Assembly (NCBI GenBank): GCA_026399735.1
Contig: JAPLQK010000033.1
Coordinates: 1-36,541 of the forward strand
Reading direction: 5' to 3'
DNA length: 36,541 nucleotides
From: Pseudomonadota bacterium
GTDB taxonomy: Bacteria > Pseudomonadota > Gammaproteobacteria > Burkholderiales > Gallionellaceae
This document shows positions 1 through 36,541 of the stretch, in pieces. Both the position numbers and the translations under genes were made by a program. Position 1 is the stretch's first letter, and each line of letters begins with the position of its first letter. Below the pieces are notes generated by a model. That model did no database searches, was not told where the DNA came from, and was given only the letters and a program-made list of their open reading frames with translations.

Positions 1-13
1 TTACATCCGAATA

Positions 14-90
14 TGGTGCGCCCGGAGCGATTCGAACGCCCGACCCCTTGGTTCGTAGCCAAGTACTCTATCCAGCTGAGCTACGGGCGC
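14..90 (-). tRNA. tRNA-Arg (anticodon ACG)
   Basis: The reverse complement folds as a full cloverleaf. The 7-bp acceptor stem is GCGCCCG paired with CGGGCGC, the anticodon stem is CUUGG/CCAAG with loop CUACGAA, and the T loop is UUCGAAU. The anticodon ACG reads arginine CGU/CGC codons, normally after A34-to-I editing by TadA. The discriminator base is A and the 3' CCA is encoded (positions 14-16). It lies 60 bp downstream of tRNA-Ser on the same strand and is probably co-transcribed with it. Confidence 0.95.
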
Positions 91-150
91 ATACTTGAGA
101 TTTTAACACACAAACCTCTAAACTACCTACTGCTTTTTTAAAACTACTAC

Positions 151-243
151 TGGCGGAGAAGGAGGGATTCGAACCCTCGATTCAGGTTATCCCCGAATGC
201 TCCCTTAGCAGGGGAGTGCCTTCGACCACTCGGCCACCTCTCC
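151..243 (-). tRNA. tRNA-Ser (anticodon GCU)
   Basis: The reverse complement is a class II tRNA of 93 nt with a long variable arm. The acceptor stem is GGAGAGG paired with CUUCUCC, allowing a G-U pair. The anticodon stem CUCCC/GGGAG encloses loop CUGCUAA, giving anticodon GCU for serine AGC/AGU codons. The discriminator is G, as expected for tRNA-Ser, and CCA is encoded (151-153). It sits 47 bp downstream of lysC, in the order lysC, tRNA-Ser, tRNA-Arg on the minus strand. Confidence 0.95.
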
Positions 244-290
244 GAAGCCGCGCATTCTATGGAGAAACGGCATTCCTGTCAAATTATTTC

Positions 291-1523
291 TTATGCGTCT
301 TCCTGATCAAGGTCGAATGCCTTGTGCAAAACACGCACGGCCAACTCCAGATATTTCTCGTCAATCACCACGGAAATTTTAATTTCAGAGGTCGATATCA
401 TTTGAATGTTGATCCCCTCCTCCGCCAGCGTGCGGAACATCTTGCTGGCAATGCCCACATGCGAGCGCATACCGACGCCCACCACCGAAACTTTCGCCGC
501 CTTATTGTCTCCGATCACACGACGTGCGCCGATGTGTGGCAGCACCTCATTATTGAGGATGTCCATGGTCCTGGAGAATTCATTGCGATGCACGGTAAAG
601 GAAAAATCCGTTGTGCCATCCACGCCGACGTTCTGGATGATCATATCCACGTCGATATTGGCGTCAGAGACCGGCCCCAGAATCTGATAGGCAATTCCGG
701 GCTTGTCCGGCACACCCAACACGTTGACCTTGGCTTCATCGCGATTGAACGCAATCCCTGAAATAATGGCTTGTTCCATTTTATCTTCATCCTCAAAAGT
801 AATCAGTGTGCCCTCGCCCTCTTCCTCGAAGCTGGACAACACGCGTAGCTTAACCTTGTATTTACCGGCGAATTCCACCGAACGAATTTGCAGCACTTTG
901 GAACCCAGGCTCGCCATTTCCAGCATTTCCTCGAAGGTAATGCTCTTCAGGCGCCGCGCTTCGGGAACCATGCGCGGATCGGTGGTGTAAACACCGTCCA
1001 CATCAGTATAAATCTGACATTCGTCCGCACGTAACGCAGCCGCGATCGCGACACCAGTGGTATCCGAGCCGCCGCGTCCCAGGGTGGTGATGTTGCCATC
1101 CTTGTCCATCCCCTGAAAACCTGCCACCACCACCACGCAGTCATTCGCCAGATCCGCACGAATGCTTTGCTCGTCTATGCTGACGATGCGCGCTTTAGTG
1201 AACGCGTCGTCGGTCAGAATCTTGACCTGCCCGCCGGTATAGCTTTTGGCCTTAACACCCAACTCCTTGAGTGCCATCGCCAGCAGTCCGATCGTCACCT
1301 GTTCTCCGGTAGAGATAATGACATCCAGTTCGCGCGGATCAGGATTTGCCTGAATTTCTTTTGCCAGCCCAATCAGACGGTTGGTTTCGCCGCTCATCGC
1401 TGAGAGCACCACCACCACCTGATGACCTTTTGCCTTGAATTTTGCGACACGCCGAGCAACATTCTTGATGCGCTCTGTGCTGCCGACCGATGTACCACCG
1501 TACTTTTGTACTATTAGCGCCAC
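291..1523 (-). CDS. lysC: Aspartate kinase (aspartokinase)
   Basis: Catalyses ATP-dependent phosphorylation of L-aspartate to aspartyl-4-phosphate, the first step of the lysine/threonine/methionine branch; cytoplasmic. The 410-aa protein opens with the family signature KYGGTSVG at residues 8-15. The amino-acid-kinase domain follows to about residue 240, including GRGGSDTTGVAIA and the TDVDGVYTTDPR motif. Two ACT domains fill the C-terminus (about 265-400), which in this family bind feedback effectors such as lysine and threonine. The start is GTG (1521-1523), because the conserved KYGGTS motif begins only a few residues in; the ribosome-binding site is weak. It is monofunctional, with no homoserine dehydrogenase fusion. 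A terminator-like hairpin lies about 50 bp upstream, so expression may be attenuated (inference). Confidence 0.96.
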   Translation of the reverse strand: MALIVQKYGGTSVGSTERIKNVARRVAKFKAKGHQVVVVLSAMSGETNRLIGLAKEIQANPDPRELDVIISTGEQVTIGLLAMALKELGVKAKSYTGGQVKILTDDAFTKARIVSIDEQSIRADLANDCVVVVAGFQGMDKDGNITTLGRGGSDTTGVAIAAALRADECQIYTDVDGVYTTDPRMVPEARRLKSITFEEMLEMASLGSKVLQIRSVEFAGKYKVKLRVLSSFEEEGEGTLITFEDEDKMEQAIISGIAFNRDEAKVNVLGVPDKPGIAYQILGPVSDANIDVDMIIQNVGVDGTTDFSFTVHRNEFSRTMDILNNEVLPHIGARRVIGDNKAAKVSVVGVGMRSHVGIASKMFRTLAEEGINIQMISTSEIKISVVIDEKYLELAVRVLHKAFDLDQEDA

Positions 1524-1571
1524 GATATATATCCGACTTAAAAAAGTACGACGATTTTAGCGCACCTGACC

Positions 1572-1620
1572 AAAAAAAACGAGGCCAGATGCACAGTCTG
1601 TCAGCCTCACGGCCTTTTTT
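1572..1620. terminator. Bidirectional terminator-like hairpin between divergent lysC and recJ
   Basis: GAGGC (1581-1585) pairs with GCCTC (1604-1608), extended by CAG/CTG (1586-1588/1598-1600) across a small bulge. On the minus strand the hairpin is followed by eight U (1579 to 1572). On the plus strand AGGCC/GGCCT (1582-1586/1611-1615) can pair and is followed by a U run to 1620. It lies upstream of both genes, not downstream of either, so it may be an attenuator in a leader or an insulator. Intrinsic terminator shape is seen; function is inferred. Confidence 0.5.
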
Positions 1621-1668
1621 AATCGCCGAGTGCTAAACTTGAGTCAACTTCAGAGACCTCAAAACACC

Positions 1669-3396
1669 ATGACACAAATCACACCCCGCGAAATCCCGGC
1701 AACCGCACTGCAACATTTACTGGAAGCCGGATACTCGCCTGCCATGGCAAAAATATTCGCGGCGCGCGGCATCACGGATACCCGGCAACTGGAGACGACT
1801 TTTACCCATTTACTGCCTTTCGATAATCTGAAAAACGCAAAGGAAATGGCACGCCTGCTGGCAGATGCAATCGCCGCCGGGAAAAAACTGCTGGTGATTG
1901 CCGATTACGATTGCGATGGCGCGACGGCTTGTGCTGTGGCGGTGCGCGGCCTGCGCGCTTTTGGTGCAACGGTTGATTTCATCGTGCCGAACCGTTTTGA
2001 ATACGGCTATGGTTTAACGCCTGAGATTGTGCAACTCGCAGCGCAACGCAAACCTGACATACTTGTAACCGTGGACAACGGCATCGCCAGCGTAGAAGGG
2101 GTCGCGGAAGCCAACCGGCTCGGCATGCAGGTCTTCGTCACCGATCATCACCTGCCGGGCGACACCTTGCCTGCTGCTGCCTGTATCGTTAATCCCAATC
2201 AGCCCGGCTGCACCTTTGCCAGCAAACACCTGGCGGGCGTGGGTGTGATGTTCTATGTGTTGCTGGCCTTGCGCGCCGAATTGCGCAACAGAGGACAGAT
2301 GACGGATGAGCAGGGACGCAAATTGCTTGAATTGCTCGATCTGGTCGCCCTGGGCACGGTCGCCGATGTGGTCAGGCTGGATCAGAACAACCGCATTCTG
2401 GTGCAACAAGGTTTGCAACGCATACGCTCAGGACGTGCTTGCGCCGGTATCAACGCACTGTTGCAGGTGTCCAAAGGGGGTAAGCAGGCAAGCCGCGTAG
2501 CGGATGCTCGCAAAAAACTGCCCGGCAAGGTGACCAGTCTCGATCTGGGATTTACCGTAGGCCCGCGCCTGAATGCAGCGGGACGACTTGACGATATGTC
2601 ATTAGGAATCAATAACTTACTAACAAATGACGATGCTGTTTCTATGCAGATTTCCAGCCAGCTGGACAGCCTGAATCGTGAACGGCGCAGCATCGAAACC
2701 GACATGCAGGACAGTGCGCTGGCAACACTGGAATCGGTCGACCCGCACGACGGATTCAGCCTGGTATTATTCGATGAAACCTGGCATCAGGGCGTGATCG
2801 GCATCCTGGCCTCGCGCCTGAAAGACAAGTTTCACCGGCCTGTGATTGCCTTTGCGCAATCTTCCGCTGGAGAATTGAAAGGCTCAGGGCGCTCCATCTC
2901 AGGACTGCATCTGCGCGATGCGCTGGATCTGGTCAGCAAACGCCACCCTGCATTGATCAAAAAGTTCGGCGGACATGCGATGGCCGCAGGATTGAGTATT
3001 GCCGAGGCTGATTTCACCTTGTTTGTCGACGCCTTCGAACAAGTCGCCGGCGAGTTGCTCAGCCCGAACGACCTGCTGGCGCGCATCGAAACCGACGGCC
3101 CGCTCGATTCATCCGCCATGACGCTGGATGCCGCGCGCCTGCTGGATGAACAGGTCTGGGGGCAAGGTTTCCCGGCGCCGCAATTCGACGACGATTTCGA
3201 GGTCGTGAGTCAGCGCGTGGTCGGCGAAAAACACCTGAAGCTGCGACTCGCCACGGAGGAAGGCAATGAAATCGACGCGATCCTGTTCGGACAGAATGAA
3301 CCGCTGCCCGAATACATCCATGCCGTATACAGCCTGAGCATCAATGAATACAATGGCAAGCAAACCCTGCAATTGATCGTTAAGCATTGGGAGTGA
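1669..3396 (+). CDS. recJ: Single-stranded-DNA-specific 5'-3' exonuclease RecJ
   Basis: RecJ degrades single-stranded DNA 5' to 3' in RecF-pathway recombination and mismatch repair, using a two-metal DHH active site. From the ATG at 1669 the protein is 575 aa, close to E. coli RecJ. The DHH-family motifs are in order: DYDCDG at residues 79-84, a TVDNGI segment, and DHH at 159-161. The DHHA1 part follows with the GHAMAAGLS glycine-rich motif, then a C-terminal OB-like domain. An in-frame GTG at 1630 would add 13 residues, but they carry no family similarity and the ATG fits better. One base separates its stop from the next gene, so the two are likely co-transcribed. Confidence 0.95.
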   Translation: MTQITPREIPATALQHLLEAGYSPAMAKIFAARGITDTRQLETTFTHLLPFDNLKNAKEMARLLADAIAAGKKLLVIADYDCDGATACAVAVRGLRAFGATVDFIVPNRFEYGYGLTPEIVQLAAQRKPDILVTVDNGIASVEGVAEANRLGMQVFVTDHHLPGDTLPAAACIVNPNQPGCTFASKHLAGVGVMFYVLLALRAELRNRGQMTDEQGRKLLELLDLVALGTVADVVRLDQNNRILVQQGLQRIRSGRACAGINALLQVSKGGKQASRVADARKKLPGKVTSLDLGFTVGPRLNAAGRLDDMSLGINNLLTNDDAVSMQISSQLDSLNRERRSIETDMQDSALATLESVDPHDGFSLVLFDETWHQGVIGILASRLKDKFHRPVIAFAQSSAGELKGSGRSISGLHLRDALDLVSKRHPALIKKFGGHAMAAGLSIAEADFTLFVDAFEQVAGELLSPNDLLARIETDGPLDSSAMTLDAARLLDEQVWGQGFPAPQFDDDFEVVSQRVVGEKHLKLRLATEEGNEIDAILFGQNEPLPEYIHAVYSLSINEYNGKQTLQLIVKHWE

Positions 3397-3397
3397 G

Positions 3398-4654
3398 ATG
3401 GAAACCGGTTTTCTGCAAATCAACGGCATCGAAGCCTTGCCGCAGTTCATCACCAGCCTTGCCATCGGTTTGCTGATCGGTCTTGAGCGCGAGCGCAACC
3501 CGTCTGCCCGCGCCGGCCTGCGCACCTTCGCGCTGGTCGCTGTATTCGGCACACTATCAGCCCTGCTCTCCACCAAACTGAACTCGCCCTGGCTGCTGAT
3601 TGCAGGCCTGCTAGCCGTAGCAGCCATGATCGTCGCCTCCTACATCAACAGCCATGATGACGATCCGGGCACCACTACTGTGATCGCCTTGCTGCTCTGT
3701 TACGGATTGGGCGCGATGATCTGGTATGACATGACCAAACTTGCCGTGATGCTGGCGATCGGCATCACCGCCCTGCTCTATTTCAAGCCTGAACTGCGCG
3801 GCTTCTCGCAAAAACTCACGCGCCGCGATCTGGTCGCCGTACTGCAATTTTCCGTACTGACCTTCATCGTACTGCCCATCCTGCCCAATCAGGATTACGG
3901 CCCCTATCACGCCATCAATCCGCATCAGGCATGGCTGATGGTGGTGCTGATCTCCGGCATCAGCCTGGCAGGTTATACCGCGCTGCAAGTGGTGGGGACG
4001 CGCTACGGCGCGCCGTTGCTGGGATTTTTCGGCGGCATGGTTTCCAGCACCGCGACCACCCTGATCTATGCAAAACACGGAAAACTCAATCCGGCGATGT
4101 CCTATCTGGCCGCCTCGGTGATCGTGATTGCCAGTCTGGTCGTCATTCTGCGCCTGATGGTGGTCAGCGCCGTGGTGGCTTACGGCACGATCCCCAAGCT
4201 GATGCCGGTGCTGGCAGTCGGATTGCTGTTCGGCCTGATCGTCGCACTGTATAACTGGCGCAAGATGGACAAAGCGACCGAACTCTATCTGCCCGAAACC
4301 ACCAATCCCGCTGAATTGCATTCCGCCCTCGGTTTTGGTTTGCTGTATGTCGCGGTATTGCTGGGCACAGCGGGGATGAAGGATATCGCAGGCAGCCATG
4401 GTTTATATGTCGTCGCCCTGATATCGGGCTTGACCGACGTGGACGCCATTACCCTGTCCAGCCTGCGCCTGTTCAATCTGGGCCAGCTGAACGAACACCA
4501 GACCGTCACGGCCATCGCAATCGCCTATCTGTCCAACCTCACCTTCAAATTCGGCCTGGTATTTTTCTTAGGCGGCAAAAGTCTTGCAAAACACGTCTCC
4601 GTCGGCTTCACGGCGATCGCTTGCGGGATGCTGATCGGCCTGTTTGCGTTATAA
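3398..4654 (+). CDS. MgtC/SapB-type membrane protein with DUF4010 domain
   Basis: A 418-aa polytopic inner-membrane protein. Residues 15-32 hold the MgtC/SapB-like signature (SLAIGLLIGLERER), followed by helices through about residue 140. The C-terminal half is a run of hydrophobic helices resembling DUF4010, with the small-residue motif GGMVSSTATTLIYAKH and a conserved SGLTDVDAITLS stretch. I count about 11-13 membrane segments. The molecular function of this combined family is not established; MgtC relatives are linked to magnesium limitation and virulence, which should not be carried over. It starts 1 bp after recJ stops, so it probably shares a transcript. Its 3' end is 38 bp before prfB. 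Confidence 0.85.
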   Translation: METGFLQINGIEALPQFITSLAIGLLIGLERERNPSARAGLRTFALVAVFGTLSALLSTKLNSPWLLIAGLLAVAAMIVASYINSHDDDPGTTTVIALLLCYGLGAMIWYDMTKLAVMLAIGITALLYFKPELRGFSQKLTRRDLVAVLQFSVLTFIVLPILPNQDYGPYHAINPHQAWLMVVLISGISLAGYTALQVVGTRYGAPLLGFFGGMVSSTATTLIYAKHGKLNPAMSYLAASVIVIASLVVILRLMVVSAVVAYGTIPKLMPVLAVGLLFGLIVALYNWRKMDKATELYLPETTNPAELHSALGFGLLYVAVLLGTAGMKDIAGSHGLYVVALISGLTDVDAITLSSLRLFNLGQLNEHQTVTAIAIAYLSNLTFKFGLVFFLGGKSLAKHVSVGFTAIACGMLIGLFAL

Positions 4655-4692
4655 TTGCAAGCTTTTCAGCAAGCACAGCTCAGGACAAACCC

Positions 4693-5797
4693 ATGGAAGC
4701 CGAACAAATCAATTCAATCAACAATCAATTGCAGGATTTGGCTTTGCGCAGCGCAGAATTACGGAGGTATCTTTGACTACGATACCAAACAGGAACGACT
4801 GACCGAAGTTTGCGAACTCGCCGAAGATCCGGCTATCTGGCAGGATGCCAAGCGCGCGCAGGAACTGGGTCGCGAACGCAAGATGCTCGAAGGCGTGGTG
4901 CTGGGTCTTTCCAAAATCCAGCAGGATTTGTCGGATGCAGCCGAGTTGTTCGAGATGTCGCAGGAAGAAAACGACGAAGAGTCGCTGAGCAGCACCGCCA
5001 GCGACATTGAAGATATTGAACGCCGCGTTGCTGAAATGGAATTCCGCCGCATGTTCAACCACCCGATGGACCCGAACAGCTGTTTCATCGATATTCAGGC
5101 AGGTTCCGGCGGCACCGAAGCGCAGGACTGGGCTTCCATGCTGATGCGCATGTACGTGCGCTACGCCGAGCGCAAGGGCTACCAGGTGGAAATACTGGAG
5201 TTGTCCGACGGTGAAGTCGCAGGTATCAAGGGTGCATCGCTCAAGATCATCGGCGAATACGCCTTCGGTCATCTGCGCACCGAAACCGGCGTGCATCGGC
5301 TGGTCAGGAAATCGCCGTTCGATTCCGGCAACCGCCGTCACACTTCGTTTTCCAGCGTGTTCGTCTATCCTGAAGTGGATGATTCGATCGAGATCGACAT
5401 CAATCCGGCCGATTTGCGCGTGGACACCTATCGCGCCTCAGGTGCCGGTGGTCAGCATATTAACAAGACCGATTCTGCGGTGCGTATCACCCACATCCCG
5501 ACCAACATCGTGGTGCAATGCCAGAGCGATCGTTCGCAACACCGCAACCGGGCCGAGGCGATGGCGATGTTGAAGTCGCGCATGTACGAAGAGGAATTGC
5601 GCAAACGCAACGAAGAGAAGCAGGCGATGGAAGACGGTAAGACCGACATCGGCTGGGGACACCAGATCCGCTCCTACGTGCTGGATCAGTCGCGCATCAA
5701 GGATCTGCGCACCAATTATGAGGTCGGCAACACCCAGGGCGTACTCGACGGCGACCTGGACGACTTCATCTCGGCCAGCTTAAAGCAAGGGGTATAA
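4693..5797 (+). CDS. prfB: Peptide chain release factor 2, made by programmed +1 frameshift
   Basis: RF2 recognises UGA/UAA stop codons and triggers peptide release on the ribosome. The ATG at 4693 opens a 27-codon frame that ends at an in-frame TGA (4774-4776). A +1 shift on CTT continues in the frame starting GAC at 4775, giving about 367 aa, essentially the E. coli length. The stop-recognition tripeptide SPF is at residues 207-209 and the catalytic GGQ at 252-254, inside [16 protein letters not shown]. The join is therefore joint(4693..4773,4775..5797). The gene is usually followed by lysS in related bacteria; here the jet genes follow after 3 bp. Confidence 0.97.
4763..4777 (+). promoter_or_regulatory. 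prfB +1 frameshift (recoding) site
   Basis: The elements are an internal Shine-Dalgarno GGAGG (4763-4767), a three-base spacer, slippery codon CTT (4771-4773) and stop TGA (4774-4776) followed by C. This is the classical RF2 autoregulatory site: when RF2 is scarce, termination at UGA is slow, the tRNA slips on CUU/UUU and full-length RF2 is made. The order and spacing match the E. coli element. Confidence 0.95.
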
Positions 5798-5800
5798 GCA

Positions 5801-7060
5801 ATGTCCGGCCACGATTCACTAGCCGAATTTCTTGCGCCGGGCATCATTCCCGAAGACGTTCCGCAGTTCTTCCCGCTGTTTGAAGCGCGTGCGCAGATAG
5901 CCGCGATGATCGCGCTGTTTCGTGGCGGCGACGAGGAAGTGCTGGTACGTCTGGTGGTATTGCGCGAAATCGGCCTGCGCGCCGATGCACCGGACTGGTC
6001 ACCGCGCGAACTCGAATCACATTTCGCCTTCTTCGCCACCGCCAAACTCAACACCGTGCTGAGCCGTTTGCGCGAGCATGAGTTACTGCTGTGGAATGCC
6101 GAACAGCGCGTCTATCGCTTGTCCAGCGCGGGACGCATGATGCTGGCCGCACTCTCCAATCTATTGTCATTCAGCACCGAACAGGATGGCGAACTGGGCT
6201 TTTATGCCGCGCAAATCGCCGCTGGTTCTGCGGTCGGCAAACTCTCTCCCGAAGCACTGGCACACTTGCTGGCGCGACTGGCTGAACTGGAGAGCGAATT
6301 CGAACAGGCGATCACCTCGGGTTCGGAATTCCGTCTGCGCTCCGCTCAGAACAAACTCGAATCCGTGCAGCAGTGGATGAACAAGGCTAACGAGGTGATG
6401 AAAAATCTCGGTGCAGACGGCTTTCCAGATGACGCCAGTTGGCGGCTGGCACAGGAAATCGGCAACCGCCAGTCACGGCTGGATCGTATGTCCTCCATCT
6501 TTCAACGCGAACTCGCTGCCATCGCCCGCCAACAGGTGCACCTGTCGCAAGGCGGGTTGTCTTCATCCGAACTGGCGGGCTGGCTGAAGAATCTCACACT
6601 GGATGAATTGGCTGATTTGGCAAAAAACCAACTGGCGATCACGCCTGAAACAACCTTCTTGTTGCCGGATGTCATGCTGGACAACACCGAGGAATTCTTT
6701 GAGCGCGAACAACCAAACAAGCGCGTTTCCATCCTGCCCTCGCCTGCCGAGATCGAATACATACACGACATGCCCATCGAGCCGCCGCCGCAACTGGCCG
6801 CGCTCACCCGCATGTTGCAAGCCTTGCAGCAAAATATTTCCGTAGCCGATGCGGTAGTCGGCGGCGATTTCAGTTCGGCTTCATATCGCCTGTCCTTACT
6901 GACGTTTATTGGCGAACAGAATGTGGATCCAGACTTGGCACAGCTTGCAGCCTTGCCTCTGACGCTGCGCTGGAGCGATGAATTATCTACCGTTAATCGC
7001 AACGAAGTCGCCACTTTGAGTCACGGCGAAATCATCCTTGAACAAGGAAACACAGAATGA
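5801..7060 (+). CDS. jetA: Wadjet/Mks-like kleisin subunit (JetA/MksF-type)
   Basis: A 419-aa soluble, mostly helical protein and the first gene of a four-gene block ending in an SMC ATPase and a Toprim protein. By position and shape it is the kleisin-like subunit that bridges the SMC heads. Residues about 15-115 look like a winged-helix region (LREIGLRAD ... LNTVLSRLREHELLLWN), the middle (150-260) is helical, and a second compact region lies at 330-410. I cannot match it by eye to DUF3375 (type I JetA), so subtype is open. The start ATG has an AAGGGG Shine-Dalgarno lying inside the last codons of prfB, and only 3 bp separate the genes. Its stop overlaps jetB by 4 bp (ATGA), so translation is likely coupled. 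Confidence 0.7.
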   Translation: MSGHDSLAEFLAPGIIPEDVPQFFPLFEARAQIAAMIALFRGGDEEVLVRLVVLREIGLRADAPDWSPRELESHFAFFATAKLNTVLSRLREHELLLWNAEQRVYRLSSAGRMMLAALSNLLSFSTEQDGELGFYAAQIAAGSAVGKLSPEALAHLLARLAELESEFEQAITSGSEFRLRSAQNKLESVQQWMNKANEVMKNLGADGFPDDASWRLAQEIGNRQSRLDRMSSIFQRELAAIARQQVHLSQGGLSSSELAGWLKNLTLDELADLAKNQLAITPETTFLLPDVMLDNTEEFFEREQPNKRVSILPSPAEIEYIHDMPIEPPPQLAALTRMLQALQQNISVADAVVGGDFSSASYRLSLLTFIGEQNVDPDLAQLAALPLTLRWSDELSTVNRNEVATLSHGEIILEQGNTE

Positions 7061-7728
7061 ATAACGATCTTGCCGCGCGTCTGATTGCGCACTTGCTGGC
7101 ACAACGCTATTTGCCGCGCGAGGACGCCGAAGTGCGCCGTTTGCTGATAGATAGCAGTTTCCACGACGAAGTGGAACAACGTCTTGCAACTTGCGGCCTG
7201 CGCTTGCTCGCCCAACCCTTTGCCGCTCACGTCGGCATCGCCCTGTTGCGCGAAACTGAAAGCGCCGTGTTCGAACAGAATGACACATGGCAAGCCAGCA
7301 ATATCGGCCTGCCCCGTGATGCTGTGGCGCTGCTGGTGATTTTGTGGGCGCTGATTATTCTGCCCAAGCGCGAACGCCAGTTGTCCAGCGAAGCCGCCCG
7401 GCAGGAAACGCAAAGCGAGTTGTTCGAGACCGTCAAACTCACCCCGCTGGCGCACGAAGCCTCACGCGGCATCGCCGAAAATACCCTGCTGGAAGACTAC
7501 GGCAAGCTGCTGGGCGGCAAGTCGCGCATCCAGCAATTCGCCCTGCCGCAATTGTCGCGACTGGGCTTTATCGAACGGCGCAACAAAATTATTCACGAAG
7601 GCCCGCTGTTGGATCTGGCGTTCGACTATGCGGATATGGCGCCTCGTATTCTGCAAGGCGCGCTAGCTGATTTGTTAAAACAGCGCGGTATACTGGCCGA
7701 TGTTCAAGTTGCCGAAGGAGTTGAATAA
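7057..7728 (+). CDS. jetB: Wadjet/Mks-like KITE subunit (JetB/MksE-type, DUF4194-like)
   Basis: A 223-aa protein between the presumed kleisin and the SMC gene, the place and size of JetB/MksE (usual size roughly 200-240 aa). The N-terminal region is helical; residues 85-105 are a hydrophobic helix (DAVALLVILWALIILP). The C-terminal part looks like a winged helix: LEDYGKLLGGKSRIQQF then LPQLSRLGFIERR and a beta wing. KITE proteins bind the kleisin and DNA in SMC complexes. Its stop TAA shares its last base with the jetC ATG (TAATG), and it overlaps jetA by 4 bp. The subunit assignment is by context plus weak fold cues. Confidence 0.7.
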   Translation: MNNDLAARLIAHLLAQRYLPREDAEVRRLLIDSSFHDEVEQRLATCGLRLLAQPFAAHVGIALLRETESAVFEQNDTWQASNIGLPRDAVALLVILWALIILPKRERQLSSEAARQETQSELFETVKLTPLAHEASRGIAENTLLEDYGKLLGGKSRIQQFALPQLSRLGFIERRNKIIHEGPLLDLAFDYADMAPRILQGALADLLKQRGILADVQVAEGVE

Positions 7729-10493
7729 TGTTCCGCCTACTTGAACTGGAAACCGTGCATTGGGATTACTGGCAGCGTTTCAAACTGCCGCTGGATGCCT
7801 CCATCATTACCATCATCGGCCCCAACGGCTCGGGCAAGACTACCTTGCTGGATGCGTTGCGCACACTGCTGGCGCTGGATTGCTCTAAGAAGCGCGACTA
7901 CAAACGCTATGCCAGGCGCAACGGCGAAGATTTTTGCTGGCTGCGCGGCGTGGTGGACAACCAGCGCGCTGTCGGCTCAAGCCGTCGTCCGTTCAGCATC
8001 CCCTATCAGAACGACAAAATCACGCTGGCCTGCCGCATCGACAAAAAAGGCGGTGACTGGGTACGCAAATATTGGGTTGCCGAGGGCGAAGTCGCACTGG
8101 AAAACATCGAACAACAGGGGCAGGAATTCGGCGTACGCGAATATCAGCGCCTGCTGCACGGCGCCGGACTATCCCCCGCCATCGCCCGCGTGCTGTCGCT
8201 GGAACAGGGGCAGACCGACAAGCTGTGCGAACTGTCGTCACGCGAATTGCTCGACCTGGTGTTTCAGGTGTTCGGCGACAAGGACGTACTGGAACGCTAC
8301 CAGGAAGCGCGCCACCATCAGGAACATACCTCTCACGAACTGGATGCCGTGCAGAACCAGCTCGAAGCGCTGGGCAACAGTCTGGAGCGTCACGAACAGA
8401 AGGTAAACCGCTATCTGGAATGGCACAGGCTGAACCAGGAATCCACGCTGCTGGCGAGCGAAACGCGTCCGCGTCTTGAACATTTTCTGCTTCAAAAAGA
8501 AGCGCTTGGCGCTTCACACACGCTGCACGCCCTGCGCCGCGACTGGCATGGAAAACGTGTTGAAAAACAAAAAGTTGCGCTTGATTTGCAAGTGCAGCAA
8601 CAAACGCTGGATAACGCGCAATTGCGCCGCCAGGCTGCACACGACAACGAGCAGTCGCAGCAGCGCGCGCTGAACGAGTTGAGCCGCGAGTTGGGCAATT
8701 GGGAAGCCATCGTCAAACAGCATGACCGCCTGCTGCAACAGGCCGCAGACAGTGCAGACGGCAAAGTGGCCGATGCCCGTGAACTGGTGCAACTGGAAAA
8801 CGAGCGCGATGCCCGTCGTTTGCGCATCGCCGAACTGGAACAGCAGCAACGCATCCTCGACGAGACGCTGGAAAATCTCGCCGCCGGACGCCGCGCCGAT
8901 CCGGCCGATGTCGCCGCCTTCAGACAGGCGCTCTCCAGCGCCGGCATCGGTCATGACCTGCTCACCGATCTGGTGGAAATCAACGATCCCGGCTGGCAGG
9001 CGGCGGTGGAAGCCGTGCTGGCGCCGTTTGCGCATATCGTATTGCTGAGCAAGGAGCGCGACGCCGAGGCCGCGATGGCGCTGGGCGAGAAGCTGCGCTA
9101 CCGCCATTTCATCGTGCCGGAGCGCAGCCAGCCCGGCCTCGCGCCGCAAGGTTCGCTGCTGGAAGTGGTGCGTTTCGCAAAACCCGTACCCGACTGGTTG
9201 CTGCGATTGCTTGAACGCATCCGCCGCGTGGAAGATGCCGGTGCCGGAGCGAAGCTGCCGCGCGGCGAGGACTGGATCACCCGTCAAGGCTATCTGCGCG
9301 AGCGGCGCGGCGGGCGGCATGCCGCCCCCGAACAGGCGCGCTTTGGCAAGGGCAGACTGGAAGCCTTGCGCGAAGCGCGTGCCGCATTGGAAAAGTCGCT
9401 GGAACCCCTGCGTCAGCAACGCGACGAATTGACCAGTCGCATCCGCTCTTTGCAGGCGCAACTGGCCGGAGTGAGTGCAGGCGCGCAACTGGCCACCCGT
9501 GCCGCCGAATTCGCCGAAGCGCGTCAGCATTACGATGCACTGGTCATCAGACGTCGGGACAACAGCGTGTATCAGGCGCAACAAGACCGCGAGCAGGCCG
9601 AGGCGGCGGTCAACGCCGCGCAACTTGAGTTATACAAGCTGCAAAAGAAGCTGGAACAACTCTCCCGCGACATCGCCGAAAAACAGAACCGCGCCGCCCG
9701 CGACGAACAGGTAAAACGATTGCTGCGGCTGCGCCATGACAGGCAGATTTTGCCTGCGACCTGGCGCGAAATGAGCGCGAATCAGCAAATCGCAGAACGA
9801 TGGCGTGACACTGCCAGCATCGAGCGGCGCATAGAGGAAATCAGGGAACGCTTTGCGGAAGAAACCTGGGAAACCGATGCCAGCGTGGTGGCCTTGCGCG
9901 ACAAGATACGCGACGACTATGCGCGTCAGGAAGGCGACTTGGCGCACCGCCGTCGCGACAACGAAATGGCGCGCAGCCAGACCGATGCGGCGCGCGAACA
10001 ATACATCACCGTGCTACGCTACACCGTCAACCGTTATGTGAAGAATCTCAAGTCGCTGGGTGAAATGGCCGGTATCCGCGTGGAGCATGAACCCGTAATG
10101 CTGGCGGGCGACGATGACACGCTGGCGCAGGCGGGGCTGGCGGTGCGCTTCGATTTCGACGAGAAGGGCTTCATGGGCATGAATGACGGCGATGCATCAG
10201 GTGGCCAGCAGGTGATGAAATCCCTGGTATTGCTGGTCGGCCTGATGATGGAAGAGTCACGTCCTGGCGGTTTTGTGTTCATAGACGAACCGTTCGCGCA
10301 TCTCGACATCGTCAACATTGAGCGCGTCGCCGCTTTCCTCAAAGCCACCCGCGCACAATATCTGCTCACCACGCCAGTCACGCACAACGTCAATGTCTTC
10401 GATCCTTCCATGCTGACGCTGGTGACTTCTAAGAAACGCGCAGGTGAAACATGGGCGCCGCGTATCGTGGTGATGGTGCGTGAACGCGACTGA
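7728..10493 (+). CDS. jetC: SMC-like ATPase of a Wadjet/Mks system (JetC/MksB-type)
   Basis: A 921-aa ABC-type SMC protein, the predicted loop-extruding motor of the system. Walker A GPNGSGKTT is at residues 31-39, the ABC signature SGGQ at 824-827, and Walker B with catalytic glutamate (FVFIDEP) at 849-855, followed by a D-loop (HLDI). Between them run two long coiled coils (about 195-390 and 540-770) around a compact hinge near 400-500, recognisable by the segment WQAAVEAVLAPFAHIVLL. That is the SMC layout, not that of a short ABC protein. Shorter than the roughly 1,100-aa SMC of type I Wadjet as I remember it, mainly through shorter coils. Starts behind an AAGGAG site and overlaps jetD by 14 bp. 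Confidence 0.88.
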   Translation: MFRLLELETVHWDYWQRFKLPLDASIITIIGPNGSGKTTLLDALRTLLALDCSKKRDYKRYARRNGEDFCWLRGVVDNQRAVGSSRRPFSIPYQNDKITLACRIDKKGGDWVRKYWVAEGEVALENIEQQGQEFGVREYQRLLHGAGLSPAIARVLSLEQGQTDKLCELSSRELLDLVFQVFGDKDVLERYQEARHHQEHTSHELDAVQNQLEALGNSLERHEQKVNRYLEWHRLNQESTLLASETRPRLEHFLLQKEALGASHTLHALRRDWHGKRVEKQKVALDLQVQQQTLDNAQLRRQAAHDNEQSQQRALNELSRELGNWEAIVKQHDRLLQQAADSADGKVADARELVQLENERDARRLRIAELEQQQRILDETLENLAAGRRADPADVAAFRQALSSAGIGHDLLTDLVEINDPGWQAAVEAVLAPFAHIVLLSKERDAEAAMALGEKLRYRHFIVPERSQPGLAPQGSLLEVVRFAKPVPDWLLRLLERIRRVEDAGAGAKLPRGEDWITRQGYLRERRGGRHAAPEQARFGKGRLEALREARAALEKSLEPLRQQRDELTSRIRSLQAQLAGVSAGAQLATRAAEFAEARQHYDALVIRRRDNSVYQAQQDREQAEAAVNAAQLELYKLQKKLEQLSRDIAEKQNRAARDEQVKRLLRLRHDRQILPATWREMSANQQIAERWRDTASIERRIEEIRERFAEETWETDASVVALRDKIRDDYARQEGDLAHRRRDNEMARSQTDAAREQYITVLRYTVNRYVKNLKSLGEMAGIRVEHEPVMLAGDDDTLAQAGLAVRFDFDEKGFMGMNDGDASGGQQVMKSLVLLVGLMMEESRPGGFVFIDEPFAHLDIVNIERVAAFLKATRAQYLLTTPVTHNVNVFDPSMLTLVTSKKRAGETWAPRIVVMVRERD

Positions 10494-11661
10494 TACGGTT
10501 CAGATTGAGTCACTTGATCGGCTATGCAAACGCCGTCGTCGCTTCAAGCCTGAAGCCGCACAAAATTTGACGCTGATCCCTTCGGAATGGCGCGAACTGC
10601 TGATCCGTTGGGTCAAGCGTGGCGGCAACAGCCGCTGGGAGACACTGCTCAAAGATGCCGGAACGACCAATCTGGTGTTAGCTCAAACCCTGCTTGAATG
10701 GCTGGTGCGCGAAGGCTGGGCCAACGTCACCGAAGAGCGCAAACATGGCGACTGGTGGCCTCAATCGCTTGAACTGCGCAATCTGCCGCAACTGCGCACC
10801 GCATTAGGACTTGGCGACAAGGATCAGGATGCGCTGCGCTGGCAAACCTTGCAGGCTCAATTGCGTACACAATGTAGTGAGTCTCTCGTCCCCGCCCTGA
10901 TTGCCCTTGATGAACTTCCCGTGCATCGCGCGCTGGTGCGCTGTGATCTGATTTTTGCCCTGGAGCGCTGGAAGGAGGCGCAACGCAGCGGCACACGCCG
11001 GGATTTCGCTCTGGAAGCCCGCGACGACACCAAAGGTATCAGTGAATCCGAATGGACTTGGCTGGAGCAAACTGTTGATCTGGCGGAATTCCGCATCGAA
11101 CGCCACACGCCCCTGCTGCTGATCTCTGCTCCCCTGACGCTGATGTTGCCAAACGGGCGATTCGATCTGGCGGCTTGCAGCGATTTCGCCGCGCTGACCC
11201 CCACAACCGTACACGCGATCCACTCGATTTCAGGTGCGGTTTCCTGCTGGCAACTGATCGAAAATCGTACCAGTTTCGAGCGTGTAGCTCGCAGTCGAAC
11301 ACCGGATATCGGCGTAATCTGGTTGCCCGGCTATCCTCCCGGCTGGTGGTGCAAAGCCGTTGCAAGGCTTATGGACTTATCCCCAGCCCCGGCACAAATC
11401 GCCTGCGACCCGGATCCAGCGGGTATTGCCATCGCATTAAAAGCCGCAGAACTCTGGCTGGAACGGAAGTTCGTCTGGTTGCCCTGGAAGATGTCAGCCT
11501 CGGATTTAGCCGCATTGCGTGTGCGCAAACCGCTGACCGAAGCTGACCGTCTCCAACTCGCTTCCATGGATAAATCAACCGCGCTCCCGGACGCTCTGGC
11601 CGGACTTGCTGCATGGATGCTGGAGCATGGCGAAAAAGGCGAACAGGAAGGATTTATATAA
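10480..11661 (+). CDS. jetD: Wadjet Toprim nuclease subunit (JetD/MksG-type, DUF3322/DUF2220)
   Basis: A 393-aa protein with an N-terminal DNA-binding-like region and a C-terminal Toprim domain. The Toprim acidic residues are visible: Glu261 in IENRTSF and Asp310/Asp312 in CDPDPAG, separated by the glycine-rich strand PGYPPGWW. ENxxSF plus DPDPAG is the form seen in DUF2220 proteins. In characterised Wadjet complexes JetD cuts the DNA after the SMC motor has reeled in a closed circle. The start is GTG at 10480, inside the end of jetC; upstream is only a weak ribosome-binding site, fitting translational coupling. It is the last gene of the block; the next gene, glgA, is convergent. Confidence 0.85.
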   Translation: MNATDTVQIESLDRLCKRRRRFKPEAAQNLTLIPSEWRELLIRWVKRGGNSRWETLLKDAGTTNLVLAQTLLEWLVREGWANVTEERKHGDWWPQSLELRNLPQLRTALGLGDKDQDALRWQTLQAQLRTQCSESLVPALIALDELPVHRALVRCDLIFALERWKEAQRSGTRRDFALEARDDTKGISESEWTWLEQTVDLAEFRIERHTPLLLISAPLTLMLPNGRFDLAACSDFAALTPTTVHAIHSISGAVSCWQLIENRTSFERVARSRTPDIGVIWLPGYPPGWWCKAVARLMDLSPAPAQIACDPDPAGIAIALKAAELWLERKFVWLPWKMSASDLAALRVRKPLTEADRLQLASMDKSTALPDALAGLAAWMLEHGEKGEQEGFI

Positions 11662-11843
11662 TCGAGATTAATACACTTTTATAGCCATATGATTAATAAC
11701 AATAATTTAAGTTAACCTGAACCCCACCTTCGCACTCTTGCTTGCTGGTTTACACCCGAAATGGGTAGGCCTTGACTCTAAGGGGCTGAAGCCACAACAC
11801 CTGATGACTAACCCAGCCTGCTGTGCTACTGAACTGATGGGAC
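11662..11843. other. AT-rich gap between jetD and glgA, possible mobile-element scar
   Basis: This 182-bp gap joins the convergent jetD and glgA. Its first 55 bp are strongly AT-rich (GATTAAT occurs twice) and unlike the neighbouring coding DNA. The rest is GC-balanced with a small ACCC/GGGT hairpin (11753-11765) but no convincing U-tailed terminator for either gene. No intact ORF is supported. It could be a remnant at the right edge of an acquired jet block; that is inference only. Confidence 0.3.
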
Positions 11844-13307
11844 CTACACTGTCCGCCCCAGCACCTTCAGATACACCTCGCGGTAAGCGCGGGCGCTGGT
11901 TTCCCAGGTGAAGTCCTTGGTCATGCAGTTCTTGCGCAACGCCTTCCATTTGCGCTCATCGCGGTACACCTCGATCGCGCGCTGTATCGTGGCGAACAGA
12001 TTATCGGCCGTCATGCCGCTGAACACGAAACCGCTGGCCGTGCCCTCCCTGAGGGTGTCCGCGTTGCAATCGACAACCGAATCCGCAAGGCCCCCGGTAT
12101 TGTGAACGATGGGCGGCGTGCCGTAACGCTGGCTGTAAAACTGGTTCAGACCGCAGGGTTCAAAGCGCGACGGCATCACGAACAGATCAATACCGGCTTC
12201 GATCTGGTGCGACAGTCCTTCGTCAAAACCGATCATCGCCGCAATTTTGCCCGGATTCTCCTGAGCCAGATCGCGTGCAATTTTCTGCATCGAGGCTTCA
12301 CCGCTGCCCAGAATCACCAGCTGCACCGGCAACTCAAGCAGACGCGGGGCGATTTCCAGCAGCAAATCCAAGCCCTTCTGATGTGTCAGACGACTGACCA
12401 CGCCCAGCAGCGGCACGTCTGAATTCACCTCCAGACCCATGCGGCTTTGCAGCGCCTGCTTGTTCTGTGCCTTTCCCGCCATGCGGCCAGCCGAGAAATG
12501 GTCGGACAAATACGGGTCTGTTTCAGGATTCCATTCATCAGTGTCGATGCCGTTGAGTATCCCGGTAATATCGCTACTGCGAGAGCGCAGCAAGCCTTGC
12601 AGCCCGAAGCCCAGCTCGTCGCCCTGAATTTCACGGGCGTAGTTCGGGCTCACCGTGGTGATGTGATAGGCGTAATACAGCCCCGCCTTCAGGAAAGACA
12701 TATTTCCATACAACTCGATGCCATTGACATTGAAACTCTCAGGCGGCAAGTTCAACAGTTCAACCTTTTTCGGGCGGAAATTACCCTGAAAAGCCAGATT
12801 GTGGATGGTGATGATATTCGGCACCGCGCCGGTTGCCACGCTCAGATAAACGCCGGTCAGGCCAGTTTGCCAGTCATTGCCGTGCACCAGATCAGGATGC
12901 CAGGAAAGCGGCGATTCATCACTGCCCAGCACGGACGCAATTTTCGAGAGCAGGCCAAAACGGATCGGATTGTCTGTCCAGTCATGGCCTGTCACAGGAT
13001 CCATATAAGGCCCGCCATCCCGCCGGTATAAAGCCGGACAATCGAGCACCAGCAACGGCACGCCACTCTTCATGATCGAAAATATTAGGCGCGATGCCGG
13101 AAAACCGGGAAAATCGGGGAAAGTGGCGACCACCTCGGCGGGCCCCATTTGTTTCATGACTTGCGGATAACCCGGGACCAGCACACGCACGTCGATATTC
13201 AGGGCACGCAATGCGGGAGGCAGTGCTCCGCTGACGTCCGCCAGTCCGCCGGTCTTGATTAACGGGGCAATTTCAGATGTTACAAATAACACTTTGATTT
13301 CAGACAT
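11844..13307 (-). CDS. glgA: Glycogen synthase (ADP-glucose-dependent, GT5)
   Basis: Transfers glucose from ADP-glucose to the growing alpha-1,4-glucan chain. The 487-aa length is standard for bacterial GlgA. The ADP-glucose-binding KTGGLADV motif lies at residues 18-25, close to Lys15 of the E. coli enzyme. The C-terminal Rossmann domain carries SRLTHQKG and the SRFEPCGLNQ loop with GTPPIVHNTGGL (the conserved glycosyltransferase EPCGL/TGGL region). The ATG is preceded by an AAGGGA ribosome-binding site. It is 68 bp downstream of the alpha-glucan phosphorylase gene on the same strand, so the two likely form an operon, and it converges on jetD. Confidence 0.96.
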   Translation of the reverse strand: MSEIKVLFVTSEIAPLIKTGGLADVSGALPPALRALNIDVRVLVPGYPQVMKQMGPAEVVATFPDFPGFPASRLIFSIMKSGVPLLVLDCPALYRRDGGPYMDPVTGHDWTDNPIRFGLLSKIASVLGSDESPLSWHPDLVHGNDWQTGLTGVYLSVATGAVPNIITIHNLAFQGNFRPKKVELLNLPPESFNVNGIELYGNMSFLKAGLYYAYHITTVSPNYAREIQGDELGFGLQGLLRSRSSDITGILNGIDTDEWNPETDPYLSDHFSAGRMAGKAQNKQALQSRMGLEVNSDVPLLGVVSRLTHQKGLDLLLEIAPRLLELPVQLVILGSGEASMQKIARDLAQENPGKIAAMIGFDEGLSHQIEAGIDLFVMPSRFEPCGLNQFYSQRYGTPPIVHNTGGLADSVVDCNADTLREGTASGFVFSGMTADNLFATIQRAIEVYRDERKWKALRKNCMTKDFTWETSARAYREVYLKVLGRTV

Positions 13308-13327
13308 TTCTTTCCCTTAGCTATTTC

Positions 13328-13343
13328 TCGGGTTAAAACCCGA
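13328..13343. repeat. Short perfect inverted repeat in the glgP-glgA spacer
   Basis: A 16-bp palindrome (TCGGGTT, two-base centre, AACCCGA) lies 20 bp upstream of the glgA start. It could fold in the transcript near the glgA ribosome-binding site or be part of a dispersed repeat. It has no U tail on either strand, so it is not a standard terminator. Confidence 0.6.
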
Positions 13344-13354
13344 CCTACGAACCA

Positions 13355-13375
13355 TCCTGAATCCTGAATCCTGAA
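13355..13375. repeat. Heptamer tandem repeat (TCCTGAA x3)
   Basis: Three perfect head-to-tail copies of TCCTGAA, followed by TC, end exactly against the stop codon of the upstream phosphorylase gene. No function is evident; such heptamers are prone to copy-number change by slippage. Confidence 0.9.
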
Positions 13376-15937
13376 TCAAAGCCAGCGCATCATACCCAGT
13401 TCAAACGGATGTGTGAGCAACTCATGACAGGGATAGACCCTGATACGATATTCCAGATTGCCGCATTGTTCCGGTTGCAACTCGGTGACGAACAGGTACT
13501 CACCGGCTTCATTGATTGCTGCGGCAGGTTCAAAACGGTAATGCCGGGCGGAATTGAGCTGTTTTTTCCGGGTGTTAAAGCCAAGCAGTATTTCAACGAG
13601 CACATCGTCCGGCGTGAGACCATTAAGGTTGACGGAAACTTCAAAGCGCAGCGTTTCGCCATAATTGATCTGAGTTTTAAACAAATCGGTGCGATGCAAT
13701 CCGACACCGGCCCAGGCATGGCGTACCCGGGCTTTCCAGTCCGCCACCCGTTGTGCATTTGCATACTGATTCTGACTATACAGAACATGTTGCCGGCTAG
13801 CCGGCAGATAACACTTGGCCAGATATTCACTGACCATCCGTTTGGAATTGAAGCGGGGAATGATGGTCGCCATCGAACGTTTGGCCATCTTCACCCAGTT
13901 TGGCGAGAATCCCATTTTGCCGTAAGCATAGTAGGAAGGCACGACCTGATCTTGCAGCAACTCATACAGCGTGCGGGTTTCTTCGTGGGTTCGCATTTCT
14001 TCGCTCAGCGTCTCAGAGACCGGCTTGATCGCCCAGCCATTCTTGCCGTCGTAGCTCTCCCCCCACCAACCGTCCAGCACAGACAGATTGATACAGCCAT
14101 TCATCCCGGCCTTCATGCCGGACGTGCCGCTGGCCTCCAGCGGATACAGCGGATTGTTCAGCCACACGTCCACACCCGAGACCAGCTTGCGTGACAGTGC
14201 AAGATCGTAACCTTCCACAATCAAAATTTTCCCTGTGAATTCGGTCATCTTGGAAATATGGGTGATGTGGCGTATCAGATCCTGCCCGGGAATATCCGCA
14301 GGATGCGCCTTGCCGGCAAAAATGAACACCACCGGACGCTCGGGGTTATGCAATATTTCCCGCAACCAGTCCAGGTTGCTGAACAGCATGGTGGCGCGTT
14401 TGTAAGTGGCAAAGCGGCGCGCAAAGCCGACAGTCAGAATATTCGGATTTTCCGGATTGACGTATTTAAGCAGACGATCCAGATGCGCTTCTGAACCGTG
14501 ATTGCGAAAATGCTGGGCACGGATGCGTTCACCCACCGTGTTCAGCATTTTTACTTTCAGGGTCTGATGCACGCTCCAGAATACATGATCCGGGATATCT
14601 TCCACCCCCTCCCACAGCTTCAGATCGTTCATGCGGGCATTCCACTCGGAACCCAGGTAACGCTCCAGCACTTCGATCCATTCGGTCGCCAGAAAGGTCG
14701 GTGCATGAACCCCGTTGGTAACATAGGTCATCGGGTTTTCGGCAGGTTCGATTTCCGGCCACATCTCGCCGCAAATTTGCGCAGACACATCGCCGTGGAT
14801 GCGCGATACCCCGTTGTGAAAGCGCGAGCCGCGCAAAGCCAGCGCCGTCATATTGAAGTCCGGGCTGTTGTTGGTGCGCCCCAGCGCCATGAACTGACCA
14901 TGACTAAGGTTCAGTTCAGCATAATAATGCTCAAAGTAATATCTGATCATCCCTTCGTTGAAATGGTCATGCCCGGCGGGTACCGGCGTATGCGTGGTGA
15001 AAATGGTATTCGCCGCCACTTCTTCCAGCGCCATGTCGAAATCGAAACCGTCTGCACCTGTCTTCTGCCGGATACGTTCCAGCATCATGAAGGCAGCGTG
15101 TCCTTCATTAATATGCCAGACGGTCGGTTTCAGTCCGATTTCCTGCAACGCGCGTACGCCACCGATACCCAGCACGATTTCCTGCTCGATACGCGTTGCC
15201 GTGTCGCCGCCGTACAAGCGGTGGGTAATATCACGATCATGATTACTGTTGCTGTCCAGATCTGTATCCAGCAGGTAGAGCATGATATGGCCGACGCGTG
15301 CCTGCCATATCTTGATATGGACGATGCTGCCCGGCAACTCTATCCGGGTATAGGCCTCGGAACCATCGGGGCGCAATGCGGGAGACACCGGCAGATCATC
15401 AAAGTTTGAATCGGTGTTGCTGGCAATCTGGTTTCCTTCACCGTCTATCGTCTGGTGAAAATAGCCCTGACGATAGAGCAATCCGACGCCGACAAAGGGC
15501 AGGCGCAAATCGCTCGCTGCCTTGCAGTGATCGCCCGCCAGTATCCCCAGCCCGCCTGAATAGATCGGGAAACTTTCATGCAAACCAAATTCGGCGCAGA
15601 AATAAGCGATCAGATCATCCTCGCCCAGCCAGTCAAAACCACCCGATGGCAACATGTGATCATGATAGGTGTCGTAATCCGCCAGCACGCGGTTGAAGTT
15701 ACCGATAAATACCTGATCGTCAGCCGCATCCAGCAACAGTTGCTCATCCACCCTTTTCAAAAAAGCTTTCGGGCTGTGGCCGGTGGCTTTCCATAAACCG
15801 GGATGCAAGCGCGCAAACAACCGGCGTGTGGAGCGATCCCAACCATACCAGAGGTTGTTGGCCAACTCTTCCAAGCGCGCCAGACGCGCAGGTAACCTGG
15901 GACGGACTTGCAAAAAATAGGAGGTACTCTTTTTCAC
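13376..15937 (-). CDS. glgP: Alpha-glucan phosphorylase, short-insert subfamily (DUF3417-containing)
   Basis: Releases glucose-1-phosphate from alpha-1,4-glucans using pyridoxal phosphate. The N-terminus (RLARLEELANNLWYGWD) is the DUF3417 region typical of the Thermotoga-like alpha-glucan phosphorylase family, unlike the classical enzyme encoded next door. The PLP-lysine motif EASGTSGMKAGMNG is present, with the lysine at residue 609. The longest frame starts at TTG 15943, but that codon is only about two bases from the GAGG site. GTG at 15937 has a proper 8-base spacing and gives 853 aa, so I prefer it. Probably co-transcribed with glgA. Carrying this family beside a classical GlgP suggests different glucan lengths or conditions (inference). 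Confidence 0.9.
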   Translation of the reverse strand: MKKSTSYFLQVRPRLPARLARLEELANNLWYGWDRSTRRLFARLHPGLWKATGHSPKAFLKRVDEQLLLDAADDQVFIGNFNRVLADYDTYHDHMLPSGGFDWLGEDDLIAYFCAEFGLHESFPIYSGGLGILAGDHCKAASDLRLPFVGVGLLYRQGYFHQTIDGEGNQIASNTDSNFDDLPVSPALRPDGSEAYTRIELPGSIVHIKIWQARVGHIMLYLLDTDLDSNSNHDRDITHRLYGGDTATRIEQEIVLGIGGVRALQEIGLKPTVWHINEGHAAFMMLERIRQKTGADGFDFDMALEEVAANTIFTTHTPVPAGHDHFNEGMIRYYFEHYYAELNLSHGQFMALGRTNNSPDFNMTALALRGSRFHNGVSRIHGDVSAQICGEMWPEIEPAENPMTYVTNGVHAPTFLATEWIEVLERYLGSEWNARMNDLKLWEGVEDIPDHVFWSVHQTLKVKMLNTVGERIRAQHFRNHGSEAHLDRLLKYVNPENPNILTVGFARRFATYKRATMLFSNLDWLREILHNPERPVVFIFAGKAHPADIPGQDLIRHITHISKMTEFTGKILIVEGYDLALSRKLVSGVDVWLNNPLYPLEASGTSGMKAGMNGCINLSVLDGWWGESYDGKNGWAIKPVSETLSEEMRTHEETRTLYELLQDQVVPSYYAYGKMGFSPNWVKMAKRSMATIIPRFNSKRMVSEYLAKCYLPASRQHVLYSQNQYANAQRVADWKARVRHAWAGVGLHRTDLFKTQINYGETLRFEVSVNLNGLTPDDVLVEILLGFNTRKKQLNSARHYRFEPAAAINEAGEYLFVTELQPEQCGNLEYRIRVYPCHELLTHPFELGMMRWL

Positions 15938-15973
15938 GATCAATTCCTCAAGGTCAAACTATCAAGAACCAAA

Positions 15974-15996
15974 CTTACACAACATGTAAGATTATA
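15974..15996 (-). promoter_or_regulatory. Candidate sigma-70 promoter of the glgP-glgA operon
   Basis: On the minus strand a perfect TATAAT (15991-15996) lies about 55 bases upstream of the preferred GTG start. The matching -35 region is weak. A 6-bp inverted repeat (CTTACA/TGTAAG, 15974-15990) overlaps the predicted transcription start and could be an operator or a small leader hairpin. Confidence 0.4.
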
Positions 15997-16046
15997 GCTC
16001 AGCTCGGCATCGGCACTCTCGCGATCCTGTTTCAGGATGCGACAGC

Positions 16047-16082
16047 AAAAAAATAACCACCTGAAATCAATCAAGTGGTTAT
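16047..16082 (-). terminator. Rho-independent terminator of the classical glgP
   Basis: Perfect 8-bp arms ATAACCAC (16053-16060) and GTGGTTAT (16075-16082) enclose a 14-base loop. On the minus strand they are followed by six U (16052 to 16047). It lies 31 bp past the stop of the gene at 16114-18588, and separates that gene from the next phosphorylase. Confidence 0.8.
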
Positions 16083-16113
16083 TGGTTTTAGTGCCGCATA
16101 TCAAACATCCCGA

Positions 16114-18588
16114 TTAACTTTGTTTCACGCTCTTGACGTTCCAGACATTGTCAGCGTATTCCATGATCGTGCGATCGCTGGAAAACTTGCCCATATTCGC
16201 GACATTAAGGATGGCACGGCGCGTCCATTCCTCCTTGTCCTGATACAGCAGACTGACCTTATCCTGAGTGGCGATGTAACTGGCGTAATCGGCCAGCAGC
16301 AAATAATGGTCGCCGTGATGCGTCAGATTATCAAAAATCTGACTGTAGCGTCCGGGTTCTTCCACCGAGAAGAAACCATTGCCTATCATGTCCAGCACCT
16401 GCTTCAATTCTTCGTTGCCGTAGTAATGATCCCATGCGCTGTAACCATTAGCGCGCAGATCGGCGACTTGCGGCGTGGTCAGACCGAAGATGAAGATATT
16501 GTCATCCCCTACTTCTTCCAGGATTTCAACGTTGGCGCCATCGAGCGTACCGATGGTCAATGCACCGTTCAACGCCATTTTCATATTGCCGGTACCGGAA
16601 GCTTCCGTGCCCGCTGTGGAAATCTGCTCGGACAAATCGCTGGCCGGGAACAGTTTTTCCGCTGAGGATACGTCATAATTCGGCAGGAATACGACTTTCA
16701 ATAAACCATGTACCGCCGGGTCTTCATTGACAATGCTCGCCACATCATTGATCAGGCGAATGATCAGCTTGGCCAGTTTATAGCCGGGCGCTGCCTTGCC
16801 GGCAAAAATGATGGTGCGCGGCGTGATGGTATGCGCATTGCCGGTGCGAATGCGGTTGTACAGTGTAATCACATGCAACACATTCAACAGCTGACGCTTG
16901 TATTCGTGGATACGCTTGATCTGCACGTCGAACATCGAATTGACATCAACCACAATGCCGACTTTCTGTTTGATGTACTCGGCCAGACGTGCCTTGTTAG
17001 CCTGTTTTACCGCGCGGAACTGGCTGCGGAATTCGGCATCCTCGGCATGCTCGATCAGACCCTTGAGCTGGTCGAGATTGCGCACAAAACCGCTACCGAT
17101 GCGCGAGGCAATCAGTTCGGACAGACCGTGATTACACTGATTCAACCAGCGACGCGGTGTGATGCCGTTGGTGACGTTGATGAATTTTTCCGGATAAATG
17201 CGGTGAAAATCGGCAAACAGCGTGGTTTGCAACAAACCGCTGTGAATCGCGGCCACACCATTGACGGTATGGCTGCCCACCACGGCCAGATGCGCCATGC
17301 GCACGCGACGGCCATTATTTTCATTGATGATGGATACGCGGTTGAGCAGGCCGGTGTCGCCGGGGAAGTGATGATTGACCAGCGCCATGAAGCGATGATT
17401 TATCTCGTAGATAATTTCCAGATGACGCGGCAACACGCGTTCGAATTTCTCCACCGCCCAGGTTTCCAGCGCCTCCGGCATCAGCGTATGGTTGGTGTAG
17501 GCGAAAATCTTTGTGACCAGACTCCATGCGTGATCCCACTTCAGACCATGCACGTCCAGCAATTGATACATCAATTCGGCCACGCCGACTGCCGGGTGAG
17601 TGTCGTTCAACTGAATGGCGACCTTCTCCGGCAACAGATCCCAATCGCTGTGCTTTTGCAGGAAGTGATACAAAATATCCTGAATGGAAGCGGAAACGAA
17701 GAAATATTCCTGTCTCAAACGCAATTCCTTACCCACCGCAGAACTGTCGTTAGGATACAAGACCTTGGACAGGCTCTCGGAAATATTCTTGTCCTGAACC
17801 GCGCTCAGGTAGTCACCCGCATTGAACGATTCGAGGTTGAACTCACGCGCAGCTTTAGCGGCCCACAGACGCAGATTGTTTACCGTATCGGTGTTGTAGC
17901 CCGGGATAGGCACGTCAAAAGCCATCGCCATCACCGTTTCAGTATCGACCCAGTGGTGTTCAGTACCGCCTTTACCATCTGAAAACTGAACGACGCGACC
18001 AAAGAATTTGACCGGATACATGCGCTCGGGGCGCTGGAACTCCCAGGGATTGCCAAAACGCAGCCAGTTGTCAGGACGTTCGACCTGTTCACCGTTCTTG
18101 ATATCCTGATTAAACATGCCGTATTCATAGCGGATGCCGTAACCCTGGCCCGGCAAATCGAGTGTCGCCATGGAATCGAGGAAACAGGCCGCCAGACGAC
18201 CCAAACCGCCGTTGCCTAAAGCCGCGTCGATCTCGGTTTCTTCAACCTCTTCCATATCACGCCCCAGCGCTTTCAGGCTTTCACGCAGCGGCTGCCCGAT
18301 GCCCAAATTGAGCGCCGCATTTGACAGTGTGCGACCGATCAGAAATTCCAAAGAGAGGTAATAGAGGCGTTTCGGATCTTGCTCAGAACATTCCTCTGTT
18401 GTTTTCAACTGTTTTTCAATCAGGTGATCACGCACGGCATGGGCTGATGCCTCAAACCAGTCACGACCAGTCGCCGTTTTAACGGATTTTCCTTCGGTAT
18501 AAACCAGATGGTTAGTCAGCATCCGTTGAAAAACAGCAGGATTGGAACGGTCAAGCTGTGCAGAATTGGGGGGTTTTGGAGAACTCAT
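16114..18588 (-). CDS. glgP: Glycogen/maltodextrin phosphorylase, classical GT35 family
   Basis: An 824-aa enzyme of the E. coli GlgP/MalP type that phosphorolyses alpha-1,4-glucans to glucose-1-phosphate; cytoplasmic. The family landmarks are LSLEFLIGRTLSNA near the N-terminus, the GNGGLGRLAACFLDS motif, IQLNDTHPA, and the PLP-binding EASGTGNMKMALNG with the Schiff-base lysine at residue 670. The start ATG at 18588 keeps the usual N-terminal extension. It is a single-gene unit: an extended -10 promoter and a leader hairpin lie upstream and a terminator downstream. It belongs to a different subfamily from the phosphorylase gene that follows it, and is not a recent duplicate. Confidence 0.95.
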   Translation of the reverse strand: MSSPKPPNSAQLDRSNPAVFQRMLTNHLVYTEGKSVKTATGRDWFEASAHAVRDHLIEKQLKTTEECSEQDPKRLYYLSLEFLIGRTLSNAALNLGIGQPLRESLKALGRDMEEVEETEIDAALGNGGLGRLAACFLDSMATLDLPGQGYGIRYEYGMFNQDIKNGEQVERPDNWLRFGNPWEFQRPERMYPVKFFGRVVQFSDGKGGTEHHWVDTETVMAMAFDVPIPGYNTDTVNNLRLWAAKAAREFNLESFNAGDYLSAVQDKNISESLSKVLYPNDSSAVGKELRLRQEYFFVSASIQDILYHFLQKHSDWDLLPEKVAIQLNDTHPAVGVAELMYQLLDVHGLKWDHAWSLVTKIFAYTNHTLMPEALETWAVEKFERVLPRHLEIIYEINHRFMALVNHHFPGDTGLLNRVSIINENNGRRVRMAHLAVVGSHTVNGVAAIHSGLLQTTLFADFHRIYPEKFINVTNGITPRRWLNQCNHGLSELIASRIGSGFVRNLDQLKGLIEHAEDAEFRSQFRAVKQANKARLAEYIKQKVGIVVDVNSMFDVQIKRIHEYKRQLLNVLHVITLYNRIRTGNAHTITPRTIIFAGKAAPGYKLAKLIIRLINDVASIVNEDPAVHGLLKVVFLPNYDVSSAEKLFPASDLSEQISTAGTEASGTGNMKMALNGALTIGTLDGANVEILEEVGDDNIFIFGLTTPQVADLRANGYSAWDHYYGNEELKQVLDMIGNGFFSVEEPGRYSQIFDNLTHHGDHYLLLADYASYIATQDKVSLLYQDKEEWTRRAILNVANMGKFSSDRTIMEYADNVWNVKSVKQS

Positions 18589-18622
18589 GACAAACGCCTG
18601 TATTTAAGATGAATTGGGTATG

Positions 18623-18661
18623 TGCGATATATTTTAAGCAGGAAAAGCAGTTTATATCGCA
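18623..18661 (-). promoter_or_regulatory. Leader inverted repeat of glgP
   Basis: Nine-base perfect arms TGCGATATA (18623-18631) and TATATCGCA (18653-18661) with a 21-base spacer sit between the predicted promoter and the glgP start. In RNA this would be a 5' leader stem-loop; on DNA it could be a two-site operator. It lacks a U tail, so it is not a terminator. Confidence 0.5.
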
Positions 18662-18674
18662 TGCGAATGGGGGG

Positions 18675-18683
18675 ATTATACCA
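18675..18683 (-). promoter_or_regulatory. Extended -10 promoter for glgP
   Basis: On the minus strand TGGTATAAT is a consensus extended -10 element (TGnTATAAT), about 87-95 bases upstream of the glgP start. The -35 region is poor, as is common with extended -10 promoters. Confidence 0.55.
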
Positions 18684-18778
18684 TCACACTGGCAAACCCG
18701 ACTCTCCACCCCCGTGATGTTTGGAAATCCGGTCATTCACCCCCGGCCCGCAACGCCTGACCATATTATGCGCACGCT

Positions 18779-20272
18779 TTATTTAACGTCCGCCGGCCCG
18801 TCGTGGCTTGCATCCTGCGCCGCATCAATCATCTTTTGCGGCAACTGTCTGACAGGTTTGACACCCAGCTCTTTTAGCATTTCAGCCTGCCGGATGACAT
18901 TGCCACGGCCTCCGGTAAATTTGCTGTAAGCGCCGTCATACGCCTTCTGCGCCTGCTGCAGTTTGGTGCCCAGACCCTCCAGATCTTCCACAAAACCCGC
19001 CAGTTTGTCGTACAGATCGGCACCGCGACTGGCGATTTCCTGCGCATTGCGACTCTGCTGTTCCTGCCGCCACAAATGCGCCACGGTGCGCACCACAAAC
19101 AGCAAGGTGCTGGGACTGACCAGCAATACATTGCGCTTCCATGCATCCTGCCACAACTCACTGTCGTGCGAGAGCGCCAGCATGAAGGCAGGCTCAACCG
19201 GGATGAACATCAGTACAAAATCGAGCGATTTAAGTCCATATAACTGCTGGTAGTTTTTTCCTGACAATTCCCTGATATGGTTCTTTACCGATTCCAGATG
19301 GCGTTTTAATGCCCCATCCCGCTGCTGATCCGTATCAGAATTGGCGTACTCTTCGTAAGCGTTGAGCGACATCTTGGCATCGATGATCAGATGTTTGTCT
19401 TCGGGCAGATGAACCACCACGTCCGGCTGGGCGCGTGTACCGTCGCTGCGGGTATGACTTTCCTGCACGTCGTATTCATATCCCTTGCGCAACCCTGAAG
19501 CCTCCAGCACCCGTTCAAGGATCAGCTCGCCCCAGTTGCCCTGCGTCTTGGACTGTCCTTTCAGGGCGGAAGTCAGATTGTGCGCATCCTTTGACAATTG
19601 ATTGTTCAGCGACATCAGCTGCTTGACCTGCTCGGATAAAGCCGACCGGTCCTTGCCTTCGTTCACGTAAGCTTCCTGCACCTGCCCCTGAAATTCGTTG
19701 ATCTTGACTCTCAAAGGTTCGAGCAACTGACTGATATTAGTCTGATTCTGTTCGGTAAAGCGGCGGGTCTTGTCCTCCAGTATCTCATTTGCTAACACTT
19801 TGAATTGATTTGATAATTCTTCTCTCGCCCCATTCAGCACCGCGAGATTCTCGCCGGCTTTTTCGCGCTCCGCACTCAGGCTGGTCGAGAGTTCGGTTAC
19901 CTGATTGCTCAGTCGCAGCTGCTCAGTATTGAGCTGATCCCGCAACGCGGCCAGATCGTCCCGCTCGCCCCCTAGCACTGCCAGCTGAGCGCTCTGACTC
20001 GCAACCGTTGACATGGCCGCCCCCGCCTTCTCGCGTAAATCGCCCAGATCCTGTTCGAGTTTCTGGATGGCGGCCCCTGCCTCAGTGCGTGCGGCAATCA
20101 GACGCCTGGCGTCTTCCTGCGCTGCATTCAAGCGCTCATTGAGACGGGCCAGTTCAATCTGAGCATCGCCACGCGCACGCGAAATCCGCTCCCGAAAAAT
20201 CAGCCAGATAACCGCCGCGCCTGCCAGCAGGCCAAACAAAAAAACAGCGGACATATAGAATAGTTGGTCCAT
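18779..20272 (-). CDS. rmuC: DNA recombination protein RmuC homologue
   Basis: A 497-aa protein with an N-terminal membrane helix (residues 5-25), a long coiled coil (about 30-190) and the RmuC domain (about 210-460). The RmuC core is clear: KTQGNWGELILERVLEASGL, the PDVVVHLPE strand and LIIDAKMSLNAYEEY, which has the PD-(D/E)xK-like acidic/lysine pattern. RmuC limits inversions and rearrangements at repeats in E. coli; its biochemical action is not settled. It starts only 13 bp after the MNT-domain gene and has no clear Shine-Dalgarno, so it is likely the last gene of a three-gene transcript with the HEPN/MNT pair. Confidence 0.92.
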   Translation of the reverse strand: MDQLFYMSAVFLFGLLAGAAVIWLIFRERISRARGDAQIELARLNERLNAAQEDARRLIAARTEAGAAIQKLEQDLGDLREKAGAAMSTVASQSAQLAVLGGERDDLAALRDQLNTEQLRLSNQVTELSTSLSAEREKAGENLAVLNGAREELSNQFKVLANEILEDKTRRFTEQNQTNISQLLEPLRVKINEFQGQVQEAYVNEGKDRSALSEQVKQLMSLNNQLSKDAHNLTSALKGQSKTQGNWGELILERVLEASGLRKGYEYDVQESHTRSDGTRAQPDVVVHLPEDKHLIIDAKMSLNAYEEYANSDTDQQRDGALKRHLESVKNHIRELSGKNYQQLYGLKSLDFVLMFIPVEPAFMLALSHDSELWQDAWKRNVLLVSPSTLLFVVRTVAHLWRQEQQSRNAQEIASRGADLYDKLAGFVEDLEGLGTKLQQAQKAYDGAYSKFTGGRGNVIRQAEMLKELGVKPVRQLPQKMIDAAQDASHDGPADVK

Positions 20273-20285
20273 AAATATGAGTTAT

Positions 20286-20690
20286 CTAATTATTCGGTTT
20301 CAGCAGGCCTACTTGCGATATAAACCGGCTGCCCGCAGCATTCAAATCACCTTCGCGATTCTCAGTTACACCCGCCTGCCGGGCGTAAATTTCCACCCCG
20401 ACGCGATCAATATGCGCAATGAGATCTGCATTGCCAATCTGCTGGTATTGCGATAAATCCACGGTGTAAGGCAGCATCAAGTCATCAATCTGATCTTCGA
20501 TTTGCATGAGTTCTGCAAACGAAATCTCATCTCCCTTGATCGTCAAGTCAATATCTGACCCCGCACGGTAGTTGCCTTTGGCACGCGAGCCATAGACCAA
20601 CACAGAGCGGATGAGATTGTGCTGCGCAAAAACGCGCCTGAGTTTATCCAGCGTCACCGCAGACAAGCCAAGGGACGGCCTTGTACTCAT
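20286..20690 (-). CDS. mntA: MNT-domain nucleotidyltransferase (MntA-type antitoxin)
   Basis: A 134-aa minimal nucleotidyltransferase. The active-site signature GSX10DXD is complete: Gly34-Ser35, ten residues, then Asp46 and Asp48 (YGSRAKGNYRAGSDIDL). In characterised HepT/MntA modules this protein transfers AMP to a tyrosine of the HEPN toxin and silences it. The start ATG overlaps the HEPN gene stop by 4 bp (ATGA), so the two are translationally coupled. The last 30 residues extend beyond the usual domain end and are not recognisable. MNT antitoxin is assigned by motif and pairing; activity is inferred. Confidence 0.85.
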   Translation of the reverse strand: MSTRPSLGLSAVTLDKLRRVFAQHNLIRSVLVYGSRAKGNYRAGSDIDLTIKGDEISFAELMQIEDQIDDLMLPYTVDLSQYQQIGNADLIAHIDRVGVEIYARQAGVTENREGDLNAAGSRFISQVGLLKPNN

Positions 20691-21100
20691 GGCAAATATT
20701 TTTCCATTTCTGTTTGCAGCGCGACAAATAAGGGAAAGTAATACCCGATAATGACATTCACCAATTGTTCTGCCGTGTGTTCATCGTAGGTATGCGAAGA
20801 GATATTCCGGCTTTGTATCATCGCCATCCACTGTTCACCGTCAGCGATGAGTTCCACCTTGAAAGCTTCTCGTGTGGCATCTTTTGAGCCTTTGATGTTT
20901 TGGTTACCCTGATCCTGCAAATAATCCTTCAACACATTCCAGGCTAATTCATGAGTGAATTCAAAAGCTTGAATGACTCCCTGCTTTTCCAGATTTGAGA
21001 GTGCGCGCTGTTCGCTCAATTCAACCGCACTGCGCAGTTGCAGCAGGGCTTTCTGGAAATTGGCAAATCGTTGTTGCCAACGTATATCCTGATCGCTCAT
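20687..21100 (-). CDS. hepT: HEPN-domain protein (HepT toxin / HI0074 family)
   Basis: A 137-aa all-helical protein of the type annotated as nucleotidyltransferase substrate binding protein (HI0074 family). It carries RNISSHTY at residues 98-105, which is the HepT motif Rx4HxY: Arg98 and His103 are the predicted RNase residues and Tyr105 the site AMPylated by MntA in the studied pairs. A conserved helix FTHELAWNVLKDYL precedes it. Start ATG at 21100 follows an AAGGGA ribosome-binding site. The toxin gene comes first, with the antitoxin overlapping it. Ribonuclease activity is inferred from the intact motif. Confidence 0.85.
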   Translation of the reverse strand: MSDQDIRWQQRFANFQKALLQLRSAVELSEQRALSNLEKQGVIQAFEFTHELAWNVLKDYLQDQGNQNIKGSKDATREAFKVELIADGEQWMAMIQSRNISSHTYDEHTAEQLVNVIIGYYFPLFVALQTEMEKYLP

Positions 21101-21157
21101 TGCAAGTCCCTTCTCATTATCGAAGAATGGTTAAGTTTACTGCATATTTGAAATGCA

Positions 21158-21190
21158 AAACGCCGCGCAGTATAGCACTGCGCGGCGTTT
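21158..21190. terminator. Strong hairpin terminator of typA
   Basis: Thirteen-base perfect arms AAACGCCGCGCAG (21158-21170) and CTGCGCGGCGTTT (21178-21190) enclose a 7-base loop. It lies 24 bp past the typA stop and is U-rich at both arm ends, so on the minus strand it should end the typA transcript before the HEPN gene. Confidence 0.8.
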
Positions 21191-21213
21191 GACTTGCTTG
21201 TGCTACAGACGAA

Positions 21214-23028
21214 TTACAGGCCGCGTACGTTGCGCTTGCGTTCGTTTTCTGTCAGGAAGCGTTTACGGACGCGAATCGAAACCGGTGTGATTTCAACCAG
21301 TTCGTCGTCGTCGATAAACTCGACTGCGGATTCCAGCGTCAGACGAACCGGCGGCGTCAGACGAACCGCTTCATCGGTGCCGGATGAACGCACGTTGGTC
21401 AGTTGCTTGCCCTTGATCGGGTTAACGACCAGATCATTGTCGCGGCTGTGGATGCCGATAATCATGCCTTCATACAGTTTATCGCCCGGAACCACGATCA
21501 TGCGACCGCGATCTTCCAGCTTCCACAACGCGTAAGCCACCGCTTCACCCGCTTCGGAAGAAACCAGCACGCCGTTGCGACGACCTGGCATATCGGCCTT
21601 GACCGGTGCGTAGTCATCGAACACGTGCGCCATGATGCCGGTGCCACGCGTCAGCGTCATGAATTCCGACTGAAATCCGATCAAGCCGCGCGCAGGAACA
21701 CGGTATTCAAGACGCACACGACCGTGACCGTCCGGTTGCATATCCTGCAGATCACCTCTGCGACGACCCAGTTCTTCCATCACTGCGCCCTGATTTGCGT
21801 CTTCCACATCTACGGTCAGCATTTCAAACGGCTCGCACTTTTCACCGTTGATTTCACGGTACACCACACGCGGTTTGCCCACGCCCATCTCAAAACCTTC
21901 ACGGCGCATGGTTTCCAGCAAAATCGTCAGGTGCAATTCACCGCGACCTGACAGCAGGAACACGTCGGTGTTATCGGTTTCTTCGACGCGCAAGGCCACG
22001 TTAACCAGTAATTCCTTGGTCAGACGATCGCGAATCTGGCGACTGGTGATCATCTTGCCTTCCTGACCGCACAGCGGCGAAGTGTTCACCATCAGGTTCA
22101 TGCTCAGGGTAGGTTCGTCGATCTTGGGCAGCGGCAGCGCTTCCGGTTTGCTCACATCGGCGATGGTCACACCGATACCGATTTCGTCGATACCGTTGAT
22201 CAGCACGATGTCGCCCGCCATCGCCTCTTCCAGCAATACGCGTTCGATTCCGCGGAAACCCAACACCTGATTGACGCGGGCTTTTTTGGATGACTTGTCG
22301 CCATTCATGACCATCACTTCCTGGCCCGGACGGATCTTGCCGCGAGTTACGCGACCTACGCCGATACGACCGACGAAGCTGGAGTAGTCCAACGCGGAAA
22401 TCTGCAACTGCAGCGGTTCTTCAGTAGCGGCAACGGTAGGTGCATGAACATGATTCAACACCACATCCAGCAGCGGGAACATATTATCTGTGACAGCTTC
22501 CAGTTCGGTCTTTGCATAACCCATCAATGCGGACGCGTACACCACCGGACAATCCAGTTGTTCGTCGGTCGCGCCCAGTTTGTCGAACAAATCAAACGTC
22601 TGATCAACCACCCAGTCAGGACGCGCGCCCGGACGATCCACTTTGTTGATCACCACGATAGGACGCAGGCCGAGGGCAAGCGCCTTTTTGGTCACGAAAC
22701 GGGTTTGCGGCATCGGGCCGTCCACCGCATCGACCAGCAGCAACACGCCATCGACCATGCCCAGCACGCGCTCGACTTCACCGCCGAAGTCGGCGTGGCC
22801 CGGTGTATCGACGATATTGATATGTACGCCCTTGAACTCAACCGCGCAATTCTTCGCCAGAATCGTGATCCCGCGTTCCTTTTCCAGATCGTTGTTGTCC
22901 ATCACACGTTCGGCGACGTGTTGGTGAGCTGAGAAAGAACCTGCCTGAGACAGCAGCTTATCGACCAGTGTGGTTTTGCCGTGATCGACGTGGGCGATAA
23001 TGGCGATGTTGCGAAGTTGGCGTGACAT
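21214..23028 (-). CDS. typA: Ribosome-associated translational GTPase TypA/BipA
   Basis: A 604-aa translational GTPase related to EF-G/LepA, involved in ribosome assembly and stress growth. The GTPase motifs are AHVDHGKTT (P-loop), the switch I region, [14 protein letters not shown] and NKVD. EF-G-like domains III and V follow, with the [15 protein letters not shown] stretch typical of TypA. The ATG at 23028 directly precedes the conserved [14 protein letters not shown]. The longest frame would start 22 residues earlier but that extension has no family counterpart. Single-gene unit with its own terminator. Confidence 0.95.
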
Positions 23029-23060
23029 GGATACAGCCTTGCTAAATGTATGGGGGGCGC

Positions 23061-23069
23061 ATTCTACCA
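23061..23069 (-). promoter_or_regulatory. Candidate extended -10 promoter for typA
   Basis: The minus strand reads TGGTAGAAT, one mismatch from TGnTATAAT, about 33-41 bases upstream of the typA ATG. The -35 region is not distinct. Confidence 0.4.
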
Positions 23070-23110
23070 TAACCGCCAATACATTATCGGCCAACCGAAC
23101 ATCGAGCCGG

Positions 23111-23146
23111 GTTTTCCGTTTACGGTTTTCCGTTTACGGTTTTCAG
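23111..23146. repeat. 14-bp tandem repeat in the kinase-typA spacer
   Basis: Two perfect copies of GTTTTCCGTTTACG (23111-23124 and 23125-23138) and a partial third copy. Each unit is itself two related heptamers (GTTTTCC, GTTTACG). It lies 5 bp past the end of the hybrid kinase gene. No function evident. Confidence 0.9.
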
Positions 23147-23150
23147 TTCG

Positions 23151-26054
23151 TCAGTCCGCCTGAGCGTTAAGGCCCTCTGATACTTTCAGCCAGTTCGCCA
23201 GATAGTTATCTGCCGCACGCATTTCGCCGTTAAATTGCGCGACGAGTTCAGCCGGCACAGCATTTTCCTTTACCGCGTGTTCGAGCTGCTCGCACAACAA
23301 TCCCAACCTGAGCGCACCAATTGTGCGCGCAGAAGATTTCAGTTTGTGTGCCCCCGCACCCAATCCGGCCAGCCGCCCGGCAGAAAAGTCCTCATTCATC
23401 CCGGCCGCTATGGCTGCAGCACTGAGACGAAAATCGCCCAGCAGGTCACGAATTACGACCGGATTTCTGCCCACCAACGCTTCCAGCACGCGCACATCCA
23501 CAGGCGCATCAGAAGGCGCCGGCAAAGTGGCCGGCAGCCATTTTTTAAGCATCGTCCTGAGTATCTCAAGCCGCAGCGGCTTGGGGAGGTAATCGTCCAT
23601 GCCTGTGGTCTTGCAGTGTTCCGCCTCATCTTTCAATGCATTGGCCGTAAGCGCGATGACCGGCGTGCGGCGAAGACCCGAGCTGGCTTCCACGGCACGA
23701 ATATCAGCAGTCAACTCATAGCCGTCCCTATGCGGCATGTGCAGATCCGTCAGCAGCAGCGCATAATCGCCCGTCTTCCAGAGACGCAATGCTTCCAAAC
23801 CGTCATTCGCTATTTCCGATGCAAACCCGAGCAGCGCCAATTGCTGACGGATCACCTGCTGATTGGTTGCATTATCCTCGGCAAGCAGTATCAGCCTGTT
23901 TAACTTCACGGCCTCCTCGCGGGAGGGTGTGTCGAAGGATGCCGATGAAAGCCCTGTAGATTCATGTAGTTGCTCAGGTTCTGCGCGTCCTGCGGAGATG
24001 GCCACGGCCCGCAGAAGTTCCAGCCTTGAAAGCAGGTTGCCATCAATTTTCACCAGATCACGTGAAACGCGGCGGGCCCGGCGGCGATTGCCGCGACTGA
24101 TCAGCAACAATTGCACGCCCGCATGATCTCCGACTGCAGCGCGCAACGCGGTCAGCGGCGGCTTTTCCCTCATCGTATCGAGCACCCACACCCATAGTGC
24201 GTCAACCGGTATTTCCACTTGCCGCGCAGCTTCAATGTCTGCCACTCGCTGCACGCTGGCACCGGCATGCTCAAGTTGAAGCGCGATGTCGTCGCTCAAT
24301 CCGGTGTCAGACCCGATCACCAGACACGCCAGTCCGGCAACTTGTGAACCGGTCATTGCAATTTGAGGTCCGACGGCGAACGGCAACTGCACAGTAAAAA
24401 TACTGCCTTCATCGGGTTTGCTCTTCACGCTGATCTCGCCGTCCATCAAATTTGCGAGTTGGCGCGCGATAGCCAATCCCAGTCCGGTGCCGCCAAATCG
24501 CCTTGAGGTAGAAAAATCGGCCTGTTCAAAAGGCATAAACAACCGTGCCTGAGTCGGCTCGTCCATGCCGATGCCGTTGTCACGAACCGTGAATTTCAAC
24601 CAGACCCGTTCATCTTCGCGCCTTAACACACAGGCACGCACCATCACCTGACCTGTCTGATGCCCCCTGCTTGAAAATTTAATGGCATTATTGGTCAGGT
24701 TGGTCAAAATCTGGCGCAAACGCAATGCATCGCCCAGCACCACCTGCGGAATGGCCGGATCAACGAACAACGTCAGTTCCACACGCTTCTTCTCCGCGAT
24801 GTGACCAAACAAGTTGCAGGATTTATCGACAACGTCCTCTATCGACAGGGGTTCCTGTTCAATATTGAGTTTACCGGCCTCGATTTTTGAAAAATCGAGT
24901 ATGTCGTCGATAATGCCGAGCAGCGAGTAAGCCGAATCGTTAATCAGACTGACCATCTCGATCTGATGGCCATTTAGGCCGGTTTGCGTCAGTACATCCA
25001 GCATGCCGATCACGCCGTTCATCGGTGTACGAATCTCGTGGCTCATCGCGGCCAGAAAATCCGACTTGGCCCGATTGGCACGCTCGGCGGCCTCTTTGGC
25101 TTGTTGCAGCAAGATTTCGTCGTTCTTTTTTTCGGTAATGTCACGGGCAATCCTGGAGATACCCGCCACCCTTCCTTCATCATTGAGAATAGGAGAAATC
25201 GTGGCGGAAATATTGATCAATTTGCCATCTTTGCGCAGGCGCACGGTTTCAAAATGATGGAGTTTTTCGCCGCGCAAGATGCACGACAGGATTTCATGCT
25301 CCTCATTCAGATGTTCTGGCGGAATCATTGCCAGTACCGACTTGCCGATCACTTCTGCTGCGGCATAGCCAAAAACCCTTTCCGCAGCCGTGTTCCAGCT
25401 GGTGATCAGGCCGTCCGGCGTTTGACTGATGACCGCATCCTCGGTGGAATCGATAATGGCCTGAAACCTCTGCAATGCCAGTTCGCTTTTTGCAAGATCG
25501 GCAATGCGCTTATCCAGTTCCAGATTAAGCAACACCAGACGTGTCTGCGATACCCTGACTTCGCCCAGCTCCTGCTGATAGTTTTTACGGTAGCGATGCA
25601 TGGCCTCAATCGACAGTGACATGATGACGCCATCCGCAAAAAACACCATATTGGACCAGAATCCGGTTGTAAAGCTTTCAAGCGCAAACGAATAGTAAGG
25701 CGGAATAAAAAAATAGGTCGCAAACAGCAGCCCGATGACCGTTGCAAACACACCCGCCCTGAATCCGCACGCGATTGCAGCCAGCATGACGGCGGGGAAA
25801 AAGGTCACATATTGAACGCCTGCATTAACCGGTGCGAGAGTCAAACGCACGAACAAGGCGAACACCATCAGGACTGCGGCCAGCAAGTAGTCGTAAACTG
25901 CGCTGCGTTTGCGCTCAAGGAATGCGGCAAAAACCGCCTCCACCCGCAAGCCGAGAAGTTGAATCAGACTGTTTTGCATACAAACTTCCGAAACGTTAAA
26001 AACGATGGCGTCATTGTAAAAAGGAGTGGCGACCGGGTAAGCGACTGCTCGCAT
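23151..26054 (-). CDS. Membrane hybrid sensor histidine kinase (DUF4118-PAS-HisKA-HATPase-pseudoREC-REC-Hpt)
   Basis: A 967-aa multi-step phosphorelay kinase in the inner membrane. Four membrane helices at about 55-140 resemble the KdpD-type DUF4118 module. Then come a coiled coil, a PAS domain (about 200-310) and HisKA with the phospho-histidine His339 in MSHEIRTPMNG. The HATPase follows with N, G1 (DNGIGM) and G2 (GGTGLGLAI) boxes, then a degenerate receiver-like segment (about 575-690), an intact receiver with Asp770 (LLLTDLHMP) and an Hpt domain with His903 (AHKLKSSARTIG). The signal sensed is unknown. The start at 26054 has an AGGGAG site 8 bases upstream; Met26 (25979) is an alternative. 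Divergent from a response regulator gene. Confidence 0.92.
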   Translation of the reverse strand: MRAVAYPVATPFYNDAIVFNVSEVCMQNSLIQLLGLRVEAVFAAFLERKRSAVYDYLLAAVLMVFALFVRLTLAPVNAGVQYVTFFPAVMLAAIACGFRAGVFATVIGLLFATYFFIPPYYSFALESFTTGFWSNMVFFADGVIMSLSIEAMHRYRKNYQQELGEVRVSQTRLVLLNLELDKRIADLAKSELALQRFQAIIDSTEDAVISQTPDGLITSWNTAAERVFGYAAAEVIGKSVLAMIPPEHLNEEHEILSCILRGEKLHHFETVRLRKDGKLINISATISPILNDEGRVAGISRIARDITEKKNDEILLQQAKEAAERANRAKSDFLAAMSHEIRTPMNGVIGMLDVLTQTGLNGHQIEMVSLINDSAYSLLGIIDDILDFSKIEAGKLNIEQEPLSIEDVVDKSCNLFGHIAEKKRVELTLFVDPAIPQVVLGDALRLRQILTNLTNNAIKFSSRGHQTGQVMVRACVLRREDERVWLKFTVRDNGIGMDEPTQARLFMPFEQADFSTSRRFGGTGLGLAIARQLANLMDGEISVKSKPDEGSIFTVQLPFAVGPQIAMTGSQVAGLACLVIGSDTGLSDDIALQLEHAGASVQRVADIEAARQVEIPVDALWVWVLDTMREKPPLTALRAAVGDHAGVQLLLISRGNRRRARRVSRDLVKIDGNLLSRLELLRAVAISAGRAEPEQLHESTGLSSASFDTPSREEAVKLNRLILLAEDNATNQQVIRQQLALLGFASEIANDGLEALRLWKTGDYALLLTDLHMPHRDGYELTADIRAVEASSGLRRTPVIALTANALKDEAEHCKTTGMDDYLPKPLRLEILRTMLKKWLPATLPAPSDAPVDVRVLEALVGRNPVVIRDLLGDFRLSAAAIAAGMNEDFSAGRLAGLGAGAHKLKSSARTIGALRLGLLCEQLEHAVKENAVPAELVAQFNGEMRAADNYLANWLKVSEGLNAQAD

Positions 26055-26173
26055 GACGGCTCCCTGCTCAGCCTTTTGTCGCGCAGTATAAGCTTAAAGA
26101 CACAGCCCGGCATGCACAGGCTGCCGATAGATCAGGAAATCCCTACCGGCAAGTAAAATTCTGTAGAAAATCA

Positions 26174-26182
26174 TGATAAAAT
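26174..26182 (+). promoter_or_regulatory. Candidate extended -10 promoter for the response regulator
   Basis: TGATAAAAT fits TGnTANAAT and lies 41-49 bases upstream of the TTG start at 26223, in the divergent region between kinase and regulator. The -35 region is weak. Confidence 0.35.
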
Positions 26183-26222
26183 GACCCGCAGCAGGCCCTG
26201 AAACTATTGGTAAGAGGTTTTT

Positions 26223-27353
26223 TTGAACGAACTGCCCATCATTCTTCTCGTTGAAGACGACGACTTTGCGGCAAAAGTGACCGCAACCCTGCTGGCGTCG
26301 AAATACGTTGTGCATCACGTCGAAAATGGCCAGGAAGCCTTGAATTTTGTTGCCCATCAGACCCCTGACCTGATGTTGCTGGATGTTTCCATGCCAGGTT
26401 TGTCCGGCTATGAAGTTTGTCGTACCTTGCGCAATGATCCGGCAATCGAAAAATTCCCGATTATTTTTCTGTCCGGCCTGATCAGCGAAGAGGATAGGCT
26501 GGCCGGCTTCGAAGCGGGCGGCGACGACTATTTAAGCAAACCGGTGTCCGCCGCCGAATTGCAGCAGAAAATCAGCCTGTCGCTGAAAAATTATGCCGAA
26601 CGCCGCAGCATGAAGGAGGATCTCTCCAACACTTTTGCAACGGCGATGACGGCGATGACCAGCGCTGCGGATATGGGTACCGTATTCCAGTTTTTACAGG
26701 CGAGTTTTAAGTGCACCGACTACGACGCCCTGTCTCATGAAGTGATGAAAACACTCGCGTCCTATGGCGCCCAGAGCAGCGTTCAGATTCGCGGGCAATC
26801 AGGGTGCATCTCGATTAGTTCCAACGGCCCCTGTTCACCGCTGGAAACCTCAGTGCTCGCCAATATGGCCAAACACGACCGCCTGTTCGATTTCAGCTCC
26901 TGCCTGTCATGCAGTTACGAACATATCACCATCATCATTAAAAATATTGATCGCAACGACGCTGACCGGCACGGCCGGTTGCGGGACAATCTCGCGCTGC
27001 TGGCGGAAGGCGCCAATATGCGCATCGACGCACTGGATAGCAGCGCAGCGCTTGAAAAAGAGCAACAGGCACTGACCCAACTTATAACGAATACCCGGCA
27101 GACGCTGGCAAACATCGATCAGCACCACAGGCAACAGCGTATCGACAGCAAAAGGATATTCGAAAACTTACAGGTTGACTTTGAGCGCCGCATGTTGACT
27201 ATCGGTATTACGGTTTCGCAAGAAGACGAACTGTCAGAACTGATAACGAATGCCTGCAACCAGTCGCTGGCACTGTATGACCAGGGGCAATCCATTGAGG
27301 TGCATATGAAAAAGCTGCTCGAGCAGCTTGAAGTCCCGCAAATTCATCCATAA
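26223..27353 (+). CDS. Response regulator with unrecognised C-terminal domain
   Basis: A 376-aa cytoplasmic protein. Residues 5-125 are a standard receiver: acidic pocket EDDD (11-14), phospho-acceptor Asp54 in LLDVSMPG, a switch serine (LSG, residue 84), and Lys106 in LSKP. The remaining 250 residues show no DNA-binding helix-turn-helix, GGDEF, EAL or PP2C motif. They contain a mixed domain (about 150-245) with cysteines including a CLSC pair (227-230), then helical coiled-coil segments (270-320). The start is TTG, supported by AAGAGG five bases upstream. Divergent from the hybrid kinase, so it is a plausible partner, perhaps receiving phosphate from its Hpt domain (inference). Ends 4 bp from the convergent acr3 gene. 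Confidence 0.85.
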   Translation: MNELPIILLVEDDDFAAKVTATLLASKYVVHHVENGQEALNFVAHQTPDLMLLDVSMPGLSGYEVCRTLRNDPAIEKFPIIFLSGLISEEDRLAGFEAGGDDYLSKPVSAAELQQKISLSLKNYAERRSMKEDLSNTFATAMTAMTSAADMGTVFQFLQASFKCTDYDALSHEVMKTLASYGAQSSVQIRGQSGCISISSNGPCSPLETSVLANMAKHDRLFDFSSCLSCSYEHITIIIKNIDRNDADRHGRLRDNLALLAEGANMRIDALDSSAALEKEQQALTQLITNTRQTLANIDQHHRQQRIDSKRIFENLQVDFERRMLTIGITVSQEDELSELITNACNQSLALYDQGQSIEVHMKKLLEQLEVPQIHP

Positions 27354-27357
27354 CGCT

Positions 27358-28377
27358 TCATTTCAGCTGATACCAGCCGCGCGAGCGGTTGGCAACGAAA
27401 ACCACCATCAGCATCACCGGCACCTCGATCAGCACGCCGACCACGGTGGCTAACGCCGCCCCCGACTGAAAACCGAACAGACTGATCGCGGTAGCCACGG
27501 CCAGTTCAAAAAAATTGCTGGCTCCGATCAATGCAGACGGTGCCGCGACACAATGTTCAACCCCAAGGCGGCGATTCAGCCAGTAAGCCAGACTGGCGTT
27601 AAACAACACCTGAATCAGAATCGGCACGGCGAGCATCGCGATCACCAGCGGTTGCGCGACGATGGCATTGCCCTGCAATGCAAACAGCAACACCAGCGTC
27701 AGCAACAGGGCCGCAATCGAATACGGCCCGATATGCGCCATCACGCGATTGAATGCCCCCTCGCCTCCCGCCATCAGTTGCCTGCGCAGCACTTGCGCGA
27801 TGATCACCGGGATCACGATGTAAAACACCACCGAGACGAACAAGGTGGCCCAGGGCACGGCGATGCTGCTCATGCCGAGCAGCAAGGCGACCAAGGGTGC
27901 AAAGGCGAAAATCATGATGGCGTCATTAAGGGCGACCTGTGACAAGGTGAAATACGGATCGCCCCTGACCAGATTGCTCCAGACAAACACCATCGCGGTA
28001 CAGGGGGCTGCCGCCAGCAGGATCAGTCCGGCGATGTAACTATCGAGTTGATCTTGCGGCAGATAACCGGCGAAGACATGACGAATGAACAACCAGCCTA
28101 AAAACGCCATCGAAAACGGTTTTACCGCCCAGTTGATAAACAACGTCACACCGATGCCGCGCAGGTGTTTTTTGACCTGATGCAGCGCGCCAAAGTCGAT
28201 CTTCAGCAACATCGGGATAATCATCACCCATACCAGTACACCGACCGGAATATTCACATGTGCCACTTCCAGACTGGCGACAGCCTGAAACACGCCCGGC
28301 AAAAATTGCCCGAGCAGCACACCGGCAATGATACAAAGTACAACCCACAGCGTCAGATAGCGTTCAAACAGATTCAT
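27358..28377 (-). CDS. acr3: Arsenite efflux permease, ACR3 family
   Basis: Exports arsenite across the inner membrane. The 339-aa protein has about ten membrane segments. It shows ACR3 landmarks: IPVGVLVWVMIIPMLLKIDF in the second helix region, and LAAAPCTAMVFVWS with the cysteine that is conserved and essential in studied ACR3 proteins. The longest frame in this region is 118 residues longer, but that extension runs through the adjacent arsC in another frame. The ATG at 28377 is 4 bp after arsC stops and begins at the normal ACR3 N-terminus. It is the last gene of arsR-arsC-acr3. Confidence 0.95.
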   Translation of the reverse strand: MNLFERYLTLWVVLCIIAGVLLGQFLPGVFQAVASLEVAHVNIPVGVLVWVMIIPMLLKIDFGALHQVKKHLRGIGVTLFINWAVKPFSMAFLGWLFIRHVFAGYLPQDQLDSYIAGLILLAAAPCTAMVFVWSNLVRGDPYFTLSQVALNDAIMIFAFAPLVALLLGMSSIAVPWATLFVSVVFYIVIPVIIAQVLRRQLMAGGEGAFNRVMAHIGPYSIAALLLTLVLLFALQGNAIVAQPLVIAMLAVPILIQVLFNASLAYWLNRRLGVEHCVAAPSALIGASNFFELAVATAISLFGFQSGAALATVVGVLIEVPVMLMVVFVANRSRGWYQLK

Positions 28378-28381
28378 CGGT

Positions 28382-28879
28382 TTAATCCTGCATTTGTCCG
28401 ATTTCAACCAGCTTCTCCTGCAAAGCCAGCTTGTCCAGTTTTTCAATCGGCAAACTGATGAACAGCCCGATGCGCCGCGCCAACTGCTCGGACGCACGTT
28501 TAAATGCGGCACGGCGCGCATCGATACCCTCAACATGCGCAGGATCAGGAATTCCCCAATGCGCGGTGGCAGGTTTGCCTGGCCAGAGCGGGCAGGCTTC
28601 TCCGGCTGCGTTGTCGCATACGGTAAAGATAAAATCAAACTCCGGCGCGCCGGGTACTGCAAATTCATCCCAGCTTTTGCTGCGCAAGCCGGCTGTGTTG
28701 TATCCCTGCTCCTGCAACAGTTCCAGTGCACCCGGATTCACTTTTCCCGCAGGTCGGCTGCCTGCGCTGTAAGCCTTGAATTTTCCCTTGCCCAGCGCAT
28801 TAAATAACACTTCGCCCAGAATGCTGCGCGCCGAATTGCCGGTACATAACACCAGCACGCTGTATTGTTTTTCACTCAT
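28382..28879 (-). CDS. arsC: Arsenate reductase, thioredoxin-coupled (low-molecular-weight phosphatase fold)
   Basis: Reduces arsenate to arsenite for export by the neighbouring ACR3 permease. The 165-aa protein has the phosphatase P-loop Cys12-x5-Arg18 (CTGNSARS), the resolving cysteines Cys88 and Cys96 (VCDNAAGEAC), and the catalytic Asp112 (GIPDPA). This three-cysteine layout is that of the thioredoxin-dependent ArsC family. About 25 residues at the C-terminus exceed the classical length. It sits 22 bp after arsR and 4 bp before acr3. Confidence 0.93.
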   Translation of the reverse strand: MSEKQYSVLVLCTGNSARSILGEVLFNALGKGKFKAYSAGSRPAGKVNPGALELLQEQGYNTAGLRSKSWDEFAVPGAPEFDFIFTVCDNAAGEACPLWPGKPATAHWGIPDPAHVEGIDARRAAFKRASEQLARRIGLFISLPIEKLDKLALQEKLVEIGQMQD

Positions 28880-28901
28880 TTAATTTTCCATTAATATTCA
28901 A

Positions 28902-29234
28902 TTAGTTACACTTTAAAGATGCATTATCCGGCACAGAACATCCATCCGGATTACCCGCGCAACAATTCTCGGTGAGATAAGCCAACATACCGTTCATCAC
29001 CGAAAAATTCGCCGTGTAGTAAACAAAGCGCCCGTCCTGACGGCTCACAATCAGACCCGCATGGCTCAGCGTCTTGAAATGATGCGACATGTTCGCCGGA
29101 GACACGCACAACTTTTCGGCCAGTTGCCCGGCCGCCATGCCTTCCGGCCCGCACACCACCAGCAGACGAAAAATTGCCAGTCTTGTGGGCTGCGCCAAGG
29201 CAGCCAGGGCTTCAACAACGGATCCTGATTTCAT
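28902..29234 (-). CDS. arsR: ArsR-family arsenic-responsive repressor
   Basis: A 110-aa winged-helix repressor. The recognition region is LCVSPANMSHHFKTLSHAGL followed by a wing RQDGRFVYY. A C-terminal cysteine cluster, Cys91, Cys92 and Cys99 (ENCCAGNPDGC), provides three thiols for arsenite. This resembles the Acidithiobacillus-type ArsR, whose three As(III)-binding cysteines also lie at the C-terminus, not the CxC-in-helix form of plasmid R773. Predicted to repress arsRC-acr3 until arsenite binds. No Shine-Dalgarno is visible in the AT-rich stretch before its ATG. Confidence 0.93.
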   Translation of the reverse strand: MKSGSVVEALAALAQPTRLAIFRLLVVCGPEGMAAGQLAEKLCVSPANMSHHFKTLSHAGLIVSRQDGRFVYYTANFSVMNGMLAYLTENCCAGNPDGCSVPDNASLKCN

Positions 29235-29244
29235 TTTATATTTA

Positions 29245-29265
29245 AATTATTAAACAATTATTAAA
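29245..29265 (-). promoter_or_regulatory. Candidate ArsR operator / ars promoter region
   Basis: Two 10-bp direct repeats AATTATTAAA (29245-29254 and 29256-29265) have an 11-bp period, about one helix turn, immediately upstream of arsR in very AT-rich DNA. This is where an ArsR operator or -10 region should lie. The further 200 bp to the HU gene contain no ORF I can support. Confidence 0.4.
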
Positions 29266-29468
29266 ATGACAGGCGCAATTTGAACAGAAAACTGCCAACC
29301 GGACAAGCGTGATTTAACTTTTACCGCTACTGACATGAAAAAATGACCATCGGGCAGAAAAATTTCAACAGAATCACGCTGAGTTGTTCAGTTTACAGCG
29401 GTTGAGTGGTAGACTTTGTCCGCAGCAACGCTCAGTCATTTATAACGATAACTCACAAAGGGATTAAA

Positions 29469-29744
29469 ATGAACAGAAAAGAACTTATTGATGCTTTGGC
29501 CACAAAAACCGGAAGCACAAAAACTGTCGCAGAGCAAAATATTGCCGCGCTGATTGAAGTCATCGGTGAAACTTTGTCCAAAGGCGACAGCATCGCTCTG
29601 GTGGGTTTTGGCACATTTGAAGTGCGCGAACGCGCTGCACGTACCGGCCGCAATCCAAAGACAGGCGCAGAACTGAAAATTGCGGCTTCCAAGGTTCCGG
29701 CATTCAAGCCAGGCGCGACCCTCAAAGCTGCGGTCAACAAGTAA
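29469..29744 (+). CDS. hupB: HU-family nucleoid DNA-binding protein
   Basis: A 91-aa histone-like protein that binds and bends DNA as a dimer. MNRKELIDALA at the start and the beta-arm sequence GRNPKTG (about residues 55-61) are standard HU features, with the arm proline present. The ATG at 29469 has AAAGGGA upstream; an upstream in-frame start would add 21 residues with no counterpart in the family. HU versus IHF is decided by the overall sequence and the short C-terminus (LKAAVNK). Single gene with a hairpin after the stop. Confidence 0.95.
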   Translation: MNRKELIDALATKTGSTKTVAEQNIAALIEVIGETLSKGDSIALVGFGTFEVRERAARTGRNPKTGAELKIAASKVPAFKPGATLKAAVNK

Positions 29745-29759
29745 TCAGTAGTTCAGGAT

Positions 29760-29782
29760 ACCAACCCTCGCTGAGGGTTGGT
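29760..29782. terminator. Hairpin between convergent hupB and malQ
   Basis: Arms CCAACCCTC (29761-29769) and GAGGGTTGG (29773-29781), plus a flanking A-T pair, enclose a three-base loop. It lies 16 bp past the hupB stop and 9 bp from the malQ stop. No U run follows on either strand, so termination efficiency is uncertain. Confidence 0.55.
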
Positions 29783-29790
29783 GCCTCGCT

Positions 29791-31299
29791 TCAAACGACC
29801 TTCATTATCCGTCCACGGTCATTGTCAGCGGTCATTTTTGCCAGCCTGATGGTTTGCCAGGGCTGCACCTGCCCCCACGAAAAGCGCCACTCCCAGTTCC
29901 CTTCAGAACTTCCCGGATAATTCATGCGATGTTCTCCTGCAAGACAGAGCACATCCTGAAGCGGAAATATGACTGTATTGGCCACCGAGGCTGACAATGC
30001 AGCCATCATATCCCAGGGAACATCAACCGCTTCTGTCCCCAGGTATTCGCGGGCAAACGTTTTTTCCTGATCACTGGCCGTATTCCACCAGCCTGTCAGC
30101 GTGTCATTGTCGTGCGTACCGGTATAGGCAATCGTGTTGGCGATATAGTTGTGCGGCAAAAAATAGTTGCTGCGATCTTCGGCAAACGCAAATTGCAGAA
30201 TCCGCATTCCCGGCAAGTTGAACTGGTCCCGAAGCGCTGCCACATCCGGTGTGATCACACCCAGATCTTCGGCGATAACAGGCAAATCCGGAAACATTTT
30301 TTTGAGGGCTGCAAACAGTGCCGAGCCCGGCCCCGGCATCCATCTGCCGTTGATTGCGGTCGTTTCAGTTGCCGGCACTTCCCAGTACTCGGAAAATCCT
30401 CTGAAATGGTCGATGCGCACCTGATCAAAACTCGACAGTGCATACTGCAAACGCCTGATCCACCAAGCGTATCCTGTTTCCTTGTGAACGTCCCAGCGGT
30501 AGAGCGGATTACCCCATAGCTGCCCGGTTGCACTGAAATAGTCAGGAGGTACACCCGCCACCACGGCAGGACTACCCTTTTCATCCAGTTCAAACAGATC
30601 CCGATGCGCCCATACGTCGGCACTTTGGAAGGCGACAAAAATCGGCACATCCCCGATCAGTTTGACGCCACGTTCATTGGCATAAGTTTTCAGCTGTATC
30701 CACTGACGCGAAAAACACCACTGGCAGAATTTCCAGAAATCAATTTTATCGGCATTGATCGCTTCTAAAAATTGCAACGCTTGCGTATCCCTGTTGGCCA
30801 ACGCCGCAGGCCATTGATTCCAGTTTCGACCCTCCTGTTGCTCGGCAATGGTCATGAAACGCGCGTAATCGTCCAGCCACTCGCATTCAATCAGACAAAA
30901 TTCTTCATATTCGCGGTGCAGCCTGTCTGAGGCAAAAAAACGACGGGCCGCACGACGCAAGCGCTCCAACCTGAACGGACCTTGCAATGCAAAATCCACG
31001 CGATCATCACAAAATGCAGGATCAGGAATCAGGTCGGCAGCTTCTAACCAGCCCTGATGCGCCAGATCGTACAGATCGATCAGCAGCACATTGCCCGCGA
31101 ATGCGGAACTGCTCATGTAAGGTGAATTACCGGGGCCAATTTCGCCTAACGGTAAAACCTGCCAGAAGGTTTGTCCGGCGCCAATCAGCCAGTCCACAAA
31201 AAGATACGCGTTGGCGCCCAGATCCCCCGCGCCGAACGGGCCGGGCAGTGAAGTTGGATGCAGCAAAATACCGCTGGTACGATCACTTATCATAAGCAT
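29791..31299 (-). CDS. malQ: 4-alpha-glucanotransferase (amylomaltase, GH77)
   Basis: Transfers alpha-1,4-glucan segments between malto-oligosaccharides. The 502-aa protein begins with the GH77 signature SGILLHPTSLPGPFGAGDLG, and has WQVLPLGEIGPGNSPY, the nucleophile region QVRIDHFRGFSEYW (Asp in RIDH) and the acid/base IAEDLGVITPDV. The THDNDT motif near the C-terminus completes the set. It is the third gene of a minus-strand unit glgC - GH57 - malQ; 36 bp separate it from the GH57 gene. Two nearby start codons (31299 and 31293) are possible and neither has a strong ribosome-binding site. Confidence 0.95.
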   Translation of the reverse strand: MLMISDRTSGILLHPTSLPGPFGAGDLGANAYLFVDWLIGAGQTFWQVLPLGEIGPGNSPYMSSSAFAGNVLLIDLYDLAHQGWLEAADLIPDPAFCDDRVDFALQGPFRLERLRRAARRFFASDRLHREYEEFCLIECEWLDDYARFMTIAEQQEGRNWNQWPAALANRDTQALQFLEAINADKIDFWKFCQWCFSRQWIQLKTYANERGVKLIGDVPIFVAFQSADVWAHRDLFELDEKGSPAVVAGVPPDYFSATGQLWGNPLYRWDVHKETGYAWWIRRLQYALSSFDQVRIDHFRGFSEYWEVPATETTAINGRWMPGPGSALFAALKKMFPDLPVIAEDLGVITPDVAALRDQFNLPGMRILQFAFAEDRSNYFLPHNYIANTIAYTGTHDNDTLTGWWNTASDQEKTFAREYLGTEAVDVPWDMMAALSASVANTVIFPLQDVLCLAGEHRMNYPGSSEGNWEWRFSWGQVQPWQTIRLAKMTADNDRGRIMKVV

Positions 31300-31335
31300 T
31301 TGATTCTATTAACTATTTTATTTAACCCGAAACCC

Positions 31336-33051
31336 TTATTCCGTTGCACGGCGCATCGCGCCGTCGACTTCGGTCTCACCGGTACAACCCCGGCTGATCG
31401 GTTCGGACAGACTGAGCGGCGCGGGTAATTTCAGCAAACGATACAGTTCGGTCAAATTATGCCGGTACAGACGATCAAAGCTGGCAACCGAATTGGCAGG
31501 ATTGTAGTCGCCGAACCACCAGAACCAGTCGGAGCTCTCGCAAGAGCAAAGCTGTTTATCGGCGGCCACCTGCTCAGCCTGGCTCAGGCGTCCGCTGGAG
31601 ATGACCATGTCATAACCTTGCTTGGCGGCGCACAGCAAGTCCCAGGCACGATTCTTGTCTTCACAGCCGATCCAGGTTGAAAAATTACCGTACACCCAAC
31701 TGCCCGCAGCAATCGTCGGCAGCATCACAGTGCGGGCGCCGTCTGCGCGCAAGGGAGCAAGTTTGATAAAGTCAGCGTAAGTCGTGGTGCGAACATTGGC
31801 ATGCGCTTCGAGCTGCGCATACAACTCGTCGAGGAAATAAAAACCGTTGTAGGGGTAATATTCCCAGGCGTTCTCGCCGTCCAGAATCACACTGACGACC
31901 GGCGTCTCACCTTCAGGCGCGTATTTGGCGATGTTATCCAGCTGATCGATAAAATGAATCGCCGCATCCTTGCCGTGCCAGCGCGAATATTCGAAACCAA
32001 TCAAATCGGACAAGTGGTCATCGCGGAAAAAACACTGCAAACCGTCGGCACCTTGTTCCAGACTATAGGGACGGTACAAATATTGGCTGCGTTCAGGCAC
32101 TGCCAGGGCAGACTTACGGATACTGTTGACCAGAACGCCTTCGCCGCTGGCGGCCCAAGCGCAACCTTCCTCGGCAAACACTTCCAGCGTTTCCACGGAG
32201 ATCGATCCCTCCGCCGGCCACATGCCGACAGGCGCTGAGCCGAACCGCGCCTTGTGACTCGCACGGGCCAGTTGTATATGCTTGGAGACGCGCAACCTGC
32301 CCTTCGGGTAATGCGGCGCTTTGGGCAGCGGCGCATCCGGCATGGCTTCTTTGGCGCTGGCAAAATCGATCAACAACGGCGCCAGCGGATGATAATGCGG
32401 CGTGGCGGAAATTTCGATCTGGCCGGATTCGGCAAGCTTGCGGTAGCGCGGGATAATGTCGCTGGTCAGTTGCCCGATCAGATCAAACAACTGCTTCCGG
32501 TCATCAAAAGTGAAGCCTTCCGCCTTGGTCATCAGACGTGCGACCAGTTCATTTTCGCGGCGCACGCTTTCCCCGCACCAGGCCAGGTGATACCAGACCA
32601 GCAAATCGCCCACATACTCTCCGGACAGATAGGCCAGTGCAGCTTCTCCGTCCGGCTGCAAAATCTGGAACAAATCCCACAAGCGCTTATACGCCGGATA
32701 AGGCGCAATCATCTTGGTATGACTGCTGCGAAAACACGCATCCAGCGCCAGCTGCCGTTCCGAATCTGATAATTCACACGAGTTTCTATGCACCAGCAGA
32801 CGCAACAGCGGATCGCGCACACGGCCCGTGGCGAACTGATCGGTGTAATCCTCCAGCTGATCCAGCAGGACCGGCACGAAGTTCAGCACCACATGCACCC
32901 CCGGGTGACGTTCCAGGTGATAAGCCATATCGGTGTAATCCTTGATGGCGTGCAAATAGACCCAGGGCAATACGAAATCGCCGGTAGAATAATCGCGATA
33001 ATCCGGCTGATGCATATGCCAGAGAAAAACTAAATCGAGGGGATTTTTCAT
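31336..33051 (-). CDS. Glycoside hydrolase family 57 protein (alpha-glucan-active)
   Basis: A 571-aa GH57 enzyme. The N-terminus LDLVFLWHMHQPDYRD is the family's HQP region. GMWPAEGSIS holds the predicted nucleophile Glu281, and SVILDGENAWEYY the predicted acid/base Asp391. GH57 includes alpha-amylases, glucanotransferases and branching enzymes; the activity cannot be set by eye. Its place between glgC and malQ argues for a role in glycogen or maltodextrin metabolism. No signal peptide is seen, so it is likely cytoplasmic. A GC-rich hairpin ends about 9 bases before the ATG and covers the only Shine-Dalgarno-like GGGG. Confidence 0.9.
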   Translation of the reverse strand: MKNPLDLVFLWHMHQPDYRDYSTGDFVLPWVYLHAIKDYTDMAYHLERHPGVHVVLNFVPVLLDQLEDYTDQFATGRVRDPLLRLLVHRNSCELSDSERQLALDACFRSSHTKMIAPYPAYKRLWDLFQILQPDGEAALAYLSGEYVGDLLVWYHLAWCGESVRRENELVARLMTKAEGFTFDDRKQLFDLIGQLTSDIIPRYRKLAESGQIEISATPHYHPLAPLLIDFASAKEAMPDAPLPKAPHYPKGRLRVSKHIQLARASHKARFGSAPVGMWPAEGSISVETLEVFAEEGCAWAASGEGVLVNSIRKSALAVPERSQYLYRPYSLEQGADGLQCFFRDDHLSDLIGFEYSRWHGKDAAIHFIDQLDNIAKYAPEGETPVVSVILDGENAWEYYPYNGFYFLDELYAQLEAHANVRTTTYADFIKLAPLRADGARTVMLPTIAAGSWVYGNFSTWIGCEDKNRAWDLLCAAKQGYDMVISSGRLSQAEQVAADKQLCSCESSDWFWWFGDYNPANSVASFDRLYRHNLTELYRLLKLPAPLSLSEPISRGCTGETEVDGAMRRATE

Positions 33052-33060
33052 AGCATGAAG

Positions 33061-33081
33061 CCCCGCCGTTTAGCGGCGGGG
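33061..33081 (-). promoter_or_regulatory. GC-rich hairpin in the glgC-GH57 spacer
   Basis: CCCCGCCG (33061-33068) pairs perfectly with CGGCGGGG (33074-33081) around a 5-base loop. It lies in the 45-bp spacer after glgC and includes the only GGGG that could serve as ribosome-binding site for GH57. Without a U tail it is not a clear terminator. It may be an mRNA-processing or stability hairpin, a translation-limiting structure, or a dispersed palindrome. Confidence 0.6.
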
Positions 33082-33096
33082 GTAAGTTGGTTTAGA

Positions 33097-34422
33097 TTAA
33101 CGGATACTGTGAACGATCTGACCTAACATTTCGGGTGTGATCAGGGTTACGCCATTTTCGCTGACATGAAAACGACGGCGATCATCTTCGATATTGACGC
33201 CGACTTCCAGTCCATCAGGAATCTTGCAGTTTTTATCCACAATCACACGCTTCAATATCACATGCCGGCCGACATCCACATTGGGCAACAACACGGAATC
33301 TTCGATGGAAGAATAACTGTTGACGCGCACATCGGAAAACAACAGCGAACGTTTTACAATTGAACCGCTGACGATACAACCGCCGGAGACCAGCGAATCA
33401 ACCGCATAACCGCGACGATCTTCTTCATCGAACACGAACTTGGCCGGCGGCAATTGCTCCTGATAGGTCCAAATCGGCCACTCCTGATCATACATATTCA
33501 GATCCGGAATTACCTTGGTCATTTCCATGCTGGCTTCCCAGTAGGAATCGATGGTTCCCACATCGCGCCAGTACGGCGGCTTGCCGTCCCCGGTGCCCAC
33601 GCAGCTTTGTTCAAAGCTTTGCGCAAACACGCGATATTTTTCCACCATATGCGGAATCAGATCCTTGCCGAAATCATGGGTGGAATGTGGGTTATCCGCA
33701 TCCCGGATCAACTGTTCGATCAGAAACTGCGTGTTGAACACGTAGATACCCATGCTGGCCAGCGACATTTCCGGATTGCCCGGAATTGAAGGCGGATTGG
33801 CCGGTTTCTCGACGAATTCGACCACGCGAGACTCGTCATTCACGCCCATGACCCCGAACGCATACGCATCCGCGACCGGCACTTCAAGACAGGCCACCGT
33901 CATATCGGCCTTTTTTTCCACATGGTAGGCCAGCAGTTTGCCGTAATCCATCTTGTAAATATGGTCGCCCGCCAGAATCACGATAAAATCGCACTTTGAC
34001 CCGCGAATGATATCCAGATTCTGAAATACCGCATCAGCCGTACCGCGATACCATTGATCTTCGCTGACGCGCTGTTGCGCAGGCAGCAAATCGAGATACT
34101 CGCCAAACTGACCATTCAGGAAGGACCAGCCGCGCTGGATATGCTGGATCAAACTGTGGGATTTATATTGCGTCGCGACGCCGATACGGCGTATTCCGGA
34201 GTTGACGCAGTTCGACAGCACGAAATCGATGATACGAAATTTTCCGCCAAAAGGAACCGCAGGCTTGGCGCGCCAGTTCGTCAACTCATGCAGACGACTG
34301 CCACGACCGCCGGCCAGCACCATTGCATAAGTATTTTTGGTTAAACGGCTGACAAAACGCGGCTCAGGATCGCCAGCTGCCACATGGTATTTCTTTGTAA
34401 GATAACCCAATTCAACATTCAT
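33097..34422 (-). CDS. glgC: Glucose-1-phosphate adenylyltransferase (ADP-glucose pyrophosphorylase)
   Basis: Makes ADP-glucose from ATP and glucose-1-phosphate, the regulated committed step of glycogen synthesis. The 441-aa protein has [31 protein letters not shown] (nucleotide and regulator region), [13 protein letters not shown], the glucose-1-phosphate site [11 protein letters not shown], and a C-terminal left-handed beta-helix. The start ATG has a strong AGGAGGAGG ribosome-binding site. First gene of glgC - GH57 - malQ and divergent from glgB, sharing a 92-bp promoter region with it. Allosteric control by glycolytic intermediates is usual for the family. Confidence 0.97.
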
Positions 34423-34514
34423 CTTCCCCTCCTCCTAAGTCATATTTACCCCAATAGACCGGTTCATTATCGTTTACAATTACCGCACGGCACAAGAACT
34501 AATGAGGAAATAGA

Positions 34515-36541
34515 GTGAATATGTTAATCGAATCTTTGTTGCAAGCCCGCCTCCACGATCCTTTTGCTTTACTCGGTCTGCATCGCGATGGCGACGACTG
34601 GGTCATTCGCTTTTATGAACCTCATGCCACACAAATTACCCTGCAGGACGATCCATTCACCAAGGTTCATCCGGGCGGCCTGTTCGAATGGCGCGGAATA
34701 GCCGAACCCGACCTCCCCTACCGCGTTCGCGTCAGCGAAGGGGCTATGTCGCGCGATGTGTATGATCCGTACCAGTTCCCTGCCAATATTTCCGAACAGG
34801 ACCTGTTTCTGTTCAGCGAAGGCCGTCTGCGCCAGGGTTACCGCATGCTGGGTTCCCATGCGGTACAGATCAACGGTGTTTGGGGTGTGCGTTTCGCCGT
34901 CTGGGCGCCCAATGCCGAGCGCGTCAGTGTGGTGGGCGAATTCAACAACTGGGACGGACGCATGTACCCGATGCGACTGCATGGTTCCTCCGGCGTTTGG
35001 GAGATTTTCATCCCCGAAATCAAGCAACACGCCTTGTATCGTTATGAAATCCGCAATCGTGAAACCGGCAACATACTGACCAAGACCGATCCCTACGCAC
35101 AAGGCTTCGAGTTGCGCCCCGGCACGGCAGCCCTGGCAGCGCCGGCTCACCAGCATCAGTGGCAGGATAGCGAGTGGATGGAAAAACGCGGCAAGTGGGA
35201 CTGGCTGCATGCTGCTGTCAATATCTATGAAGTTCACCCGGGTTCATGGAAACGCCATCCGGATGGCCGCTTCTACAGTTACAGCGAACTGGCCAAGGAT
35301 CTTGTGCCCTATGTCAAGGGCATGGGCTATACCCACATCGAATTCATGCCCGTCACCGAACATCCGCTGGATGAATCGTGGGGCTATCAGTGCACCGGCT
35401 ATTTTGCAGCTTCCAGCCGTTTTGGCTCGCCGGACGAATTGCGCGCCCTGATCGACGCCTTTCATCAGGCCGATATCGGCGTGATTCTCGACTGGGTACC
35501 CGCTCACTTCCCGCAGGACAGCTGGGCGCTGGCGCGCTTTGACGGCACCGCTTTGTTCGAACATGAAGACCCGCGCATGGGCTTTCATCAGGATTGGGGC
35601 ACACATATCTTTAATTTTGGCCGCAACGAAGTCAAAACCTTTTTGTTATCAAGCGCACATTACTGGCTGTCCGAATTCCACTTCGACGGTCTGCGCGTCG
35701 ATGCCGTCGCATCGATGTTGTATCTGGATTACTCACGCAAAGCCGGCGAATGGATACCGAATAAATACGGTGGCCGCGAGAATCTCGAGGCAGTCGAATT
35801 TTTGCGAGAAATGAACATCATGGTGCACGAGGAGTTTCCCGGCGCGCTGACCATGGCTGAAGAATCCACCGCATGGCCTGGCGTCTCGCGCCCCGTCTAT
35901 CTGGGCGGACTCGGTTTCTCAATGAAATGGAATATGGGCTGGATGAATGACACGTTGAGCTATTTCGAAAATGATCCGGTTCACCGCAGATACCATCACA
36001 GCCAGCTGACTTTCGGACAGATCTACGCCTACAGCGAAAACTTCGTAATGCCGTTCTCGCACGATGAAGTCGTACATGGCAAGGGTTCGCTGCTATCCAA
36101 AATGCCCGGAGATGCATGGCAGAAATTTGCCAACCTGCGCCTGTTGCTGACCTATCAGATGACCAGTCCCGGCAAAAAACTCAACTTCATGGGCAACGAA
36201 ATTGCGCAGGGACGCGAGTGGCAATCGAAGTGGGAACTCGAATGGTGGCAACTGGGTGAAGAATATCATCGCGGCATGCAAAATCTGACGCATGATCTGA
36301 ACGAGCTGTATCGGACCCTGCCCGCGCTGCATGAACTGGACTTCGAATCGGCAGGCTTTTCCTGGATAGACTGCAACGATGCGGAAAAATCCGTGCTGTC
36401 CTATCAGCGCCGAGCCCGTGACGGTTCCAGTGCGGTCGTCACACTGAATCTGACGCCGTTGCCGCGCCAGCACTATCGCATCGGCCTGCCTGAACTTACC
36501 CAATACCGTGAAGTGCTGAACAGCGACTCCAGCTATTACGC
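34515..36541 (+). CDS. glgB: 1,4-alpha-glucan branching enzyme (partial, runs off window end)
   Basis: Introduces alpha-1,6 branches into glycogen. The open frame reaches the last base, so the C-terminus (roughly 50 residues) is missing: 675 codons are seen. The N-terminal carbohydrate-binding modules include [21 protein letters not shown]. The GH13 barrel follows with YEVHPGSW and [16 protein letters not shown]. The nucleophile Asp396 lies in [12 protein letters not shown] and the acid/base Glu449 in MAEEST; both match E. coli spacing (405 and 458). GTG at 34515 is preferred because the GAGGA site is seven bases away; ATG at 34521 is the alternative. Divergent from glgC. Confidence 0.96.

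What the first reader, a model, noticed from the sequence alone, without database searches (positions are those of the whole stretch)
5801..11661. Compact Wadjet/MksBEFG-like SMC defence operon
Four overlapping genes encode, in order, a putative kleisin (419 aa), a KITE-like protein (223 aa), an SMC ATPase with Walker A, signature and Walker B motifs (921 aa), and a Toprim protein with Glu261/Asp310/Asp312. Overlaps of 4, 1 and 14 bp indicate tight co-translation. This gene set is known from Wadjet (JetABCD), which cuts closed circular plasmids. The JetC length and a JetA I cannot place in DUF3375 leave open a divergent subtype.
Basis: partly seen in the sequence, partly recalled or inferred. 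Interest (0 to 1): 0.75.

Follow-up and report, generated by a model that had tools for sequence, protein, structure and literature searches.

The report
Divergent Wadjet-like plasmid-cutting SMC operon
Next to a translation gene, an iron-oxidiser relative carries a four-gene DNA-motor-plus-nuclease operon that looks like an uncatalogued cousin of the Wadjet plasmid-destroying systems, and many of its relatives have the motor without the nuclease.

Summary
B (KITE) and A (kleisin) match no Jet family model at E 0.001, but their predicted structures hit Wadjet JetB, and MukF plus Wadjet JetA chains, as best solved structures. C is an SMC (921 aa versus 1117-1145 in four type I JetC) whose hinge region is close to type I JetC. 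D is a Toprim nuclease of the JetD kind with E261, D310 and D312 in place. I file it as an uncatalogued variant near type I. A loose scan found at least 544 relatives of C. The more interesting result is evolutionary: the operon sits near prfB in 37 of 73 loci, with or without jetD. JetD is absent beside 36 of 76 scorable jetC genes (32 after a genome-level correction), and the JetC tree needs about 9 changes of state. One Thiobacillus locus keeps a jetD stub of about 34 codons. JetABC stays under purifying selection where JetD is absent. Anti-plasmid activity is inferred, not shown. Whether Pseudomonas MksBEF belongs to this family could not be tested.

The parts
5801..7060 (+). jetA-like kleisin (419 aa): N-terminal winged-helix region about 1-126, helical middle 130-248, low-confidence linker about 278-322, C-terminal winged-helix region about 330-413 (domain names are my reading of the secondary structure)
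   Evidence: AlphaFold2 model pLDDT 80.6, pTM 0.42; Foldseek best PDB hits: MukBEF chain 9gm7_C E 3.1e-5, 7nz2_C1 5.0e-4, Wadjet-II chain 9qe1_E 2.7e-3 (prob 0.60), MukF(1-287) 4.1e-3, E. coli JetABCD chain 8q72_E 7.5e-3 (prob 0.57) (that these chains are the kleisins is inferred from length, save 1t98); no Jet family match
7057..7728 (+). jetB-like KITE (223 aa)
   Evidence: AlphaFold2 model pLDDT 80.9, pTM 0.72; best PDB hits E. coli Wadjet chain 8as8_C E 1.2e-4 prob 1.00, PA14 Wadjet 8dk1_F 3.4e-4 and 8dk1_E 1.4e-3, then MAGE-G1/NSE1, Nse1-3-4 and ScpAB chains (chain identity inferred from length)
7728..10493 (+). jetC-like SMC ATPase (921 aa), shorter than type I JetC
   Evidence: Pfam SMC_N 3.5e-16, SMC_hinge 1.3e-4; hhalign to type I JetC prob 99.8, E 8.8e-29
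7818..7844 (+). Walker A GPNGSGKTT of JetC (residues 31-39)
   Evidence: alignment A4
8952..9245 (+). SMC hinge of JetC (residues 409-506)
   Evidence: Pfam PF06470, 22.8 bits against cut-off 22.5
10197..10211 (+). ABC signature SGGQQ of JetC (residues 824-828)
   Evidence: invariant in the 10 sequences of A4
10272..10307 (+). Walker B and D-loop FVFIDEPFAHLD of JetC (residues 849-860)
   Evidence: A4
10480..11661 (+). jetD-like Toprim nuclease (393 aa)
   Evidence: PADLOC JetD1 7e-12, best stretch 201-299; hhalign to type I JetD prob 98.3, E 2.2e-14, 324 columns; 8 of 23 family members match DUF2399, 2 match Pfam JetD_C, the window protein neither at E 0.001
11260..11262 (+). predicted catalytic E261 in ENRTSFER, aligned to ENQTTFER of a type I JetD
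11407..11415 (+). predicted metal-binding D310-x-D312 in ACDPDPAG, aligned to GDID of type I JetD
4693..5797 (+). prfB (RF2) with a probable +1 frameshift site (AGGTATCTTTGAC; site recalled from E. coli prfB); its stop ends 3 bases before the jetA start, so jetABCD probably shares its transcript
   Evidence: Pfam PCRF and RF-1; sequence and frames; no terminator-like site on the + strand between 4500 and jetA (a weak scan)

Best explanation
A divergent Wadjet-like plasmid restriction system. JetC (SMC), JetA (kleisin) and JetB (KITE) form a loop-extruding motor; on a small closed circular DNA the motor runs out of DNA, stalls, and JetD's Toprim dimer cuts the circle. Shown here: gene set and order, sequence or fold kinship of each of the four proteins to Wadjet subunits, ATPase and Toprim residues in place, purifying selection. 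Inferred from published type I Wadjet work: extrusion, circle sensing, cutting. The motor part also seems to have a job of its own, because it stays under selection where JetD is absent.
For: Folds of A and B; JetC closer to type I JetC (E 8.8e-29) than to type II (1.8e-7) or to the SMC frame on contig C18 of the same genome, taken as the canonical Smc (prob 37.7, E 3.4e-4; one sequence only); JetD homology with catalytic acids; four genes together in 36 of 89 loci; JetC rare on plasmids (2 of 72,556 records, each covering about half the query) and not found in phages (0 of 50,697); JetD patchy: 11 of 300 genomes of the order, 0 of the 4 other same-genus genomes in that draw.
Against: No activity data. 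prfB lies near the operon in 37 of 73 loci, unlike a mobile defence island. JetD is missing from many relatives. JetA and JetB have no sequence-level match to Wadjet I or II, although the type I-type II JetA control pair also fails there. JetA's fold hits are modest (two with E under 0.001, global TM 0.14-0.20; model pTM 0.42), and its Wadjet chains rank below MukF.
Confidence: 0.7

Rival explanations
1. It is primarily a chromosome-organising condensin of the MksBEF kind that keeps a JetD/MksG-like nuclease in some lineages; plasmid restriction is secondary or vestigial. (Not exclusive of the best reading.)
For: JetABC without JetD beside it in 36 of 76 scorable loci; 22 of 28 genomes searched have no JetD match at E 0.001, some of them incomplete bins; JetC dN/dS 0.026-0.149 in 7 pairs with no jetD beside jetC (the Chromobacterium pair has an orphan JetD, one Methyloversatilis genome a fragment); prfB/lysS site; MksB is reported to have a short coiled coil (PMC4255302, passage).
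Against: The window copy has JetD with all three acids, and JetD dN/dS is 0.108-0.245 in 6 pairs, so JetD is under selection where present.
Confidence: 0.35
2. It is simply one of the already described MksBEF(G) families (for example that of Pseudomonas aeruginosa PA4684-PA4686), so nothing new at family level. (A matter of naming; not exclusive of the best reading.)
For: Several mutually distant MksBEF families were described (PMC7485682, introduction); short-arm MksB.
Against: JetA and JetB are not recognised by NCBIfam or PADLOC Jet models. No Pseudomonas title was among the 80 kept loci, but at least 464 further relatives were not listed. Four published primers in PA4684/PA4685 do not decide it.
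Confidence: 0.35
3. A Lamassu/DdmABC-type SMC defence system.
For: PADLOC LmuB matches JetC at 7e-18.
Against: A JetC1 model scores higher (3e-20), a Pfam SMC hinge is present, and there are a kleisin, a KITE and a JetD Toprim. That Lamassu lacks kleisin and KITE is recalled.
Confidence: 0.02

Closest known systems
Wadjet type I (JetABCD; MksBEFG of Corynebacterium glutamicum; EptABCD)
   Same: Gene order A-B-C-D, kleisin/KITE/SMC/Toprim set, JetC hinge region, JetD over most of its length with ENxTxFER, DxD and EQE motifs aligned.
   Different: JetA does not match type I JetA models and JetB does not match DUF4194/JetB1 at E 0.001; JetC is about 200 aa shorter (921 versus 1117-1145 aa in four type I JetC).
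Wadjet type II (TIGR02677/02678/02680/02679)
   Same: Same kind of four-gene set; a Wadjet-II chain is among the JetA fold hits.
   Different: JetB 409-441 aa and JetC 1352-1412 aa in five type II operons; D and A/B profile similarity weak or none, JetC similarity moderate.
MksBEF condensins (Pseudomonas aeruginosa)
   Same: SMC/kleisin/KITE without nuclease, as in the JetD-less relatives; reported short coiled coil.
   Different: Sequence relation not tested here.
MukBEF
   Same: MukBEF kleisin chains are the best fold hits of JetA.
   Different: MukBEF has no nuclease and long arms (recalled); Pfam MukB matches JetC only at E 0.075.

Membership tests
Wadjet type I | JetA of the DUF5716/DUF3375 family (DUF5716 is PADLOC's label; DUF3375 recalled) | tested here: not met
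   0 of 33 JetA members match a PADLOC JetA model at E 0.1, while two true type I JetA give 9.7e-130 and 2.1e-110
Wadjet type I | JetB of the DUF4194 family | tested here: not met
   no DUF4194 among Pfam matches of the window protein up to E 1; PADLOC JetB1 best E among 33 members 0.0038 against 1e-54 and 1.7e-45 for true ones; the fold does match
Wadjet type I | SMC with Walker A, signature, Walker B and hinge, related to JetC1 | tested here: met
Wadjet type I | JetD nuclease with Toprim acids | tested here: met
   hhalign prob 98.3; acids aligned; no fold prediction of D was made
Wadjet (any type), as a kind of system | Kleisin + KITE + SMC + Toprim subunit in one operon | tested here: met
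Wadjet (any type), as a kind of system | Cuts or excludes closed circular plasmids | not testable with these tools
   needs experiment
Wadjet type II | TIGR02677, 02678, 02680 and 02679 proteins | tested here: not met
   NCBIfam: no TIGR02677 or 02678 for A and B; D matches TIGR02679 at 0.0019, 17.3 bits against cut-off 196; TIGR02680 is not among the best 25 of 67 families shown for C
Wadjet type III | JetA3/JetB3/JetC3/JetD3 models | tested here: inconclusive
   no JetA3 in 33 JetA members at E 0.1; JetB3 best E 0.036 in 33 members; no type III JetC among the best 25 of 71 matches shown, no JetD3 among 6 for D; no type III operon was in hand for profile comparison (0 of 249, no control rang)
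MksBEF of Pseudomonas | Sequence kinship to PA4684-PA4686 | tested here: inconclusive
   sequence not obtained; peptides read from four published primers: random 20-mers scored as high in 172, 104, 154 and 25 of 300 draws
Lamassu | LmuB-type SMC without kleisin/KITE (recalled) | tested here: not met
   KITE and kleisin folds present

The most novel reading that the evidence does not exclude
This family is a natural series of a plasmid-restriction SMC turning into (or back into) a chromosomal SMC: one operon, often at one chromosomal address behind prfB, from which the nuclease gene has been lost repeatedly while the motor stays under purifying selection. The JetABC motor would then have a chromosomal function of its own, and JetD would be an optional effector, even living unlinked in Chromobacterium.
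Probability: 0.45. Interest if true: 0.7.

Novelty: new variant of a known kind. Interest (0 to 1): 0.52.

Why it matters
A review supposes that P. [quoted passage not shown] This family offers closely related pairs with and without JetD, in cultured as well as uncultured genera (record titles), so that the change can be tested directly. It also seems to be a plasmid-restriction variant that PADLOC-DB 2.0.0 and NCBIfam 20.0 do not recognise by JetA or JetB. Wadjet-I has a hinge channel, whereas Wadjet-II, Wadjet-III and MukBEF lack it and, save a few Wadjet-III, tend to have longer arms (PMC12647877, passages); a short SMC with a Pfam SMC hinge is a useful test case for that idea.

Tried and rejected
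Sequence comparison of JetA and JetB with Wadjet I and II by profiles gave nothing, but the type I-type II JetA control also failed, so it was not taken as evidence of non-kinship; fold comparison was used instead. Sequence profiles against PDB sequences were uninformative for A, B and D.

Idea that D-less loci carry another nuclease in place of JetD: not borne out by the 9 downstream genes examined (one locus each; L102 among them is scored 'unknown' in the tree): EF-hand proteins (2), an RlmL-like methyltransferase, an NTF2-like protein, an M1 peptidase, a reprolysin-like protease, a GGDEF protein, DXS and an ABC/NMT1 protein. The other D-less loci were not examined in this way.

First count of JetD changes (10) was corrected: a genome-wide look in 28 genomes (27 of the 36 D-less loci plus L102) found full-length or near-full JetD elsewhere in 4 (three Chromobacterium and the L066 genome) and fragments in 2; relabelled (44 with, 32 without, 8 unknown), the tree needs 9 changes, 8 forced by starred branches, shuffled mean 24.5, 0 of 500 as low. 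The nine untested D-less loci are all Dyella or Luteibacter. The 84-row tree left out L015-L017 (copies of L052, L062, L093) and five loci without one usable JetC (L018, L023, L060, L075, L087). The tree is quick, unrooted, and does not by itself tell losses from gains.

Attempts to reach Pseudomonas MksBEF failed: in a class draw I looked for Pseudomonas by a lipoprotein family and inspected only the two best hits, neither of Pseudomonas type as far as I recall that protein; the order of one of them gave 0 of 311 for JetC, with no positive control; the 2011 MksBEF paper is not held; primers from PMC2658670 gave no result. JetB3 search rang nowhere, so it shows nothing. (JetB profile: own genome only of 321) scored at most 8 candidates per genome and is weak as evidence of absence. 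No paper describing this family appeared in the listings of searches; the library lacks most subscription papers.
Full report
What is there. The window is contig C93 of a 2.38 Mb, 82% complete genome. Its nearest relatives in the JetC tree are Gallionella bins (JetC 96% identical to L025). Genes A, B, C and D at 5801-11661 overlap by 4, 1 and 14 bp. The jetA start lies 3 bases after the stop of prfB, whose start I place at the ATG at 4693 and which carries an AGGTATCTTTGAC frameshift-like site. No terminator-like site lies between 4500 and jetA on the + strand, in a scan that found no more sites than shuffles do.

Identity of the parts. C is an SMC ATPase (SMC_N 3.5e-16; hinge at 409-506). Profile comparison puts it closest to type I JetC (prob 99.8, E 8.8e-29, 289 columns of hinge and adjoining arm), then type II (93.8, 1.8e-7); a 1104-residue stretch of the SMC frame on contig C18 of the same genome, as a single sequence, gives 37.7, 3.4e-4. 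D matches JetD1 in PADLOC at 7e-12 (best stretch 201-299), and type I JetD (four proteins) by profile over 324 columns at prob 98.3, E 2.2e-14. The alignment puts E261 on the glutamate of ENQTTFER and D310/D312 on GDID. Among 23 family members, 8 match DUF2399, 2 Pfam JetD_C and 1 the Topo VI-A/Spo11 Toprim; the window protein matches none of these at E 0.001.

A and B have no Jet family match: 0 of 33 JetA members match a Jet model of NCBIfam (E 0.01) or PADLOC (E 0.1), and the best JetB1 E among 33 JetB members is 0.0038. Other weak matches did occur: the NCBIfam Rv3488 regulator in 6 of 33 JetA (best 1.5e-4), HldE in 1 (1.3e-4), PADLOC JukB in 8 of 33 (best 7.7e-5); I take the first as a winged-helix signal and the others as chance. 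The controls work: true type I and II JetA and JetB match PADLOC at 1.7e-45 or better. Structure prediction (33-row alignments; pLDDT 80.6 and 80.9) and Foldseek gave, for B, an E. coli Wadjet chain (1.2e-4) and two PA14 Wadjet chains, then MAGE/NSE1, Nse1-3-4 and ScpAB chains, that is, KITE-bearing complexes. For A the hits were MukBEF chains (3.1e-5, 5.0e-4), a Wadjet-II chain (2.7e-3), MukF(1-287) (4.1e-3) and an E. coli JetABCD chain (7.5e-3), with global TM-scores of only 0.14-0.20 and a model pTM of 0.42, which I read as a flexible kleisin; winged-helix regulators follow. Which subunit each chain is, I inferred from length except where the title says it. So the four parts are kleisin, KITE, SMC and Toprim nuclease. 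For A the call rests on fold, gene order and the architecture of two winged-helix ends around helices and a loose linker.

Relatives. JetD in the window's order: 11 of 300 genomes at E 1e-5, the window's own genome included and one genome (G175) with weak matches only; none of the 4 other same-genus genomes in the draw. JetC: 39 of 250 at E 1e-30 in a draw from the order of another locus, the centre genome included; loci seen before reappear, so it is the same order. The draws differ, so the ratio is rough, but the motor is several times commoner than the nuclease. That the order is GTDB's Burkholderiales is recalled. The scan of one genome per species found at least 544 relatives of JetC at a loose E 1e-3, of which I saw the best 80; these are titled as Pseudomonadota except two of Desulfuromonadales kind.

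Absence of JetD. Of 84 JetC rows, 40 have JetD in the locus, 36 have none with at least 1.5 kb downstream in hand, and 8 cannot be told. A JetD profile in the genomes of 27 of those 36 (plus L102) hit 6 of 28: three Chromobacterium with an intact 406-codon jetD and no jetABC in the 16-18 kb around it, the L066 genome with jetD on another contig, and two fragments. One fragment, in Thiobacillus 65-1402, is about the last 34 codons of jetD, right behind jetC: a deletion scar. With the four relabelled, the JetC tree needs 9 changes of state, 8 forced by supported branches, against 24.5 in shuffles. The JetD tree puts the orphan Chromobacterium JetD beside the operonic Aquitalea JetD (support 94/85), which fits a move within the lineage. 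JetC without JetD beside it keeps its motifs (signature and Walker B pattern in 36 of 36, Walker A pattern in 34 of 36; with JetD 39, 39 and 38 of 40). Its dN/dS is 0.026-0.149 in 7 pairs, against 0.050-0.201 in 6 JetD-bearing pairs and 0.060-0.178 in 3 pairs that involve the D-less L033 or L057; JetA in the closest of these (L057-L045, dS 0.09) reaches 0.388, which could mean relaxed constraint there. JetD itself is at 0.108-0.245 in 6 pairs.

Place in the genome. prfB lies within four genes upstream in 37 of 73 loci that have A, C and upstream sequence: 22 of 34 with jetD, 15 of 39 without jetD in view. lysS lies within four genes downstream in 21 of 77 (14 of 37 with, 7 of 40 without). These counts rest on a simple gene caller of my own and BLAST labels, and 'without' includes loci cut by contig ends; the label lolC is mine and wrong: that gene is an MgtC/DUF4010 protein. 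So, in that half of the loci, jetD is present or absent at one address. In the one Dyella locus that I checked, GTP cyclohydrolase I lies upstream instead.

Mechanism. The window's complex would do this with arms shorter by roughly 100 residues each than type I (921 versus 1117-1145 aa; inference from lengths). PMC12647877 (passages) reports that Wadjet-I has a hinge channel for obstacle bypass while Wadjet-II, Wadjet-III and MukBEF lack it and mostly have longer arms; a short JetC with a Pfam SMC hinge fits the channel-bearing group, which is a prediction only.

Known or new. It works like Wadjet, by inference, and is nearest to type I, but fails the sequence criteria of type I for JetA and JetB, so I file it as an uncatalogued variant. 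PMC7485682 (introduction) says that several distant MksBEF families were described, and PMC4255302 (passage) that MksB has a short coiled coil; this family may be, or include, one of them. That is the main uncertainty about novelty and could not be tested here.

Noticed in passing
window 4655-5797: prfB appears to keep the classical +1 programmed frameshift (CGGAGGTATCTTTGACTAC); the ORF list's TTG start lies in the other frame. jetABCD probably shares this autoregulated transcript.
   Followed up: partly
L126 8631-9848, L127 9582-10799, L128 8293-9510: Three Chromobacterium genomes carry an intact JetD with no jetABC within the 16-18 kb read, while jetABC lies elsewhere in the genome.
   Followed up: partly
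L131 6917-7021 (same place as L057): About 34 codons of the jetD 3' end remain directly behind jetC in Thiobacillus sp. 65-1402: a jetD deletion scar.
   Followed up: yes
L091 7873-8979; L088 774-1880: A tRNA (uracil-5-)methyltransferase gene (PF05958, tested in L091 only) sits between jetB and jetC; L088 has a gene of the same size there. L067 and L101 have reverse-strand genes called in the same gap.
   Followed up: partly
L109 4671-5821: A conjugative Vibrio nigripulchritudo plasmid carries a type I Wadjet operon whose jetC is interrupted by an IS3-family element, as annotated.
   Followed up: no
L072 11793-12131: A small EF-hand protein gene follows jetC in a JetD-less Dyella; similar-sized called genes follow jetC in other Dyella loci, and one in Methylophilus sp. 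13 (L048) is also EF-hand.
   Followed up: partly
window 3398-4654: An MgtC/DUF4010 membrane protein gene lies between recJ and prfB and recurs near them in related genomes.
   Followed up: no
L084: A contig titled as a Bordetella parapertussis bin from a metagenome groups with an uncultured Burkholderiales bin; the organism label may be wrong and was not checked.
   Followed up: no
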